DNA of 64,000 nucleotides from Tissierellia bacterium (GCA_012735215.1 JAAYHX010000021.1:1-64000), one strand, 5' to 3'; numbered from the stretch's first letter, positions 1 through 64,000 are shown. A program made the numbers and translations. The notes: generated from the letters alone by a model not told the origin.

Positions 1-725
1 CCATCTACAATAAGGTTGATACCTGTAACAAAATTATTTTCTTTATCAGTTAAATAAAGACAGGCTCTTGCTATATCTTCCGGCTTTCCTACTCTCCTTG
101 CTAGATGTTGCTCATGATCAATTGGCCTTAATTGTGAATAATCTCCTGTTTCAATCCAACCTGGGGATATACAATTAACCCTAATTTTATCTTTGCTTAA
201 AGAAGCTGCCAGGGCATGGGTAAGAGCAACAATTCCACCTTTGGTAGCAGCATAAGCCTCAGAATTTGGTTCAGACATAATTGCTCTTGTGGAGGCAATA
301 TTGACAATAGAACCTCCATATTTATTCTGACGCATATATTTTGCTGCTTCACGTGAGCATAAGAAAACACTTCTTAAGTTCGTGTTTATCAGATCATCCC
401 ATTCTTCTAAAGTTAAATCATATGGTGATTTAAATAATCCTTTTCCGGCATTATTGATTAAAATATCGATTCCACCATATGTTTTAAAGGAGATTTTCAT
501 TAAACGGACAATATCTTCCTCTCGTCGGACATCTGTTTGGACAAAAATCGCATTTTTCCCTTGGCCTTTAATCAGAGAAACTGTTTCTATTCCAGCTTTT
601 TCATCAATATCGGCTACAACAATATTAGCTCCTTTCATGGCATAATGTAAAGCAATTCCTTTCCCAATACCATTAGCAGCTCCAGTTATAATTGCTGTTT
701 TACTGGAAAAATCCAAATTAATCAC
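1..725 (-). CDS. SDR family NAD(P)-dependent oxidoreductase (3' end cut by window)
   Basis: A short-chain dehydrogenase/reductase is read leftwards from a GTG at 725, preceded by AGGAT. About 241 residues are visible. The N-terminal nucleotide-binding motif TGAANGIG lies just after the first beta strand, and the catalytic Y-x3-K is seen as SEAYAATK near 240-265. The C-terminal strand ends TGINLIVDG, a usual SDR ending, so only about ten residues are missing past the window edge. The family reduces or oxidises hydroxyl/keto groups using NAD(P)H; the substrate cannot be read from the sequence. TTG at 716 is an alternative start. The next gene is divergent, so this one has its own promoter or is the first gene of a leftward operon. 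Confidence 0.88.
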   Translation of the reverse strand, partial: MINLDFSSKTAIITGAANGIGKGIALHYAMKGANIVVADIDEKAGIETVSLIKGQGKNAIFVQTDVRREEDIVRLMKISFKTYGGIDILINNAGKGLFKSPYDLTLEEWDDLINTNLRSVFLCSREAAKYMRQNKYGGSIVNIASTRAIMSEPNSEAYAATKGGIVALTHALAASLSKDKIRVNCISPGWIETGDYSQLRPIDHEQHLARRVGKPEDIARACLYLTDKENNFVTGINLIVD

Positions 726-908
726 ATCCTCTAATCTATTAATATACTGATATTATATAACATAAAAGTGGAATTAATAGTATTGCTCACCAAAATAACT
801 CATCTTTGTCTTTATAGACAAATAGATTATTACTTTATATAATTGAAGCAAGATGGTTTATTATGGATCTTATGATTGATAGCTTAATTACTTATTGGGA
901 GGTGTATT

Positions 909-1412
909 ATGAGAAGAACAGACCGTGAAGTCACGGATATAAATGAGATTTTGAAAATTGTGGATAGGGCAAAAATCCTCCATCTCGGCTTATTTGATAC
1001 CGACTATCCATATATCGTTCCCCTGCATTACGGATATGAATACAAGGAGGGTAATCTAATTTTCTATATGCACGGAGCTAAGGAAGGCTATAAGTTGGAC
1101 TTGATTCGTAGCAATCAGAATGTTTGTGTTGAGTTGGAGTGCGATATTGAATTGGTTTCTGGAGATGATATTCCATGCCAATATAGCTCAACCTTTGCTT
1201 CTGTTATTGGCAGAGGATATGCAGAACTTGTGAAAGATGAACAAGAAAAGATTGCTGGCCTTAAATTGCTTATGCTGCATCAGACTGGTAAAGAGTTTGA
1301 AATTGACGAAAGAATGGCAAAGACAGTTGAGGTAATCAAGGTTACTGTACATTCTTTCACTGCAAAATCAAATCCCATGAAAAGGCAAATTTCAGATTTA
1401 CAATCCAAATAA
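909..1412 (+). CDS. pyridoxamine 5'-phosphate oxidase family protein (NimA-like flavoprotein)
   Basis: The 167-residue protein has the split-barrel FMN-binding fold of the PNPOx-like/NimA family. It shows the early strand 'KILHLGLFDTDYPYIVPLHYGYE' pattern with the His of VPLH, and 'LIFYMHGAKEGYKLDLI', typical of nitroimidazole-resistance (Nim) homologues. ATG at 909 follows GGGAGGTG. Family members bind flavin and reduce small molecules; Nim proteins reduce nitroimidazoles. Physiological substrates are mostly unknown, and resistance should not be assumed here. It appears monocistronic. Confidence 0.85.
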   Translation: MRRTDREVTDINEILKIVDRAKILHLGLFDTDYPYIVPLHYGYEYKEGNLIFYMHGAKEGYKLDLIRSNQNVCVELECDIELVSGDDIPCQYSSTFASVIGRGYAELVKDEQEKIAGLKLLMLHQTGKEFEIDERMAKTVEVIKVTVHSFTAKSNPMKRQISDLQSK

Positions 1413-1653
1413 AGGTGAAATAGCCTAAGTACCACATGTAGAGGTGGTAGCATTGATATAAAATAATAGGGTTGAAAAATTGAATGGGGTAAGATAGAAA
1501 GGTATACAGTCATATTAAGGCAGGCTAAGAAACATTGGCTTGCCAGAGGTATATGAAACAAAAATTCTTGATACTGTGTCTAAATTATGGCTAGAAACAT
1601 AAATTTTAAATAGGATTAAAAATTAGATTATATAAGCAAGGGTGTAGATTATT

Positions 1654-1953
1654 ATGAAAAATAATCTCTTGTATGAGTTACATAATGACATACTAAAGGA
1701 AGAAGGTTATTATAAAGCATATGTATTTATTGTAATATTTGCTTTTGCAATTACAATAGAGGATATAAAACCAGTTATACAAGTGTTTCGTTTTATATTA
1801 ATAATAGTACCTTTAGTAATTCTTGTTCTTGTTTATATAAAATTTAAAGATTTAAGAAAAAAAGAAGAGGATTTAAAAATAAAAAGATATATGTTATTTT
1901 ATGCATTGTTAACACTGGCTACTATAGTTAAATTTCTAAGGAATTTGGTTTAG
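1654..1953 (+). CDS. small hypothetical membrane protein
   Basis: This 99-residue lysine-rich protein has two or three predicted hydrophobic segments (about residues 21-36, 45-62 and 77-92), separated by a charged KFKDLRKKEEDLKIKR loop. I do not recognise the family. ATG at 1654 has a weak upstream AAGGGTG about 11 bases away. The flanking DNA on both sides is non-coding or decayed, so this could be a genuine small membrane protein or an accessory remnant. No partner is suggested by context. Confidence 0.45.
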   Translation: MKNNLLYELHNDILKEEGYYKAYVFIVIFAFAITIEDIKPVIQVFRFILIIVPLVILVLVYIKFKDLRKKEEDLKIKRYMLFYALLTLATIVKFLRNLV

Positions 1954-2273
1954 GCTTTTATACCTCTCCATTTATCAAATCTTTATTCGAATCTAAAGCA
2001 ATTCCCAGTAATACTAAGTTTTAATCCTAATAAGTCAAGTTGCCAAGCTTTTGAATAGTTGAGAAATTCTGATAGGTGATATAAAATTTCATTATAAAGA
2101 TATGTTGTAGGAGAGGCAAATAGTAAATTATCTAGGGCTATATTGGTTTTGCAGTATCAAATAAAGAAGCAGATGAATGTATTTTTATATGTAATATAAA
2201 ATCATTTTTCTGATAAAAAGACCCTGATTGTAGGTAAATAACTTATGAGATCATAATTAAAGGGGGAGAATGT
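1954..2273. other. 320-base gene-poor gap upstream of the flavodiiron gene
   Basis: No gene is supported. The stretch is AT-rich with short open patches in several frames (for example 2145-2214), but they have no ribosome binding site or family match. An 8-bp inverted repeat at 2183-2201 is listed separately. The promoter of the flavodiiron protein should lie here, but I cannot pick a convincing -35/-10 pair. Confidence 0.5.
2183..2201. promoter_or_regulatory. perfect inverted repeat, candidate operator
   Basis: TTTTATAT-GTA-ATATAAAA is a perfect 8-bp inverted repeat 73 bases upstream of the flavodiiron protein start. AT-rich palindromes of this size are common binding sites for dimeric repressors. 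No specific regulator consensus is matched, and AT-rich DNA makes chance palindromes likely. Confidence 0.3.
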
Positions 2274-3497
2274 ATGAAGAAGTTGAAGATTGCGGACGGA
2301 ATACATATGCTCACTATGAACGTTGAGGACATACTATTTGAGGGAATATGGGAGATTGGGAATGGAGTAACTCTTAACTCCTATATAGTTCAGGGGGAAA
2401 AGACGGCAATAATTGACGGTGTAATTGGTTGGGATGGAATACCCGAGACTCTTTATAAGAACTTAGAGGAAATAGGTGTTGATCCCCAAGATATCGATTA
2501 CTTGATTGTTAATCACATGGAACCAGACCATTCTGGATGGATTTCAAACTTTAGCAAAATTAAGGATGATTTTACCATAATATGTACTGAAAAAGCTGCG
2601 AAGATGGTAAAGTCTTTCTATGGAGAAGACAATATAAGAGTTGTAAAGGAAGGGGATACTCTAGACCTTGGTAAGGGAAAGGTATTGAGTTTCCATCCAG
2701 TACCAAACGTTCACTGGCCAGACACCATGTACACCTATGAAAGGGATACAAAAACCCTTTTCTCCTGTGATATGTTTGGAGCATTTGGCAGGATGGGGGA
2801 TCATTGCTTTGATGATGAACTGACACCTGAAGAGGTAGATTTCTTTGAATTTGAAGGAATAAGGTATTATTCTAATGTAATGACAACTTTTACATCTAGT
2901 TTAAGAAGGGCAATTGAGAAAGCAAAAGAACTAGAAATAAAAACTATAGCACCTGGTCATGGTCCTGTTTATAGAAAGAATCCTCAAAAAATCATGGATG
3001 ATTATTATAGATTCTCCCTTTATGCCGAAGGGGCAGGTAAAAATGAAGTTACTATCTTATGGGGGTCCATGTATGGAATGACTGCAAAAGCAGTTGAGTA
3101 CGTTGAAGGCATACTTCAAAGAAAGGGCGTCAAATACAATAAGTTAGAAATGCCACTAGAAAGTGATAGTGAAATGGTTGCAACTGTCTTTAAATCTGCA
3201 GGAATAATTATTGCAGCACCTACTTATGAATATAAGCTTTTCCCACCGGTAGCAGCAGCCTTAGATGAGCTTGGTAGAAAGAAGATAACCGGCAAGGTGG
3301 CCTTTAGGTTTGGATCATATGGTTGGTCTGGCGGTGCAGAGAAAGAATTAAGTGAAATAATTGAAAGAAATAAGATGAAGTGGGACTTTATTGAATCTGT
3401 GGAGTTTGAAGGAGCTCCAAAGGAAGAAGACCTTAATAAGATTGAAGAAAGGGTATTAGAGCTTATAGAAAGAATGAAGGATAAGGTTGTAGAATAA
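2274..3497 (+). CDS. fprA: FprA-type flavodiiron protein (O2/NO reductase)
   Basis: This is a cytoplasmic enzyme of 407 residues that reduces O2 to water (or NO to N2O) with electrons from rubredoxin or a similar donor. The N-terminal metallo-beta-lactamase domain (about 1-250) carries the di-iron ligands H81-x-E83-x-D85-H86, H147, D166 and a later His in APGHGP. The flavodoxin domain (about 255-400) starts at TILWGSMYGMTAKA, the FMN phosphate loop. ATG at 2274 follows AAAGGGGGAGA. The length is normal for class A flavodiiron proteins, without a fused rubredoxin. It belongs with the superoxide reductase at 31.3 kb and the bacteriohemerythrin at 9.6 kb as anaerobe oxygen protection. Confidence 0.95.
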   Translation: MKKLKIADGIHMLTMNVEDILFEGIWEIGNGVTLNSYIVQGEKTAIIDGVIGWDGIPETLYKNLEEIGVDPQDIDYLIVNHMEPDHSGWISNFSKIKDDFTIICTEKAAKMVKSFYGEDNIRVVKEGDTLDLGKGKVLSFHPVPNVHWPDTMYTYERDTKTLFSCDMFGAFGRMGDHCFDDELTPEEVDFFEFEGIRYYSNVMTTFTSSLRRAIEKAKELEIKTIAPGHGPVYRKNPQKIMDDYYRFSLYAEGAGKNEVTILWGSMYGMTAKAVEYVEGILQRKGVKYNKLEMPLESDSEMVATVFKSAGIIIAAPTYEYKLFPPVAAALDELGRKKITGKVAFRFGSYGWSGGAEKELSEIIERNKMKWDFIESVEFEGAPKEEDLNKIEERVLELIERMKDKVVE

Positions 3498-3558
3498 CTA
3501 TAAAAAGGATATATATTGACCTACACTAATGTAATACAAGAGAGAATGGAGGCACATT

Positions 3559-3915
3559 ATGATATTTGTATGTTATCCAAAATGCACTACCTGTCAGAAG
3601 GCAAGGAAGTGGCTGGAGGAAAATCAAGTAACTTATGAAGAAAGGCATATAAAAGAAAACAATCCAACTATAGAGGAATTGAAGGATTGGCATAAAAAGA
3701 GTGACTTACCATTGAAGAAATTCTTCAATACTAGCGGAATGCTTTATAGGGAAATGAAGCTTAAGGAAAAGCTTCCTACCATGAGCGAAGAAGAACAGTA
3801 TAGACTGTTAGCCTCTGATGGTATGCTTGTAAAGAGGCCGATTCTTATTGGTGATGATTTTGTTTTGGTGGGTTTTAAGGAAGCTGATTGGAAAGCTGCA
3901 CTTGGCATAGAATAA
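3559..3915 (+). CDS. ArsC/Spx-like thioredoxin-fold protein
   Basis: The 118-residue protein of the arsenate reductase/Spx/YusI family has CTTC (C9-x2-C12) at the tip of the first beta strand, then KARKWLEEN. The conserved region ending KRPILIGDDFVLVGFKEADW resembles ArsC-family 'RP' segments. Spx regulators of this fold bind RNA polymerase alpha; other members are reductases with unknown substrates. The absence of ars genes and the YusI-like sequence make true arsenate reduction unlikely. ATG at 3559 follows GGAGGC. It lies 61 bases after the flavodiiron gene with no terminator seen between, so co-transcription is possible and would suit a redox-stress role. Confidence 0.85.
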   Translation: MIFVCYPKCTTCQKARKWLEENQVTYEERHIKENNPTIEELKDWHKKSDLPLKKFFNTSGMLYREMKLKEKLPTMSEEEQYRLLASDGMLVKRPILIGDDFVLVGFKEADWKAALGIE

Positions 3916-3999
3916 TTGATTTGTGATGATAGGTTTGTAGTAGAATATGAGTTTAGTTTAGAGATAGAGGCAAATCTTTAGGCTAGCAATGGGTTAGTT

Positions 4000-4036
4000 G
4001 CCAGTTAAGAAGAAAAACTTCTTAATTGGCTTTTTT
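4000..4036 (+). terminator. Rho-independent terminator after the ArsC/Spx-like gene
   Basis: A 13-bp stem (4000-4012 with 4018-4030, one G-U pair) has a loop of five A residues and is followed by six T residues. Confidence 0.85.
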
Positions 4037-4303
4037 CTTGTGTTTCCAAGTTATGGTAGGCCGGAGAATATAGATACAGCTTGATTAATTAGAATAAGTT
4101 GATGATAATAAATACAAGGCCTATAAAAAGTTCTAATTGCAGAAGTAACATTTACAAACTCAAACATTCAAAGGTCTAGAATTAGAAATCAATAACTATT
4201 AAAAAATGTGTTGATAATGGAATAGGAGTATTAGATGAACAAAATAGAGGTTTGGTATAGTAGTTCATAGGAAGACAAAAATGGATCATATAAGTAGGGG
4301 TGA
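4037..4303. other. intergenic region upstream of the PucR-type regulator
   Basis: Together with 3916-3999, this gives nearly 400 bases without a gene around the terminator. It is AT-rich and no ORF has a ribosome binding site. The promoter of the regulator must lie here, but I see no -35/-10 pair good enough to report. Confidence 0.5.
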
Positions 4304-4312
4304 GTGGATGTT

Positions 4313-5929
4313 ATGGATATGAAGGTCCAAAATTTGATTGAGCAATTTGAGGGATTTAAATTATTAGCTGGTGATGGTGGATTAGGAAGAAGGGTAAGTA
4401 CTGTAACAGTTATGGATGCTCCCGATATATATGATTGGATGAAAGGAGGAGAATTTTTAATTACTACGGCCTACATAATGAAGGATAACCCGCTGGAACT
4501 AAAGGACTTGATAATTAGATTAAACAAGAATGGAGCATCAGCTTTAGGTATTAAAATAGGAAGATTTATTGAAAAACTACCTGATGTTGTGAAGGATACT
4601 GCAGATAGGTTAAACTTCCCTATTATACATATACCAATTAACTATGCATTTAGCGATGTAATACATCCAGCCCTATCAAGAATAGTAAATGCACAAGCCA
4701 AAAAATTGATGATGTCAGAAAGAATTCATAAATCCTTTACTCAGCTAGTTATTGAAGGTAGGGGAACTGACCATATAGTTGAGACTTTATACGGAATATT
4801 AAATAGAAATGTTGCTTTTAAAGACTTAGTATTTAATAAGATTTATGTAGTAAGTAAGTCTAATAAGTTTAAGGGAGATATACAAAATTTAAGCCTAAAT
4901 AGTATATTGGATAAATACTTTAGTTATCCTGTTCAAATTGGTAGTTCCATTTATGGATACATAATAGTGGATGAAAATAAAGATACTAACACTTTAGAGG
5001 ATTTAGATGAAATAACTATAGAACATGCTAGTACAGTTCTTAAACTGAATATACAGAAAGAGATTTCCAATCATCAAATTGAACAAAAATATAGGGATGA
5101 GTTTATTCAAGATCTGTTATTGAATAATATTAGGACTATAGAAGAAGTAAACAACAGGGCAGCCTTATATGGTTGGAAAATGGATAAAGGTCTTGTTTGT
5201 CTAATAGTAGATATAGACGATTATAAGGTAAGATTCTTATCCTTAGAAAAGAGCAAGGGATTGGAAGAAGAGAGGGATACTGTATTTAGGCAGATTACAG
5301 CAAAGATGAAAAAAAGCTTTTACAATTGCTACTATACCACCTATAGTGATAGTATAGTATATCTAATTGAACCAGATGTAAGTCCTATGAAGGATTTTTT
5401 TAATAAGCTTAAAATGGTCTCAGAGGAAATAAGAAAAGAAATAAGGAAAACTAGCCAATTTACAGCTACTATTGGAATAGGTAGCTATAAGGAATCGGTA
5501 ATAAATATCTATACTAGTTTCATAGAAGCTCAAAAAGCAGTGAGGATAGGTAGAACTATCTACGGTGGAAACAATACCCATGTTTATGATGATTTGGGAG
5601 TTTATAGAATGCTTTTTGATATCTCCCAAGGGGAAGAAGCAAATTGCTTTTGCAGTCAGTACTTGGAGAAATTAATAGATTATGATATAAAGAATAATTG
5701 CAACTATATGGGAACTCTAAAACATTTAGTTAGAAATGACTGGAACCTAAAGAAAACAGCTGAGGACTTATTTATTCATTATAATACTATGAAATATAGA
5801 TTTAGCAAGATTATTGAAATTATTAACCTGGATTTAAACAATAGAGAAAACAAGTTTATGATAGAACTTTGCTTAAAACTAATGGATATAAGCAAACAAT
5901 ACTCTTTGTACATGAAGACTAATATATAG
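4313..5929 (+). CDS. PucR family transcriptional regulator
   Basis: The N-terminal PucR ligand-sensing domain (about 1-125) has the characteristic GGLGRRVSTVTVMDAPDIYDWMKGGE stretch. A GGDEF-like CdaR middle region (about 260-400) follows, then a C-terminal PucR helix-turn-helix (KHLVRNDWNLKKTAEDLFIHYNTMKYRF pattern). PucR/CdaR/AdeR-type activators control catabolism of purines, sugar acids or amino acids. ATG at 4313 is preferred over GTG at 4304 because the ribosome site TAGGGGTGA sits only three bases from the GTG. It is transcribed towards the amidohydrolase operon and separated from it by a terminator, so it is the likely local activator of that operon. Confidence 0.88.
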   Translation: MDMKVQNLIEQFEGFKLLAGDGGLGRRVSTVTVMDAPDIYDWMKGGEFLITTAYIMKDNPLELKDLIIRLNKNGASALGIKIGRFIEKLPDVVKDTADRLNFPIIHIPINYAFSDVIHPALSRIVNAQAKKLMMSERIHKSFTQLVIEGRGTDHIVETLYGILNRNVAFKDLVFNKIYVVSKSNKFKGDIQNLSLNSILDKYFSYPVQIGSSIYGYIIVDENKDTNTLEDLDEITIEHASTVLKLNIQKEISNHQIEQKYRDEFIQDLLLNNIRTIEEVNNRAALYGWKMDKGLVCLIVDIDDYKVRFLSLEKSKGLEEERDTVFRQITAKMKKSFYNCYYTTYSDSIVYLIEPDVSPMKDFFNKLKMVSEEIRKEIRKTSQFTATIGIGSYKESVINIYTSFIEAQKAVRIGRTIYGGNNTHVYDDLGVYRMLFDISQGEEANCFCSQYLEKLIDYDIKNNCNYMGTLKHLVRNDWNLKKTAEDLFIHYNTMKYRFSKIIEIINLDLNNRENKFMIELCLKLMDISKQYSLYMKTNI

Positions 5930-5940
5930 TCTTCTTTTTT
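5914..5940 (+). terminator. Rho-independent terminator overlapping the regulator's stop codon
   Basis: An 8-bp stem (5914-5921 with 5927-5934), a 5-base loop and six T residues. The stop codon lies within the stem. It separates the regulator from the downstream operon. Confidence 0.85.
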
Positions 5941-6019
5941 GTATCTTAAGCACAATGACTAACATTTATACTAATTATAAAATGCAATTAAGTAGAAAAT
6001 TATCAAAGGGGGTTCCTGT

Positions 6020-7372
6020 ATGTATAGTACAAAGGTAGGCATGCTTAAAGATGTTTCGGCTTCTGTAAAAGAGGGGCAATTATCAGACCCTGATATGGCA
6101 CTAGATAAGACGGGGAGAATCATATTAAAAAACGGATTCGTAGTAGACCCAAAGAATGGGGTAGAAGAAGTATTGGATATCGCCATATTGGGAGATGAAA
6201 TAGCAGAGATAGGAAAAGATATCTATGTTGAAAAGGGCGATATGGTAATTAACTGTGAAGGCTTATTAGTTGTACCAGGCTTGTTAGATATGCACCTTCA
6301 TCTAGGAGACTTATTTGAAGTAAGTACTGATCCAATTTATGGTGCAGCAGCTGATGGTGTAACCATGGCCCTTTCTCCTGGAGCAGGCAACACCTTTATG
6401 GCGCCATCATTACTAGGGGCAGAAGTAGATAGAGGAGTACCAATAAATATAGGCTTATACCAAGGAGCAGCCAGTGTTTTATCTACAATGCTATCTGTTG
6501 AAGAGTTGATTAAGCTGTATAAAGGTGAATTAGAGGAAGAAATAGCTTCATCTAAGATGTCAAGAAATGCAATCACAAACACTACAGCACCCTTAGTAGT
6601 AGGTATAAAGGATCACATGGGGCATTTTATAATGTCGGATGAAAACATAGACAAGATATTTGAAATTACTTCTCAAGCTAAGTTAATCTATATGACCCAT
6701 ACTCAAGACCCTGATCATGCTTTAAGATTAGTTGAATTATCCAAAGGTAGACCAATTCATTTGGGTCATGCAACAGCTGCTGGATGTGGTACCCATAAGG
6801 AAGCAGTGGAGTCAATGAAGGTCATAATAGATTTGTGTAAAAAGGAAAACGTAACAGGTGAGTTTGTAACCACCATGTTGAGAGAAGGTGGTGGAAGCAG
6901 AGAAGGGCTTATTATGCCTAAGAAATCACAAGAGTTAGCTTATGAAGCATTGGAGAAGGGGATAGTAGATGTGTTGATATCCGATGGTCAAAATGATGCC
7001 ACTATGAAAGGTTTTGGAGATACAAGGGATAATATACCAGTCATATTAGAATTAGCAGAGATGGGAGTATTGAGTTTATCCAATTCAATAGCTACTATGA
7101 CTTCTAATCCAGCAAGACTTATAGCTGAAAGAACTGGTAATGATTGGTGGATAGAGAAAGTTGGCCATTTAGGAAAAGGTGCATTAGCAAATGTAACCGT
7201 AATAAATAGTAATGTAAAATCTGCTGCTTATACCATAGTAAATGGAGAGATTGTAGGATTTGAAAGTAGAGCAGTAAGACGAGGCAGCGGAGCAGGAGGA
7301 TTTGTAAGTAAGTTTGGTATGGTTAAGAGAATAGGAGTAGGGGATTTGGTAATGTTTTCATACAGAAGATAA
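6020..7372 (+). CDS. amidohydrolase family protein (dihydroorotase/hydantoinase-like)
   Basis: This 450-residue metal-dependent amidohydrolase begins with a beta-sandwich segment (IILKNGFVVDPKNG, about 34-47) and then a TIM barrel. Visible metal ligands are H92-x-H94 (DMHLHLGD), a candidate carboxylated lysine K197 (VVGIKDH), H227 (YMTHTQD), H247 or H250 (PIHLGH), and D322 (ISDGQND). This is a complete binuclear set, so activity is expected. The first 33 residues (a KDVSASVKEG-containing extension) precede the usual start of the fold. ATG at 6020 follows AAAGGGGG. It is first in an operon with an M20 peptidase and a membrane protein. A cyclic amide or N-acyl compound is the likely substrate class; the exact substrate is unknown. 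Confidence 0.85.
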   Translation: MYSTKVGMLKDVSASVKEGQLSDPDMALDKTGRIILKNGFVVDPKNGVEEVLDIAILGDEIAEIGKDIYVEKGDMVINCEGLLVVPGLLDMHLHLGDLFEVSTDPIYGAAADGVTMALSPGAGNTFMAPSLLGAEVDRGVPINIGLYQGAASVLSTMLSVEELIKLYKGELEEEIASSKMSRNAITNTTAPLVVGIKDHMGHFIMSDENIDKIFEITSQAKLIYMTHTQDPDHALRLVELSKGRPIHLGHATAAGCGTHKEAVESMKVIIDLCKKENVTGEFVTTMLREGGGSREGLIMPKKSQELAYEALEKGIVDVLISDGQNDATMKGFGDTRDNIPVILELAEMGVLSLSNSIATMTSNPARLIAERTGNDWWIEKVGHLGKGALANVTVINSNVKSAAYTIVNGEIVGFESRAVRRGSGAGGFVSKFGMVKRIGVGDLVMFSYRR

Positions 7373-7399
7373 TAACTGATTTAGAAGGAGGAGTTTAAG

Positions 7400-8530
7400 T
7401 TGAAGGAAAGAACGGAGAATATTTTAAAAAAGTTAGTCAATATAAACACAACCAATCCACCAGGTAATGAAATGGATGTAATAAACACTATATTAGGCTT
7501 TTTCCCAGAGGATATAGCATACGAAATAGTAGATCATGGAGATAATAGAGGGTCCTTAATAATAGAGATTAAGGGAGAAGATGAAGAAAAAATAGGCTTC
7601 ATAGGCCATTTAGATACGGTGCCAGTACCTGATGAATCCAATTGGGATTATCCACCATTTGATGGAGTAATTAAGGATGGCTATATGTATGGAAGAGGTA
7701 CTGCTGATATGAAGGGTGGAGTTACTGCTATGATATTGACAGCCTTATATTTCGTAGAAAACAACATAACTCCTCCTCATACCCTTAAATTCGTTTTTAC
7801 TGCTGATGAAGAATCGGGAGGTATAGGGATACAGACTTTAAGGGATAAAGGTCTTTTAAAGGATATATCCAAAGTATTTATTCCAGAACCTACCGATGAG
7901 CAGATTGGTATATGTGAGAAAGGAGCTTTTTGGCTAAATATCAATGTAAAGGGTAGGGCTTCCCATGGTTCTAGACCAGACTTGGGGATCAATGCAATAG
8001 AAAAGCTATATGAATATATATGTAGGCTGAAAGCAACTATGGATTTAGAAAAAGAGCACTATTTATTGAAAAAGTCAAGCTTTGCTATTACTTTGATAAG
8101 CGGAGGAGTAAAGACCAATATAATACCAGAAGATGCAAAGGCATCTGTGGATATAAGGACAATACCTGGAATTGACCATGATGAAATATTAAAGAATGCC
8201 TATGAGATAAGCAAAATAATTGAGGAAGAAAATCCAGGAATTTCTATTGAAATATTAGTAGAAAACAATAGACCTCCATTAACCATAGATGAAGGAAACG
8301 GTTTTATAAAGGAAATAATTGAAACTTACGAAAGACTTTCCTATCCAGTGAAATTTAAGGGTCTAAACTTCTACACGGATGCATCCCAGCTTATACCATT
8401 TCATAATATACCCTTTGTAATATTAGGACCTGGTGAGGAGAATATGTGCCATCAGAAGAATGAAAGGACAAGTATAGAGTCCATTACGAGAATGGCAAAG
8501 CTCTATATTTCTTATATTATTAACTATTAG
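7400..8530 (+). CDS. M20 family metallopeptidase (ArgE/DapE-like)
   Basis: The 376-residue di-zinc amidase/peptidase has a catalytic domain interrupted by a dimerisation domain. Visible are the first zinc motif GHLDTVP (about 69-75), the bridging region YGRGTADMKGG, the catalytic glutamates in TADEESGG, and the lid domain starting near 'GRASHGSRPDLG'. Family members remove N-acyl groups or hydrolyse carbamoyl/ureido amides. TTG at 7400 is supported by AGAAGGAGGAG six bases upstream; no ATG fits. It lies 27 bases after the amidohydrolase and 15 bases before the membrane protein. This suggests a two-step route in which the amidohydrolase opens a ring and this enzyme releases the amine or amino acid. 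Confidence 0.88.
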   Translation: MKERTENILKKLVNINTTNPPGNEMDVINTILGFFPEDIAYEIVDHGDNRGSLIIEIKGEDEEKIGFIGHLDTVPVPDESNWDYPPFDGVIKDGYMYGRGTADMKGGVTAMILTALYFVENNITPPHTLKFVFTADEESGGIGIQTLRDKGLLKDISKVFIPEPTDEQIGICEKGAFWLNINVKGRASHGSRPDLGINAIEKLYEYICRLKATMDLEKEHYLLKKSSFAITLISGGVKTNIIPEDAKASVDIRTIPGIDHDEILKNAYEISKIIEEENPGISIEILVENNRPPLTIDEGNGFIKEIIETYERLSYPVKFKGLNFYTDASQLIPFHNIPFVILGPGEENMCHQKNERTSIESITRMAKLYISYIINY

Positions 8531-8545
8531 AAGGGAAGGGTTAAT

Positions 8546-9505
8546 ATGGTAGATACCAAATCCAAAGTAAAAAAGTATTATAAAGGTTCAGTAACGGGGC
8601 TTGTATTATCTGTTGGAATTGGTTTTGCTTTATATTTTGCTTTGAATAGTATCAATATTGCTAGCAATTGGTTAGATTACAATGCTATAGTAGCTAATGC
8701 AGGTAATAATCCAATATATAAGCTTATATGGTATGTTATGAACTTTACAGAAGCCCAATTCTATGCAGGATTCTTTGCTTCCTTAGGAATAATTATTGGA
8801 GGGTTTATAGCTTGGAGGTTGGATGTTAAAAATTCAAGATTTAGAGGATTCGATGTATCTTATGGTTCCAATCTATGGCCTTGGGTATTAGCTTCTCAAT
8901 TGCTATCCTTGTTTATTGCAATATTCGTTTTAAACTATACTAGACTTTTTAATACAGGGGAATATACTTGGCTGCCAACCTTTATCACAGTAGTAGGTGC
9001 TCCACCAGCTATCATGCTGCTGTATGGACCTAACATAAAAGCATTACTTACTAGCTCCATACTAGGAGGAACAATGGGTTTTCCAGTAGCCATGTGGATT
9101 AGTAATCACATTATACCCGTACTGGATGTGCCAGGAGTAGTATCCAATGTATTTACAATGGCCATTACTGGATTATTAATTTGTGCTATATGTAAGGCAT
9201 TACCATGGATGGAAAAGATGCCATCTAAACCTCTCAATAGAGAGGGGAAATCACAAGAAGAAGTTCTAAAGGAAATGGAAAGCCCACAATGGTTTGTAAG
9301 GAGAGTTTTAGCAGACTTTTCAGAAGCTCAATTTTATGGGAACGAAATAGCAGGTATATTGGGAGGAATAATAGGACCTCCTTTAGCAGAGTATGTTTGC
9401 GATAAGCTTCCAGAAGGATATCATCCTACCATAGGGAATGTTACTTCCATGGGTCTTACAACCATAGTAGTATCTGTCATTATCAAGGTGTTGCCTTGGT
9501 TTTAG
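8546..9505 (+). CDS. uncharacterised multi-pass membrane protein with internal duplication
   Basis: This 319-residue protein has about eight predicted membrane segments and belongs to no family I can name. An internal repeat is visible. FTEAQFY (67-73), followed by a glycine-rich membrane helix, recurs as FSEAQFY (258-264). NVFTMAITGLLICAICKALPW (201-221, abridged pattern N-V-x2-M-x-[14]-LPW) recurs as residues 298-318 at the very C terminus. The arrangement suggests a transporter-like protein built from a duplicated unit, with the conserved Glu-Ala-Gln in or near the membrane as candidate substrate contacts. ATG at 8546 follows GAAGGG. As the last gene of the operon it probably imports the substrate of the two hydrolases; that is inference. 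Confidence 0.8.
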   Translation: MVDTKSKVKKYYKGSVTGLVLSVGIGFALYFALNSINIASNWLDYNAIVANAGNNPIYKLIWYVMNFTEAQFYAGFFASLGIIIGGFIAWRLDVKNSRFRGFDVSYGSNLWPWVLASQLLSLFIAIFVLNYTRLFNTGEYTWLPTFITVVGAPPAIMLLYGPNIKALLTSSILGGTMGFPVAMWISNHIIPVLDVPGVVSNVFTMAITGLLICAICKALPWMEKMPSKPLNREGKSQEEVLKEMESPQWFVRRVLADFSEAQFYGNEIAGILGGIIGPPLAEYVCDKLPEGYHPTIGNVTSMGLTTIVVSVIIKVLPWF

Positions 9506-9556
9506 GTAAAAGTTAGTTTTATTCATTGTTAAGATTCATAAATTGGTGATTTTCAA

Positions 9557-9590
9557 TGAAAAGGGCTGCCCCTTAGGGCAGCCCTTTTCA
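9557..9590. terminator. bidirectional terminator between convergent genes
   Basis: A perfect 15-bp stem (9557-9571 with 9576-9590) with a CTTA loop and A/T-rich stem ends lies between the convergent membrane protein gene and the bacteriohemerythrin gene. Confidence 0.85.
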
Positions 9591-9602
9591 TGGGACTATG
9601 GA

Positions 9603-10004
9603 TTAAAGGGTTTTAACATATTCGCCTATCTTCTTGTCCATACTTTTTATATGATTTGTTAGCCAGTTTAAAACCATTTTATTTGCATTAATAATAACTA
9701 CAATATTGCCCCCGGACTCATTATAATCGCTTTTCAACTTAGCAAGATCATTGATAAAGCTTGCATGTGCTCTTTTTTGAGCCTCAAGCTCAGGGTAGCC
9801 GATCTCTTCCATATAGGCTTCTTCGTCTTTAAAGTGTTTCTTTGTGTACTCATCTAAGAAGTCAATCATTGTGTTTATGTATTCCTTTGCCCTACGCTCT
9901 TTTCCTGCCTCAAATAGTTCGTTGGCCTTTTGAAACCATATTTTGTGTTGTTCGTCAATATTTTCAACCCCAACTGATAAATCAGGAGTCCATTCTATTG
10001 CCAT
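9603..10004 (-). CDS. bacteriohemerythrin
   Basis: The 133-residue four-helix oxygen-binding protein has the di-iron ligand pattern of hemerythrins: DEQH near residue 20, HFKDEE near 57-62, AHASF near 76-80 and the C-terminal HIKSMD. The N terminus 'EWTPDLSVGVENIDEQHK' is characteristic. Bacterial members bind O2 reversibly for sensing, delivery or protection. The ATG start follows AAAGGAGGGG. It is a single-domain form, without a fused chemoreceptor. It is divergent from an HDOD-domain gene, a signalling-type neighbour. Confidence 0.95.
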   Translation of the reverse strand: MAIEWTPDLSVGVENIDEQHKIWFQKANELFEAGKERRAKEYINTMIDFLDEYTKKHFKDEEAYMEEIGYPELEAQKRAHASFINDLAKLKSDYNESGGNIVVIINANKMVLNWLTNHIKSMDKKIGEYVKTL

Positions 10005-10375
10005 ATAACCCCTCCTTTAAATTATTGTGTTATATAGATTTTATAGCTTTTTTTGGATAAGTTCAATATATTTCCAGAATAATAGTCGTTTGTGTCGAAA
10101 TGATGAGAGGTATAATAAATGTTTTGAGTATTATTTAAAGTATATATCTGTAGATTTGTTCCTCACTATTCTTGTGTGGGAATTGACTTTTCAAAAAATT
10201 GTTAAACTGGAATTTTTGGGGTACAAATTGTTTAATAACTAATCATATACAATAGACTTTCCTCAAATTTATTGTATCTAATTCTGCCACAGATAGTACC
10301 TATAAGAACAATTGGTATCTATTGAATTTAACAGTACATATAATACTTAGATTGAATAAATGAAGAGGTGACCAT
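10005..10375. other. 371-base divergent intergenic region (bacteriohemerythrin / HDOD)
   Basis: Very AT-rich, with no supported gene. It must hold the promoters of both flanking genes. For the rightward gene, a TATAAT at 10339-10344 is a reasonable -10 about 32 bases before the ribosome site, but no good -35 is correctly spaced. Short ORFs here have neither a ribosome site nor protein-like composition. Confidence 0.5.
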
Positions 10376-11251
10376 ATAAAGGGAACAGATATATTCAAAA
10401 CAATAGAAACATCTGATAAATTTCCCAAAATACCAAAAGAGCTGTGTGATATTATCAATATGCTGCAAGAGCCAAATGAAACGGACATTGATGAGCTTGT
10501 TATCAGGATCGAAAATGTAGAAAATTTGGAATCCATGATCATTAATTATATTAACTCGGAGTTTTTTAAAACGCCTAAAAAGGTAACTTCCTTAAGAGAG
10601 GCTATTATATTTTTAGGTATGAATACCACGCAGGTTATCATAATTGCACAGATTGTGAGCTATTTATTTCCGAGAGATAATCCTGCTTTTGATTCTTATC
10701 ATAAAATGAGCTATTTAAAGCATACAATAGGAACTGCGGTGGCAGCTACTGCCATAGAAGAATGGCTGCCGGAAGAAAACAAATCTGACAAATATGAGTT
10801 GTTTGCATATGGAGTTTTGCATGATATAGGAGTTGTTCTCTATGAAGTTTGCCTTCCTGATATGGTAGATAAGGTTCAAGAGATAATTATCAGAGGCAAT
10901 CACCCAGTAGTGGCAGAAAGGATTGCCTTTGGTGGAGTAGACCATACTGATATAGGAGCTTGGTTTTGTAGGAAGCTAAACTTTCCGCCTAATATTACAG
11001 ATGTCATTGAAAACCATCATTGGCCAAAAAAGATTAAGAACCAAAACAGGGTCATGTATATACTTAGTCTAGCAGACTATATCAGTCACTTATACTATAG
11101 AGATTTTTTAATTAAGAAGAAAGTCGAAAAGCCTGTTAAAATATATTTGCCACCAAATCCTTTAAATATACCAGATGAAGTGATTGAAGATATCCGCCGC
11201 AGACTACCTGATCTTGTTGAGAAGACAATAAAGATATTTAAGCGGTTTTAG
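10376..11251 (+). CDS. HDOD domain protein, apparent AUA start
   Basis: HDOD proteins are degenerate HD-hydrolase relatives found in bacterial signalling. The reading frame shows family-like sequence well before its first ATG (10460): TDIFKTIETSDKFPKIPKEL aligns with the usual HDOD opening 'lP.lp..l..il..l'. The frame is open only to a TGA at 10361 and contains no ATG, GTG or TTG before 10460. A strong ribosome site AGAGGTGA (10364-10371) sits seven bases from an ATA at 10376, so I start there (292 residues). HD-like motifs include GVLHDIG and ENHHWP. ATG 10460 would give a 263-residue truncated protein lacking the first helix. Confidence 0.82.
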   Translation: MKGTDIFKTIETSDKFPKIPKELCDIINMLQEPNETDIDELVIRIENVENLESMIINYINSEFFKTPKKVTSLREAIIFLGMNTTQVIIIAQIVSYLFPRDNPAFDSYHKMSYLKHTIGTAVAATAIEEWLPEENKSDKYELFAYGVLHDIGVVLYEVCLPDMVDKVQEIIIRGNHPVVAERIAFGGVDHTDIGAWFCRKLNFPPNITDVIENHHWPKKIKNQNRVMYILSLADYISHLYYRDFLIKKKVEKPVKIYLPPNPLNIPDEVIEDIRRRLPDLVEKTIKIFKRF

Positions 11252-11263
11252 ACTAAAAGAAGG

Positions 11264-11319
11264 GTTTTCCGAAATTGTACATTGGTGGAATACAATAATA
11301 TCGGAAAACCTTTATTTTT
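11264..11319 (+). terminator. Rho-independent terminator after the HDOD gene
   Basis: GGTTTTCCGA (about 11265-11274) pairs perfectly with TCGGAAAACC (about 11301-11310) across a 26-base loop and is followed by TTTATTTTTA. Confidence 0.75.
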
Positions 11320-11411
11320 ATTATTGATAAATTATGCTTAGTTCTCATAAGGATACTGTAAATTAGATAATCTAATTTGTATAAACTAGACTGTCTACTT
11401 GGAAGTATCTA

Positions 11412-12188
11412 TCATAATTGTCTCATCTTTCTCCTTAATATTTCAAAGTCCTTTAATTTAACATTTACTGATAATAAGTCTTGACTTGTTAAATAGTATC
11501 CTATTTTCATCTCTCTCAAAACCTGAGTAGGAGCATCTTCATACTCCTGCACTTGACAAACTGTAATATGTCTTCCATCCCAGCTAAAGGAGTATTCATA
11601 GGGAGGAAAATCCTTAAAATCAAAGAATATATCTTCATCTTCATAGAAAACTGCATTGTTGTAAAATTCTTTGATTTTTTCTTTTTCCTTAGTATCCATC
11701 ATGCTAATTCCACGAATTAGGGCTCCATTGTGGGTTATATGTAGGGATAGGGGGTCCACATAGTATTTATAAGCCCATATGGGAAGATTCGCATTAGCAT
11801 TAATGAATATAAAATCTTTTGAGTAGCTATTATATATATCTATTAATTTGAGTTCTGCATCTATGTTCACTATGTCATCATTTTCAATAGGGAATTCTAT
11901 CTGATCTATTGATTCGTTCCAAATATTTAATAGATCTAACTCATAAATTTTTTTATCCACTAATACTAGTTTTTCTTTACTGAAGCTATAGAAGTTTATT
12001 AATAAATTTGCTAGGTCTTTAGGGCTCAGAAAAATATCATATGTAATATTTTCAAATGCTTTATCTTGCAGATAAAGAAATATTAATTTAACCTGTTCGG
12101 GCTTCATATTGCCTGATATTATGCAAGTCTCAGGCTGGTGTAAATGTGATGAAGTAATTAGATAATAATATTTTTTGTAATCCTGCAT
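11412..12188 (-). CDS. hypothetical protein, 258 residues
   Basis: I do not recognise the family. The protein is soluble, acidic and rich in Tyr, Asp and Ile, with no signal peptide or membrane segment. Notable stretches are 'YYYLITSSHLHQPET' at the N terminus, a central 'NANANLPIWAYKYYVDP' and a C-terminal 'EYSFSWDGRHITVCQVQEYEDAP'. The ATG start at 12188 is preceded by GGAGGTCAGC. It stands alone, between a terminator and the divergent DUF4474-type gene. Confidence 0.7.
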   Translation of the reverse strand: MQDYKKYYYLITSSHLHQPETCIISGNMKPEQVKLIFLYLQDKAFENITYDIFLSPKDLANLLINFYSFSKEKLVLVDKKIYELDLLNIWNESIDQIEFPIENDDIVNIDAELKLIDIYNSYSKDFIFINANANLPIWAYKYYVDPLSLHITHNGALIRGISMMDTKEKEKIKEFYNNAVFYEDEDIFFDFKDFPPYEYSFSWDGRHITVCQVQEYEDAPTQVLREMKIGYYLTSQDLLSVNVKLKDFEILRRKMRQL

Positions 12189-12334
12189 GCTGACCTCCTA
12201 AAATTTAATTACCTTAACAAAATTAATTTATATTTGAATAAGTTGATAGGCTTATAACTAATTCTATCAAAGATCAAGCCTATTACATAGACTTTTCACA
12301 ATCTACATGGGAGAGGTAGATGGAGACGGTAGTG

Positions 12335-12362
12335 TTGACAGAGAGAGTATAGTTTATATGAT
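12335..12362 (+). promoter_or_regulatory. sigma-A type promoter of the DUF4474-type gene
   Basis: TTGACA (12335-12340), a 16-base spacer and TATGAT (12357-12362). It lies about 110 bases upstream of the start codon. Confidence 0.5.
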
Positions 12363-12473
12363 AGGTGAAAAGAGGCAAAAAACACTTTAGAGACTGCTTG
12401 CCAGACATAAAATATATCAAAACAACCACTTCAATAATAGTATGTAATAAAGATGCAAACTGGAGTGGTTATC

Positions 12474-13292
12474 ATGTCTGAATCTATAGGAGTTAATAGG
12501 ATTAAGGATGTTGATTCTCTTAACGAGTTTTTAAGACCCTTTGGTTATGCTTATGACCCTGAACAGGATGTATTCTACACAATAGTTGATGCCTGGCAGC
12601 GACAAATGGGGTATACAAGGATGTATGATGAGGCAGCAGCTTTAGCATCTATGATATTAGATAGTGAACCTGTTTATTTTGAATATGATAATAAAAGATG
12701 GATGATAGAATTTTGGAAGGGCCAATATTGTATGACAACAGGCTTTGAAGTAGGTATATATTATACGGATAAACGTGAAAAATCAAATGAATATTTTAAC
12801 TGGACTTTATATGATTGTGCTGATGATGAACATATGCTTAATATGGAATTCACACTTACTAAAAATGGCAAACCTATTATAGAAAGAAAAGAGAAACATT
12901 GGTGGTTAGCAGGATTTAAACTGGGGGAATTCTCCCAACCATGGGAACTGGAGGCTAGTATTTCTATCGTCTTTAAAGATTTGAATATGAGAAATGCATT
13001 TGTAAAAGCTTTACAAAAGATTGGCTATAAAAGGGAGAAGTTATCAATAAATAGGGAAATAGTTAGTTTTGTTTTTGCAAATCCAAAGACCAAACAACCT
13101 TACACGAGGACTGAAATGATTGAAGAAACAATCCAGAGGAATAACAAGCTACTATGTGATACCTTTAATGCCTTATCCAAAGATCATGATAATGCATTGG
13201 ATAAGATAATAGCCATACAGGAGTTAGCTCCTGAATTGCTTGAAAAAATAGTAAAGATGGGCAAATCAAAAGACATATATTTATATAAATAG
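12474..13292 (+). CDS. DUF4474 domain-containing protein
   Basis: The 272-residue protein matches the clostridial DUF4474 pattern: FGYAYDPEQDVFYTIVDAWQR near the N terminus, then 'DEAAA', 'PVYFEYDNKRWMIEFWKGQY' and 'TTGFEVGIYYT'. Function is unknown. It has no signal peptide or membrane helix in this copy and many aromatic residues. ATG 12474 (MSESIG) is preferred over ATG 12453 because TGGAGTGG sits six to seven bases upstream of it. It appears monocistronic from its own sigma-A-like promoter. Confidence 0.82.
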   Translation: MSESIGVNRIKDVDSLNEFLRPFGYAYDPEQDVFYTIVDAWQRQMGYTRMYDEAAALASMILDSEPVYFEYDNKRWMIEFWKGQYCMTTGFEVGIYYTDKREKSNEYFNWTLYDCADDEHMLNMEFTLTKNGKPIIERKEKHWWLAGFKLGEFSQPWELEASISIVFKDLNMRNAFVKALQKIGYKREKLSINREIVSFVFANPKTKQPYTRTEMIEETIQRNNKLLCDTFNALSKDHDNALDKIIAIQELAPELLEKIVKMGKSKDIYLYK

Positions 13293-13307
13293 TATTATTA
13301 ATAGATA

Positions 13308-13333
13308 AATAAAACTGGGGCGAAATTCGCCCC
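13308..13333 (-). terminator. terminator for the leftward QueG-like gene
   Basis: An 8-bp GC-rich stem (13317-13324 with 13326-13333, one-base loop, probably opening to three) is followed on the minus strand by AGTTTTATTT. It can also serve the convergent DUF4474-type gene weakly. Confidence 0.7.
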
Positions 13334-13343
13334 TATGATTGTA

Positions 13344-14099
13344 CTATCTGCTCATAATCATGGCCTGTGGACAGGAGACAACGCATTTTCCACAAACGCT
13401 GCATTCTTCTAGATCTTTATACAAGTTAGCATTTCCTGTGAGTTGTTCCTGACACTTGAATCGGTCAAAACCATCTACAGACAGAGCTTGTACTGGGCAT
13501 GCTTGAACACAAGCTGAGCATGTTCCATTTTCATAATATAAACAGTATTCTTTTTCTGATCTCTTATCAGGTTCAACTTCATAGGCTATAATAACAGTAC
13601 CATATCTGCCAGCACAACCTATAGGAGTTATTAACATCCTGTTAACTCCAAAAGTTCCTAGGCCACCAATAAAAGCGGCACTTCTGTGGGACCAGTCTGC
13701 CTTAAGGATATCTTCGTCAAGGGGCTTGGTTGCCTTTATTTTGGCTGCTCCTATTCCTTTGCTTTCTAGGTATTCAACTAGACTGCTGGATATGTAATCT
13801 ATTAGATTATTGGTTACAGTATAGGACTTAGCCCATTCCCTAGAAGGGGCTACCTTGTCTTTTTTGTTGCTGGATACAATTTTTTCTGAAAATGGAATGA
13901 AGAAGGATACAACAGTTTTTGCTTCTGGAAGATGGTCTCTTGGATGGGTATGTTCTGGATCCACAATATCTTTCAGGTTGTCGTATAGAGGATCATCTGC
14001 TGATGAAAAACCTACAAGAGGCTGGCGGAAAAAGTCACTGTGTTCTGACGTGGATACTTTTTCCTCTATAAATTCAATAATTTCATTTTTAAGACTCAA
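13344..14099 (-). CDS. QueG-like 4Fe-4S double-cluster protein
   Basis: The 251-residue iron-sulfur protein is related to epoxyqueuosine reductase. The first half resembles the cobalamin-binding part of QueG-like proteins ('SHRSAAFIGGLGTFGVNRMLITPIGCAGRYGTVI'). The second half holds two ferredoxin motifs, C-x2-C-x3-CP (SACVQACPVQAL) and C-x2-C-x2-C-x3-CP near the C terminus (ECSVCGKCVVSCP). Clostridia often carry several such paralogues. At 251 residues it is shorter than genuine QueG (about 380), so queuosine reduction is doubtful and an unknown corrinoid or redox role is possible. The ATG at 14099 follows AAGGGGGTAAT. Confidence 0.82.
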   Translation of the reverse strand: MSLKNEIIEFIEEKVSTSEHSDFFRQPLVGFSSADDPLYDNLKDIVDPEHTHPRDHLPEAKTVVSFFIPFSEKIVSSNKKDKVAPSREWAKSYTVTNNLIDYISSSLVEYLESKGIGAAKIKATKPLDEDILKADWSHRSAAFIGGLGTFGVNRMLITPIGCAGRYGTVIIAYEVEPDKRSEKEYCLYYENGTCSACVQACPVQALSVDGFDRFKCQEQLTGNANLYKDLEECSVCGKCVVSCPQAMIMSR

Positions 14100-14315
14100 A
14101 CTATTACCCCCTTATTGTCATAGAATTATGACTTCTTTGATAATATTGTAACATGGCATTCAAAAGGATATCAATTAAAATAAAAGCCTGTGGAATATTA
14201 TTTTTAACTCAAAACATACAGGGTATTATTATAATTAATGCTAGTTTTAGCTTTTTCATTATTGGAGTAGCATAATATTATATAATATAGGTAAGTTCGT
14301 TGAGGAGGTGTAGTG

Positions 14316-14510
14316 ATGAAAAGATTGTACAAGTCAGATAGGGACAAAAAGCTTGCTGGAGTTTGTGGAGGGATAGCAGAGTATTTTAACATAGATTCCA
14401 CTATAGTTAGGTTATTGTGGGCACTGGTTTCATTGATTTATGGTACTGGCATCCTGGCCTATATAGTATGTGCTTTTATAATACCGGAAAGACCTAAATA
14501 CTCAGAATAA
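14316..14510 (+). CDS. PspC domain protein
   Basis: This 64-residue protein consists of a PspC domain: KRLYKSDRDKKLAGVCGGIAEYFNIDSTIVRLLW, then a hydrophobic helix ending IIPERP. Stand-alone PspC proteins are small membrane proteins connected with envelope stress. ATG 14316 is preferred over GTG 14313, with GAGGAGGTG five to six bases upstream. It precedes the CDF transporter by 97 bases, and co-transcription is possible. Confidence 0.9.
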   Translation: MKRLYKSDRDKKLAGVCGGIAEYFNIDSTIVRLLWALVSLIYGTGILAYIVCAFIIPERPKYSE

Positions 14511-14607
14511 GGAGGGACATTTATATTTTGTTTTGCTATAATATATAGGCTAAAAGATTATAATAATCAATGTTAGCTTAGAATAGATGTTATTGGAGAG
14601 GATTGAT

Positions 14608-15564
14608 TTGATAGAATTTTTAATCAAAAGGTTTATTAAGGATCATGAAAACATAAAAGATAAGTATGTAAGGGAAAGATATGGTGTACTATCAGGAGTC
14701 TTAGGCATTATCTGTAATTTCATTTTATTTTTACTTAAGTTGTTTACTGGCCTCTTTATGAATAGTATAGCAGTGATTTCAGATGCCTTTAACAATATTA
14801 CAGATTTAGGTTCATCTGTGGTAACCATACTAGGATCCAAGCTAAGCAATCGCCCTCCGGATGAGGGACATCCTTATGGACATGGGAGGTATGAATATAT
14901 TGCTTCTTTACTAGTGTCATTTATCATATTTGCAGTAGGAGTCGAGACTTTTAAAACATCCATTAAAAAGATAATTAATCCTGAGCCTATTGACTTTAGT
15001 GCACTATCCGCTACAATTTTAGTTTCTTCTATTTTAATAAAGCTGTGGATGTACTCCTATAACAAATATATAGGAGAGAAGATTAATTCCAGTGTGAATA
15101 AGGCAACGGCTCATGACAGCCTAAATGATGCCTTTGCCACTTCTGCTGTTTTGTTAGGGTCAATACTTGGAAGATATGTTGCCTTCCCAATAGATGGGAT
15201 ACTTGGCCTTGTAATATCCCTTGTAATTATATATTCAGGATTTAGTATTGCAAAGGATTCGGTAAGATTGCTTTTAGGTCCGTCTCCAGATCCGGAGCTG
15301 GCAGATAAAATCAAGGAGTTAATATTGGAAAATGATAATATTATAGGGATTCATGATCTAATAGTTCACGATTATGGTCCAAATAAGACACTGGCTTCAG
15401 TTCATGCGGAAGTTTCCATCAAAGCAGATATTGTTGATATCCATTGGGAAATAGATAAAATAGAGAAGAAGATTAAAAGAGAGATTGATGTGGATATAGT
15501 AATACACATGGACCCCATAGAGGGGCATGGAAAGAAAGAAAAGCAAAAAAGAAGAAGAAATTAA
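14608..15564 (+). CDS. cation diffusion facilitator family transporter
   Basis: The 318-residue CDF exporter of divalent metals (Zn, Mn, Fe or Co) has six membrane helices. The metal site is visible: NSIAVISDAFNNITD in helix 2 (D-x3-D type) and HDSLNDAF in helix 5. The loop 'PPDEGHPYGHGRYEY' follows helix 2. A C-terminal cytoplasmic domain runs from about 210 ('GPSPDPELADKIKELI') to the His-rich DVDIVIHMDPIEGHGKKEKQ end. TTG 14608 is preferred because GGAGAGG lies six bases upstream; ATG 14587 lacks a site. The specific metal cannot be read from the sequence. Confidence 0.92.
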   Translation: MIEFLIKRFIKDHENIKDKYVRERYGVLSGVLGIICNFILFLLKLFTGLFMNSIAVISDAFNNITDLGSSVVTILGSKLSNRPPDEGHPYGHGRYEYIASLLVSFIIFAVGVETFKTSIKKIINPEPIDFSALSATILVSSILIKLWMYSYNKYIGEKINSSVNKATAHDSLNDAFATSAVLLGSILGRYVAFPIDGILGLVISLVIIYSGFSIAKDSVRLLLGPSPDPELADKIKELILENDNIIGIHDLIVHDYGPNKTLASVHAEVSIKADIVDIHWEIDKIEKKIKREIDVDIVIHMDPIEGHGKKEKQKRRRN

Positions 15565-15584
15565 AGCCGCTAAGGCTTTAATTT
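15558..15584. terminator. bidirectional terminator between convergent genes
   Basis: A perfect 11-bp stem, 15558-15568 with 15574-15584, with a 5-base loop. The A/T ends give U-rich tails on both strands. It overlaps the CDF stop codon. Confidence 0.75.
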
Positions 15585-15590
15585 CTCCAG

Positions 15591-16097
15591 TTACATTTCC
15601 CTTTTTATATCTTCTTTTATTAGCTTTCCTTTTTCATCCATTACAGCCTTGGTAATCTTTGCTAGAATAGGCTCATCGTCAACCTTAGCACATTCTAGAA
15701 TATGGTAGGTTTTTGAGCTATCTTGAGTTTCCTTAAATACATCTCTTAACAATTTGAATATGGAATAGGGATGCTCAGGGTCCTTAATGGTTATTAAGGA
15801 TATGTTGGGGATAGCCATGGCCTTTTTTACTAGTTCCCCAAAATCGATATCCTTTATCCCTGGGATCAATAAGTAATCTATATCTGTCTTGTCTAGATCA
15901 TCAAATCCCTTTACCTGTAAGCTTTTATAGTTAGATTTGGCAACAGCCATAAGGGTTGCAATAAGAGGACGGGTTCCCCAACCTCTGTGACCTGATACTA
16001 TTAAGGATTCTTTCCTTTCAATGGCTTTTTCTATATAGTCAGCTTGTTCTTCTGTCATAAAATTTTGGTCTACCAATTTTTTCAACATTGCGTTCAT
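15591..16097 (-). CDS. CpaF/TadA-like protein with degenerate P-loop
   Basis: The 168-residue protein resembles the start of a CpaF/TadA-type secretion ATPase domain: 'NFMTEEQADYIEKAIERKESLIVSG' matches the usual 'ltee.a..l..av..r.nilisG' lead-in. Where the Walker A loop G-x4-G-K-[ST] should be, it reads G36-HRGW-G41-T-R43, so the catalytic lysine is missing. The rest has alternating beta/alpha content but no clear Walker B Glu or arginine finger. It is probably not an active ATPase; a structural or regulatory role is possible. The ATG is preceded by AAAGGGTG. It stands alone with no pilus or secretion genes nearby. Confidence 0.65.
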   Translation of the reverse strand: MNAMLKKLVDQNFMTEEQADYIEKAIERKESLIVSGHRGWGTRPLIATLMAVAKSNYKSLQVKGFDDLDKTDIDYLLIPGIKDIDFGELVKKAMAIPNISLITIKDPEHPYSIFKLLRDVFKETQDSSKTYHILECAKVDDEPILAKITKAVMDEKGKLIKEDIKREM

Positions 16098-16193
16098 CTA
16101 TAACACCCTTTCATTTTTCTTGCTATATTATTATGATACCTCATATTAAAAATATAAAACTAAGTATTTTGTAAATTTTGACTATAAATTTTC

Positions 16194-16222
16194 TTGACCT
16201 TAAGTTGGATTTATATTATTAT
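16194..16222 (+). promoter_or_regulatory. sigma-A promoter of the tRNA-Ala gene
   Basis: TTGACC (16194-16199), a 17-base spacer and TATTAT (16217-16222), ending about 21 bases before the tRNA. Confidence 0.6.
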
Positions 16223-16243
16223 TAAATTTAGCAGAATTGATGT

Positions 16244-16319
16244 GGGGATATAGTTCAGCTGGGAGAACGCTTGACTGGCAGTCAAGAGGTCAGGGGTTCG
16301 AGTCCCCTTATCTCCACCA
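16244..16319 (+). tRNA. tRNA-Ala (anticodon GGC), CCA encoded
   Basis: A 76-base cloverleaf. The acceptor stem GGGGATA pairs with TATCTCC (one G-U). The anticodon stem CTTGA/TCAAG encloses loop CTGGCAG, giving anticodon GGC for alanine codon GCC (and GCU). The T arm is AGGGG-TTCGAGT-CCCCT. Discriminator A and an encoded CCA complete the 3' end. It is a single tRNA gene flanked by its own promoter and terminator, not part of a cluster. No integrated element follows it. Confidence 0.95.
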
Positions 16320-16325
16320 TAAAGA

Positions 16326-16356
16326 AGGCTAGATTGCATAAATCTGGCCTATTTTT
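16326..16356 (+). terminator. terminator after tRNA-Ala
   Basis: A 10-bp stem (16326-16335 with 16341-16350, one G-U pair), a 5-base loop, then ATTTTT. Confidence 0.8.
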
Positions 16357-16441
16357 ATGTCTTGTTGAAACTCTAGGGAAGCATATCTATTTATAGTAAG
16401 GGCTTCCATCTTATTACAAGCACATATAAGAAATACATCCA

Positions 16442-16469
16442 TTGACTTATAAGCTTATGATGCTATACT
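16442..16469 (+). promoter_or_regulatory. sigma-A type promoter of pckA
   Basis: TTGACT (16442-16447), a 16-base spacer and TATACT (16464-16469), about 85 bases before the pckA start. Confidence 0.55.
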
Positions 16470-16554
16470 ATATTTTGTGTGGATTTATTTAGAAAAAATG
16501 GGGATTTTAATAAGAACACTAAGGATAAAAAACTAGAAACTAGGAGGTTAAATA

Positions 16555-18234
16555 ATGGCATCTATAACTCACTTTAAAAGGGACGAGATAAACAAGTCAA
16601 ACCCTATCTTTTCTCAAATACGTACAACTATTGAAACCGTATTCTATGGAAACAATGTGGTAAATATTAATTCCTTAAAGGAAGCTTATAAACTTGCTGA
16701 AAGCTCTCCAGGAACTATAGTTACTGATATGCCAGTACATAGACCTGAAGAGATTGGATTGGATAAGGATGCTAAGATTCTTTTGTTTAACGATGGTGCA
16801 GTAACTGGTAGGTGTGCAGCAGCCAGAAGAATTATAGGAGAAGAAGGAGTAGATACATCATATTACGCAGAAACCATAAGAGATGCTGCTAATAAGACTA
16901 GGTACAGAAAAATGTATCATGCTCAGGCCTATGTTGGTTTACATGAGGACTTTATGGTTAAAGCCCATCTATTAATACCAGAAGGTCATGAAAACATATT
17001 ATACAATTGGCTATTGAACTTCCAATATTTGAATGAAACATATGTAAGCATGTATGAAAAGTCTAGAACCTTCAAAAGTGAAGGAGATATCTATATATTC
17101 TCAGATCCAGATTGGGAAAGCGAGGCTCACCCACTAGGACTGGCTATATTTGATCCTGAACACAACTGTGCTTGCATCCTTGGCATGAAGTACTTTGGTG
17201 AACATAAGAAGGGAACTCTGACATTGGCTTGGGGAATTGCCAATAGAAATGGATTTGCTTCCTGCCATGGAGGACTAAAAAGATACAATTTAGATGGTAA
17301 TCACAAATATACGGTAAGTGTATTTGGTCTTTCAGGCTCAGGAAAATCAACAATTACCCATGAAAAACATGATGGCAAATACGACATTTCCATACTACAT
17401 GATGATGCCTATGTTATTTCAACGGAAGATGGATCGTCTGTTGCATTAGAACCATCCTATTTTGATAAGACTCAAGACTATCCTCTTAATTCAGAGGCCA
17501 ACAAGTATCTCATCACTGTGCAAAACTGTGGAGCTACTCTGGATGAAGACGGAAAATGCGTAATAGTAACGGAGGATTTAAGAAATGGCAATGGTAGGGC
17601 AATAAAGTCAAGATTATGGACTGACAATAGAGTTAATAAGATCGATGAACCAGTAGATGCCATTGTATGGCTTATGAAAGACCCAGCTATACCTCCTGTG
17701 TTGAAGATAAAGGACCCAGTGCTAGCTGCAGTTATGGGAGCAACCCTAGCTACTAAGAGAACTACTGCTGAAAGACTGGCCAAGGGTGTTGATAAGGATG
17801 CATTAGTAATCGAACCTTATGCAAATCCATTTAGAACATATCCATTAGGAGATGACTATAGTAAATTTAAGAAATTGTTTGAAGAGAGAAAAGTGGATTG
17901 CTATATATTCAATACTGGTTTCTATTTGGATAAGAAAGTTCCAAAGGGAGCAACCTTAAGTGCTCTAGAACTTATAGTAGAAGGAAAAGCTGAGTTCAAA
18001 CCTTGGGGCAGTTTTACAGATATTGAATACCTTCCAATAGAAGGATTCTATAGAGATATGGATGAAGAGTATAAGGATATGTTAAATAATAGCATTGACT
18101 ATAGGATAAATTTCTTGGAAAATGTGAAGAAAGCTAAAGGTGGAAGAGATAAGCTTCCAGAAGAAGCTTTAGAAGCTTTATATAGGATGAAAGATGAGTT
18201 AAATAATGAAGTTGAAGAAAGGGTAGCTTTATAA
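16555..18234 (+). CDS. pckA: phosphoenolpyruvate carboxykinase (ATP-type family)
   Basis: The enzyme interconverts oxaloacetate + ATP and phosphoenolpyruvate + CO2 + ADP in the cytosol. The 559-residue protein has the P-loop GLSGSGKST (about 259-267), a lysine- and glycine-rich GMKYFGEHKKG metal/substrate loop (about 218-228), and the LHDDAY Walker B-like segment after it. The motifs differ slightly from E. coli PckA (GLSGTGKTT, Y-A-G-E), matching a divergent clostridial branch rather than the 540-residue enterobacterial type. ATG 16555 follows AGGAGG. In an amino-acid fermenter this may run towards oxaloacetate with energy gain, or serve gluconeogenesis; the sequence does not decide. Confidence 0.9.
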   Translation: MASITHFKRDEINKSNPIFSQIRTTIETVFYGNNVVNINSLKEAYKLAESSPGTIVTDMPVHRPEEIGLDKDAKILLFNDGAVTGRCAAARRIIGEEGVDTSYYAETIRDAANKTRYRKMYHAQAYVGLHEDFMVKAHLLIPEGHENILYNWLLNFQYLNETYVSMYEKSRTFKSEGDIYIFSDPDWESEAHPLGLAIFDPEHNCACILGMKYFGEHKKGTLTLAWGIANRNGFASCHGGLKRYNLDGNHKYTVSVFGLSGSGKSTITHEKHDGKYDISILHDDAYVISTEDGSSVALEPSYFDKTQDYPLNSEANKYLITVQNCGATLDEDGKCVIVTEDLRNGNGRAIKSRLWTDNRVNKIDEPVDAIVWLMKDPAIPPVLKIKDPVLAAVMGATLATKRTTAERLAKGVDKDALVIEPYANPFRTYPLGDDYSKFKKLFEERKVDCYIFNTGFYLDKKVPKGATLSALELIVEGKAEFKPWGSFTDIEYLPIEGFYRDMDEEYKDMLNNSIDYRINFLENVKKAKGGRDKLPEEALEALYRMKDELNNEVEERVAL

Positions 18235-18250
18235 GCTACCCTTATTATTT
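18221..18250 (+). terminator. terminator overlapping the pckA stop codon
   Basis: A 9-bp stem (18221-18229 with 18233-18241) with a TAT loop, followed by TTATTATTT. Confidence 0.75.
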
Positions 18251-18253
18251 AGC

Positions 18254-19195
18254 TTAATATCCTCTTCTTAAATCTATAATATTTAATAATTCTTCATTAT
18301 TTTTATATCTTTTAAGGTTTTCATAGGTTATATTGTATCTTCGCTTGAATATCATTTCTGAAGCCCATGAGTTATGGGGGCTTATATATACATTGTCCAT
18401 TTCCCAAAGGGGGCTGTCTTCTGGTAAGGGTTCTTTTTCAAAAACATCTAAGGCCGCTTTTCTTATTTTTCCAGATTTTAAGCTGTCTATTAGGGCCTTT
18501 TCATCTATAATGCTGCCCCTAGCAATATTGATTATATAGGTTCCATCCCTCATACTTTCAAATATGTCCCTGTTTACCAGATGGTGGGTTTCTTCCGTAT
18601 AAGGTGTTGTTATTACTACTATGTGGCAATCCTTAATAACTTCTTTGATTCTGTTTATACTATAGCATTTATGGAAGTGTTCAACTTGTCTACCGCTAGT
18701 ATTTATGCCAATTATGTTTACACCAAAGCCTTGAAACCTTTTTGCTGCCTCTTGGGCTATGGACCCAGTCCCTATGAAGCATACGGTTTTTCCATATAGC
18801 TCCAATAGGCGGGAATTAGTCTTCCAAAGCTTCTTTTTTTGGTTTTCAAAGAATTCCTTGCTGTTTTTGAACATTTCCAAGGCCTTTAATACTATCCATT
18901 CTCCTATGGGGATGCTATATCCTCCACGGTTATTGGTCAATATTATGTTTCTTTTTAAGATTTCTTCTTTTGGTACTTGGTTTACTCCAGCACTTAGAAG
19001 CTGAATCCACTTAAGATTAGGCAGCAGGCTTATATCAATTTTGTTAAATGGATTGAAGCATACTAATATATCTGTGTCTTCTATTTCATGAGAAAAGCTT
19101 ATGTCATCTTCATCCTTGAATATCACATCATATCCTAAACTTCTAAGGCTCTCAATCTCTTCCTCTAAGAATTTAACGGTTAATAATACTTTCAA
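18254..19195 (-). CDS. D-2-hydroxyacid dehydrogenase family protein
   Basis: The NAD-dependent dehydrogenase of 313 residues has the Rossmann motif G-x-G-x2-A (GTGSIAQEAAKRF, about 141-153) and the catalytic Arg in NIARGSIID (about 223-231). The Glu region is KEPLPEDSPLWE and the catalytic His is in ISPHNSW near 275. The family covers phosphoglycerate, lactate and hydroxypyruvate dehydrogenases; sequence alone does not fix the substrate. TTG 19195 is supported by GAGGAGGT upstream. It sits 54 bases downstream of the arginase gene in the same direction, and they are probably co-transcribed. Confidence 0.88.
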   Translation of the reverse strand: MKVLLTVKFLEEEIESLRSLGYDVIFKDEDDISFSHEIEDTDILVCFNPFNKIDISLLPNLKWIQLLSAGVNQVPKEEILKRNIILTNNRGGYSIPIGEWIVLKALEMFKNSKEFFENQKKKLWKTNSRLLELYGKTVCFIGTGSIAQEAAKRFQGFGVNIIGINTSGRQVEHFHKCYSINRIKEVIKDCHIVVITTPYTEETHHLVNRDIFESMRDGTYIINIARGSIIDEKALIDSLKSGKIRKAALDVFEKEPLPEDSPLWEMDNVYISPHNSWASEMIFKRRYNITYENLKRYKNNEELLNIIDLRRGY

Positions 19196-19249
19196 GGGCC
19201 TACCTCCTCTTTAGTTGATATCTTCTATACATTTACTTATCTATACATA

Positions 19250-20146
19250 TTAGAGGTATTCAAAAATCCAATCAATAAGCTCTATACATAGATCGGCTGT
19301 GACATCGTCTCTATCTAAATGAGGATTTAGCTCTACAAAGTCCATAGATTTAACTAATTTTGTTTCAATAAAGGATTTTAAAAGTGTCTTTGTTTCTTCT
19401 ATAGTAAAACCTCCATCAACGGGAGTTCCTGTTCCTGGTACTATCTTTTTGTCCAACATGTCTATATCAAAGCTTAAATGAATGGCATCTACCTTTGAGG
19501 CCTTTATCTTTGCTACTATGTCATCTATGACAGCCTCTAACCCTCGTTCATTGATTTTTTCCATAGTAATTAAATTTAGATTTATTCGGTCAGCTAGTTC
19601 AATTTCCCCTTGGTCCAAATCCCTAGCTCCCACTATAAAGGTATTTTCAGGCTTTACCTTTGGTCCATTAAAGTATATATTGACTAGGGAAGGTTCTCCA
19701 TAGCCTAAAGCTGCCCCTAGGGGCATTCCATGAGGATTCCCAGATGGGCTTGTATCATCTGTATTAATATCACCATGGGCGTCAATCCAGATTACTGCTA
19801 GGTTATTGAAGTATTTGCTGGAGCCAGAAATGCTGCCTAAACCTAGGGAATGATCTCCTCCAAAAATAAATGGGAAGCTATCAGCCTTTAAGGAGCTATA
19901 TACTAGGTGGGCAAGATTGGTATTCATTTCAACTATTTCCTTTAGATATTTTATCTTTTTATGATGAGCATATTTATTATTTTCCAACACATTGGGTATG
20001 TAAAGGTTTCCTAAATCAAACACATTTTTACCATGTTTTCTTACTACATCTATGATGCCTTTTTGTCTCAACTTTTCAGGTCCATATTGGACCCCTTCTC
20101 TATCAGCGCCGTATTTAACTGGTACTCCGATTAAACTAACATTCAT
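19250..20146 (-). CDS. rocF: arginase family protein (probable arginase)
   Basis: Arginase hydrolyses L-arginine to ornithine and urea with a binuclear Mn centre. Visible ligands are GGDHS (His/Asp; about 95-99), DAHGDIN (about 122-128) and SFDIDMLD (about 225-232). GTGTPVDGG and the C-terminal 'SMDFVELNPHLDRDD' (arginase Glu in VELNP) follow. The length of 298 is normal. It starts MNVSLIGVPVKYGADREGVQYGPEKLR, as in Bacillus RocF. The ATG follows AAGGAGGTC. No urease genes are nearby, so urea is probably excreted. Agmatinase or formimidoglutamase are less likely given the N terminus. Confidence 0.9.
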   Translation of the reverse strand: MNVSLIGVPVKYGADREGVQYGPEKLRQKGIIDVVRKHGKNVFDLGNLYIPNVLENNKYAHHKKIKYLKEIVEMNTNLAHLVYSSLKADSFPFIFGGDHSLGLGSISGSSKYFNNLAVIWIDAHGDINTDDTSPSGNPHGMPLGAALGYGEPSLVNIYFNGPKVKPENTFIVGARDLDQGEIELADRINLNLITMEKINERGLEAVIDDIVAKIKASKVDAIHLSFDIDMLDKKIVPGTGTPVDGGFTIEETKTLLKSFIETKLVKSMDFVELNPHLDRDDVTADLCIELIDWIFEYL

Positions 20147-20310
20147 AGGAAAGACCTCCTTATAATGTTGTAGAAAGACTCATGATTATATTATACACTA
20201 ATCTATGTAATGTCTAACAATCTTTATTTTTATTACAAGGGCAAAAATGTTTAAATAAAAGTTAAATATATGATACTATTATTGTGAGGAAAAAATAGGG
20301 GGTGTTTAAT

Positions 20311-20826
20311 GTGAAGGCATTACTTGTAATAGATATGCTCAATGACTTCATCCTCAAGGATGGTGCCTTGTACTCAGGAAGTAGAGCTGAGGAAATAGTA
20401 GATTTTATAAATGATAGGATAAAAGAGTTCAGGCAAAATATCTACCCTATAATATTCATATGTGATAATCACGAAGAGGACGATAGCGAATTTAACATGT
20501 TTCCACCCCATTGCATAGCTGGGGAGGAAGGAAGCAATATAGTTGATAGTATTGATTATAGACAAGGGGACAAGATCATTAAAAAGAGAAGATACAGTGG
20601 CTTCTTTGGAACAGAGTTAGACCTATATTTAAGGGAGAAAAAGGTGGAGGAATTATATCTGGTAGGGGTATGTACTAATATTTGTGTACTCTATACGGCA
20701 GCTGATGCAAGAAATATTGGCTATACTGTTAATATATACGAGGCAGGGGTTGCTTCTTTTGATGAGGAAGCCCATAGATTTGCTTTAAAGGAAGCAAAGA
20801 ATACATTAGGATGTAATATCATATAA
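20311..20826 (+). CDS. isochorismatase-family cysteine hydrolase
   Basis: The 171-residue hydrolase has the catalytic triad pattern: Asp in VIDMLNDF (about 7-10), Lys in IIKKRRYSGFFGT (about 90) and the nucleophile Cys in GVCTNICVLYTA (about 121-125). Nicotinamidases and N-carbamoylsarcosine-type amidases belong here, and the 'DGALY' and 'HCIAGEEGS' segments fit nicotinamidase-like members. GTG 20311 is preferred to GTG 20302 because AGGGGGTG lies seven bases upstream of it. It is followed after 10 bases by RNase H. Confidence 0.85.
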   Translation: MKALLVIDMLNDFILKDGALYSGSRAEEIVDFINDRIKEFRQNIYPIIFICDNHEEDDSEFNMFPPHCIAGEEGSNIVDSIDYRQGDKIIKKRRYSGFFGTELDLYLREKKVEELYLVGVCTNICVLYTAADARNIGYTVNIYEAGVASFDEEAHRFALKEAKNTLGCNII

Positions 20827-20836
20827 GGAGTGGACT

Positions 20837-21451
20837 ATGGCAGAATATTATTATGCAGTTAAAGTAGGTAGAAAAGTAGGAATATACAATACTTGGAGCG
20901 AGTGCGAAGCTCAAGTAAAAGGTTATTCAGGAGCAGTATATAAAAAGTTTACCACCCATAAAGAAGCCCTAAAGTTCATAGGAGAAGAAAGGGAGCCGGT
21001 TGCAGATGTAAACATATCTAGTTTGAAGGATAGAGAGATGGTTGCCTATGTAGACGGCAGCTTTGATCAGGATAGTGGCTACTATAGCTATGGAGTCATT
21101 ATCTTTACTGAAGATGGGAAATACGAGATTTCCCATAAGGAGAAGGACGAAGACATGAAGGATATGAGAAATGTAGCCGGTGAAATAAGAGGGGCTATGG
21201 TAGCCATGGAGGAAGCCTTAAAAAGGGGAAAGAATATCCTTTATCTTTACTACGACTATATGGGTATAGAGAAATGGGCTAGTGGTGAGTGGAAAACCAA
21301 CAAATACGGGACTAAAATGTATAAGGAGTATTATGATTCTATTAGAGATAGGCTGCAAGTAGTCTTTAAAAAGGTTACAGCCCACTCAGGAAATGAATAC
21401 AATGAGAAAGCAGATAGTCTAGCTAAAAAGGCTCTTGGTAAGTATATTTGA
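20837..21451 (+). CDS. rnhA: ribonuclease H with N-terminal viroplasmin (RNA/hybrid-binding) domain
   Basis: The 204-residue enzyme has a caulimovirus-type hybrid-binding domain at about 1-45 (YYYAVKVGRKVGIYNTWSECE, then VKGYSGAVYKKF) and an RNase H1 domain from about 70. The catalytic residues are Asp in VAYVDGSFD (about 74), Glu in VAGEIRGAM (about 115), Asp in YYDYMGIEKW (about 137) and a C-terminal Asp in NEKADSLAK. It removes RNA from RNA-DNA hybrids. The ATG follows AAGGAGTGG. It is in an operon with the upstream cysteine hydrolase. Confidence 0.92.
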   Translation: MAEYYYAVKVGRKVGIYNTWSECEAQVKGYSGAVYKKFTTHKEALKFIGEEREPVADVNISSLKDREMVAYVDGSFDQDSGYYSYGVIIFTEDGKYEISHKEKDEDMKDMRNVAGEIRGAMVAMEEALKRGKNILYLYYDYMGIEKWASGEWKTNKYGTKMYKEYYDSIRDRLQVVFKKVTAHSGNEYNEKADSLAKKALGKYI

Positions 21452-21468
21452 GAAGGTAAGATTTTTTG

Positions 21469-22389
21469 CTAATAATTAGTAATAAGTACCTCGGTTGTAT
21501 TTAAGGTTTTTTTCTTAATTTGGTAGTTGGAATTTCCATAATTATAATCTAAATAGTTTATCCTATAGTTTTTTGCCCAATTTTTTAAAATAGTGTTTTC
21601 TTTACCTTTATGATCTAGAACATTTGATAGTGCAAATTTAACGCCTTTTTCATCAAGTCCATCAAGGAGCCTTAATAGATCAACTTCTTCTTTTTTAGTC
21701 CATCCATTTTGTTCATTGTAGGTGGCTGTTGAAATTAAATAAGGGGGATCAGCATATAAAAAGTCCCCTTTAGCTAGTTCTATTTTTGCTTCTCTAAAGT
21801 CAGCATTTATAAATTCAATATTCTTTTCCTTTATTCTATTCATGAACTTTTCTAGATTGCTTTTGACTTTATCATTAAAGTCCCTTTTGCCAACAGGAAT
21901 ATTGTAATGCCCCTTCTTGTTAAACCGTATCTGATTATTAAAGCCATATACGTTTAAAAGATAAAAGACAAGATCATAGTAGGGGTTATCTTCTGGCCGG
22001 CTATTATAATCCCTTCGAAGTCTTAAATACTGTTCCTTATTATAGGCAGCAAGTCCGGCACTAGATTCACACTTGTACTTGATATAGCCATACTTACTGG
22101 TTTCCGATAGGCTGTATTCAGTAATAATTCTGTTAATTATATTTAATACTTCACCAAAATCATACTGTTTTAAGGTGTTAAAAAGACGAATAACCTCTTT
22201 CTGCTTATCTATACCACATATTGCTCCTCTAGCCTCAACATTTACTGCAACATTTGCTCCACCACAGAATAAATCTATAAAATTATGGATATTTTTGGGA
22301 AAAAGAGGAATAATTTGTTTAAGTAATTTGTACTTTCCTCCCGTATAGTTCAAGCAAGATTTAAGGTAATTGGTTTCTGTTTGTAGCAA
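21469..22389 (-). CDS. D12-class DNA adenine-N6 methyltransferase
   Basis: The alpha-group (Dam-like) DNA methyltransferase of 306 residues has an N-terminal SAM loop of the NYTGGKYKLL type (14-23), the motif I region FIDLFCGGANV (37-47) and catalytic DPPY at 214-217. The target-recognition region between them determines sequence specificity, which I cannot deduce. TTG 22389 is supported by AGGTGATA upstream. It follows a second D12 methyltransferase with only six bases between stop and start, so they are one operon. No restriction endonuclease is present on either side. The pair resembles the two modification enzymes of type IIS systems. Confidence 0.9.
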   Translation of the reverse strand: MLQTETNYLKSCLNYTGGKYKLLKQIIPLFPKNIHNFIDLFCGGANVAVNVEARGAICGIDKQKEVIRLFNTLKQYDFGEVLNIINRIITEYSLSETSKYGYIKYKCESSAGLAAYNKEQYLRLRRDYNSRPEDNPYYDLVFYLLNVYGFNNQIRFNKKGHYNIPVGKRDFNDKVKSNLEKFMNRIKEKNIEFINADFREAKIELAKGDFLYADPPYLISTATYNEQNGWTKKEEVDLLRLLDGLDEKGVKFALSNVLDHKGKENTILKNWAKNYRINYLDYNYGNSNYQIKKKTLNTTEVLITNY

Positions 22390-22395
22390 TATTTA

Positions 22396-23493
22396 TCACC
22401 TATCCACTGTACAAAGATATAGTATTTCTTTATGATCATCAATACTAGTTTTACCAGCAGTAAAAGGCTGAAAATCCTTCTCAAATATTTTTACCGGACC
22501 TCTTGTTTCTAGTATTTCGACTATTTCTTCAGAGGAGATTTTTGCATTGGATCGGCCAACTCCTTTTTGAGCCATGTTATTATATGATACTAGAATATAT
22601 TTTCCATTAATATTTGATATTAAATCTTTAAAGGCGCTTGTTGCCTTCATGGTACAATAAGGGCTTTTAATATGGCTTCTATCCACCATCTTCTTTGCAA
22701 CACCAACTAATTCTGGCTTCTTCCATTCAGCTATATTTTCTAATAAATGATATGCATCCCCATATTGTCTAGAGTTGTATGGAGTATCTATATAAAACAG
22801 ATCAGCCCTTATAGTCCTGACTAACTCATTTGCATCTTCCCTATAAATCTCATTTCCCTCATTTAACTCGTCATTTAACTCAGGGACTAATAATCTTAAC
22901 TCATTTAGTGTATCTAATTTTCTTCTATAGGCATCATAATGGCCTACAGTATTAGCCACCTTGTCCATTGCATAAATCAGAGAAGTGATTAAAAGAGCCT
23001 TTTCCCTATTGCTCAGTTCATTAGACATCTTTTCTATTTCTTCTCTAATAAATCCTATCTTTCTTGCGTTATGCTTAGTAAAATAAGTACCTCCAAAATT
23101 AATAGAGACATAATTTTCACCTATAGGATTGCACTCATTAAATTCCCCAATTAGTTTTTCGATTTTTCCTATGTTGATTTCTTCTTTGCCAAACCAAGTT
23201 AAGTATGCTAGGTAATTTGAATATAAAATGTCGTTTACAATGACATTTTTTCCTTCTTTGTTAAACCTATCAGCAACTACGCCTGTTCCCCCAAAGATAT
23301 CCGCTACTGAAGAAACTTGGGGACAGTTTTCTCTAACAACATTACTAATGAAATCTAACAACTTATACTTGCTTCCCAGATACCTTCTATTATTTATTTT
23401 TAATTTTTCTTCCTTCATTGGCAGCAAAATTTGTTCACATTCTCTTTGTTTTACAGTATTATCTACTTCTTTTGTATGTTGTCCTATCAACAT
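22396..23493 (-). CDS. D12-class DNA adenine-N6 methyltransferase, second of pair
   Basis: The 365-residue alpha-group methyltransferase has the lead motif NRRYLGSKYKLLDFI (35-49), SAM motif I ADIFGGTGVVA (64-74) and catalytic DTPYNSRQYG (236-245). The DTPYNSRQY form is typical of D12 enzymes related to FokI/NlaIII-type modification methylases rather than Dam. The first 33 residues precede the conserved fold; ATG 23493 has GGAGAG nine bases upstream, and ATG at residue 26 has no site. It probably methylates a different strand or sequence from its partner. Confidence 0.88.
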   Translation of the reverse strand: MLIGQHTKEVDNTVKQRECEQILLPMKEEKLKINNRRYLGSKYKLLDFISNVVRENCPQVSSVADIFGGTGVVADRFNKEGKNVIVNDILYSNYLAYLTWFGKEEINIGKIEKLIGEFNECNPIGENYVSINFGGTYFTKHNARKIGFIREEIEKMSNELSNREKALLITSLIYAMDKVANTVGHYDAYRRKLDTLNELRLLVPELNDELNEGNEIYREDANELVRTIRADLFYIDTPYNSRQYGDAYHLLENIAEWKKPELVGVAKKMVDRSHIKSPYCTMKATSAFKDLISNINGKYILVSYNNMAQKGVGRSNAKISSEEIVEILETRGPVKIFEKDFQPFTAGKTSIDDHKEILYLCTVDR

Positions 23494-23537
23494 TCTTCAG
23501 TCTCTCCAATCCTTCTTTGGTTAGATAGAATTGTACT

Positions 23538-23963
23538 TTATATTTTTTCAAATTCCACATTGTTTGATTCTAATAATTCTACTGCATAGTCGTCAACCCT
23601 GTAGTCGTTTCTGTAGTATATTTTTTTTATACCCGCTTGGATAAGGGCTTTTGTACAGTTGAGACAGGGGAAATGAGTAACGTATACCCTGCAGCCTTTA
23701 ACAGATATACCTTCCCTAGCACAATATATTAGGGCATTGATTTCTGCGTGAATTGTTGCTATACAATGACCATCCCTCATTACATGTCCCACATCATTAC
23801 AGTGAGGATTTCCTGAAATGGAACCATTGTATCCGGTAGATACGATTCTATTGTCATCATTGACAATAAGACAGCCTACCTCTGCCCTATCACAGGTAGA
23901 ACGGGTAGCTACTATCTCTGCTATTTCCATAAAGTATTCATTCCAAGATTTTCTTTTCTCCAT
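23538..23963 (-). CDS. comEB: deoxycytidylate (dCMP) deaminase family protein
   Basis: The zinc-dependent deaminase of 141 residues has the zinc/catalytic motif HAEIN (H-A-E) and the second ligand motif PCLNC (P-C-x2-C), plus an early Cys in STCDRAEVGC as in ComEB-type dCMP deaminases. It converts dCMP to dUMP for thymidylate synthesis. The ATG follows AAGGAGAAGG. The nearest gene upstream is divergent. It lies just upstream of, and in the same direction as, the methyltransferase pair (44-base gap). Confidence 0.92.
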   Translation of the reverse strand: MEKRKSWNEYFMEIAEIVATRSTCDRAEVGCLIVNDDNRIVSTGYNGSISGNPHCNDVGHVMRDGHCIATIHAEINALIYCAREGISVKGCRVYVTHFPCLNCTKALIQAGIKKIYYRNDYRVDDYAVELLESNNVEFEKI

Positions 23964-24025
23964 AATCCTTCTCCTTTTTCATTAATAATTATATCTTATC
24001 ATATCATATTTAAATTACTCACATG

Positions 24026-24055
24026 TTGTTGTGGATATATTGATTTTTGTATAAT
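24026..24055 (+). promoter_or_regulatory. sigma-A type promoter of the LURP-one gene
   Basis: TTGTTG (24026-24031), an 18-base spacer and TATAAT (24050-24055), about 40 bases before the ATG. Confidence 0.5.
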
Positions 24056-24096
24056 ATAATTATACTAATGATAACTATATAGGGAAAGGTGAAATC

Positions 24097-24591
24097 ATGA
24101 GATATATAATGAGAGAAAAAATATTTTCCTTGGCTGATAAATTCTATATTAAGGATGAAATGGACAGCCCTAGATACTATGTGGAAGCAAAGCTATTTTC
24201 CATTGGAGACAAGCTTAGGATGTATGACTTAGAGGGAACGGAATTAATGTATATAGAGCAGAAGCTGTTTAAGTTTTTACCTGAATTCAACATCTTTAGA
24301 AATGGAAAACAAGTAGCAAGAGTTAAGAAGGAATTTACCTTTTTTAAGCCAAAGTTCAATATAGAGAGTGTTTATGGAGACTTCACCATAGAAGGGGATA
24401 TTTTTGCCTATAATTTTGAAATACTGAAAAATGGAAGGCCTGTTGCCTTTGTAAATAAAAAGTGGTTTAGTTTTTCAGATACTTATAGTGTTGAAATAGT
24501 TGATCAGGAAGATCATCCTTTTATACTAGCTCTAGTAATAGTCTTGGATCAGGTTCTTCATGACAACAAGAATAACAGTAATAATGGTTAA
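24097..24591 (+). CDS. LURP-one-related (tubby-like fold) protein
   Basis: The 164-residue protein has the repeated beta-strand pattern of LURP-one-related proteins: 'REKIFSLADKFYIKDE', 'YVEAKLFSIGDKLRMYDLEGTELMYIEQKLFKFLPEFNIF', then 'EGDIFAYNFEILKNGRPVAFVNKKWFSFSDTYSVEI'. The fold is like the tubby C-terminal and phospholipid scramblase domains; bacterial function is unknown. The ATG follows AAAGGTGAAATC. It directly precedes the sigma-54 activator gene by 29 bases and shares its promoter. Confidence 0.85.
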   Translation: MRYIMREKIFSLADKFYIKDEMDSPRYYVEAKLFSIGDKLRMYDLEGTELMYIEQKLFKFLPEFNIFRNGKQVARVKKEFTFFKPKFNIESVYGDFTIEGDIFAYNFEILKNGRPVAFVNKKWFSFSDTYSVEIVDQEDHPFILALVIVLDQVLHDNKNNSNNG

Positions 24592-24620
24592 ATCTATCCT
24601 TGTGTAAAGGATGTGGTAAT

Positions 24621-26384
24621 ATGAATCTATTTAATATACAGGAATCAGTTCAGGGGGTAGCTGAGGCAATTTCTGCTGTACTAGATGTGGACGTTACAAT
24701 TGTCGACAGCCATTTAAACCGTGTGGCTGCTACAGGAAAGTATAAGGACTTGATTGGAGAAAAACTCCCTAAAGATTGTTTCTTTGAGTTGGTATCTAAA
24801 CAAAAAGAACCGGAGTTTGTAGATAAGCCCAATATAAGCAGTAAATGCATACCCTGTAGCTTAAGGGGCAAATGCGATGAGCTAGCTACTATTGGATATC
24901 CCATTTTGCATAAGGGAGAACTTTTAGGAGTCATAGGTCTTATTGCTTTTAATGAGACACAGAGAAACAAGATATATCGTGATTATGATTCCCTAATAGT
25001 ATTTCTAGGAAAATTAGGGGAACTGTTAGCAGGTACTTTACAGTATATAAGGACCATAAACGAGCTGACTATACAGAGCCAAGAGATAAAGATGATAGTA
25101 AACGGGCTGGAAAATGGTATAATCTGCGTAGATAATGAGGGAAATATTAAGTTTATAAACTTAAAAGTAGAAGGCCTTCTAAAAATGAAAGGTCATGACC
25201 TAATAAACAAGTCAATTTACCATGTCATCCCAGAACTTAAGGCTTATCAGAATAGTCAAATTCCTGCCGAGATTAAGATATCTGTAGGGGGAAAGAGGAA
25301 GAGCTTTATTATAAGGACTATTCCTGTAATGGTAGGAGATCAAAAGGTAAGCCATATTATGGAACTTAATAAGACTTCCCATATGGTGGCTGATGCCTAC
25401 AGGCTTATAGGGGGTACCAGAAGGGTTTCCTTTGAACAGATTATAGGAGACAGTCCTAAGATTGCTGAGGTGAAGGATATAGCTAGAAAGGTAGCATCTA
25501 GTAAGTCGGCGGTTTTATTAACAGGAGAAAGTGGGACAGGCAAGGAGCTATTTGCCAGAGCTATACACGATGCTAGCAACAGGAGCCATATGCCCTTTGT
25601 AGCCATAAACTGTGCCTCTATACCTGATAACTTGTTGGAAAGTGAACTGTTTGGCTATGAAGGAGGGGCCTTTACTGGGGCCAGCAAGCAAGGGCAGATG
25701 GGTAAGCTGGAACTAGCTAATGGAGGTACTTTATTTCTAGATGAGATTGGGGATTTGCCACTCCACTTACAGCCTAAACTATTAAGGGTGCTGCAGGATG
25801 GAGTGTTTATGAGATTAGGGGGCAAGGAATATATATCTGTTGATTTTAGGCTGATAGCTGCCACCAACAAGGATTTAAAAGAGATGATAAAGAGCGGAGA
25901 ATTTAGAGAAGACCTATACTACCGATTGAATGTAATTCCTATTCATATCCCACCGTTAAGGGAGCGGATAGAGGATATAGATAAGTTAAGCGAATACCTG
26001 TTAGAGAAATACTGTTATATGTTGGGAATAAGCAAAAAATATTTTTCTGATGATGTAAAGAGAGCATTTTACAGATATAGGTGGCCTGGCAATGTAAGAG
26101 AGCTTGAAAATGTAGTTGAGTACCTTGTCAACATAGTAAAGGGTGATGAGATTAGGTTTGAGTACCTTCCCAGCAATATAAGGGACAGTGTAAAGGACTA
26201 CTCTACAAAAGTACACAGCCCATGTAATCTTAAGGATCTGTTGGATAAGTACGAAAGGGACATATTAGAATCATATTTGAAAACCTATGGTAATAGCACT
26301 GAGGATAAGGAGAAGATAGCATCTGTTTTAGGAATTAACCTATCTACCCTATACAGGAAATTAAATAAATATAATTTGCAATAA
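24621..26384 (+). CDS. sigma-54-dependent transcriptional activator (probable regulator of cyuA)
   Basis: The 587-residue bacterial enhancer-binding protein has an N-terminal sensory region (about 1-150) with a cysteine group (C53, and C76-x2-C79-x5-C85). A PAS domain (about 165-265) precedes the AAA+ domain with Walker A GESGTGKE (about 303-310), the sigma-54 contact loop GAFTGA (about 348-353) and the LFLDEIGDLP Walker B. The C terminus is a Fis-type helix-turn-helix (GINLSTLYRKLNKY). ATG 24621 is used because AAAGGATGTGG precedes it; TTG 24600 would add seven residues with no site. The next gene, cyuA, has a sigma-54 promoter, so this is its likely activator. Confidence 0.93.
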   Translation: MNLFNIQESVQGVAEAISAVLDVDVTIVDSHLNRVAATGKYKDLIGEKLPKDCFFELVSKQKEPEFVDKPNISSKCIPCSLRGKCDELATIGYPILHKGELLGVIGLIAFNETQRNKIYRDYDSLIVFLGKLGELLAGTLQYIRTINELTIQSQEIKMIVNGLENGIICVDNEGNIKFINLKVEGLLKMKGHDLINKSIYHVIPELKAYQNSQIPAEIKISVGGKRKSFIIRTIPVMVGDQKVSHIMELNKTSHMVADAYRLIGGTRRVSFEQIIGDSPKIAEVKDIARKVASSKSAVLLTGESGTGKELFARAIHDASNRSHMPFVAINCASIPDNLLESELFGYEGGAFTGASKQGQMGKLELANGGTLFLDEIGDLPLHLQPKLLRVLQDGVFMRLGGKEYISVDFRLIAATNKDLKEMIKSGEFREDLYYRLNVIPIHIPPLRERIEDIDKLSEYLLEKYCYMLGISKKYFSDDVKRAFYRYRWPGNVRELENVVEYLVNIVKGDEIRFEYLPSNIRDSVKDYSTKVHSPCNLKDLLDKYERDILESYLKTYGNSTEDKEKIASVLGINLSTLYRKLNKYNLQ

Positions 26385-26410
26385 TGCAAATTAATTCTCA
26401 GAAATGAGAA
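26373..26410. promoter_or_regulatory. tandem inverted repeats, candidate upstream activator sites
   Basis: A perfect 8-bp inverted repeat (26373-26380 / 26385-26392, 4-base spacer) overlaps the activator's stop codon. A perfect 6-bp repeat (26395-26400 / 26405-26410, GAAA loop) follows it. Neither has a U-tract, so they are poor terminators. They lie about 150-190 bases upstream of the sigma-54 promoter, the usual distance for enhancer-binding protein sites. Confidence 0.45.
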
Positions 26411-26558
26411 ATTCTTAATCTTGCACAATTTAGTGAATATTCAAACAATATCCAATATAGATTTTGCAAAGTTGAGAAAATCCACATAACAATCCTGTGT
26501 TTTCATCTTTTCAATGACTAAATCTTCCCCTTTTTAATACTTATCATGGCTAAAAATC

Positions 26559-26575
26559 TTGGCATGTTTATTGCA
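26559..26575 (+). promoter_or_regulatory. sigma-54 (-24/-12) promoter of cyuA
   Basis: The sequence is T-TGGCAT-N5-TTGCA, with the invariant GG (26561-26562) and GC (26573-26574) exactly 12 bases apart. It differs from the TGGCAC-N5-TTGCW consensus at one position. The transcription start would be near 26586, about 30 bases before the cyuA ATG. Confidence 0.88.
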
Positions 26576-26617
26576 TTGAATATTAATAATAGGATTCATT
26601 TATAAGGGGGAGATATT

Positions 26618-27898
26618 ATGATCAATGAATCTTTGATCAGCAATCTATTAGAATTAGTAAAACAGGATGTTTTTCCAGCTTTAGGTTGTACTGAACCTAT
26701 AGCAGTAGCCTATGCTTCTGCTATGGCAAGAAAGCATTTTAATGGGACTTTAGATAATATCCTCATAAGGGTTAGCAAGAATATATATAAGAATGGCAAA
26801 TCTGTAATGATTCCAAAGGTTAATGAGTCAGGATTGGATTTGGCAGCTGCTTTGGGCTTTTTATCAGGAAATACAGACAAAGTATTCATGGTGTTGGAAA
26901 ATGTAGATGATGAATCCATAAAAGTTGCTCATGATATGATAAGCTCAGGCCAAGTTCAGGTTGAATATCTAAAGGATTCCCCAGATATATATGTATATGT
27001 GAAGGCTAGCGGTTCAGATAGTGTAGTTGAAGTGGGGTTAAAGGACAGTCATACCCATATAGATAGGATTATTGAAAATGGAAAGGTTATATATGAGGCA
27101 GAAGAGGATATGGGCCAGTCCATGTCAGCGAATTTTCTTAAGGACATGACCCTAAAGGATATTAGACAAGTTTGTGAGCTAATACCCATTGAGGAATTGG
27201 AGTTTATTGAGGATGGTATTGACATGAACAGGAAGGCTGCAGAAAAGGGGATGAATGAGCAGATAGGTATAAATATGGGTTATGCCTATTCAAAACTGTT
27301 AGAGAAAGGTAGATTGACTGAAGATTCTCCTACCAGGGCTAGGATTTTGACAGCAGCAGCCTGTGATGTTAGAATGAGCGGTGGAAATTGCCCAATTATG
27401 ACTAGTGGAGGTAGTGGAAATCAGGGACTAGGTGTAGTGCTTCCAATTGTAGTAGTAGGAGAAGATCAGGGGATTGAAAGGGAAAAGCTTTTGAGGGCAG
27501 TTTTGATGGGGCACCTAGTAAATAGATATGTGAAGACCTTTACAGGTAAGCTATCTGGCATGTGTGGTTGTGCAATTGCTGCTGGAATTGGGGCCAGTGC
27601 AGGGATTACATGGATGCTAGGAGGAGACGATGACAAAATAAGTGGAGCATGTACAAACATGCTGGCCAATTTAACTGGAATGATATGTGATGGTGCCAAG
27701 GAAACCTGTGCCTTGAAGCTATCTACTTCAGCTTGTGAGGCAGTTATATCAGCTTATTTGGCTAATGAGGGTGTAACAATTAGAAACAATGTAGGTATAG
27801 TGGGCAGTTCCATAGAAGAAACTATTAAGAATGTGGGAGTTTTAGCCAGGGAGAGCTTTAATGGTGTAGACGATTTGATCATAGACTTGATAGGGTAG
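26618..27898 (+). CDS. cyuA: L-cysteine desulfidase family protein
   Basis: The 426-residue protein belongs to the CyuA/YhaM (UPF0597, serine dehydratase alpha-like) family. These enzymes carry an oxygen-sensitive Fe-S cluster and convert L-cysteine to pyruvate, ammonia and sulfide. Conserved segments include PALGCTEPIAVAYA at the N terminus, MTSGGSGNQG (about 265-274) and the cysteine-rich 'LSGMCGCAIAAGIGASAG' and 'MICDGAKETCALK' blocks that hold cluster ligands. ATG 26618 follows AAGGGGGAGAT. It is transcribed from the sigma-54 promoter under control of the upstream activator. A related substrate such as serine cannot be excluded. Confidence 0.9.
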   Translation: MINESLISNLLELVKQDVFPALGCTEPIAVAYASAMARKHFNGTLDNILIRVSKNIYKNGKSVMIPKVNESGLDLAAALGFLSGNTDKVFMVLENVDDESIKVAHDMISSGQVQVEYLKDSPDIYVYVKASGSDSVVEVGLKDSHTHIDRIIENGKVIYEAEEDMGQSMSANFLKDMTLKDIRQVCELIPIEELEFIEDGIDMNRKAAEKGMNEQIGINMGYAYSKLLEKGRLTEDSPTRARILTAAACDVRMSGGNCPIMTSGGSGNQGLGVVLPIVVVGEDQGIEREKLLRAVLMGHLVNRYVKTFTGKLSGMCGCAIAAGIGASAGITWMLGGDDDKISGACTNMLANLTGMICDGAKETCALKLSTSACEAVISAYLANEGVTIRNNVGIVGSSIEETIKNVGVLARESFNGVDDLIIDLIG

Positions 27899-27945
27899 TA
27901 GCCATGAAATATCTCTTAAATAAATAGTAGATTATCTTCTAACAA

Positions 27946-27973
27946 TTGGAAAAAGGAAAGCTTTTGGTATAAT
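27946..27973 (+). promoter_or_regulatory. sigma-A type promoter of the Nudix gene
   Basis: TTGGAA (27946-27951), a 16-base spacer and TATAAT (27968-27973), 50 bases before the Nudix start. Confidence 0.5.
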
Positions 27974-27974
27974 A

Positions 27975-28010
27975 AATATAAGCGGCTATCTTAGTCGCTT
28001 ATATTTTATT
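27975..28010 (+). terminator. hairpin between cyuA and the Nudix gene
   Basis: A perfect 10-bp stem (27975-27984 with 27996-28005) and an 11-base loop, followed by TTATT. It could terminate cyuA transcripts, but it also overlaps the predicted transcript start of the Nudix gene, so it may be a 5'-UTR hairpin. The U-tract is weak. Confidence 0.45.
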
Positions 28011-28022
28011 GGAGGCGATGGG

Positions 28023-28637
28023 ATGATGGAAATAGGGGATATTGTAAAAAAGGTAAAAGGTAGGATACCACAGCCTATAGACATAAAACAGGAATATGCA
28101 GTAGTCATTCCTTTAATAGATATAAAGGGAAGATGGGAGATAATTTATGAAGTAAGAGCAAAGACTCTCAAAAGGCAGCCTGGTGAAATATCCTTTCCCG
28201 GAGGAAGAGTAGAAGCAGGTGAAAGCTGTAGAGAGGCTGCTATAAGGGAGACTATGGAAGAGCTAAATATAAAGAGGGAGAATATAAATTTAATAGGGGA
28301 ATTGGATTATTTAGTATCTAGGGACAATACTACCATCCATTCCTTTTTAGCTATAATTGAGAACATAGATATTGGGGATATTCATCCTGCTAAGGATGAA
28401 GTAGATCACATATTCACAGTTCCTGTTGACTTCTTTATAAATAATGAGCCTAAACTCTACTATATAGAACTGCATCCTGAAATTGACAATGATTTTCCAT
28501 ATAACTTAATACCTAATGGAAAGAATTATGATTGGAGAATAGGTAAATACTCCGTCTACTTTTATAATTACAATAATTATACAATATGGGGATATACGGC
28601 TAAGATGACCAAAAACTTTATAGATATTATAAAATAG
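28023..28637 (+). CDS. Nudix hydrolase, CoA pyrophosphatase type
   Basis: The 204-residue protein has the Nudix box G-x5-E-x7-R-E-x2-E-E (GGRVEAGESCREAAIRETMEEL, abridged) at about residues 60-81. Just before it is 'LKRQPGEISFPGG', characteristic of the CoA pyrophosphatase (UPF0035/NudL) branch. That branch splits CoA and its derivatives into phosphopantetheine and 3',5'-ADP. ATG 28023 has GGAGG seven bases upstream; ATG 28026 is equally possible. Confidence 0.88.
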   Translation: MMEIGDIVKKVKGRIPQPIDIKQEYAVVIPLIDIKGRWEIIYEVRAKTLKRQPGEISFPGGRVEAGESCREAAIRETMEELNIKRENINLIGELDYLVSRDNTTIHSFLAIIENIDIGDIHPAKDEVDHIFTVPVDFFINNEPKLYYIELHPEIDNDFPYNLIPNGKNYDWRIGKYSVYFYNYNNYTIWGYTAKMTKNFIDIIK

Positions 28638-28664
28638 CATAGATAGTATCCAAAAAATGAAAAT

Positions 28665-28703
28665 GGCTCCTTTCTGGCTTAGCTCTTTTGCCAGAAAGGA
28701 GCC
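28665..28703. terminator. strong bidirectional terminator
   Basis: A perfect 14-bp stem (28665-28678 with 28690-28703) and an 11-base loop, with T-rich tails on both strands. It serves the Nudix gene and the convergent CAP protein gene. Confidence 0.88.
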
Positions 28704-28743
28704 TTATATTTATTTTAGTGGGGAGTCTTTTCAAATGCTTAAA

Positions 28744-29541
28744 CTAATCAGTAAACATTTGTGTCCAGTAGGTTGTACCATTTGTTTCTACATATCCTAC
28801 ACCAATTTTTCCAAAGTTTACGTTTAGTATATTTGCCCTATGACCACTGGAGTTCATCCATCCATTCATTACAGATTCAGCGCTTCTATATCCTTTGGCT
28901 ATGTTTTCTCCTGCATACCTGTAACTGATGCCAAAGCTTCTCATCATTTGGAAGGGATCTCCATAGGTTGGAGATGTATGGCTAAAGTAATTTTTATCTG
29001 CCATATCCTGTGACTTAATTCTAGCAACCTTAGATAGCTCTTCACTAAATGTAAGAGGGGCTAGTCCAGCTTTTTGTCTTTCTAGATTAACAAGTCTTGC
29101 AACTTCTCTTTCAATGGATGAACTAGGGTTGTTAGTATTACTTGGTTTTTCTACTGGCTTACTTGGCTTTTCAGGTTGTGGATTGCTTGGCTGTTGTGGT
29201 TTTTCTTCAGGTTTCTTGGGTGTTTCTGGTTTTTGTGGTTGTTGTGGTTTTTCTTCAGGTGTTTCTGGTTCTGGATTTACTGGCTTTTCTGGTTCTTTTT
29301 GTTCATTGTTTTTGTCATTTCCTATATTATCAAAATCCCAATTGAATGTAGGTCTAAGTTTGATTATTATGTTGCTGAAGTAATTGCTTAAATCGCTGTT
29401 GAAATTAACTGTATACCTATTGCCATTTGGATTGAATAGTCTTGTTTTAGTTGTATAAGTAAGCCCTTGAGCCTGTCCTACTGTTGTAGACAATAGTAAA
29501 GCTGCTACTAAAGAAATAATAGTTTTCTTGCTGTTTTTCAT
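28744..29541 (-). CDS. secreted CAP/SCP domain protein (YkwD-like)
   Basis: The 265-residue exported protein starts with a signal peptide (MKNSKKTIISLVAALLLSTTVGQAQG; cleavage probable after AQA or nearby). A short beta-rich region, then a proline-, lysine- and glutamate-rich linker (about 75-140, PEKP/PQQP repeats) follow. The C-terminal CAP domain is at about 143-265, with 'EVARLVNLERQKAGLAPL', HTSPTYGDPF, 'YAGENIAKGY' and 'GHRANILN'. Such proteins are common in spore formers and are found at the cell surface or in the spore; the biochemical role is unknown. The ATG follows TAAGGAGGAAATT. The linker is probably a wall-spanning spacer. Confidence 0.93.
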   Translation of the reverse strand: MKNSKKTIISLVAALLLSTTVGQAQGLTYTTKTRLFNPNGNRYTVNFNSDLSNYFSNIIIKLRPTFNWDFDNIGNDKNNEQKEPEKPVNPEPETPEEKPQQPQKPETPKKPEEKPQQPSNPQPEKPSKPVEKPSNTNNPSSSIEREVARLVNLERQKAGLAPLTFSEELSKVARIKSQDMADKNYFSHTSPTYGDPFQMMRSFGISYRYAGENIAKGYRSAESVMNGWMNSSGHRANILNVNFGKIGVGYVETNGTTYWTQMFTD

Positions 29542-29683
29542 GATTAATTTCCTCCTTAAAATTTTAGACTGCTTTTCCAGACGATCCCCCTTTCAATTTT
29601 TTATTTCTTCACAGTATAACATTAAATTTTTCACTATTAAATCCTTAATATCTGGCATGGCAGTATAATATTAGCAAAGGATG

Positions 29684-29716
29684 AAAAAAATAAGTCCTGT
29701 ATAATACAGGACTTAT
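29684..29716 (-). terminator. terminator of tyrS
   Basis: A 12-bp stem (29690-29701 with 29705-29716) and a TAA loop, followed on the minus strand by a T-rich tract at 29683-29690. Confidence 0.88.
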
Positions 29717-29726
29717 GACTAAAATA

Positions 29727-30953
29727 TTATTTTATTCTTACTTGATGATATACCTTTTTGCCTTTTCTTATCATTAGCTTGCCATCTTTGAAGTCTTCTA
29801 ATGTAATTATTTTGCCAATGTCTGTTATCTTCACATCATCTATGGAAATGCCATTTTGCTCTACGAGCCTTCTGCCCTCACTATTGGATTTAGTAAGGCC
29901 TGTTCTTGTAAGCAAATCTAAAATGCCAATTCCTTCTTCAAATTCTGACTTATCAAATTCGGTAAAGGGAATTGAGCCTTCCTCTTTTCCACCCATGAAT
30001 AGGGACTTAGCTGCCTTTTCTGCTTTAGCAGCTTCTTCTTCACCGTGGGTCAGCTTAGTTACTTCAAAGGCTAATACTTCTTTTGCCTTGTTTATTTCAG
30101 CTCCTTCCAAAGCTCCTAATCTCCTTACTTCTTCCATAGGCAAGAAGGTAAGCAGTGCCAAGAATTTCTCCACATCCCTATCATCAGTATTTCTCAAGTA
30201 TTGATATAGCTCATAGGGAGAAGTCTTATCTGGGTCTAACCAGATAGCCCCCTTAGCTGTCTTACCCATCTTTTCCCCAGCAGCAGTAGTCAAGAGCTTT
30301 AAAGTCATGGCATATACTTTATCCTGCTCTAGCTTTCTGATTAGTTCATATCCTCCCAGGATATTAGACCACTGGTCGCTGCCTCCTACTTGTAATTTAC
30401 AGTTATATCTTCTGTATAATTGCAAATAATCATAGGATTGCATAAGCAGGTAGCTGAACTCAAAGAAGGTCAGACCCTTTTCTAACCTGTTTTTATAGCA
30501 ATCCATGGTCAGCATCCTGTTTACAGAAAAATGAACTCCTATTTCCCTCATGAATTCTAAGAAGTTTAAATCCAAAAGCCAATCTGCATTGTTTGCTAGT
30601 ATGGCCTTGCCCTCATCAAAGTCTAAAAATCTTTCAAACTGCTTCTTAAACCTAGCAGCATTAGCATCAATATCTTCCTTAGTAAGTATCTTCCTCATGT
30701 CTGTCCTTCCAGAAGGGTCCCCTATCATGGTGGTGCCTCCGCCTAATAGGGCAATTGGCCTATGTCCTGCCCTTTGGGCATGCATCATCACCATAATCTG
30801 TATGAAATGGCCTAGAGTTAAGCTATCAGCCGTAGCATCAAATCCAATATAGAAGGTTACTGATTTCTTTTCAAACAGTTCCCTTAGTTCATCCTCATAG
30901 GTTACCTGATCAATATAACCTCTCTCCTTCAGGATGTCGTATACGTTGCTCAT
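29727..30953 (-). CDS. tyrS: tyrosyl-tRNA synthetase
   Basis: This 408-residue class I synthetase charges tRNA-Tyr. The HIGH-type motif appears as TLGHF after TADS (about 39-47) and the KMSKS-type loop as KMGKT (about 227-231). '[13 protein letters not shown]' is the tyrosine/tRNA-specific segment, and an S4 RNA-binding domain occupies the last 65 residues. ATG 30953 ([14 protein letters not shown]) is chosen because AAGGAGGG lies upstream; TTG 30971 lies upstream of that ribosome site. Expression is controlled by the T-box leader just upstream. Confidence 0.96.
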
Positions 30954-30978
30954 TATTTTCCCTCCTTGCAATATTTAT

Positions 30979-31018
30979 AAAAAAGGGTATCTTCTCATGT
31001 AAGGACGAGAAGATACCC
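30979..31018 (-). terminator. T-box-controlled terminator upstream of tyrS
   Basis: A 12-bp stem (30985-30996 with 31007-31018) and a U-tract on the minus strand at 30979-30984. It alternates with the antiterminator formed by the T-box sequence. Confidence 0.92.
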
Positions 31019-31205
31019 GTGGTACCACCTTAATTCGCACAAAGGCCTCTAATCATTTAACGCATGATGGACGCAATGGTTTCCCATTGAAGCTCCGGAT
31101 TCGTACTTCGCTCAGCTATTAGGTTATAGATCTCTCACCAAGCGATCTATTCTCTGTCATTTAACCATAGTTGAGCTACTGTAATCCTTCATTGCAGCCT
31201 ATTAT
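30979..31205 (-). promoter_or_regulatory. T-box leader of tyrS (tyrosine specifier)
   Basis: The minus strand holds the T-box core AAGGTGGTACCACG (complement of 31018-31031), whose bulge pairs with the uncharged tRNA acceptor end. The stem I signature GGTGAGAG lies near 31132-31140. A TAC codon at 31105-31103, followed by GAA, sits in the specifier-loop position and matches tyrosine. Uncharged tRNA-Tyr binding would stabilise the antiterminator and allow tyrS transcription. The 5' limit is approximate. Confidence 0.9.
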
Positions 31206-31261
31206 TTTATCTGGTATATTAATACATTTATTTAATATTGTCAAGGGGGAATTGTGGGGAA

Positions 31262-31639
31262 TTATTCTTCTACTACTAGCTCTAAGCTATTTTCCCACAA
31301 TCCATGGATATTGCAATAGCTGGTTGCATATAGGGTTCCAGATTTTTCTGCTTTAAATCTAGTGGTAACATAAGGTTCAGTAAATACTCCTTGCTCTCCG
31401 TGGCTTGAGAAGTTGTAAGAACCGACTTCTACTGGGAATTTTGCACCTTCTGGATGGAAGTATAATTTAATCCAAGCTATGTAGTGTTCTTGTGTATTTG
31501 GATGGGGGATTTCTTCCCCTATATTAATGTTTACTTCAATTACATCTCCTTTTTTGACCTTTTCTGGAGCATGAATTACTGGTACATGTTTTTCTCCTTT
31601 CCAATCTCCGCTTTGGTATAGATCGCCTATCTTTTTCAT
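31262..31639 (-). CDS. superoxide reductase (neelaredoxin-type)
   Basis: The 125-residue class II superoxide reductase reduces superoxide to hydrogen peroxide without making O2. Iron ligands are visible: H18 (EKHVPVIHAP, with H23), H46-P-H-type region (IPHPNTQEHYIAW) and the C-terminal C-x-x-H pair (SYCNIHGLW). The N-terminal desulforedoxin domain is absent. The ATG follows AGGAGGTAGG. Together with the flavodiiron protein it forms the oxygen defence of an anaerobe. It is divergent from an RNA methyltransferase gene. Confidence 0.94.
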   Translation of the reverse strand: MKKIGDLYQSGDWKGEKHVPVIHAPEKVKKGDVIEVNINIGEEIPHPNTQEHYIAWIKLYFHPEGAKFPVEVGSYNFSSHGEQGVFTEPYVTTRFKAEKSGTLYATSYCNIHGLWENSLELVVEE

Positions 31640-31656
31640 TGAACCTACCTCCTTGT

Positions 31657-31677
31657 TAAGATACTAATAATATCTTA
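31657..31677. promoter_or_regulatory. inverted repeat upstream of superoxide reductase
   Basis: TAAGATA-N7-TATCTTA is a perfect 7-bp inverted repeat beginning 18 bases before the superoxide reductase start. A repressor bound here would block transcription or initiation. No named regulator consensus is matched exactly. Confidence 0.35.
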
Positions 31678-31792
31678 TATTCTCTATATAGCTAATACCC
31701 AAATTGAAGAAAAATAACACAAAATTAAAGGTAAATGTTATACTTTTTAGGTATAATAAAGTAAAGTAGAAAAGTAGAGGAAGGAAGGTATT

Positions 31793-32926
31793 ATGGCAGA
31801 AATAGAATTAATAGCAACATCTACCTTTGGGCTAGAAGCAGTAGTAAAGAGGGAACTTATGGATCTAGGATATAAGGATCTTGTAGTAGAAAATGGAAAG
31901 GTTACCTTTAAGGCAAGGGAGAAGGATATACCAATTGTAAATTTATGGCTGAGAACAGCAGACAGGATACTACTTAAGATGGGGCAGTTTAAGGCTACAT
32001 CCTTTGAGGAGTTGTTTGAAAAGACCAAGGCCCTTCCTTGGGATGAATGGATTACAGAAGATGGAGAGTTTACTGTCAATGGCAAATCGGTAAATTCCAA
32101 GCTATTTAGCATTTCTGATTGTCAGGCAATTGTAAAGAAGGCAGTGGTGGAAAAGCTCAAGACCAGATATAAAACCGAGTGGTTCAAGGAAACAGGAGCT
32201 AAGTTTACCATTGAGGTTTCATTGCTGAAGGACATTGCTACCCTGACTATAGATACTTCAGGTGCGGGCTTACATAAGAGGGGCTATAGGACAAAAGGAG
32301 TAGAGGCTCCTTTAAAGGAAACCCTGGCAGCAGGTCTAATCCTTCTTAGCTATTGGAATAAGGATAGGTTGTTGGTGGATCCCTTCTGTGGATCGGGTAC
32401 AATCCCCATTGAAGCAGCTATGATTGGCAAAAATATGGCACCAGGCCTTAATAGAAATTTTGCTTCGGAACAATGGCCCAGGATAAAGAAAGAGTATTGG
32501 CATGGGGCTAGAAGACAGGCTTGGGATCTTATGCTTAAGGATGTTAAGTTGAATATTGTAGGTTCTGATATAGATGAGGAAGCAATAAAGGTAGCTCGGG
32601 AAAATGCTTATAACATTGGATTGGAAGAAGATATATTATTTATAAGGAAGAACTTTAGGAACTTTGACTTCAAGGAAGACTATGGTGTGATAATATGTAA
32701 TCCTCCCTATGGTGAAAGGATAGGAGAGAGAAAAGAAGTACAGGATATCTATAAGGATATGGGGAAAATCTTTGGCAAACTTTACACCTATTCAATTTAT
32801 GTTTTGACTTCCAATGAGAATTTTGAAAGGCTATACGGGAAAAAAGCAGATAAGAAGAGAAAGCTGTACAATGGAAGGATAAGGGTAGATTACTATCAAT
32901 ACCATGGACCTAGACCAAAATCATAG
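31793..32926 (+). CDS. THUMP-domain class I SAM-dependent RNA methyltransferase (RlmL/YpsC-like)
   Basis: The 377-residue protein has an N-terminal ferredoxin-like/THUMP region (about 1-160; 'IATSTFGLEAVVKREL', 'DCQAIVKKAVVEKL') and a methyltransferase domain with SAM motif VDPFCGSGTIPIEA (about 197-210). The catalytic motif is NPPYGERI (about 303-310), typical of N2-guanine methyltransferases such as RlmL, which modifies 23S rRNA. ATG 31793 follows GAGGAAGG. A TATAAT-like box lies near 31753. It is followed by the adenosyltransferase gene after 53 bases. Confidence 0.92.
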   Translation: MAEIELIATSTFGLEAVVKRELMDLGYKDLVVENGKVTFKAREKDIPIVNLWLRTADRILLKMGQFKATSFEELFEKTKALPWDEWITEDGEFTVNGKSVNSKLFSISDCQAIVKKAVVEKLKTRYKTEWFKETGAKFTIEVSLLKDIATLTIDTSGAGLHKRGYRTKGVEAPLKETLAAGLILLSYWNKDRLLVDPFCGSGTIPIEAAMIGKNMAPGLNRNFASEQWPRIKKEYWHGARRQAWDLMLKDVKLNIVGSDIDEEAIKVARENAYNIGLEEDILFIRKNFRNFDFKEDYGVIICNPPYGERIGERKEVQDIYKDMGKIFGKLYTYSIYVLTSNENFERLYGKKADKKRKLYNGRIRVDYYQYHGPRPKS

Positions 32927-32979
32927 TCATATATTAGCATAAGGAGTATAATTAAGGTAAAGGGATAAGGGGGCTGTAT

Positions 32980-33510
32980 ATGAAAATATATACAAGGACT
33001 GGAGATAAGGGAAGTACAAGTTTATTTGATGATAAGAGAGTTCCAAAGGATCATATAAGGGTAGAAAGCTATGGAACTATTGATGAATTAATATCCTTTT
33101 TGGGTTTAGCCAAGAATTATATGGAGGATAAGGAAATATATGCATTAATTGAAAAGATACAGAATAAACTATTTACTGTGGCTACTAATTTGGCTACTGA
33201 GGATAAGTCAAAGGTTATCCACCATATTGTGGAAGAGGATATCAAATACTTAGAAGAAAATGTTGATAAATATATGGGCAAGATAGGGAATCCAAAAGGT
33301 TTCATTGTACCAGGATCAGGGAAGAAATCAGGCTATCTTCATGTGTGCAGAACTATTTGTAGGAGGGCAGAAAGAAGGATTATAACCTTAAGTTTCCAAG
33401 AAGAGATAGATCCCTTAGTGATAAAATACGTAAATAGGCTATCAGACCTAATCTATGCTGTAGCTAGATACTTGGAAGAGGAGGAAGTAGCAGTAGATTA
33501 TAAGAAATAA
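32980..33510 (+). CDS. PduO-type cob(I)alamin adenosyltransferase
   Basis: The 176-residue enzyme transfers the adenosyl group of ATP to cob(I)alamin. The ATP-binding N terminus is YTRTGDKGSTSLFDDKRV (4-21, abridged) followed by KDHIRVESYGTIDEL. The C-terminal helices contain CRTICRRAERR and 'NRLSDLIYAVAR' of PduO-type enzymes. It would make the adenosylcobalamin needed by the methylmalonyl-CoA mutase encoded at 60.8 kb. The ATG follows AAGGGGGCTGT. Confidence 0.94.
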   Translation: MKIYTRTGDKGSTSLFDDKRVPKDHIRVESYGTIDELISFLGLAKNYMEDKEIYALIEKIQNKLFTVATNLATEDKSKVIHHIVEEDIKYLEENVDKYMGKIGNPKGFIVPGSGKKSGYLHVCRTICRRAERRIITLSFQEEIDPLVIKYVNRLSDLIYAVARYLEEEEVAVDYKK

Positions 33511-33511
33511 T

Positions 33512-33540
33512 GCAGGCAATTGAGCCTGCTATTATTATAT
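33512..33540 (+). terminator. weak terminator after the adenosyltransferase gene
   Basis: A 6-bp GC-rich stem (33512-33517 with 33524-33529) and a 6-base loop, followed by TATTATTATA. Confidence 0.5.
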
Positions 33541-33672
33541 GAGGGCTTGGCTATTAGATTGAAAATTTTTTAACAATTATATAAGAGGTTACAAACCCAT
33601 AAAAAGCAGCAAAATACCACAAAATAAGAGTTTTTGCCTTATAAAATAATACTTGTAGCTTTTCGAAAAACT

Positions 33673-33701
33673 TTGTATTTTGTATATTAGTATGTTATTA
33701 T
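33673..33701 (+). promoter_or_regulatory. sigma-A type promoter of the PAS-phosphatase gene
   Basis: TTGTAT (33673-33678), a 17-base spacer and TATTAT (33696-33701), about 32 bases before the ATG. Confidence 0.45.
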
Positions 33702-33733
33702 AGAAAAAAGTACCTTTTATAAGGGTGATTGAT

Positions 33734-34876
33734 ATGTTAGAAAAGAAAGAAAGAGAATTTATGCAGAAAGGCTTATCAGAATATAGATTTTTGAATTATA
33801 ATGTACTTGAGAGCATGGTCGATTGGGTCAGACTTGTTTCCCTTGACGGAACTATAGTATATGCTAATCAAGCCATGAAGGAAGCCCTTGGATATGATAT
33901 AGTAGGCAAAAAATGCTATCAGTCTGTTGGCAAGGATACACCTTGCACCTTCTGTATATCTAAGAGGAGCATAATGTACGGGGAGATAGTACAGAAGGAG
34001 GAATTGATAAAGGGCAGATATTACTCTGTCATTAGCTCGCCAGTAAAAGATGCTGATGATAAAATTGTTGGTGCGGTTGAAGTTCTAAGAGATGTCACTA
34101 GGGAGAGAAAGCTAGAGCAACAGCTTATACAGAAGAACACAAAGATGCTCCAGGATATAAAGTTTGCTGAAAAGATTCAGAGAAAGATCTTACCTAAAAG
34201 AGGTATTTATAAAACCTTAAAGATAGACTACATGTATAAACCTTGCGAGATGCTCAGCGGTGATATGTTTGATGTTTTTTACATTGATGATGAAAACATT
34301 GGCATATACATCTGTGATGTAGTAGGTCATGGAATAACTGCTTCTATGATGACCATGTTTGTTAGACAAACCATGAGGGCTATTAGGGAAAGTATAAAAA
34401 GTCCCTCTAAGGCTTTAACAGAACTTCAAAGAAGATTTAGCTCTTTAGGCTTAGGAGCAGACAAGTACTTTACTATTTTCTATGCCATATTCAATATTAA
34501 AAGCAATACTTTCAAATATGCTAATGCTGGTCATAATTGTATGCCCATCAAATATAATTCTAATAGAGTAGAATTCTTAGATATGAGAGGCCTTCCCATT
34601 TCCCTAATATTTAATAGAATAAGCTATGAAGAGAAGGAAATAAGATTATCAAAAGGGGATAAGGTATTATTCTTTACCGATGGAATCACAGAGGTAAGGG
34701 ATAGAGAAGGAAATGAGTTTGGGGTTGACAGGATAATTGACATAATAAAGACTAATGATATAAATGTGTTGAATAAGATTGTAAATCATGTGGAAGAGTA
34801 TAGATGGGGAGAACAAGTAGATGATTATGCACTGCTTCTTATGGAAGTAATAGATGGACAAAAGCTTAGAATGTAA
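33734..34876 (+). CDS. PAS domain / SpoIIE-type PP2C phosphatase
   Basis: The 380-residue protein has a PAS domain (about 15-125; 'DGTIVYANQAMKEALGYDIVGKKCYQSVG', then 'TPCTFCISKRS' with a CTFC pair) and a short coiled linker ('LEQQLIQKNTKMLQDIKFAEKIQRKILPK'). The C-terminal SpoIIE/RsbU phosphatase domain (about 165-375) has GDMFDVFYID, YICDVVGHG and FTDGITEVRD, which carry the metal-binding Asp residues. Such enzymes dephosphorylate anti-anti-sigma-type proteins. ATG 33734 has AAGGGTGAT eight bases upstream; GTG 33725 overlaps that site. The CTFC pair in PAS hints at redox or metal sensing. Confidence 0.92.
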   Translation: MLEKKEREFMQKGLSEYRFLNYNVLESMVDWVRLVSLDGTIVYANQAMKEALGYDIVGKKCYQSVGKDTPCTFCISKRSIMYGEIVQKEELIKGRYYSVISSPVKDADDKIVGAVEVLRDVTRERKLEQQLIQKNTKMLQDIKFAEKIQRKILPKRGIYKTLKIDYMYKPCEMLSGDMFDVFYIDDENIGIYICDVVGHGITASMMTMFVRQTMRAIRESIKSPSKALTELQRRFSSLGLGADKYFTIFYAIFNIKSNTFKYANAGHNCMPIKYNSNRVEFLDMRGLPISLIFNRISYEEKEIRLSKGDKVLFFTDGITEVRDREGNEFGVDRIIDIIKTNDINVLNKIVNHVEEYRWGEQVDDYALLLMEVIDGQKLRM

Positions 34877-34893
34877 TTCTAAGCTTCTTTTTT
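34862..34893 (+). terminator. terminator overlapping the phosphatase stop codon
   Basis: A perfect 11-bp stem (34862-34872 with 34876-34886) and a GTA loop, then CTTTTTT. Confidence 0.85.
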
Positions 34894-34917
34894 CAGAATG
34901 GTTTATGGAGGGATTAA

Positions 34918-36219
34918 ATGGGCAAGATCACCTTGGATTATTCTAGAACCTTTATTTCAGATGAGGAAATTGAAAGTTTAGTACCCTTTGCAAGAACTGC
35001 CCATGATATGCTTCATAAGGGCTATGGAGCAGGCAGTGATTTTACTGGCTGGCTTCAACTACCTCAAAAAATCAGGAAAGAGGAAGTAGAAAGGATAAAG
35101 AAGGCTGCCGTGGATATTAAGGAGAGTTCAGATGCCCTAGTAGTTATAGGGGTTGGTGGTTCCTACTTAGGTTCAAGGGCCTGTATAGAGGCACTTAATC
35201 ACAATTTTTATAATCAGCTGCCAATAGATAAGAGAAGAGGAACTGAAATATATTTTGTAGGAAACAATCTGAGCAGTTCTTACATATCAGATCTTATGGA
35301 TATATTGGAGAATAAAGATATCAGTATTAATGTTATATCCAAGTCCGGGGCTACACTAGAGCCTGCCGTGGCCTTTAGGATATTTAAGAATTATATGGAG
35401 GCCAAGTACGGTAAAGATAATGGGAAGAAGAGGATATATGTTACAACTGATGAACACAAGGGAGCCTTAAGAAAGTTAAGCCAGGAGGAAGGCTATGCCA
35501 CTTTTGCTATTCCTGATGATATTGGAGGCAGATATTCGGTATTGACTGCTGTAGGGCTGCTGCCCATTGCAGTTGCAGGTCTAGATTTAGACGGGTTTAT
35601 ATCTGGCTTTAGAGATGGATTAGAAGACTACTCAAGGGATGTCCAAGATAATATATGTTATAAATATGCCATGGTAAGGAACATCCTCTATAGTAGGGGG
35701 AAGGAAATAGAGATTCTTGTTACCTATGAACCCAATCTCAAATATTTAGCAGAATGGTGGAAACAGCTATTTGGTGAAAGTGAAGGAAAGGATGGGAAAG
35801 GAATCTATCCCTCCTCTGTCAACTTTACTACTGACCTGCATTCCTTAGGCCAGCTGATTCAGGATGGAAAAAGGAATATATTTGAAACCACTATTAATAT
35901 TATAAAGCCAAGGAGGGATTTAGAAATACAAAGACTGGCTGATGATATAGATGGGTTAAACTTCATGGCCGGGAAAACAGTAAATTATGTCAATCAAAAA
36001 GCCTTTGAAGGAACTGTAAAAGCTCATACTAAGGGGCAAGTGCCTAATCTGATAATTAATCTATCTGAGATGAATGAATACTATCTGGGCAAGTTGATGT
36101 ATTTCTTTGAGAAGGCTTGTGCCATTAGTGGATATTTACTAGGAGTTAATCCCTTTAATCAGCCAGGAGTAGAAGAATATAAAAAGAATATGTATCAATT
36201 GCTGGGTAGGCCTAATTAA
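34918..36219 (+). CDS. pgi: glucose-6-phosphate isomerase
   Basis: The 433-residue cytosolic glycolytic enzyme interconverts glucose-6-phosphate and fructose-6-phosphate. The sugar-phosphate-binding region has [13 protein letters not shown] (about 77-89) and SKSGATLEP (about 140-148). The signature [14 protein letters not shown] is near 202-215, and the C-terminal signature with the catalytic Lys lies in '[16 protein letters not shown]'. The length matches the Bacillus-type enzyme. ATG 34918 follows GGAGGGATTAA. The phosphatase terminator lies just upstream, so it needs read-through or a promoter at about 34880-34915. Confidence 0.96.
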
Positions 36220-36340
36220 TACATAAGCCGGTTATATAACTTTTCCTTTGACTAGTTCAAGGGGAAAGTTATTTTTATATAAACAGAATAATTGGTAAAA
36301 CTATATTTAGACAATGCTAACAGAGGGTGAAGTTAGACTT

Positions 36341-37336
36341 ATGAGAACATTTTGGAAGGTCTTTTCTATAGCCTTTGTTTTCTTTTTAATTGCAATTGCT
36401 TTAGGTTCCTATTCCTATTTGGTAACTGAAGGGGGGCACAATCATAAACTGGACATGGTTGGGCAAGAGGAAGGTGAAGAAGTTGACAGTCCTGACCAAG
36501 AAAGTCAATTGGAAGAAGAAGAGGAAGCTATTGAAGAAGAGAAAAGCACTTTTTCCTCATTAAAGGAAGCTTTTGAGGAGAGCAAGAGGATCAATATGGT
36601 CATAATGGGGCTGGAGGATGTGAGAACAGATGTCATTATTTTTTTATCCTTTGATTTAAACAAGAAAGATGTTTATGCTATTTCAATTCCAAGGGATACC
36701 TATATATACAGAAAGGGATATGAATTAGCAGAACAGAGAAAAATTAATGCAGTATACGAAAGTCATGGGGCCGATGGGATGAAACAAACAGTATCCTATA
36801 TTTTTGAGGAAGCCCCCATCCACCATTATGTTGTACTCAATTATGAAGGGGTAAAAAAGATTGTAGATTCCTTGGGAGGGGTAGAGGTAGTTGTGCCTTT
36901 TAATATGAAGTATCAGGATCTTTCAGCAGATCCTCCTTTGCGTATTGATTTGAAGGCTGGTAAACAGGTGTTGGATGGGGATAAGGCCCTGCAGTTTTTA
37001 AGATATAGAAAAGGATATGTAGAAGGGGATCTGGGCAGGATAAAAGCCCAACAGGAATTTATAAAGTCCTTTATAAAGAAGGCCTTATCCTTCCGTCTGC
37101 CAACGGTAATAAAGAATATATATGAATATGTAGAGACGGATATAAGTTTGTTTGAAGCCCTTTATTATGCGACTAAAATGATAAACATAAGAGCAGAAGA
37201 TATTAAGCTCAGTACCCTACCTGGGCAAGCTGAATTTAGGAAGTATGGGGGAAGACTCCTGTCATATTATATATTCAATAACCAGGAAACTAAGCGACTG
37301 ATAGAAGAAATATATAATGTGGAAGCAAAAAAATAA
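36341..37336 (+). CDS. LytR-CpsA-Psr (LCP) family protein
   Basis: The 331-residue membrane-anchored protein has one N-terminal membrane segment (about 5-27) and an acidic linker rich in Glu (about 40-75). The extracellular LCP domain shows 'MGLEDVRTDVIIFLSFDLNKKDVYAISIPRDTY' with the conserved R-D, 'KINAVYESHGADG', and 'ALQFLRYRKGYVEGDLGRIKAQQEF'. LCP proteins attach wall teichoic acids or other glycopolymers to peptidoglycan. ATG 36341 fits the AGAGGGTGA site better than ATG 36314, which has none. Confidence 0.92.
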   Translation: MRTFWKVFSIAFVFFLIAIALGSYSYLVTEGGHNHKLDMVGQEEGEEVDSPDQESQLEEEEEAIEEEKSTFSSLKEAFEESKRINMVIMGLEDVRTDVIIFLSFDLNKKDVYAISIPRDTYIYRKGYELAEQRKINAVYESHGADGMKQTVSYIFEEAPIHHYVVLNYEGVKKIVDSLGGVEVVVPFNMKYQDLSADPPLRIDLKAGKQVLDGDKALQFLRYRKGYVEGDLGRIKAQQEFIKSFIKKALSFRLPTVIKNIYEYVETDISLFEALYYATKMINIRAEDIKLSTLPGQAEFRKYGGRLLSYYIFNNQETKRLIEEIYNVEAKK

Positions 37337-37374
37337 TTTAACCCCTGCTAGAGGGGTTAAATTGCTTCTTTTTT
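37335..37374. terminator. bidirectional terminator, LCP gene / murC
   Basis: A perfect 11-bp stem (37335-37345 with 37353-37363) and a 7-base loop. T-rich tracts follow on both strands. It overlaps the murC stop codon. Confidence 0.85.
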
Positions 37375-38757
37375 ATCTGAATTTAGGAGTTTTTCTCCTA
37401 TACGATATACATTTCCTGCTCCCATAGTAACCACTACGTCGCCCTTTTGAGCATTGTTTAAAATGAAATCCTCTATGTTCTCGAAGGAGGAGATATATTT
37501 TGCATCTACTCCCTTATCTACTAGGGCTTTTACCAAATCCCTTGAGTGGACCAGACCATTATCCTTCTCCCTAGCTGCATATATATCCGGGATGATTACC
37601 TTGTCTGCATCAGAAAAGGAGTTTGCAAATTCATTTAGCATCATCTTTGTTCTAGTGTAAGTATGAGGTTGGAATATACACCAGATCTTATTTTCTGTTG
37701 TATTTCTCAGTGCAGTTAAGGATGCTCTTATCTCAGTTGGGTGATGTGCATAATCATCTATTATTCTTATGCCATTTATATATCCTTTAAATTCTAGTCT
37801 TCTATGGGTTCCCTTAAAGGTTTCCAAACTATTTACTATTGTTTCTAAAGGTATACCTAGTAGGTCTGCAGCAGCAATACTAGCCAGTGCATTATAGATG
37901 TTGTGAACTCCCATTACATTTAGCTTAACAGGAAATAGGGATTCACATCTTTTATTGACCATAAATGCAGGATATCCTTTAGCATCAAAGGAAATATTTT
38001 CGGCAGAATAATCAGCCTTATTATTAATTCCAAAGGTAATAACCTGTGCATTAGTATTTTCAATAACTCTTTTTGCATTTTTGTCATCTACATTGATTAT
38101 TAAATGACCATTAGCCATTACATTATTAGAATATCTGATAAATGTGTCTACTATGTGATCAATATTTTTATAGTAGTCCAAGTGTTCTTCTTCCATATTT
38201 AGTATAATAGCTATATTTGGAAAGAACTTTAAAATATTACCCTTATATTCGCAGGCTTCTGTAATTAGAATATCTCTGCTCCCTAATTTTACATTACCAC
38301 CAATTTCATCCAGCTGGCCTCCAAGTAGTATTGTAGGCTCCTCATCGGAATGGTTTAAAATAGTAGCTATCATACTAGTTGTAGTTGTTTTGCCATGAGT
38401 TCCAGAAACTGCAATGGAGTTTTTATAGTTTTTCATTAATGCTCCAAGGAAAGTTGCCCTATCAATTGTGGTAATATTTCTATTGATAGCTTCTAAAAGT
38501 TCTTCATTGTCCATTGAAATGGCATCGGTATATACTACCAGATCAGCATCCTTAATGTTGTCCTTGCTATGGCCTATGTATATATCAATTCCTAAAGACT
38601 TCAACCTATCTACTAATTGGCTATTGTTCATGTCGGAACCGGAAACCTTATATCCTTGTGCTACTAGGATTTCTGCTAAACCACTCATGCTAACTCCGCC
38701 AATTCCAATAAAGTGTATGTGGTTATATTTATAATCATCTATAGAAAATGTAAACAT
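37357..38757 (-). CDS. murC: UDP-N-acetylmuramate--L-alanine ligase
   Basis: This 466-residue cytoplasmic ligase adds L-Ala to UDP-MurNAc in peptidoglycan synthesis. The N-terminal Rossmann motif is HFIGIGGVSMSGLAEIL, the ATP P-loop is SGTHGKTTTTSM, and the catalytic region is TEACEYKGN. The MurC-specific HHPTEI (in DDYAHHPTEIRA) sits in the C-terminal third. ATG 38757 (MFTFSIDDYKY) has AGGAGGTAA upstream; an ATG 18 codons earlier lacks one. It is divergent from spoVG. Confidence 0.95.
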   Translation of the reverse strand: MFTFSIDDYKYNHIHFIGIGGVSMSGLAEILVAQGYKVSGSDMNNSQLVDRLKSLGIDIYIGHSKDNIKDADLVVYTDAISMDNEELLEAINRNITTIDRATFLGALMKNYKNSIAVSGTHGKTTTTSMIATILNHSDEEPTILLGGQLDEIGGNVKLGSRDILITEACEYKGNILKFFPNIAIILNMEEEHLDYYKNIDHIVDTFIRYSNNVMANGHLIINVDDKNAKRVIENTNAQVITFGINNKADYSAENISFDAKGYPAFMVNKRCESLFPVKLNVMGVHNIYNALASIAAADLLGIPLETIVNSLETFKGTHRRLEFKGYINGIRIIDDYAHHPTEIRASLTALRNTTENKIWCIFQPHTYTRTKMMLNEFANSFSDADKVIIPDIYAAREKDNGLVHSRDLVKALVDKGVDAKYISSFENIEDFILNNAQKGDVVVTMGAGNVYRIGEKLLNSDKKEAI

Positions 38758-39097
38758 ATATTTACCTCCTGTGTTTTCTGATTCAAGACCTTCCTTCAAT
38801 ATTATTACCAATCTATATCAATATTATCTTATTCAAAACCATGTTTTTTATCACTAACTGATTATATCATATTATTAATAATACAAAAAGGCAAGAGATT
38901 GATTTTTTACTGTTTTGTAAATAATATATAAACTGGAAAATTTATGAACTATACTATGGTAATAATAATTTATTATGGTAAATATGCAAAAAAGCATAAT
39001 ACTTTCATAAAATAAGAAGGATTTTTTAAAAATTTATAGAATATAAAAAATATTTAGCAAATCTATTTTGGACTTCTAGGAAGGTGGTGAATTGTCA
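38758..39097. other. AT-rich divergent region between murC and spoVG
   Basis: About 340 bases without a gene. From about 38860 to 39010 the DNA is extremely A+T-rich with A/T runs, resembling the AT box upstream of Bacillus spoVG that acts as an UP-type element. A sigma-H-type promoter at 39016-39042 is listed separately. The murC promoter must lie in the left part. Confidence 0.55.
39016..39042 (+). promoter_or_regulatory. sigma-H type promoter of spoVG
   Basis: GAAGGATTT (39016-39024), 11 bases, then ATAGAAT (39036-39042). It fits the Bacillus sigma-H consensus RnAGGAwWW-N11/12-RnnGAAT at every defined position. B. subtilis spoVG is the classical sigma-H gene. Confidence 0.85.
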
Positions 39098-39364
39098 GTG
39101 CAAGTTACTGATGTAAGGATTAGAAAGATTACCGATGAAGGGAAGATGAAGGCAATAGTTTCAGTTACTTTGGATGGAGAGTTTGTAGTACATGATATTA
39201 AAATAATCGATGGACAAAATGGCTTATTCATAGCTATGCCTAGCAGGAGGATGTCTGACGGAGAATTTCGTGATATAGCCCATCCTATTAACGCTGAAAC
39301 TAGGAAGAAAATTCAGGACGCAATATTTGAAGAATATGAAAAGGTATTATTGGCAAGTAATTAA
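39098..39364 (+). CDS. spoVG: septation/sporulation regulator SpoVG
   Basis: The 88-residue nucleic-acid-binding protein closely matches Spo[12 protein letters not shown], '[38 protein letters not shown]' and '[13 protein letters not shown]'. SpoVG binds DNA or RNA and influences septation and many other genes. GTG 39098 gives the canonical M-Q-V-T-D-V start; TTG 39092, two codons earlier and nearer the AAGGTGGTGA site, is possible. It is the first gene of the Bacillus-like block. Confidence 0.95.
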
Positions 39365-39384
39365 GGACCGCAAGGTCCTTTTTA
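39363..39384 (+). terminator. terminator after spoVG
   Basis: A 7-bp stem (39363-39369 with 39374-39380) with a GCAA loop, followed by TTTTTACTTTT. Confidence 0.8.
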
Positions 39385-39505
39385 CTTTTCCCTTGAAAGG
39401 GGTTAAAATAATATTATAATTAAATTGAGAATTTTTCTTATTGGACATATGATGCAAATAGGTTAAAATATAATTTGGTAGATAAATATAAAAGAGGTGT
39501 TCATA

Positions 39506-40891
39506 ATGGATGTATCTATAATTTTAGCAGCTGGAGAAGGTACTAGAATGAAGTCCCATACTCCTAAGGTGCTACATAGGATATGTGGAAGACCATTGTT
39601 AGAGTATGTAATTGAAGCTAGTAAGAATGCAGGTATAAAGGAAAACTATGTTGTAGTAGGTCATGGCGGTGACACAGTTAAGGAGCATTTTAAAGATACT
39701 GATGTGATATTTAGAAACCAGCCTATAGGGGATCAATATCCTTATGGAACAGGTTATGCGGTTATGCAGGCAATTGATAGTATAAGAGACGATATAAATG
39801 TGATAATATTGTACGGAGATACACCTTTGATAACTGATGAAACAATTAAAGAATTTATGGACTATCATAAGAAGATGGGAAACCATGCCACAGTACTAAC
39901 TGCTTATGTTGATGATCCTACAGGTTATGGTAGAATCATTAGGGATAAGGATGATAAGATCTTGAAAATTGTAGAGCATAAGGATGCCAATGAGGAAGAA
40001 ATCAAGGTAAAGGAAATCAATTCTGGCATGTACTGTTTTAAAGGGCAACAGTTGAAATACGCTCTTGGGAAGATTGATAATAATAATTCTCAAGGGGAAT
40101 ATTATATAACCGATGTGATAAAAATCCTAAAGGAAGAAGGCTATAGGGTAGATGCATACAGGATTGAAGATGCAACTGAAATCTATGGTGTAAATTCCAG
40201 GGTACAATTAGCCTTTTGTGATAGGGTAATGAGAAACAGAATAAATCATTCCCATATGGAAAATGGAGTTACCATAATTAACCCAGAAAATACATATATA
40301 GATCCTGGCGTTAAGATTGGAAGAGATAGTATAATTTATCCTGGCGTATTTTTAAAAGGGAAGACGGTTATTGGGGAAAATTGCATAATCAGAGAAAATA
40401 CAGTCATTGAAGATAGTAGGGTTGCCAATAGTGTAGAGATAATCTCTTCTACTATAGAGGAAAGCACCATAGAGGAAGGTTGTAAAATTGGACCATATGC
40501 CCACTTGCGACCAAACAGTCACTTAGGCAAAAATCTAAAAATAGGAAATTTTGTAGAGGTTAAAAATTCTACTATAGATGATAATTCAAAGGCAGGCCAT
40601 TTAGCCTATATTGGAGATGCAGATGTGGGTAAGAATGTAAATATAGGATGTGGAGTTGTATTTGTAAACTATGATGGCTGTAACAAACATAGAACAACCG
40701 TTGAGGATAATGCATTTATAGGCAGCAATTCTAATCTGGTAGCACCTGTAGTTGTTAAAGAAAAGGGATATGTAGCTGCTGGTTCTACCATAACGGAAGA
40801 AGTCAGTGCAAATTCTTTGGCTATCGCTCGTGCAAGACAAGTTAATAAAGAGGGATGGGTAAACAAAAAGAATTTTAAGAAGGACAAATAA
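39506..40891 (+). CDS. glmU: bifunctional GlmU (N-acetylglucosamine-1-P uridyltransferase / glucosamine-1-P acetyltransferase)
   Basis: The 461-residue enzyme makes UDP-GlcNAc for wall synthesis. The N-terminal pyrophosphorylase has [18 protein letters not shown] (7-24, abridged) and '[10 protein letters not shown]'. The C-terminal left-handed beta-helix from about 250 has hexapeptide repeats and '[20 protein letters not shown]' with the acetyl-transfer His region. ATG 39506 has AGAGGTG seven bases upstream; GTG 39497 lies within that site. It is in an operon with prs (19-base gap). Confidence 0.97.
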
Positions 40892-40910
40892 ACAAATAGG
40901 AGGAATTAAG

Positions 40911-41855
40911 GTGTTAGATAAAGGTCAAATTAAACTGTTTTCTGGGAATGCCCACAGAAAGCTAGCTGAAGCAATATGTAAGGAGCTAAATGTTCCTTGT
41001 GGCAACTGTGAAGTTGGAAAGTTTAGTGATGGAGAAGTTTTTGTAAATATTGCAGAAACTGTAAGGGGTTGCGATGTATTTATAATTCAACCTACATCTA
41101 CTCCAGTGAATGATAATTTGATGGAAACTCTAATACTTATAGATGCTTTAAAGAGAGCTTCTGCTGGGAGAATTAGTGCAGTAATACCATATTATGGTTA
41201 TGCTAGACAGGATAGAAAGACTAAAGCTAGAGAGCCAATTACTGCTAAGCTAGTTGCTAACCTTTTAACTCAGGCTGGTGCAGACAGGGTAGTAAGTATG
41301 GACTTACATGCAGGTCAAATACAGGGATATTTTGATATTCCCGTGGATCACCTATCAGGGGTACCAATTTTAGCAAACCATTTTAAGGATTTAATAGGGG
41401 AAGAAACTGTTGTTGTATCACCTGACATAGGAGGAGTAGTTAGGGCTAGAAATTTTGCTAATATATTAGACTTGCCTATAGCTATTATCGAGAAGAGAAG
41501 ACCAAAAGCTAATGTTTCTGAAGTTATGAATGTAATAGGGGATATCCAAGATAAAAATGTTATCCTAGTAGATGATATAGTAGATACAGCAGGTACTATT
41601 ACTAAAGCAGCTGAAGTGTTAAAGGACTTTGGGGCTAAAAGGGTATATGCTTGTGCTACCCACGCAGTTTTATCTGGTCCAGCTATTGAGAGAATAGAAA
41701 ATTCAGTTATAGAGAAATTTGTAGTTACAGATACTATACCATTAACGGATGAAAAGAAGATTGACAAGATAGAGGTTGTAAGTGTGGCCCCAATCTTTGC
41801 AGAGGCTATTAGAAGGATTCACCTTAATGAATCTGTGAGCATACTTTTCGATTAA
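40911..41855 (+). CDS. prs: ribose-phosphate pyrophosphokinase
   Basis: The 314-residue enzyme makes PRPP from ribose-5-phosphate and ATP for nucleotide, His and Trp synthesis. It has the Mg/ATP motif [22 protein letters not shown] (about 124-145, abridged) and the PRPP-binding loop [13 protein letters not shown] (about 218-230). '[10 protein letters not shown]' is the flexible ATP-binding segment. GTG 40911 follows GGAGGAATT. It lies between glmU and pth as in Bacillus, but ctc (rplY-like), present between prs and pth in B. subtilis, is absent. Confidence 0.97.
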
Positions 41856-41872
41856 TATAGGGAAGTGATAAA

Positions 41873-42454
41873 TTGTTTGTAGTTGTAGGGCTGGGAAATC
41901 CTGGCAGAAACTATGAAGGAACTAGACACAATGTTGGTTTTGATACCATAGATTTATTGGCTAGTAGGAATAATATAAAGATAAATAAAATTAAATTCAA
42001 ATCCGTTTATGGAGAAGGCACAATTGGGAATAATAAGGTTATACTCTTAAAACCTCAAACCTATATGAACAATAGTGGCATGGCAGTATTGGATATTTAC
42101 AACTTCTATAAGCTGCCAGTGGACAATATAATAGTTGTGTTAGATGATGTGGATATAGAATTTGCTACTATTAGGATAAGGGCTAAGGGCAGTGCAGGCT
42201 CTCACAACGGCATGAAATCAATTATATACCATTTACAATCAGATAATTTCCCAAGGGTAAAGATTGGAATTGGGAAAAAACACGAAGGGCAGGATTTGGC
42301 GGATTTTGTATTGAGTAGATTTAATAGAGATGAGAGAGAGAGGATAGATTTAGCCATAGAGAAAGCTGCACTAGCTGTGGAGGCTATTATAAGAGATGGG
42401 ACTGAGAAAGCTATGAACCAATTTAATTCAAAGGGGAAGAAAGCCCAGGAGTAG
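41873..42454 (+). CDS. pth: peptidyl-tRNA hydrolase
   Basis: The 193-residue enzyme recycles peptidyl-tRNA. Motifs are GLGNPGRNYEGTRHNVGF (abridged; catalytic His in RHNVG), 'LLKPQTYMNNSG' and 'SAGSHNGMKSI' with 'FPRVKIGIG'. TTG 41873 is used, with GGAAGTGAT just upstream; there is no in-frame ATG nearby. It is 17 bases after prs. The Bacillus equivalent is spoVC, needed in sporulation. Confidence 0.96.
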   Translation: MFVVVGLGNPGRNYEGTRHNVGFDTIDLLASRNNIKINKIKFKSVYGEGTIGNNKVILLKPQTYMNNSGMAVLDIYNFYKLPVDNIIVVLDDVDIEFATIRIRAKGSAGSHNGMKSIIYHLQSDNFPRVKIGIGKKHEGQDLADFVLSRFNRDERERIDLAIEKAALAVEAIIRDGTEKAMNQFNSKGKKAQE

Positions 42455-42466
42455 ACTCCTGGGCTT
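42441..42466 (+). terminator. GC-rich hairpin overlapping the pth stop codon
   Basis: A perfect 11-bp stem (42441-42451 with 42456-42466) with a 4-base loop. No U-tract follows, so it may be an RNA-stability or partial attenuation structure rather than a full terminator before mfd. Confidence 0.4.
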
Positions 42467-42495
42467 AAGGTTCTTATTTAAGGAGAGTCGGTAAA

Positions 42496-45400
42496 ATGGT
42501 CAACATGTTAATCGATCCATTAAGGAATATGGCATCTTATAAAAAATTACTTGAGGATATAAAGAGTTTGCGAAGTCCTATATCTATTTCTGGCCTTATA
42601 GAAGAGAATATTGGGCATATTGCTTATGCCCTAAATCAACATGCAGATAAGCCCATATTAGTAATAGTGCACAGTGAAGCAAAGGCTCAAAGAATATATG
42701 ATGATATTAAAAACTTCGATGAAAGAGTAGTTGAGCTGCTTCCTGAAAAGGAGATAATGTTTTACAAGGTGGATGCTATAAGCACTGAAAGAAGTGTGGA
42801 CAGACTCAGGGTCCTATCAAGGCTGGCCAAAGGGGAACCTATTATAGTGGTTGCCCATATAGATGCAGTGCTGAGCAAATTTACTGCCCCTAATATATTT
42901 AAGGAAAGCTCTTTAAGTCTAAGGGTAGGAGATGTAGTGGACTTAAAGGACCTAGCCCAAAGGCTTGTCCAATGTGGTTATAAGAGAGAGAACATGGTAG
43001 AAGCTGTAGGACAGTTTAGCATAAGGGGTGGCATAGTTGACTTTTTCCCTCCAAATTGTCTCAATCCCTATAGAATCGAGCTCTTTGATGATGAAGTAGA
43101 TTCTATTCGTACTTTTGAAGTGGAAACCCAAAGATCCATTGAAATGGTCCAATCCCTATTCCTACCACCAGTAAAGGAAATATTGATTTTAGAAGACTAT
43201 AGGCAAACAATTATTGAAAACATGATGGAAGAACTTAATAGTCTAGTAAAAAACAAGAAACTAGAGCATAAAATTAAAGAGAAGATAGAGGATAAATTTG
43301 GAGCATATATTGGAGAACTTGAAGAGGATCTCTACATATCCAATATGGATATGCTTATTCCATATATACCTGAAGAGTATATTTCAAGCATATTGGATTA
43401 TTTTAGTAAGGACTGCTTAGTTTTTATAGATGAACCTACAAGAATAGAGGAAAGGGCTAGTGCCATAAGTGAACAATACCTTATGAGATATTCTGACGTA
43501 CTCGAGTTGGGGGAAGTGCTGCCTAGCCATATGAGGATAAATTATGAATATGAGGACTTGTTAGATAAAATCAAGGATAAAGTTTGCATAATAAATACGG
43601 CAATTACAAAGACTGATAGGAAATTCAATCCTGTATCAGTTTTAAAATTTGCTGCTAAATCCATGCAGTCCTTTCATAACAATATAGAATTGTTCAACAA
43701 GGAGTTAAACTACTATAAGTATAGGGGATATAAGGTAATAGTATTTTCTGGCAGCCCAGATAAGGGAAAAAACCTTTATTCAAGCCTGATGGATTTAGAC
43801 ACCCTATGCAACTATTCTGATGACCTAAAGAAGGAAATCAAGTCAAGTCAAGTTTTCATAGTACCTGGCAGTATACATGGTGGATTTGAATATTCGGATA
43901 TTAAATTAGCTGTAATTGGAGATAAGGATATATATGGATCCATTAAGGAGAGCAGAAAGGCTAAGAAAAAGCCTAGCAAGGATGTCATAAGCTTTGCAGA
44001 TTTAAAGATCGGAGATTATGTGGTTCACGAAAATCATGGTATAGGCCAGTATTCTGGAGTGGAGCAGCTTAATATTCAAGGAGTAGTTAAGGATTATCTG
44101 GTAATCAACTATAAGGGCAATGACAAGCTCTATGTTCCTATAGATCAGATGAATCTAATTCAGAAGTATATTGGAGGAGATTCAGTTAAGCCAAAAATCA
44201 ACAGGCTTAGCAGCCCAGAGTGGGTTAGGGTAAAACAAAGAGCAAGAAAAGCTGTAGAAGATATGGCAAAGGACTTATTAGAGCTGTATGCCAAGAGAGA
44301 AACTGTAAAGGGCTTTGCCTTTTCCCCGGATACAGTATGGCAAAAGCAGTTTGAAGATGCCTTCCCCTATGAGGAAACGGAAGCTCAAATAAGAAGCGTT
44401 GAAGAGATAAAGAAGGATATGGAAAAGGAAAGGCCTATGGACAGACTCCTATGTGGAGATGTGGGCTATGGGAAAACGGAAGTGGCCTTAAGGGCGGCCT
44501 TTAAGGCTGTAATGGATGGCAAGCAGGTAGCTTTTTTAGTTCCAACAACCATATTGGCTCAACAGCATTATAATACCATAGTAGACAGGTTTAAAGACTA
44601 CCCGGTAAGTGTAGATGTGCTAAGCAGGTTTAAAAGTCCAAAGGATCAGAAGAGAATAGTGGAAGGGCTTGAGAAAGGACTAGTCGATATAGTTGTAGGA
44701 ACCCATAGGCTACTATCTAAGGATGTGAAGTTTAAAGATTTGGGACTGCTAATAGTAGATGAGGAACAGAGATTTGGTGTTAAACATAAGGAAGCTTTGA
44801 AGAAGATGAAGGAAAATGTGGATGTTCTTACCCTTACAGCAACCCCTATTCCTAGAACCCTCCACATGTCATTAATTGGAGTTAGGGACATGAGCGTAAT
44901 AGATGAACCTCCTGGACAAAGATACCCTATAGAGACCTATGTGGTAGAATTTAATGAACAGATGGTAAGGGAAGCTATATTAAAGGAACTAAATAGGGGA
45001 GGACAAGTATACTATGTATATAATAGGGTTGAAGACATTGACAAAATGGCTTCTCGCTTGAACAAACTAGTGCCCGAAGCCAACATAGTCATAGGGCATG
45101 GACAGATGAGCGAGAAAGAGCTGGAAAAGATAATGATGGACTTTATAGATCAAAAATATAATGTTCTAGTATGTACAACCATTATCGAAACGGGCCTGGA
45201 CATACCTAATGTAAATACCATTATAGTTTATGATGCTGATAAGATGGGTCTATCCCAGCTATACCAATTGAGAGGAAGGGTTGGAAGGACTGACCGGATT
45301 GCCTATGCTTATTTTACCTATGAAAAGAACAAGGTATTAACAGAGGTAGCCGAAAAGAGGCTCAAGGCTATAAAAGATTTTACTGAATTTGGCTCTGGAT

Positions 45401-46002
45401 TCAAGGTAGCCATGAGGGATTTGGAAATAAGGGGAACTGGTAATCTTCTAGGAGTGGAGCAGCATGGACACATTGCCACTATAGGATATGACCTTTATGT
45501 TAAATTTTTGAATCAGGCAATAAGGAAGCTAAAGGGAGAAATTGTAGAGGAAACAGTTGATACCACTATTGATTTATCGGTAGATGGATATATTCCTACT
45601 AAATATATTGAGGATGAGGAACAGAAGATTGAAATCTACAAGAAGATTGCAGCTGTCAAGGATGATAGGGACTATAGTGAATTGGTAGATGAATTGGTGG
45701 ACAGGTTTGGGGATCTACCTAAGGAAGTGGAGAACCTGTTGGATATTTCCTATATCAAAAATAATGCCGGTGATTATCATATTCAAAATATTACTCAGTC
45801 CAATAAGGTGATTACTTTAGAGTTCAGTTCTGCAGAACATATTTCACCAGATTTAATTCACTATCTAGCTGAACAATATGGGAAGGCCATTGGATTTGAT
45901 TTGTCTAAAACTCCTTCCTTTAGCTACAAATACAGGGATGATTTACTAAATGAACTTAAGGATGTAATAAACAATATTAGAACTTTTTTCAATAAGAGAT
46001 AA
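42496..46002 (+). CDS. mfd: transcription-repair coupling factor Mfd
   Basis: This 1168-residue DNA translocase removes stalled RNA polymerase and recruits UvrA. It has a UvrB-homology domain at the N terminus (about 1-350) and an RNA polymerase interaction domain near 500 (GDYVVHENHGIGQY). The RecG-like helicase core has Walker A GDVGYGKTE (about 654-662), DEEQRFG, 'TATPIPRTL' and the 'GRVGRTDR' motif VI. A C-terminal TRCF domain follows. ATG 42496 has AAGGAGAG upstream. The Bacillus fin gene, usually between pth and mfd, is absent. Confidence 0.97.
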   Translation: MVNMLIDPLRNMASYKKLLEDIKSLRSPISISGLIEENIGHIAYALNQHADKPILVIVHSEAKAQRIYDDIKNFDERVVELLPEKEIMFYKVDAISTERSVDRLRVLSRLAKGEPIIVVAHIDAVLSKFTAPNIFKESSLSLRVGDVVDLKDLAQRLVQCGYKRENMVEAVGQFSIRGGIVDFFPPNCLNPYRIELFDDEVDSIRTFEVETQRSIEMVQSLFLPPVKEILILEDYRQTIIENMMEELNSLVKNKKLEHKIKEKIEDKFGAYIGELEEDLYISNMDMLIPYIPEEYISSILDYFSKDCLVFIDEPTRIEERASAISEQYLMRYSDVLELGEVLPSHMRINYEYEDLLDKIKDKVCIINTAITKTDRKFNPVSVLKFAAKSMQSFHNNIELFNKELNYYKYRGYKVIVFSGSPDKGKNLYSSLMDLDTLCNYSDDLKKEIKSSQVFIVPGSIHGGFEYSDIKLAVIGDKDIYGSIKESRKAKKKPSKDVISFADLKIGDYVVHENHGIGQYSGVEQLNIQGVVKDYLVINYKGNDKLYVPIDQMNLIQKYIGGDSVKPKINRLSSPEWVRVKQRARKAVEDMAKDLLELYAKRETVKGFAFSPDTVWQKQFEDAFPYEETEAQIRSVEEIKKDMEKERPMDRLLCGDVGYGKTEVALRAAFKAVMDGKQVAFLVPTTILAQQHYNTIVDRFKDYPVSVDVLSRFKSPKDQKRIVEGLEKGLVDIVVGTHRLLSKDVKFKDLGLLIVDEEQRFGVKHKEALKKMKENVDVLTLTATPIPRTLHMSLIGVRDMSVIDEPPGQRYPIETYVVEFNEQMVREAILKELNRGGQVYYVYNRVEDIDKMASRLNKLVPEANIVIGHGQMSEKELEKIMMDFIDQKYNVLVCTTIIETGLDIPNVNTIIVYDADKMGLSQLYQLRGRVGRTDRIAYAYFTYEKNKVLTEVAEKRLKAIKDFTEFGSGFKVAMRDLEIRGTGNLLGVEQHGHIATIGYDLYVKFLNQAIRKLKGEIVEETVDTTIDLSVDGYIPTKYIEDEEQKIEIYKKIAAVKDDRDYSELVDELVDRFGDLPKEVENLLDISYIKNNAGDYHIQNITQSNKVITLEFSSAEHISPDLIHYLAEQYGKAIGFDLSKTPSFSYKYRDDLLNELKDVINNIRTFFNKR

Positions 46003-46053
46003 AAAACCCTTGTTATAAAAACCTCCTTAATTGGGAATTATAATATATTACTA

Positions 46054-46071
46054 TTAATGTAATTACATTAA
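46054..46071. promoter_or_regulatory. 18-bp perfect palindrome upstream of spoVT
   Basis: TTAATGTAA-TTACATTAA is a perfect palindrome without a spacer, 79 bases before the spoVT ATG and just ahead of a candidate forespore promoter. It is a plausible site for a dimeric regulator, possibly SpoVT itself or an AbrB relative. Confidence 0.45.
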
Positions 46072-46088
46072 CTTAAGATACCATAAAT

Positions 46089-46118
46089 GTATAAAAAATT
46101 CCTATTAGTAAAATAATA
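46089..46118 (+). promoter_or_regulatory. candidate forespore (sigma-G/sigma-F) promoter of spoVT
   Basis: GTATA (46089-46093), an 18-base spacer and AATAATA (46112-46118) match the Bacillus sigma-G pattern gHATR-N18-cATnHTA with one mismatch. spoVT is a sigma-G gene in B. subtilis. AT richness raises the chance of coincidence. Confidence 0.4.
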
Positions 46119-46149
46119 AAAGCACAATATACTTTTAAGGAGGGAAACC

Positions 46150-46701
46150 ATGAAGGCAACTGGTATAGTTAGACGTATAGATGATTTAGGTAGAGTTGTT
46201 ATACCTAAGGAAATTAGGCGTACCTTACGGATTAGAGAAGGAGATCCATTGGAAATTTTCACAGATAGAGAAGGGGAAGTTATACTTAAAAAATACTCTC
46301 CTATTGGAGAGTTAAACGAGTTTGCTAATGAGTATTGTGAGGCTTTATATGAAACTACTAAACATATAGCAATAATTACTGACAGGGATCATATTATTGC
46401 CATAGCTGGAGGATCTAAAAAGGAATACCTTGATAAAAGGATAAGTCCCGAGCTGGAAAAAATAATGGAATCCAGAAGTATCTATATAAGCGGTGAACAG
46501 AACAAGCCTATAAGGATATTTTACGAAGATGAGGATCCAGAAGAGTATACAGCCCAGGTTGTATCCCCTATAGTTATGCAGGGGGATCCTATTGGAAGTG
46601 TAGTTCTTCTGTCTAAGGAAGCAGATGCTACAATTGGAGAAACAGAGATTAAACTGCTTGAAACGGCTGCTGGATTTTTGTCCAAACAGATGGAGAATTA
46701 G
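46150..46701 (+). CDS. spoVT: stage V sporulation protein T
   Basis: The 183-residue forespore transcription factor has an N-terminal AbrB-type swapped-hairpin DNA-binding domain (MKATGIVRRIDDLGRVVIPKEIRRTLRIREGDPLEI, abridged) and a C-terminal GAF-like domain (about 55-180). The sequence is strongly conserved with Bacillus SpoVT. SpoVT adjusts sigma-G-dependent genes late in sporulation. The ATG follows AAGGAGGGAAACC. Confidence 0.97.
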   Translation: MKATGIVRRIDDLGRVVIPKEIRRTLRIREGDPLEIFTDREGEVILKKYSPIGELNEFANEYCEALYETTKHIAIITDRDHIIAIAGGSKKEYLDKRISPELEKIMESRSIYISGEQNKPIRIFYEDEDPEEYTAQVVSPIVMQGDPIGSVVLLSKEADATIGETEIKLLETAAGFLSKQMEN

Positions 46702-46733
46702 CCTACCAGAACTGGTAGGTTAAATTATTTTGG
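46700..46733 (+). terminator. terminator after spoVT
   Basis: A stem of 8-10 bp (46700-46709 with 46712-46721; core CCTACCAG/CTGGTAGG) is followed by AAATTATTTT. The loop is short. Confidence 0.55.
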
Positions 46734-46854
46734 TTGAGGGTAGTAAGGGTTAAAGTATGCTAAAATTTTGGACTCTGTGTTATAAAGCTATATTAAATTA
46801 AATATATTTTTGATATAATAAGTTTAGTTTTGATTAAAATTAGGGGGAAATTGC

Positions 46855-48465
46855 ATGTCGAAGAACAACTTTTTAAAAGGAGCTGCTATTTTAGGAATTG
46901 CAGGTATAATTGTAAAAATACTTGGAGCTTTTTATAGAATACCTCTAAGCAACATAATTCAGACAGAAGGGATGGGATACTATCAGACAGCCTATCCTTT
47001 ATATGTTTTATTGCTTACAGTTTCTACATCTGGTTTTCCAGTAGCTATTGCAAAGCTGGTGTCAGAAAAAAGGGCCTTAGGGGACTATAGGGGTGCTTTT
47101 AAAGCCTTTAAGGTAGCTTTTGCTGGACTTTTTATAGCTGGATTAATTACATCTTTATTTGTATTCTCCAATGCCCGTAGCATTGTTAAGTTCTTAGGAA
47201 ACGAAAATGCATATTATGCTCTTCTTGGCCTAGGACCAGCCTTGTTTTTCGTTCCTCTAATGTCAGCCTTTAGGGGATTTTTTCAGGGTAGACAGTATAT
47301 GATGCCTACTGCCTTATCCCAGATAGCTGAACAGTTTTTCAGAGTGGTTATAGGCTTGGTGTTGACTCTAATCTTATTGGACAGAGGAAAAGCTGTAGCA
47401 GCTGGAGGTGCTTCCTTTGGGGGTTCCGTAGGGGCAATGGCTGGAACCATAGTCATGATCATAATATACTTGAAGGGCAGGAAAGAAATAAGAAATGAAA
47501 TGAATACAACTAGACTCCATGAGGAAGAAAGGATTTCTAGGATTATTAAAAACCTGCTCATTATTGCAGTGCCCATAACAATTGGGGCGGCTATTGTGCC
47601 TATTATCAATACTATAGATACACTAATTGTGCTGAAGAGACTTCAAAGTATAGGCTTTACAGAAATGGAAGCAAATAGTTTATATGGACAGCTAACAGGC
47701 CTTGCCCAAACCTTAATAAATTTACCACAAATTTTTTCACAAGCTTTGGCAGTTAGTCTAGTGCCTGCCATATCTGAAGCAAGTGCTAGAAAGAACTATC
47801 ATGATATTAGGAGTATCACTACATCGGGCATCAGGATTACACTGCTCATAGGCTTGCCCTGTGGCATAGGCTTGTTTATATTGGCCACTCCTATTATAAA
47901 CCTCTTATATTACAAAAATACCTTAGAGACAATACAGAGTACAGGCCAGATACTTGCGGTACTTTCCTTTGGAGTAATATTTTTAACTCTGGTTCAATCC
48001 CTTACTGCTATATTACAGGGATTAGGCAGACCCTTTGTATCTGTTAAGAATTTGTTGTTTGGCGCTATTGCAAAGATAATCCTTACTTATACTTTAACCG
48101 GTGTAAAGTGGATCAACATAAGGGGGGCTGCCATTGGTACTGTTACTGCATATTTAATTGCTGGTGTGTTGGACTTTATAAGCGTACGAAAATACACTAG
48201 AATAAGGATAAATATAAAAGAAATATTTATAAAGCCAATTGTATCTACCCTAGGCATGGCAGTTGCAGGTAGGCTAACTTATATGGGTATATTAAACATA
48301 GTAGATTCTAGATTAGCTACTGTAGTGGCCATAATAGTAGCGGCTGGAGTATATGGTATACTCCTTTTAGTAACAAGAACATTGACTTATGATGATTTTA
48401 GCCTTCTGCCAAAGGGAGATAAGATTGCTGATAAGTTAGTAAAGCTAAAGCTTATCAATAGATAA
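46855..48465 (+). CDS. yabM: MATE/MOP-type polysaccharide exporter (SpoVB/YabM family)
   Basis: The 536-residue integral membrane protein has about 14 helices. It starts with the family signature KGAAILGIAGIIVKILGAFYRIPLSNII (abridged) and contains 'GMGYYQTAYPLYVLLLTVSTSGFPVAIAKLVSE'. Members of this branch (SpoVB, YtgP, MurJ) flip lipid-linked wall or cortex precursors. The position after spoVT matches Bacillus yabM. ATG 46855 follows TAGGGGGAAATTGC. MurJ-like lipid II flippase activity is possible but not shown. Confidence 0.92.
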   Translation: MSKNNFLKGAAILGIAGIIVKILGAFYRIPLSNIIQTEGMGYYQTAYPLYVLLLTVSTSGFPVAIAKLVSEKRALGDYRGAFKAFKVAFAGLFIAGLITSLFVFSNARSIVKFLGNENAYYALLGLGPALFFVPLMSAFRGFFQGRQYMMPTALSQIAEQFFRVVIGLVLTLILLDRGKAVAAGGASFGGSVGAMAGTIVMIIIYLKGRKEIRNEMNTTRLHEEERISRIIKNLLIIAVPITIGAAIVPIINTIDTLIVLKRLQSIGFTEMEANSLYGQLTGLAQTLINLPQIFSQALAVSLVPAISEASARKNYHDIRSITTSGIRITLLIGLPCGIGLFILATPIINLLYYKNTLETIQSTGQILAVLSFGVIFLTLVQSLTAILQGLGRPFVSVKNLLFGAIAKIILTYTLTGVKWINIRGAAIGTVTAYLIAGVLDFISVRKYTRIRINIKEIFIKPIVSTLGMAVAGRLTYMGILNIVDSRLATVVAIIVAAGVYGILLLVTRTLTYDDFSLLPKGDKIADKLVKLKLINR

Positions 48466-48491
48466 AATTATATGTGCAAAGGAGAAAAAAT

Positions 48492-49961
48492 ATGGGAAAG
48501 ATAAACATTTTAGGCTTAGGTCCTGGAGATGTTGATTCCTTAACCATTGGAGTAATTAATCAGATAAATAGTGGGATTAAAAATTACTTGAGAACAGAAA
48601 AGCATCCAGCAATTAGCTATTTTCAGGACAACAATGTTCAATACCAATCCTATGATTATGTTTATGAACAAGAGGATGATTTTTCAGATGTATATGAAAA
48701 AATAGTAGAGGATCTGATAATAAAGTCCAAGGAAGAAGGAGAAATAAACTACTTAGTGCCAGGCAACCCATTAGTAGCTGAGAAAACCGTTGAGATACTG
48801 TTACAGAAGGAAGAGCTAGATTTAGAAATTGAAGTATTTGCTGGCATGAGCTTTATTGACCCTGTTATCCAATTGGTAAGAAGAGATCCTGTTAATGGAT
48901 TGAAAATAGTGGACGGTACTAGCTTGCAGATGAATGATGTGGATATTAATATTGATTGCTTGATAGTCCAGGTGTATAACAATAGGGTTGCCTCTAATAT
49001 AAAGCTAACCCTATCAGAGGTTTATGGAGATGATTATGAGATATATGTGGTAAACAGTGCTGGCATAAAGGAAAAAGAAAAGCTGATAAGAATTCCTATA
49101 TTTGAATTAGATAGAATAGATACTATTGATTCTCTCACAAGTATATATGTACCTAAATTGGATAAAATAATTAAAAAAGTCTTCAACTTTGACGATATAA
49201 TAAATACAACTAGGTTACTAAGAAGTGAAGAAGGTTGTCCTTGGGATAGGAAGCAGACTCACGAATCCATAAGGGATTGTGTAATTGAGGAGGCTTATGA
49301 GGTAGTAGATGCCATTGATAAGGGAGATCTAGATAGCTTAGTTGAAGAGTTAGGAGACTTGTTATTTCAGGTAGTTTTCCACTGTCAAATAGGCCAAGAA
49401 GAAGGGGAGTTTAATCTACTAGATGTTACAACAGCCCTAAACAATAAATTGATTTATAGACATCCCCATGTTTTTGGTGAAAAAAAAGTAGAAAAATCTG
49501 AGGAAGTAGTATATAATTGGAATAAGTTGAAATATAAAGATAGAGGCATCTCAAGCTATGCAGAAATACTAAAAGATGTACCAAAACTTCCTTCCTTGAT
49601 GAGAAGCTTTAAAGTTCAGGAAAGAGCTGCGCAGATTGGATTTGATTGGGATCATATAGATGGACCTCTAGATAAGGTTAAGGAAGAGTATTATGAAGTG
49701 ATGGAGTGTATAAACACTTTACAAGGTGGTGATGTGAAGAAGGTAGAGGAGGAATTAGGAGATTTATTGTTCGCTGTTGTTAATGTATGTAGGTTTTTAA
49801 ATGTTAATCCCGAACTAGCGCTAAATAGGACTATAAACAAGTTTATAACTAGGTTTGAGATGATGGAAAAGTATAGCAATAAGTTGGGAAAGAAGTTAGA
49901 AGAGATGACTCTTGAAGAAATGGATAAGCTATGGGATGAAGCAAAGTTACATAAATATTGA
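48492..49961 (+). CDS. mazG: nucleoside triphosphate pyrophosphohydrolase with tetrapyrrole-methylase-like domain
   Basis: This 489-residue YabN-type fusion has an N-terminal SAM-dependent tetrapyrrole methylase-like domain (about 1-220, starting INILGLGPGDVDSLTIG) and a C-terminal tandem MazG region. The first MazG has LRSEEGCPWDRKQTHESI and 'EEAYEVVDAIDKGDLDSLVEELGDLLFQVVFH', with E-x2-E and E-x2-D metal ligands; the second has 'EEELGDLLFAVVNVCRFL'. It hydrolyses abnormal NTPs. ATG 48492 has AAAGGAGAA upstream; GTG 48474 lies before that site. It lies 26 bases after yabM. Confidence 0.95.
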   Translation: MGKINILGLGPGDVDSLTIGVINQINSGIKNYLRTEKHPAISYFQDNNVQYQSYDYVYEQEDDFSDVYEKIVEDLIIKSKEEGEINYLVPGNPLVAEKTVEILLQKEELDLEIEVFAGMSFIDPVIQLVRRDPVNGLKIVDGTSLQMNDVDINIDCLIVQVYNNRVASNIKLTLSEVYGDDYEIYVVNSAGIKEKEKLIRIPIFELDRIDTIDSLTSIYVPKLDKIIKKVFNFDDIINTTRLLRSEEGCPWDRKQTHESIRDCVIEEAYEVVDAIDKGDLDSLVEELGDLLFQVVFHCQIGQEEGEFNLLDVTTALNNKLIYRHPHVFGEKKVEKSEEVVYNWNKLKYKDRGISSYAEILKDVPKLPSLMRSFKVQERAAQIGFDWDHIDGPLDKVKEEYYEVMECINTLQGGDVKKVEEELGDLLFAVVNVCRFLNVNPELALNRTINKFITRFEMMEKYSNKLGKKLEEMTLEEMDKLWDEAKLHKY

Positions 49962-49988
49962 TTATTTCGTAAAATTACAGTATAATAA

Positions 49989-50015
49989 GAAGGATTTTTG
50001 TAATTAATATAGAAT
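49989..50015 (+). promoter_or_regulatory. sigma-H type promoter of hup
   Basis: GAAGGATTT (49989-49997), 11 bases, then ATAGAAT (50009-50015). It has the same two boxes and spacing as the spoVG promoter and fits the sigma-H consensus fully. Confidence 0.75.
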
Positions 50016-50060
50016 AACTAATAAGAAAAAATTAATTTTTTTCAAAAGGAGGAATTTATA

Positions 50061-50339
50061 ATGAATAAAGCTGAATTAGTTACTAGCATGGCCGAGAAAG
50101 CAAATATGACTAAGAAGGATGCTGAAATTGCATTAAACGCATTCATAGACACAGTAAGCGAAGCTTTAGCAAAAGGAGAAAAGGTTCAATTAGTAGGATT
50201 TGGAACTTTTGAAGTAAGAGATAGAAAAGCTAGAGAAGGTAGAAATCCAAGAAATCCAGAAGAAGTTATCCAAATCCCAGCATCAAAAGCACCTGTATTC
50301 AAAGCTGGTAAAGGATTAAAAGAAACTGTTAACAAGTAA
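50061..50339 (+). CDS. hup: HU family DNA-binding protein
   Basis: The 92-residue histone-like protein bends and compacts DNA as a dimer. It has the full HU sequence: MNKAELVTSMAEKA, VQLVGFGTFEVRDRKAREGRNPRNPEEVIQIPASKAPVFKAGKGLKE (abridged), with the DNA-binding arm RKAREGRNPR. ATG 50061 follows AAAGGAGGAATTTAT. HU also sits at this position (between yabN and yabO) in related Firmicutes. The sigma-H-type promoter suggests extra synthesis in stationary phase. Confidence 0.97.
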   Translation: MNKAELVTSMAEKANMTKKDAEIALNAFIDTVSEALAKGEKVQLVGFGTFEVRDRKAREGRNPRNPEEVIQIPASKAPVFKAGKGLKETVNK

Positions 50340-50376
50340 ACATACCTTTCATATTGATACTTATTAATTAGATTGT

Positions 50377-50408
50377 AAAAAAAATCAGGTCATTGACCTG
50401 GTTTTTTT
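50377..50408 (+). terminator. terminator after hup
   Basis: A GC core (50386-50391 with 50395-50400) is extended by A/T pairs, with the U-tract at 50402-50408. Confidence 0.85.
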
Positions 50409-50437
50409 GTATCACGGAAATATAAGGAGATGATAGT

Positions 50438-50680
50438 ATGAGGTTAGATAAGTTTTTAAAGAATTCTAGGATAATTAAGAGAAGGACTGTTGCTAAAGAA
50501 GCATGCCTACAAGGCAGAGTGCATATAAACGGTAAAATAGCTAAGCCAGGGGATGAGGTTAAACTAGGGGATATAATAACTGTAAACTTGGGAACTAATA
50601 CTCTTAAGGTAAAAGTCTTAGATGTACAGGATAATGTTAAAAAGGATCAGGCAGCAGAACTATATGAATATATTGATTAG
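50438..50680 (+). CDS. rqcP: RqcP (YabO) S4-domain ribosome quality control factor
   Basis: The 80-residue protein is mostly one S4 RNA-binding domain: MRLDKFLKNSRIIKRRTVAKEAC, GRVHINGKIAKPGDEVKLGDIITV (abridged). In B. subtilis, RqcP (YabO) works with RqcH in alanine tailing of stalled nascent chains on 50S subunits. ATG 50438 follows AAGGAGATGAT. The position after hup matches the Bacillus order. Confidence 0.93.
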   Translation: MRLDKFLKNSRIIKRRTVAKEACLQGRVHINGKIAKPGDEVKLGDIITVNLGTNTLKVKVLDVQDNVKKDQAAELYEYID

Positions 50681-50709
50681 AGGCTTTGTTCTAAAAGCCT
50701 TTTTTTTTT
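50681..50709 (+). terminator. terminator after rqcP
   Basis: A 7-bp stem (50681-50687 with 50694-50700) and a 6-base loop, followed by nine T residues. Confidence 0.85.
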
Positions 50710-50750
50710 CATAATAATAGATTAACGAAAGTAGTAGGAGGTGGATTTAT

Positions 50751-51032
50751 ATGGCTGAAGGCAACATAAGATTTAAAAATCAAAACATACTGGTTGAGGA
50801 TAGAAATAGGGTTACCATAACTGGGGTAGAGCAGGTAGGGAGTTTTAATGATAATACTATTACCTTAAAGACTATTAAAGGAGGAATGATAATAAAAGGT
50901 GAAAACTTAAATGTTGATAAGTTGAATTTAGATGATGGCAATGTGAAGATAAGTGGCATCATAAATGGGATCAACTATGTAGACAAGGAATCAAGTCAAA
51001 AAGGTAATATAATAGGTAAAATATTCAAATAA
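50751..51032 (+). CDS. yabP: spore cortex protein YabP
   Basis: The 93-residue protein matches YabP/YqfC: 'ENQNILVEDRNRVTITGVEQVGSFNDNTITLKTIKGGMIIKGENLNV', with beta-rich character. YabP is needed with YabQ for spore cortex formation in Bacillus and is made in the mother cell. ATG 50751 has AGGAGGTGG upstream. It is followed after 15 bases by yabQ. Confidence 0.93.
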   Translation: MAEGNIRFKNQNILVEDRNRVTITGVEQVGSFNDNTITLKTIKGGMIIKGENLNVDKLNLDDGNVKISGIINGINYVDKESSQKGNIIGKIFK

Positions 51033-51047
51033 TATAGGGTGTTTATA

Positions 51048-51524
51048 ATGGATGTGGGCATCAAAATTGAATTCTACATTTTTTTAAATTCCATCTATGC
51101 AGGCTTGATAACGGGAATTATTTATGATTGGTATAGGGTTATAAGATATTATTTTAAGCCAAAGGGATTTGCTACATTGATAGAGGACTTATTGTTTTGG
51201 ATAGGGGTAGGTTTAATTTTCTTTTACATTATAAATAAAAGCAATTGGGGCCAGCTTAGGGCGTATATATTCATTGGCTATTTTCTAGGAGGCTTGCTGT
51301 ATTTAAAGCTATTAAGCAAAGTACTATTTCCTTTTTTCATAAGGATATTTAATAGGCTTAGGCTTGTGATCAAAGGAATAGTTTATATATTGAAGTTTCC
51401 CTTTGTTAGGGTTAGGAAGATCTTATCCCCGGCTGCTAAAAGAATAAGGAAGGCAAAGAAGGTGTCCAAGGAAGCGGTAGGTGAAACTATAAGGCTTAGA
51501 AGAATTATTTCTAAAAAAAAATAG
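51048..51524 (+). CDS. yabQ: spore cortex biosynthesis protein YabQ
   Basis: This 158-residue membrane protein has three or four hydrophobic segments in its first 95 residues ('FYIFLNSIYAGLITGIIYDWYRVIRY', 'DLLFWIGVGLIFFYIINKSNWGQLRAYIFIGYFLGGLLYL'), then a basic tail rich in Lys and Arg. It matches YabQ, a mother-cell protein at the outer forespore membrane. ATG 51048 has ATAGGGTG eight bases upstream; GTG 51039 lies within that site. Confidence 0.92.
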   Translation: MDVGIKIEFYIFLNSIYAGLITGIIYDWYRVIRYYFKPKGFATLIEDLLFWIGVGLIFFYIINKSNWGQLRAYIFIGYFLGGLLYLKLLSKVLFPFFIRIFNRLRLVIKGIVYILKFPFVRVRKILSPAAKRIRKAKKVSKEAVGETIRLRRIISKKK

Positions 51525-51549
51525 AGGATTTTTAGAATACTTATAGAAT
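51523..51549 (+). promoter_or_regulatory. sigma-H type promoter of divIC
   Basis: AGAGGATTT (51523-51531), 11 bases, then ATAGAAT (51543-51549). It matches the sigma-H consensus and has the same downstream box as the spoVG and hup elements. It lies at the yabQ stop codon, 22 bases before the divIC ATG. Confidence 0.7.
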
Positions 51550-51570
51550 AATAAGACTAGGTGATGTTTT

Positions 51571-51888
51571 ATGAAGAGAAAAAAGAGAAGAAAGGGCATT
51601 CAGTTAAAGCACTTTATACTTTTGCTTATTGCTTTTTATTTGGGTAAAACTTTAATATCCCAAAGCATGCAAATGAAAGAGCTGGAAGAAAGAAGAATGA
51701 AAGAAGAACAAGAAGTAATCAAGTTGGAGAAGGAAATAGAAGTTCTTGAGGAGGAAATAGAAAAAAGGGATTCCTTGGAATTTCTAGAAAAGGTTGCAAG
51801 AGAGGAGTTGAAGTTAGTTAAACCTAGGGAGATCATGTACATAGATATAAATAAGCAAAACAATATATTTAAAGAATTCAGTAAATAG
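51571..51888 (+). CDS. divIC: DivIC/FtsB-family septum formation initiator
   Basis: This 105-residue bitopic membrane protein has a basic cytoplasmic N terminus (KRKKRRKGIQ), one membrane helix (about 13-25) and a coiled coil (about 28-75, 'MKELEERRMKEEQEVIKLEKEIEVLEEEIEKRDSLEFLEKVAREEL'). The end is LVKPREIMY, as in DivIC. It works with FtsL and DivIB at the division septum. ATG 51571 follows TAGGTGATGTTTT. Confidence 0.92.
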   Translation: MKRKKRRKGIQLKHFILLLIAFYLGKTLISQSMQMKELEERRMKEEQEVIKLEKEIEVLEEEIEKRDSLEFLEKVAREELKLVKPREIMYIDINKQNNIFKEFSK

Positions 51889-51965
51889 TATAATTTATTG
51901 ACAATGGTAGCATTCTAATATATACTAAGTATGAAATATAATTTGTAAGGAGGAATTGTTTGTTT

Positions 51966-52382
51966 ATGCCCATAACTGTTGGAAAAGTAGTTGAGGGCAC
52001 AGTCACAGGTATTACAGATTTTGGGGCTTTTGTCCAATTGCCAGGAGGAAAAAGCGGACTGGTTCACATTTCTGAAATATCTGATGATTATGTAAAAAAG
52101 GTAGCCGACTACTTGAGAAAAGACCAGAAAGTGAAAGTTAAAATTCTATCCATATCCGATGACGGAAAAGTCAGTCTTTCCATAAGACAAGCCAAATCTA
52201 AAACCACCAAACCTATAGAAATCGACTGGAATAGGAATGATGAGAAGCAAAAGAATATGTCTTTTGAGGATAAGCTATCTAAGTTTCTTAAGGAAAGCAG
52301 TGAAAAACAGGACATGTTGAAGATGAGGGAAAACAGAAGAAGCTTAAGCAGCAGAGGCAAAAGTCGAAGCATGGATTTATAA
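51966..52382 (+). CDS. yabR: S1 RNA-binding domain protein YabR
   Basis: The 138-residue protein has a single S1 domain at residues 1-75 (VGKVVEGTVTGITDFGAFVQLPGGKSGLVHISEIS, abridged) followed by a charged basic tail. It matches Bacillus YabR, related to polynucleotide phosphorylase S1 domains. ATG 51966 gives the canonical MPITVG start; TTG 51960 is nearer AAGGAGG (six bases) and remains possible. Confidence 0.92.
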   Translation: MPITVGKVVEGTVTGITDFGAFVQLPGGKSGLVHISEISDDYVKKVADYLRKDQKVKVKILSISDDGKVSLSIRQAKSKTTKPIEIDWNRNDEKQKNMSFEDKLSKFLKESSEKQDMLKMRENRRSLSSRGKSRSMDL

Positions 52383-52406
52383 ATTTAATACATCTTAATG
52401 ACTTAT

Positions 52407-52450
52407 AGACTTCGTTGATGTCTAACATAAATCAATGGAGTCTTTTTTAT
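52407..52450 (+). terminator. terminator after yabR
   Basis: A 13-bp stem (52407-52419 with 52431-52443, two G-U pairs) and an 11-base loop, followed by a run of T. Confidence 0.82.
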
Positions 52451-52689
52451 TTTTTGAACTACTGTTAACATTAAGTTGAAGTTCAAACCACATGAAACTT
52501 AGAATTAAGAAGCAAGCCCCCCTATTGGACTTCATACAAGAATATACATTAAAAGTATTTACTTCTTCTCAAAAGCCTTTTCTTGTTATTTTCAAATTTC
52601 TAGCTTAAAGTTTCTTTACTTTAGATCAATGAATGAGAGATTTTTTGTATGGTTTATGTCTAAAATTTCTTTGTTCTTATCAAGAAAGA

Positions 52690-52722
52690 TTGACAAAATA
52701 TTTTTATCCCTTCTGATAACAT
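52690..52722 (+). promoter_or_regulatory. spoIIE: candidate spoIIE promoter with 21-base spacing
   Basis: TTGACA (52690-52695) is a perfect -35 box. TAACAT follows after 21 bases (52717-52722), the unusual long spacing known for Spo0A-activated spoIIE and spoIIG promoters in Bacillus. No normal 17-base -10 fits well. A partial Spo0A-box match overlaps the -35. Confidence 0.4.
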
Positions 52723-52753
52723 ATTTTGCAAATAAGAACAAGGGGGCTTTGGG

Positions 52754-55099
52754 ATGTTGGATGCAAGTTACATATCTTTAAAAGGGAAAAAGGAAAAAAA
52801 GCACATCAGTCTCAATTGGGAATTAATATTATCGGGTATTTTTGCATTTTTTATAAGCAGAGCCAGTATTGTGGACAAGCTTACGCCCTTTGGCATTGCC
52901 TTTATAACCAGTTATATTTTAGGGGGCAAGTATAATTGGTTTATTATGCTTTCCACAATATTAGGTATATTATCCTTTCATGGGCTTGGAGGAGTAGACT
53001 ATATAGTTTCCATCCTATTAATCAGCCTTTTATTTAAAGTTAAGTCTCTTAACAAGCTTTCTTTCATCAAGTCTTCTATGGCAACAACTATAGTTTTCCT
53101 TATAGTAAAAATCGTATATAGGGTTATCTTTCATAAGGTCTTCATATATGATCTGCTACTTTGTGCCTTTGAAGGCCTGATAGTATTTACCTTATCATGT
53201 ATGTTTTCCTATGGGGCATTTACAAATGCTAATAATAAGTCTGGTGTAGATGAAAAACTTATATCCACACTCATAATTATAGCCATAGTGCTAGCAGGTC
53301 TTCATCCTATATCCATTTTTGGAATATCAATTAAGAATCTAATCTGTATATTGGCAATTTTATATTTTGGATACAGGGAAGGAGCCTTTATAGGCAGTGC
53401 TGTAGGAATAAGTCTGGGTATAGTTTCATATATGTCTCAACCAGAAATGCCTTTTATATTATCTATTTATGGATTAGCAGGTTTACTTACAGGAGTATTT
53501 AAAGAGTTGGGTAAGTCTGGCTCTGTATTGGGATTTGTATTAGGAAACGGCATTGTAAGTTTCTATATAAATGGATATGGAATCAGTTTTATAGGTTGGA
53601 GAGAAATGGTGTTAGCCATAGGGATTTTTACAATTGGTTATACTTATATAGATACTAGGCTTTCAGTCTATATAGAAGCCATTACTAAAAGGGGCAAGGA
53701 AAAGGCTTATTCTTGTAGGAAAGATGAGATAGCCATAAATAAATTAAATGATATGGCAAAAGTATTTAGGGAATTGGGGCAGACCTTTAGGAAGTCAGTG
53801 GAAACTGCTAAAGATTCTGATGTTATAGAAATATATGGACTGATAGATAATCTAGCTAATGGTATATGCCAGAACTGTAGCTTAAGAAGATTCTGTTGGG
53901 AAGAAAAATTCTACACCACCTATCATTCCATGTTTAAAATAATTAGCCTTATGGAAGAAAATATACCAGTGGAAGATAATACCCTGCCTAACTTTATAAA
54001 GGATTATTGTCTTAATAAGAAACATGTGGTAAGGGAATTGGGAAACCAATTTGAGAAGCTAAAGATTAATAACATGTGGAAGGAAAAGATGAGCCAAAAT
54101 AGGCTTTTGGTATCGGAACAACTGGAAGAGATGGCCGCCATAGTGGAGGATTTGGCAGAGGATATATATATTAATCCGACCTTTAAAGAGGATATGGAGG
54201 AGTTAATATTTGATAAATTAAAGGATAACAAGGTAGATGTTCTGGATGTAGTAGTAATGGAATTAGAAAAGGATGATATGGAGATATATGTAAAGGTTGA
54301 AAAGGGACATAAGGACCAAAATTCCTATGAGCGAGTAAAGGAGCTTGTATCAGATTCTTTGGGCATGCCCTTGAGGGGAGAATTTAACCTAAGGAGTCTA
54401 GAGGATAAAATACAGAAGTATAAATTTGTTAAAGGCAGTAGATATGGTGCCTTGACGGAAATAGTATCATTATCTAGCTACAGGAATAAGGTATCTGGAG
54501 ATAGCTATACTTTTGGAGAAGGGGAGAATATTTATTACTCTGCCATAAGTGATGGCATGGGGGTAGGAAAGAAAGCTAATAGTGAGAGCAATATAGCTAT
54601 AAGCCTTCTAGAGAAGTTCATAGAAGCTAAGTTTGATAAGGAGCTAGCCTTAAGGACTATTAACTCTATACTCATGCTAAAGTCTAATGAGGAGGCCTTT
54701 GCCACCTTGGATATATCCTTAATAGATCTGTATTCTGGTAAGCTGCAATTGGTGAAAAATGGAGCTCCAGCAACCTTTGTTAAGAAAAAGGACAGAGTTG
54801 AGGTAATTAATTCCCAGTCCCTACCTGTTGGTATATTGGAAAATGTAGATTTCAACGTATATGAAGAGTACCTAGAAGATGGGGACATAATAATAATGAT
54901 GTCTGATGGAGTGTTGGATGCCAATGAAGAAAGCCATAATGGAGAGTTATGGATAAAGGAACTTATTTCTAGGATAGATAGTGTAAATCCTAAGACTATT
55001 GGAGAAATAATAATAGATGCTGCCAATGAAGCAAGTAATTTTAAGCCTAAGGATGATATGACTGTGATGGTAACTAAGGTTTGGAAAACCATAAAATAA
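52754..55099 (+). CDS. spoIIE: stage II sporulation protein E (serine phosphatase)
   Basis: The 781-residue protein dephosphorylates the anti-anti-sigma factor SpoIIAA, releasing sigma-F in the forespore, and helps form the polar septum. It has about ten membrane helices at residues 20-310 and a central regulatory/FtsZ-interacting region (about 320-560) with a conserved CQNCSLRRFCW cysteine group. The C-terminal PP2C domain has SGDSYTF, AISDGMGVGKKA, LVKNGAPATF and MMSDGVLD with metal-binding Asp residues. ATG 52754 follows AAGGGGGC. Confidence 0.97.
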   Translation: MLDASYISLKGKKEKKHISLNWELILSGIFAFFISRASIVDKLTPFGIAFITSYILGGKYNWFIMLSTILGILSFHGLGGVDYIVSILLISLLFKVKSLNKLSFIKSSMATTIVFLIVKIVYRVIFHKVFIYDLLLCAFEGLIVFTLSCMFSYGAFTNANNKSGVDEKLISTLIIIAIVLAGLHPISIFGISIKNLICILAILYFGYREGAFIGSAVGISLGIVSYMSQPEMPFILSIYGLAGLLTGVFKELGKSGSVLGFVLGNGIVSFYINGYGISFIGWREMVLAIGIFTIGYTYIDTRLSVYIEAITKRGKEKAYSCRKDEIAINKLNDMAKVFRELGQTFRKSVETAKDSDVIEIYGLIDNLANGICQNCSLRRFCWEEKFYTTYHSMFKIISLMEENIPVEDNTLPNFIKDYCLNKKHVVRELGNQFEKLKINNMWKEKMSQNRLLVSEQLEEMAAIVEDLAEDIYINPTFKEDMEELIFDKLKDNKVDVLDVVVMELEKDDMEIYVKVEKGHKDQNSYERVKELVSDSLGMPLRGEFNLRSLEDKIQKYKFVKGSRYGALTEIVSLSSYRNKVSGDSYTFGEGENIYYSAISDGMGVGKKANSESNIAISLLEKFIEAKFDKELALRTINSILMLKSNEEAFATLDISLIDLYSGKLQLVKNGAPATFVKKKDRVEVINSQSLPVGILENVDFNVYEEYLEDGDIIIMMSDGVLDANEESHNGELWIKELISRIDSVNPKTIGEIIIDAANEASNFKPKDDMTVMVTKVWKTIK

Positions 55100-55162
55100 T
55101 CTATAGAGTATATAATCCTAATAGTTGTCAATAATCCTAAAAAAAGCAGTAGGAGTGGTGAT

Positions 55163-55852
55163 ATGATAAGGCAAATAATACTTGTGTCTGATGGCAAGTC
55201 CAACAGGGGACCCGATCCATCAGAAATGGCAGAGCTAGCTCTAGATAGGTCTATTAGGGTTAGCACCATAGGGATTATTGACAACTATGATCAATCAGCA
55301 GTTTTAGAACTTGAAAGCATTGCTGAAAGGGGAGGAGGAGTGTGCGAGTTAACAAGTATAGAAAACTTGTCTGAAACCTTAAGCCGGGTTACCGTTAGGT
55401 CCATCTACCAAACTATTGAACAGGTGGTAAACAATCAATTAAAGAGCATAATGGATAAAGAGATAGATGAAATAAGACCGGAGGTAAGGCAGAGAATAAT
55501 CAATATGATGGATAAGATAGGGGATGAAACACCATTAAAGTGTTTAATCCTATTGGATACCAGTGGTAGCATGAGAGACAAGATTGAGATTAGCAAAAAG
55601 AGCATATATGAGCTGCTCTTGTTTTTAGAAGAAAGAAGTGGAGAAAACCAGATTGGAGTTATTAGGTATCCCAGCCTAAAGGCAGACTATGAACTCTTAT
55701 GCGAATTTACCGACGACCTGAGCAAGTTGAGGGAGAAGATAAGCCATATAGAGGTAGGGGGCATCACTCCCACAGGCAGCGCCATAGAAGGTGCTATTAA
55801 AGTCTTTGAAGGGGCTGATGAAGAATACTTGGTGAAAGAGTATGTAATTTAG
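55163..55852 (+). CDS. yabS: YabS-like VWA domain protein
   Basis: The 229-residue protein has one and a half von Willebrand A-like units. Residues 1-70 ('QIILVSDGKSNRGPDPSEMAELA') resemble the second half of a VWA domain. Residues 124-220 hold a complete MIDAS-type start, LLDTSGSMRDKI, and the later GITPTGSAIEGAI. This layout and the DEEYL ending match Bacillus YabS. ATG 55163 follows AGGAGTGGTG. The stop at 55852 overlaps the open frame of the following kinase gene. Confidence 0.9.
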   Translation: MIRQIILVSDGKSNRGPDPSEMAELALDRSIRVSTIGIIDNYDQSAVLELESIAERGGGVCELTSIENLSETLSRVTVRSIYQTIEQVVNNQLKSIMDKEIDEIRPEVRQRIINMMDKIGDETPLKCLILLDTSGSMRDKIEISKKSIYELLLFLEERSGENQIGVIRYPSLKADYELLCEFTDDLSKLREKISHIEVGGITPTGSAIEGAIKVFEGADEEYLVKEYVI

Positions 55853-56715
55853 AAAATCAAGTTATAAGGGGAAAATGGAATAAGAGAAAATATAGGTTGT
55901 TAAAAGCTATAGGATCAGGTAATTATGGGCGAGTATATCAGGTGGCTGATTATGAAGGGAATATTAGGGCTATTAAGATATCGGAAGATTTGATTTCTAT
56001 CACCAATGAATACAGGGGGATGATGGAATTAAAGAACTACTCCTTCATACCAGCTGTTTATGATTTTGATGACTTTAGACTAGGCAATAAGACTTACTAT
56101 TTTATAGTCATGGACTATATAGATGGTTATAATCTTAGAAAAATAAGGGATAAGGTGGATTTGAATGTAAAAAGAATATTAAGGATAGGCTTGATACTTG
56201 TTAGCATGATGGAAAAAATAAGCCGGCTAGGGTATAAATATACTGATATTAAGCTAGATAATATTGTAATTGACAGAAAAGGTAAGATCTACATTGTGGA
56301 TTTTGGAAGCCTGGTTAAGAGAACAATGCCTACTAAGGAATATACCCCTGCATATAATATTAATTCCTGGGACTTTAAATATAAACACAGTCCCACCTTG
56401 GCCTCCCTGTTTAGCATCACCATGATTATGGTTTCCTTGATAAGTGGTAAGGAATATAATCCTCTAAAGTATGACTTAGATTATATAATAAAGGAAATAC
56501 AAAGATTTCCTGTGGATAGCTCTATAAAGTGTTTCCTGATAGGCGGACTGAAGGGGAGGCTCTCAGATTATCATCTGTATTATAAATCCTTGTCCTCACT
56601 CCTCCTTGGAAAAGAAAATAAAAGTTCTTTGAGTAAAATTGACTATTTGCTTATAATTAGCATAGTCAGTTTTGTTTTTATATTGATTTTGGGGATAAAA
56701 ACTATGTTAACTTAG
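55825..56715 (+). CDS. yabT: YabT-like Ser/Thr protein kinase (start uncertain, possibly AUA)
   Basis: This eukaryotic-type kinase has a C-terminal membrane anchor. Motifs: glycine-rich loop IGSGNYGRVYQV, invariant Lys in IRAIKISED, a catalytic segment YTDIKLDNIV (with D-I-K instead of R-D) and magnesium-binding DFGS. The last 25 residues are a membrane helix. The first usual start, TTG 55897, lies inside the fold. Upstream in frame is VIRGKWNKRKYRL, which matches the conserved 'IKGKWN...Y.L' that precedes the loop in YabT. The frame is open to a TGA at 55819 but has no ATG, GTG or TTG. ATA 55825, ten bases after GAAGGGG, is the best candidate and overlaps yabS by 28 bases. A frameshift from yabS is the alternative. 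Confidence 0.78.
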   Translation: MLGERVCNLENQVIRGKWNKRKYRLLKAIGSGNYGRVYQVADYEGNIRAIKISEDLISITNEYRGMMELKNYSFIPAVYDFDDFRLGNKTYYFIVMDYIDGYNLRKIRDKVDLNVKRILRIGLILVSMMEKISRLGYKYTDIKLDNIVIDRKGKIYIVDFGSLVKRTMPTKEYTPAYNINSWDFKYKHSPTLASLFSITMIMVSLISGKEYNPLKYDLDYIIKEIQRFPVDSSIKCFLIGGLKGRLSDYHLYYKSLSSLLLGKENKSSLSKIDYLLIISIVSFVFILILGIKTMLT

Positions 56716-56749
56716 ATTAAATGTTGTATAATATACATAAGGTGATAAG

Positions 56750-58156
56750 ATGAAGGAAAAGGTCTTAGATGTCATAAATAGATATAGGCTGATTGAGGAT
56801 AAGGATAACATAGTCATAGGTCTTTCTGGTGGCCCTGATTCTATGGCTTTGCTTTTTGTTTTACTAGAGATAAGAGAAGAGATTGATTTTAACATATTTA
56901 TTGCTCATGTAAACCATGGAGTAAGGGGAGAGGAAGCTTTAGAGGATGAAAAATTTGTTGAGGATTTGGCTAAAGGATTAAATTTACCCTGCTTTTCTAA
57001 GACTGTAAATATGGATGAATATGCAAAGAAAAAAAGACTATCTTCAGAAGAAGCAGGCAGAGAAATAAGATATGGTTTTTTTAGAGAAATACTATCTAAG
57101 ATTGGTGGAGGTAAAATTGCAGTAGCCCATAATAAGAATGATCAAGCAGAAACCTTGTTAATGAGAGTTCTTAGGGGCACTGGTTTAGATGGCTTGAGGG
57201 GAATGGAGTATAAAAAAGGAGATATAATAAGGCCTCTTTTGGGTATAGAGAGAAGAGAAATTGAAGCTTATTTACATGAAAGAAGTATTGATTATAGGAT
57301 AGATAGAACCAATTTAGAACCCATATATGGAAGAAATAAAATAAGGCTGGATTTGATTCCTTTTATTGAGTTGAATTACAACCCTAACATAATTGATACT
57401 CTATGGAGAATGTCAGAAGTTATAGGTATGGATAATGATTATCTGGAATTCCAGTCTAAAATAGCCTATGAGAATGTGGTGAAAGAAAGGTCAAACAATA
57501 GTATAGTATTAGATAGGGATGCTTTTATTGAACAGCACAGGAGTATCCAGCATAGGATAGTAAGGAATTGTCTTTTGGAGTTAAATGGACATTTGCAAGG
57601 TTTTACATATAAGCATATTTCTGATGTGGTGTCTTTATTTTTGGAGAAGGGGACAGGCAAGATAATTCATTTAGCTAATGATATTATTGCAAAGACAAGC
57701 TATAGTAATTTCGTTATAGAGAAAAATAAAGATGAAGTAAAAGATGATGATTTCTGCTATAGGTTAGAATTAAATGCTTTTACATATATAGAGGATATAG
57801 GGTGTGGTTTTAATATAAGGATTAAGCCTATAGATGAAGTGGATATGAAGAAGGTTAAAAATAAACACATAAAGTATTTTGACTATGATAAAGTAATAGG
57901 CAGCCTATATGTCAGAAATAGAAGAAGTGGCGACAGGTTTAAGCCCTTTGGCATGAAGGGGAGCAAGAAGATAAAGGATTATTTTATTGATGAAAAGATA
58001 CCAAAGGATAAAAGAGATAAGATTCCTCTTGTGGTTGATGATAAGGATATACTTTGGGTAGTGGGATACAGAACAAGTGATATATATAAGATAAGCAAAG
58101 ATACAAAAAATGTATTAATAATTGAAGTTGAAAATAAACAAGCTAAGGAGGTATAA
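56750..58156 (+). CDS. tilS: tRNA(Ile)-lysidine synthetase
   Basis: The 468-residue enzyme modifies C34 of tRNA-Ile(CAU) to lysidine, changing its decoding from AUG to AUA. It has the PP-loop SGGPDSMA (about 26-33), HVNHGVRG, and 'AHNKNDQAETLLMRVLRGTGLDGLRGM'. The C-terminal TilS domain has 'RNRRSGDRFKPFGMKGSKKIKDYFIDEKIP'. ATG 56750 has AAGGTGAT upstream. It is followed by hpt with a one-base gap. Confidence 0.96.
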   Translation: MKEKVLDVINRYRLIEDKDNIVIGLSGGPDSMALLFVLLEIREEIDFNIFIAHVNHGVRGEEALEDEKFVEDLAKGLNLPCFSKTVNMDEYAKKKRLSSEEAGREIRYGFFREILSKIGGGKIAVAHNKNDQAETLLMRVLRGTGLDGLRGMEYKKGDIIRPLLGIERREIEAYLHERSIDYRIDRTNLEPIYGRNKIRLDLIPFIELNYNPNIIDTLWRMSEVIGMDNDYLEFQSKIAYENVVKERSNNSIVLDRDAFIEQHRSIQHRIVRNCLLELNGHLQGFTYKHISDVVSLFLEKGTGKIIHLANDIIAKTSYSNFVIEKNKDEVKDDDFCYRLELNAFTYIEDIGCGFNIRIKPIDEVDMKKVKNKHIKYFDYDKVIGSLYVRNRRSGDRFKPFGMKGSKKIKDYFIDEKIPKDKRDKIPLVVDDKDILWVVGYRTSDIYKISKDTKNVLIIEVENKQAKEV

Positions 58157-58157
58157 A

Positions 58158-58700
58158 ATGGAGGATGTAGTAAAAGAAATTCTTGTTACAGAAGAAGAAA
58201 TTCGACAAAAGGTAAAGGAACTAGGCCAGCGAATTACAAAAGATTATCAGGGTAAGAATCTGATGCTAGTAGGGATCCTAAAGGGCGCTGTAATGTTCTT
58301 GTCTGATTTGGCTAAAAATATCAAGATACCTGTTTTAATAGATTTCATGGCTGTTTCCAGCTATGGACATTCTTCTGAGTCAACAGGTATAGTAAGGATA
58401 ATCAAGGATTTAGAGAGCAGCATAGAAGATAAGGATATATTGATAGTTGAAGATATAATAGATACTGGACTTACACTGTCCTACCTTACAGATAACCTTA
58501 AAAAGAGAAGGGCTAAAAGCGTTAAGATTGTTACCTTGTTGGATAAGCCTGAAAGAAGAAAGGTTGAAGTTCCAGTTGACTATGTAGGTTTTGTTATTCC
58601 AGATGAGTTTGTTATAGGCTATGGAATTGATTATGCAGAAAGATATAGGAACTTACCCTATGTAGCTTCACTAAAGGAAGAAGTTTATAGGAAGGATTAA
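58158..58700 (+). CDS. hpt: hypoxanthine phosphoribosyltransferase
   Basis: The 180-residue purine salvage enzyme makes IMP or GMP from hypoxanthine or guanine with PRPP. The PRPP-binding loop is LIVEDIIDTGLTL (about 95-107); 'LVGILKGAVMFLSDLAK' and 'PDEFVIGYGIDYAERYRNLPYV' are family-typical. ATG 58158 has AAGGAGG upstream and begins one base after the tilS stop codon. Confidence 0.96.
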   Translation: MEDVVKEILVTEEEIRQKVKELGQRITKDYQGKNLMLVGILKGAVMFLSDLAKNIKIPVLIDFMAVSSYGHSSESTGIVRIIKDLESSIEDKDILIVEDIIDTGLTLSYLTDNLKKRRAKSVKIVTLLDKPERRKVEVPVDYVGFVIPDEFVIGYGIDYAERYRNLPYVASLKEEVYRKD

Positions 58701-58737
58701 GGTACAAGTGATTTGGATTATGCAAATGTCGGAATTG

Positions 58738-58766
58738 TTGTTTTTTTGAGACAAATGTGTTATAAT
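58738..58766 (+). promoter_or_regulatory. sigma-A promoter of ftsH
   Basis: TTGTTT (58738-58743), a 17-base spacer and TATAAT (58761-58766), about 40 bases before the TTG start. Confidence 0.6.
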
Positions 58767-58805
58767 GTTATGATAACTTGACTTCGGCTGAAAGGAGGAC
58801 GTATT

Positions 58806-60617
58806 TTGAGAAAATTTTTTAGGGGAACTAGCATTTATTTACTTCTACTGATAATAGTAATATTTGTAGTATCAATGCTTGGCCAGGATGCAGAACAAGT
58901 CTCAGATATAAATGTTACTGAGTTTATTAACCGTTTGGAAAACAATCAAGTAGAAAGTATTGTCTTCGTTGGAGATACCATAAATGGAAAATTAAAGAAC
59001 GGAACTCAATTTACAGTGATGTTACCTGAGATTATGATAAATACTTTCTATCAAGATTATCTAAAAGAAAAAGTTGAAAATAGGGAAATAAGTGTTAAAG
59101 ACGAGCCAGAACCAACTGAACCTTGGTTTGTTTCAGCACTTCCTACTCTATTCTTAATAGGAGTAATTGCCTTACTCTGGTTTTCTTTTATGCAGCAGTC
59201 CCAGGGTGGTGGAGGCAGAGTCATGTCCTTTGGTAAGTCCAGAGCTCAACTCCATAAAGGGGAAGATGCTAATAAGGTAACCTTTGATGATGTGGCAGGT
59301 CTTAAGGAAGAGAAGGAAGAACTTGAGGAAATAGTGGACTTCTTAAAGAATCCAAAGAAATACGTTGAAATAGGAGCTAGAATTCCTAAAGGAGTTTTAT
59401 TAGTTGGACCGCCAGGAACAGGTAAAACCTATTTGAGCAAGGCGGTAGCTGGTGAAGCAGGAGTGCCTTTTTTCAGCATATCTGGTTCTGATTTTGTTGA
59501 GATGTTCGTGGGCGTTGGAGCAAGTAGAGTTAGGGATTTATTTGATCAGGCTAAGAAAAATGCCCCTTGTATTGTTTTTATAGATGAGATTGATGCGGTA
59601 GGTAGAAGAAGAGGAGCAGGTCTTGGAGGAGGCCACGATGAAAGAGAGCAAACCCTAAACCAATTGCTGGTTGAGATGGATGGCTTTGCAGTTAATGAAG
59701 GAATTATAGTTATGGCTGCCACCAACAGGCCTGACATACTGGATCCTGCCCTATTAAGACCTGGTAGATTTGACAGAAGGATAACGGTAGGGCTACCCGA
59801 TATAAAGGCAAGGGAAGAAATATTGAAGGTTCACACTAGAAATAAACCTTTAGATGAGGATGTGGATTTAAAGGTAGTGGCTAAGAGGACTCCAGGATTT
59901 ACTCCAGCAGATTTAGAAAACTTAACAAATGAAGCAGCTTTACTTGCTGCTAGAAATAATATGAAGAAGATTCCTATGCACATAATTGATGAGGCTTCCA
60001 TAAAGGTAATAGCAGGGCCTGAGAAAAAGAGCAGGGTTATCAGTGAAGATGAAAAGAAATTGACTGCTTATCACGAAGCAGGTCATGCCATTACTTCTAG
60101 ATTGTTGCCAAATACAGATCCTATTCATATGATAACTATCATCCCCCGTGGTGGGGCTGGAGGATTTACTGCATATCTTCCAGAGCAGGATAGATATTAT
60201 ATGACAAAGAGCAAGATGGAGGATCAACTAGTAACCCTACTTGGCGGAAGGGCTGCAGAGGCCTTGGTGTTGAAGGATATAAGCACAGGAGCTCAAAATG
60301 ACATAGAGAGGGCTACAAAATTAGCAAGGCAGATGGTTACTCACTATGGTATGAGCGAAAAACTAGGCCCAATGACTTATGGTACAGATGACGAAGAAAT
60401 ATTTGTTGGAAGAGACTTTGGGAGAACTAGAAACTATAGTGAAGAAGTAGCGGCCGCCATAGATAAGGAAATGAGGAACTTAATAGACAGAGCTTACAGT
60501 AAGGCAGAACAGCTATTAAAGGAAAATATGGATAAGCTTCACAAAGTTGCAGAAGCTCTTCTAGAAAAGGAAACTCTGGATGCTAAGGAATTTGAAGAAA
60601 TATTTGCAAGCGCGTAG
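58806..60617 (+). CDS. ftsH: ATP-dependent zinc metalloprotease FtsH
   Basis: The 603-residue membrane protease has two membrane helices (about 8-25 and 112-130) flanking a small external domain. The AAA+ module has Walker A GPPGTGKT (about 201-208), Walker [11 protein letters not shown] and the SRH '[20 protein letters not shown]'. The protease zinc site is HEAGH (about 422-426). TTG 58806 follows AAAGGAGGACG. It is the last gene of the Bacillus-like block. Confidence 0.97.
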
Positions 60618-60620
60618 ATT

Positions 60621-60650
60621 AGACAGCTGTTATCAGCTGTCTTTTGTTTT
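60621..60650 (+). terminator. terminator after ftsH
   Basis: A perfect 9-bp stem (60621-60629 with 60634-60642) with a TTAT loop, then TTTGTTTT. Confidence 0.85.
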
Positions 60651-60730
60651 ATAGGGATTAGAAAGTTTAATTAATAATGAGACTATCAAATGATATTACA
60701 AAAGCAAATTGTAAAAAATTATAATATGAT

Positions 60731-60759
60731 TTGATATTTGCTTATGGTAATTATATTAT
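60731..60759 (+). promoter_or_regulatory. sigma-A promoter of the methylmalonyl-CoA operon
   Basis: TTGATA (60731-60736), a 17-base spacer and TATTAT (60754-60759), about 47 bases before the mutase start. Confidence 0.6.
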
Positions 60760-60805
60760 ATAAATGTATGGTTGATTATTTATTAATCAGAAGTGAGGAG
60801 GGATT

Positions 60806-62491
60806 GTGGTGTTTGATGAAAATAAATTAAATCGTATTAAAGAATCCTCAAAGGAATGGGAAGATAATGATGTAAAGAAGGTTATTTCAAAATTCCCTGA
60901 AAGAAAGGAAACTTTTAGAACCAATTCAGATATAGAAGTAAACAGGTTATACACTCCCTTGGATTTAGAAGAATGGGACTATGATGAAAAATTAGGATTT
61001 CCTGGTCAGTATCCATTTACAAGGGGGGTACAGCCTACAATGTACAGGGGTAGGCTCTGGACCATGAGGCAGTATGCAGGATTTGGAACGGCTATTGAAT
61101 CTAACCAAAGATATAAATATCTATTGGAACAAGGTCAAACAGGTCTTAGTGTAGCTTTTGACCTACCTACACAAATTGGATATGACTCTGACAATTCAAT
61201 AGCTGAAGGAGAAATAGGCAAAGTAGGAGTTGCCATTGACTCCTTAAAGGATATGGAAATCTTATTTGATGGTATACCCTTAGACAAGGTTAGCACATCT
61301 ATGACTATCAATGCTCCTGCTAGCATTTTGTTGGCCATGTATATTGCTGTTGCTGAAAAGCAGGGAGTAACAAAGGATAAGCTTAGAGGAACTATTCAAA
61401 ATGATATTTTAAAAGAATATATTGCTAGAGGAACATATATATTCCCACCAAAGGCTTCCATGAGACTTATTACAAATATATTTGAATACTGCTCTAAGGA
61501 GGTACCTAAATGGAACACCATAAGTATCAGTGGATACCATATTAGGGAAGCTGGGGCAACTGCAGTACAAGAAGTAGCCTTTACATTAGCTGACGGTATC
61601 GCCTATGTAGAAGCGGCTATAAAGGCTGGATTGGATGTGGACGATTTTGCACCAAGGTTGTCCTTCTTCTTCAATGCCCACAACAATCTATTAGAGGAAG
61701 TTGCCAAATTTAGGGCTGCAAGAAGATTGTGGGCGAAAATAATGAAGGAAAGATTCAATGCCAAGAATCCAAAATCTATGATGCTTAAATTCCACACTCA
61801 AACTGCAGGTTCTACATTGACAGCTCAACAGCCAGATAACAATATAGTAAGGGTAGCTATTCAGACCCTAGCAGCAGTACTTGGAGGCACTCAGTCATTG
61901 CATACCAATTCAAGGGATGAAGCTTTAGCTTTACCAACAGAAGAATCAGTAAGGATTGCTTTAAGGACTCAGCAGATTGTAGCCCATGAGTCAGGTGTAG
62001 CTGATACTATTGATCCATTGGCAGGTTCTTTCTATGTGGAGAGCTTAACAGATAGGATTGAGAAGGAAGCTATGGATTATATCCAAAAGATTGATGAGTT
62101 AGGTGGAGCGGTTAGTGCCATCGAGAAAGGGTATATACAAAAGGAGATTCAAAATTCTGCATATAAATATCAGATGGAAGTTGAATCAGGAGAGAGAATA
62201 GTAGTAGGAGTTAACAAGTTCCAGATAGAGGAAGAAACCCACAAGGATATATTAAGGGTAGATCCTGAAGTTGAAAGGGTACAAAGGGAACACCTTGAAC
62301 AGCTAAGAAAGGAAAGAAACAATGAAGAGGTAAATAACAAGCTGGAAGCCTTGAGGGAGGCTGCCAAGGATAGCAGCGTAAACTTAATGCCATATATATT
62401 GGATGCTGTAAAGACCTATGCTACCTTGGGAGAAATATGCGATGTATTAAGGGAAGTGTTTGGTGAATATCAGCAGTCTATTATATTATAA
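60806..62491 (+). CDS. methylmalonyl-CoA mutase, catalytic (large) subunit
   Basis: This 561-residue TIM-barrel subunit of the B12-dependent mutase interconverts succinyl-CoA and methylmalonyl-CoA. Conserved stretches are '[29 protein letters not shown]' (with the active-site Tyr in the MYRG region), '[20 protein letters not shown]', and '[15 protein letters not shown]'. It lacks the C-terminal B12-binding domain, which is encoded separately downstream. It starts GTG 60806 or 60809, with GTGAGGAGGG upstream. No cobalamin riboswitch is seen before it. Confidence 0.96.
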
Positions 62492-62561
62492 AATCGCAAT
62501 CTACAGCTGTTTGTAAGGCCTTTGAATTAATATATTGTGAAGGATTGGGAGGTATGTAAAA

Positions 62562-62957
62562 ATGGACAGACCAATTAGGGTATTAGTGGCAAAGCCAGGT
62601 TTAGATGGCCATGATAGAGGAGCTAAGGTAATTGCTAGGGCTTTAAGGGATGCTGGTATGGAGGTAATCTATACGGGATTGAGACAAACACCAGAGCAAA
62701 TAGTACAAACTGCCATACAGGAGGACGTGGATGTAATAGGCTTAAGCATACTATCTGGTGCTCACAATCATCTGTTTCCCAAGATAATCAATTTGCTTAA
62801 AGAAGAGGGAGTAGATGATGTATTGGTAATAGGAGGAGGAGTCATTCCTGAGGAGGACATACCAGGACTGAAGGAAGCTGGTATAGGAGAAATATTTACT
62901 CCTGGAACCTCCACTAAAGATGTAGTTGAATTCATCAAAAGCAATCTAAAAAGATAA
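62562..62957 (+). CDS. methylmalonyl-CoA mutase, B12-binding (small) subunit
   Basis: The 131-residue protein is a free-standing cobalamin-binding domain. It has the signature D15-x-H17-x2-G20 (LDGHDRGAK), whose His coordinates cobalt, followed by 'GLSILSGAH' (the S-x-L motif) and GGGVIPEED (the GG motif). It pairs with the upstream catalytic subunit. ATG 62562 follows GGGAGGTATG. The stop overlaps the start of meaB. Confidence 0.96.
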
Positions 62958-63907
62958 TGGTGGTGCAGCAATTGAACATAAAGGAAAGACTATTAAAAGG
63001 TGATAGAAGGGCTTGTGCTAGACTCATCACTATGTTAGAAAACAATGATGAAGAGGCCATAAGCATAATAAAAGACTTGTATAGGTATTCAGGGAATGCC
63101 TATGTAGTAGGTATAACTGGTGCTCCTGGTAGCGGTAAAAGCACCCTTACAGATAAGTTGGCTAAGGAGTTTAGGAAAGAGGGAAAGAAAATAGGGATTT
63201 TAGCAGTAGACCCTACTAGCCCCTTTACAGGTGGAGCAATTCTAGGAGACAGAATAAGGATGAATGATTTGACCCTGGATAAGGGCATATTCATAAGGAG
63301 TATGGGGACTAGAGGATCTTTAGGAGGTATTTCAAAGGCTACCTGGGGTGCAGTTAAGGTCTTGGATATATTTGGAATGGACTATATTTTTATTGAAACC
63401 GTTGGAGTAGGCCAATCGGAAGTAGATATAATAAAATTGGCTGATACTGTATTAATGGTTACGGTACCAAATTTAGGAGATGATATTCAGGCCATAAAAG
63501 CTGGGATAATGGAAATAGCTGATGTATTTGCAGTGAACAAATGCGATTTGGAAGGAGCAGATAGAACTGCATTAGAGATAGAAATGAACTTGGATCTAAG
63601 TGAAAATAAGGATTATAGGCCTCCAGTAGTAAAGGTGGCGGCTAGTAGAAATGAAAATATTCAAGAACTAGTGGAAAAGCTTCTTGAACATAGAGAGTAT
63701 TTAGAAAGAACAGGTAAACTTAAGGAGAGAAGAAAGAACAATGCTAAGCTTGAAATTATCAAGCTGGCAGAAGAGGAGTTTATTAGGCTAATAATGGATA
63801 AAACACTAGAGGGAAACCTGTTGGATAACTTAGTAGAAAGTGTTGTATCAAAGGAAATAGATCCTTATACTGCCAAGGATAGGATTATGAGTTTGATCAA
63901 TTCTTAG
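62957..63907 (+). CDS. meaB: methylmalonyl-CoA mutase-associated GTPase MeaB
   Basis: The 316-residue G3E-family GTPase protects and reloads the mutase. It has the P-loop GAPGSGKST (about 55-63), 'AVDPTSPFTGGAILGDRIRM', the ETVGVGQSE switch region and NKCD (about 194-197). ATG 62957 overlaps the preceding stop codon by one base (TAATG), giving translational coupling. Confidence 0.96.
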   Translation: MVVQQLNIKERLLKGDRRACARLITMLENNDEEAISIIKDLYRYSGNAYVVGITGAPGSGKSTLTDKLAKEFRKEGKKIGILAVDPTSPFTGGAILGDRIRMNDLTLDKGIFIRSMGTRGSLGGISKATWGAVKVLDIFGMDYIFIETVGVGQSEVDIIKLADTVLMVTVPNLGDDIQAIKAGIMEIADVFAVNKCDLEGADRTALEIEMNLDLSENKDYRPPVVKVAASRNENIQELVEKLLEHREYLERTGKLKERRKNNAKLEIIKLAEEEFIRLIMDKTLEGNLLDNLVESVVSKEIDPYTAKDRIMSLINS

Positions 63908-63918
63908 GAGGGGATGGT

Positions 63919-64000
63919 ATGGTTACAAAGATAGACCATATAGGAATAGCTGTTAAAAACCTAGATGAAGCATTGAAGTTTTATGAGGAAGTATTGGGTA
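63919..64000 (+). CDS. mce: methylmalonyl-CoA epimerase (5' part only)
   Basis: Only 27 codons are visible: MVTKIDHIGIAVKNLDEALK, then FYEEVLG. This is the vicinal-oxygen-chelate fold start of methylmalonyl-CoA epimerase, with the metal-binding His at position 7. It converts the (R) and (S) epimers of methylmalonyl-CoA. ATG 63919 has GGAGGGGATGGT upstream, 11 bases after meaB. The rest lies beyond the window. Confidence 0.92.
   Translation, partial: MVTKIDHIGIAVKNLDEALKFYEEVLG

Follow-up and report, generated by a model that had tools for sequence, protein, structure and literature searches.

AmiS/UreI channels sit beside ammonia-releasing hydrolases, and the UT urea/amide transporters are internally duplicated. 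In both cases, genes for small-amide hydrolases lie next to a membrane protein gene. In anaerobes, the reductive uric acid cluster encodes the amidohydrolases SsnA, HyuA and UacY together with the M20 enzyme YgeY (PMC12507026). YgeY is of the ArgE/DapE type and acts on the ureido amino acid albizziin (PMC12507026). The anaerobe Tissierella uses a hydantoinase-like amidohydrolase and a second amidase, N-carbamoylsarcosine amidase, in its creatinine and N-methylhydantoin route (PMC5364220).

We analysed a 64,000 nucleotide stretch of DNA from a Tissierellia bacterium (GCA_012735215.1, JAAYHX010000021.1:1-64000), hereafter the window. It carries a gene for a PucR-type regulator followed by genes encoding an amidohydrolase, an M20 enzyme and a membrane protein, which we call MEM. 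The locus thus resembles the reductive uric acid cluster in combining amidohydrolase and M20 functions. However, that cluster has two or three amidohydrolases where the cassette has one, and the cassette M20 protein scores below the YgeY equivalog cut-off (173 versus 321 bits). The uricolytic partners XdhD, YgfK/UacX, YgeX and YgeW were not found among the annotated genes flanking the cassette. N-carbamoylsarcosine amidase is not an M20 protein, whereas the second enzyme of the cassette is. The juxtaposition of a membrane protein gene and hydrolase genes recalls AmiS/UreI and UT, but MEM has no detectable sequence relation to either. Individually, the enzymes have closer relatives. The amidohydrolase shares a superfamily with the dihydroorotase, hydantoinase and allantoinase branch; the HxH start and the N- and C-terminal segments align. 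Conversely, it falls far below the family cut-offs, has other residues after HxH and carries an extra conserved N-terminal segment. The M20 protein matches ArgE/DapE deacylases (PDB 7uoi) over its full length and retains all of the metal residues, but its context would be catabolic rather than one of lysine or arginine synthesis.

Organisation of the locus

All four genes are on the forward strand. The pucR gene occupies positions 4304 to 5929 if translation begins at a GTG codon, or starts at 4313 if an ATG is used. In Pfam searches its product contained the PucR N-terminal domain (PF07905, 1.4e-34), GGDEF_2 (PF17853) and HTH_30 (PF13556), all above gathering scores. With N-terminal, GGDEF-like and C-terminal HTH_30 domains, it belongs to the PucR family. 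Regulators at the equivalent position of other cassettes are 31-88% identical to it. The amidohydrolase gene (6020 to 7372) encodes 450 amino acids and the M20 gene (7400 to 8530), which has a TTG start, encodes 376. The MEM gene (8546 to 9505) encodes a shortened copy of 319 amino acids. These positions, and the gaps of 27 and 15 bases between the last three genes, agree with the initial annotation, as does the strong terminator placed after the last gene. The latter is a hairpin at 9557 to 9588 (ΔG −31.3 kcal/mol, z −6.8), which is common to the convergent MEM and hemerythrin genes and is probably a bidirectional terminator.

A second, putative terminator overlaps the pucR stop codon (5914 to 5940, forward strand). 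Here, a weaker hairpin (ΔG −9.2, z −3.5) with a T-tract, at 5914 to 5934, is present in 11 of 11 aligned spacers, though this stretch also encodes protein, which means that conservation of the hairpin alone is no proof of a terminator. Across the region, terminator-scan matches were no commoner than in shuffled sequences. The gap between pucR and the amidohydrolase gene is 85-92 bp in the 11 genomes aligned. In the window, the spacer downstream of the hairpin (5941 to 6019, forward strand) probably holds the promoter and operator of the operon. A scan detected the promoter-like match ATGACT-17-TAAAAT at 5955 to 5983, which is a consensus match only; the region had 39 such matches compared with 27.9 in shuffles (standard deviation 6.4), a modest excess. 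Because pucR has its own conserved hairpin and T-tract, we read the operon proper as the three downstream genes, with pucR probably forming a separate unit.

Linkage of the four genes

The initial annotation suggested that conservation of the four-gene set should be checked in other genomes. We used the amidohydrolase as the query against about 650 genomes from the order and phylum; since this sample is smaller than the whole database, the results are counts and not frequencies. The order yielded 11 full-length matches, including that in the window, and one fragment of 57% identity at a contig edge. Two further amidohydrolases (70-74% identity) were found in the phylum and MEM profile searches recovered two extra cassettes (G769 and G768). 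Genes for PucR, M20 and MEM adjoin the full amidohydrolase gene in 15 of 15 genomes, which span many genera, and the genes flanking the cassette vary between genome groups. This linkage is far beyond chance. Loss of the linkage in relatives, which the initial annotation had named as a refuting result, was thus not seen. The cassette is most likely distributed horizontally.

Measured against the window proteins, the amidohydrolases are 67-94% identical, the M20 proteins 36-89% and the MEM proteins 39-92%. The amidohydrolase is the core and most conserved member. Gene order is not fixed; in G359 it is PucR-MEM-amidohydrolase-M20. In G020, the M20 gene is last, after MEM, and encodes a 43% identical version. 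Thus, the cassette retains an M20 gene even when that gene has diverged or moved. The M20 gene of G485 is located at L048:10017-11201. The PucR, M20 and MEM frames of G243 are all shortened. Adjacent genes for S66, M3 and PTS proteins were considered as additional components, but few cassettes have them and they were rejected.

The initial annotation took the locus to be a candidate for an undescribed, regulator-linked catabolic system and leaned towards hydantoin or ureido substrates. The cassette is conserved, and we found no description of it in the open-access literature searched, although one may have been published elsewhere. The lean towards hydantoin or ureido substrates fared less well, as described below.

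Proposed pathway

We think it rather probable that the locus is a catabolic cassette under PucR control that takes up an amide-type nitrogen compound and degrades it with an amidohydrolase and a deacylase. The computed support consists of the genes present, their linkage in other genomes, predicted catalytic residues that are intact, the M20 subfamily, the duplication in MEM and the linkage of MEM relatives to other C-N hydrolases. In the pathway that we propose, MEM would import the compound. A first amide bond, possibly in a ring, would then be cleaved by the amidohydrolase, which represents a separate subfamily and would have a binuclear metal site. A second acyl-amino bond would be cut by the M20 enzyme, releasing a free amino acid that the cell could ferment or use as a nitrogen source. 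PucR may sense the substrate or an intermediate and activate the promoter before the amidohydrolase gene. As to the substrate, we can offer a guess, held with low confidence: a cyclic dipeptide or an N-acyl amino acid is slightly preferred over hydantoins.

The M20 enzyme

The M20 protein has the Pfam domains Peptidase_M20 and M20_dimer. It clears the TIGR01910 model for ArgE/DapE deacylases (255.9 bits against a cut-off of 217.6) and residues H70, D103, E137, E138, E163 and H351 are invariant in 14 members. It aligns end to end with PDB 7uoi, a ‘succinyl-diaminopimelate desuccinylase’ (176 bits). By sequence, it is a member of the ArgE/DapE deacylase subfamily. Among the NCBIfam models shown, those specific to DapE or to ArgE score it below their curated cut-offs.

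If the substrate were a cyclic dipeptide (diketopiperazine), the amidohydrolase would open its six-membered ring, a cyclic diamide, leaving a dipeptide for the M20 enzyme to split. Such chemistry would suit both enzyme superfamilies. In addition, some cassettes have peptidase genes as neighbours, namely LD-carboxypeptidase S66 in G014 and G017 and oligopeptidase F in G076, G243 and G244. These neighbours are not conserved over the 15 cassettes, however, and the M20 protein is closer to deacylases than to dipeptidases (98 bits with TIGR01887). The literature searched contained no described homologue. We consider this reading unlikely.

The initial annotation also expected the M20 enzyme to complete a hydantoin or ureido pathway. 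This is unsupported; the protein groups with the ArgE/DapE deacylases, and the hydantoinase-linked carbamoylase model is absent from its best 25 of 60 NCBIfam matches, all of which score at least 91 bits. Hence, the profile scores led us to reject a hydantoinase-carbamoylase pairing as the main interpretation. Since YgeY handles a ureido group, placement with ArgE/DapE proteins does not by itself exclude ureido substrates.

The amidohydrolase

Pfam searches identified Amidohydro_1 and Amidohydro_3 (PF01979 and PF07969) in the amidohydrolase, with PF01979 scoring 40.2 bits against a cut-off of 25. The full metal set noted in the initial annotation is present: H92, H94, K197, H227, H250 and D322, which correspond to the HxH, K, H, H and D of the set, are invariant in 15 members. 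The enzyme is therefore placed, by sequence, in the amidohydrolase superfamily, and K197 is presumed to be a carboxylated lysine. The unusual N-terminal extension (residues 1-32, about 32-33 residues) is kept in all homologues. Thus, the start of the gene was not mis-called.

The best NCBIfam scores were with PRK09237 (68 bits, cut-off 371) and PRK09061 (66 bits, cut-off 340). Models for ring hydrolases scored far below their thresholds, with 62.7 against 701 for the best dihydroorotase model, 34.8 against 357.9 for allantoinase and 34 against 393 for D-hydantoinase. The best PDB matches were dihydroorotases and covered mainly residues 20-170 and a short C-terminal stretch. By these comparisons the enzyme lies outside every named family tested. 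The initial annotation had named placement of both enzymes in a well-described pathway clade as a refuting result; no such placement was found. Apart from the full-length members and the 57% fragment, there was no match with E below 1e-20 in the searched genomes, so the amidohydrolase family is sharply bounded. Searching plasmids with the amidohydrolase returned only a weak dihydroorotase. An AlphaFold model had a mean pLDDT of 33, with an alignment of three near-identical rows only, and was of too low quality for use.

The initial annotation's view that the enzyme probably opens a cyclic amide exceeds this evidence; the superfamily also cleaves linear N-acyl bonds. In salvage of a linear N-acyl or N-formyl amino acid, or of a cell-wall peptide, the amidohydrolase would play the part of a D-aminoacylase, with the other stereoisomer or a second acyl group left to the M20 enzyme. 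The deacylase-like PRK09061 is the second-best NCBIfam match, D-aminoacylases are also among the PDB matches, and the M20 protein exceeds the ArgE/DapE cut-off. Conversely, the amidohydrolase scores far below the relevant cut-off and its matches are mostly N-terminal. D-aminoacylases differ from enzymes with a carboxylated-lysine binuclear site, which the invariant K197 suggests for the cassette enzyme. Salvage of this kind is, in our view, improbable.

In a hydantoin or ureide pathway, the amidohydrolase would open a ring resembling that of hydantoin or dihydropyrimidine, after which the N-carbamoyl group would be removed by the M20 enzyme. The kinship of the superfamily with dihydroorotase, allantoinase and hydantoinase is consistent with such a route, as is the activity of YgeY, and PucR regulators are reportedly tied to purine catabolism (Schultz 2001, as cited in PMC12507026). 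However, the specific ring-hydrolase models score the amidohydrolase far below their cut-offs, the M20 protein falls short of the YgeY cut-off and the partners of reductive uric acid degradation are absent among the annotated flanking genes. Furthermore, the histidine motif is DMHLHLGDLF, compared with DIHVHLRDPG in the aligned dihydroorotase. We regard this pathway as decidedly unlikely.

The membrane protein

Full-length relatives of MEM have about 400 residues in two homologous halves, which share 32% identity when aligned (hhalign probability 99.8, E 3.7e-30). Thus, a tandem duplication gave rise to MEM. Pfam matched none of 14 members, an NCBIfam scan of two full-length relatives gave nothing meaningful, and a PDB search with a MEM alignment profile produced no match; in these three resources there was no sequence match to a known transporter family. 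The AlphaFold model of full-length MEM had a mean pLDDT of 39, again with an alignment of three near-identical rows only, and its quality was too low for a fold comparison.

Genes for more distant MEM relatives recur beside genes for C-N hydrolases. Adenine-deaminase-like amidohydrolases adjoin them in G076, G244, G067 and G179, four genomes that make up one clade (support 100/100). In G720, an Amidohydro_3 gene overlaps the adjacent gene for the MEM relative by 4 bases. Other neighbours are an acetamidase/formamidase gene (G320), AAT/C45 acylase genes (G387 and G699) and an isochorismatase-type hydrolase gene (G148). A urease operon lies beside a MEM relative of 74% identity in G242, a single genome with a 290-bp gap; this MEM falls within the clade of cassette MEM proteins and may be what is left of a cassette. 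In G540, the nearest analysed same-strand upstream neighbour is a choline-kinase-like gene rather than a hydrolase gene, and the gene beyond it encodes an M20 protein. The simplest reading is that MEM is probably a transporter for amide-type nitrogen compounds.

The window copy of MEM has lost 243 bp in frame, as seen by DNA alignment with G014. In G014, two copies of AATAGCAGG lie 243 bp apart; the window has a single AATAGCAGG at the junction (9343 to 9361, forward strand) and the frame remains open. The missing stretch is bounded by 9-bp repeats and corresponds to residues 269-349 of the G014 protein, about a fifth of the full length. The second half has four hydrophobic segments, and three of them fall within these residues. 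There is no second MEM copy in the genome of the window. Comparison of synonymous and non-synonymous changes detected no relaxed selection on the shortened MEM (p 0.12 and 0.37), so the loss could be recent, tolerated or an assembly error. Transport is probably impaired in this genome, or the assembly is wrong. With MEM damaged, the cassette in this genome may be decaying.

That MEM instead exports a product, or is a channel for small amides or ammonia with uptake left to another system, is a poor prospect: its relatives do adjoin ammonia-releasing hydrolases (urease, formamidase), as AmiS/UreI do, and the enzymes are intact although the window MEM is shortened, but at about 400 residues with a tandem duplication MEM is larger than AmiS/UreI, and it has no Pfam match.

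Implications

Cassettes of regulator, transporter and hydrolases are of a known kind. What is unfamiliar here is an amidohydrolase subfamily without an assigned function and a membrane protein family without a curated model. Returning to MEM as a probable importer, we tentatively suggest, at somewhat less than even confidence, that it founds an undescribed family of duplicated transporters that supply neighbouring C-N hydrolases with amide and N-heterocyclic nitrogen compounds. Within the cassette, MEM would serve a two-enzyme pathway, composed of an amidohydrolase of new function and an M20 deacylase, for a substrate without a known anaerobic degradation route. Because the amidohydrolase family is sharply bounded, with at least 67% identity in full-length members, the cassette is easy to recognise and test. 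Since MEM relatives recur beside different C-N hydrolases, one solved substrate would help to annotate several unrelated loci.

Possibly disrupted or rearranged membrane protein loci

The gene for the membrane protein, a probable transporter, occupies positions 8546-9505 of the window and carries an in-frame deletion of 243 bp with 9-bp direct repeats at its borders. This could be either a genuine recent loss or an assembly collapse. At L041:6757-11997 of G243, a genome that carries the cassette, the frames for PucR, M20 and the membrane protein fall short of full length, which hints at frameshifts or errors in the sequence. In genome G244 (L043:10833-14525) the 3' end of the membrane protein gene occurs twice, once in the complete gene and once as a separate copy, with an ABC exporter gene between the two; the arrangement looks like the result of an insertion that duplicated this end.

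Other genes in the window

Residues 98-457 of a 559-residue protein, encoded at 16555-18234, partially match ATP-dependent phosphoenolpyruvate carboxykinase (62 bits). Close by each other on opposite strands are arginase-family and isochorismatase-family genes (19250-20826).

Membrane protein relatives beside other enzyme genes

Two genomes of one genus have a C45 acyltransferase-family (AAT) gene followed by a membrane protein relative (L081:1231-3487 and L090:5921-8389). Genome G179 has three genes in a row (L085:9118-12981), one for a membrane protein relative, one for a cyclase-family (PF04199) protein and one for an adenine-deaminase-like protein; together they perhaps represent a second cassette type.
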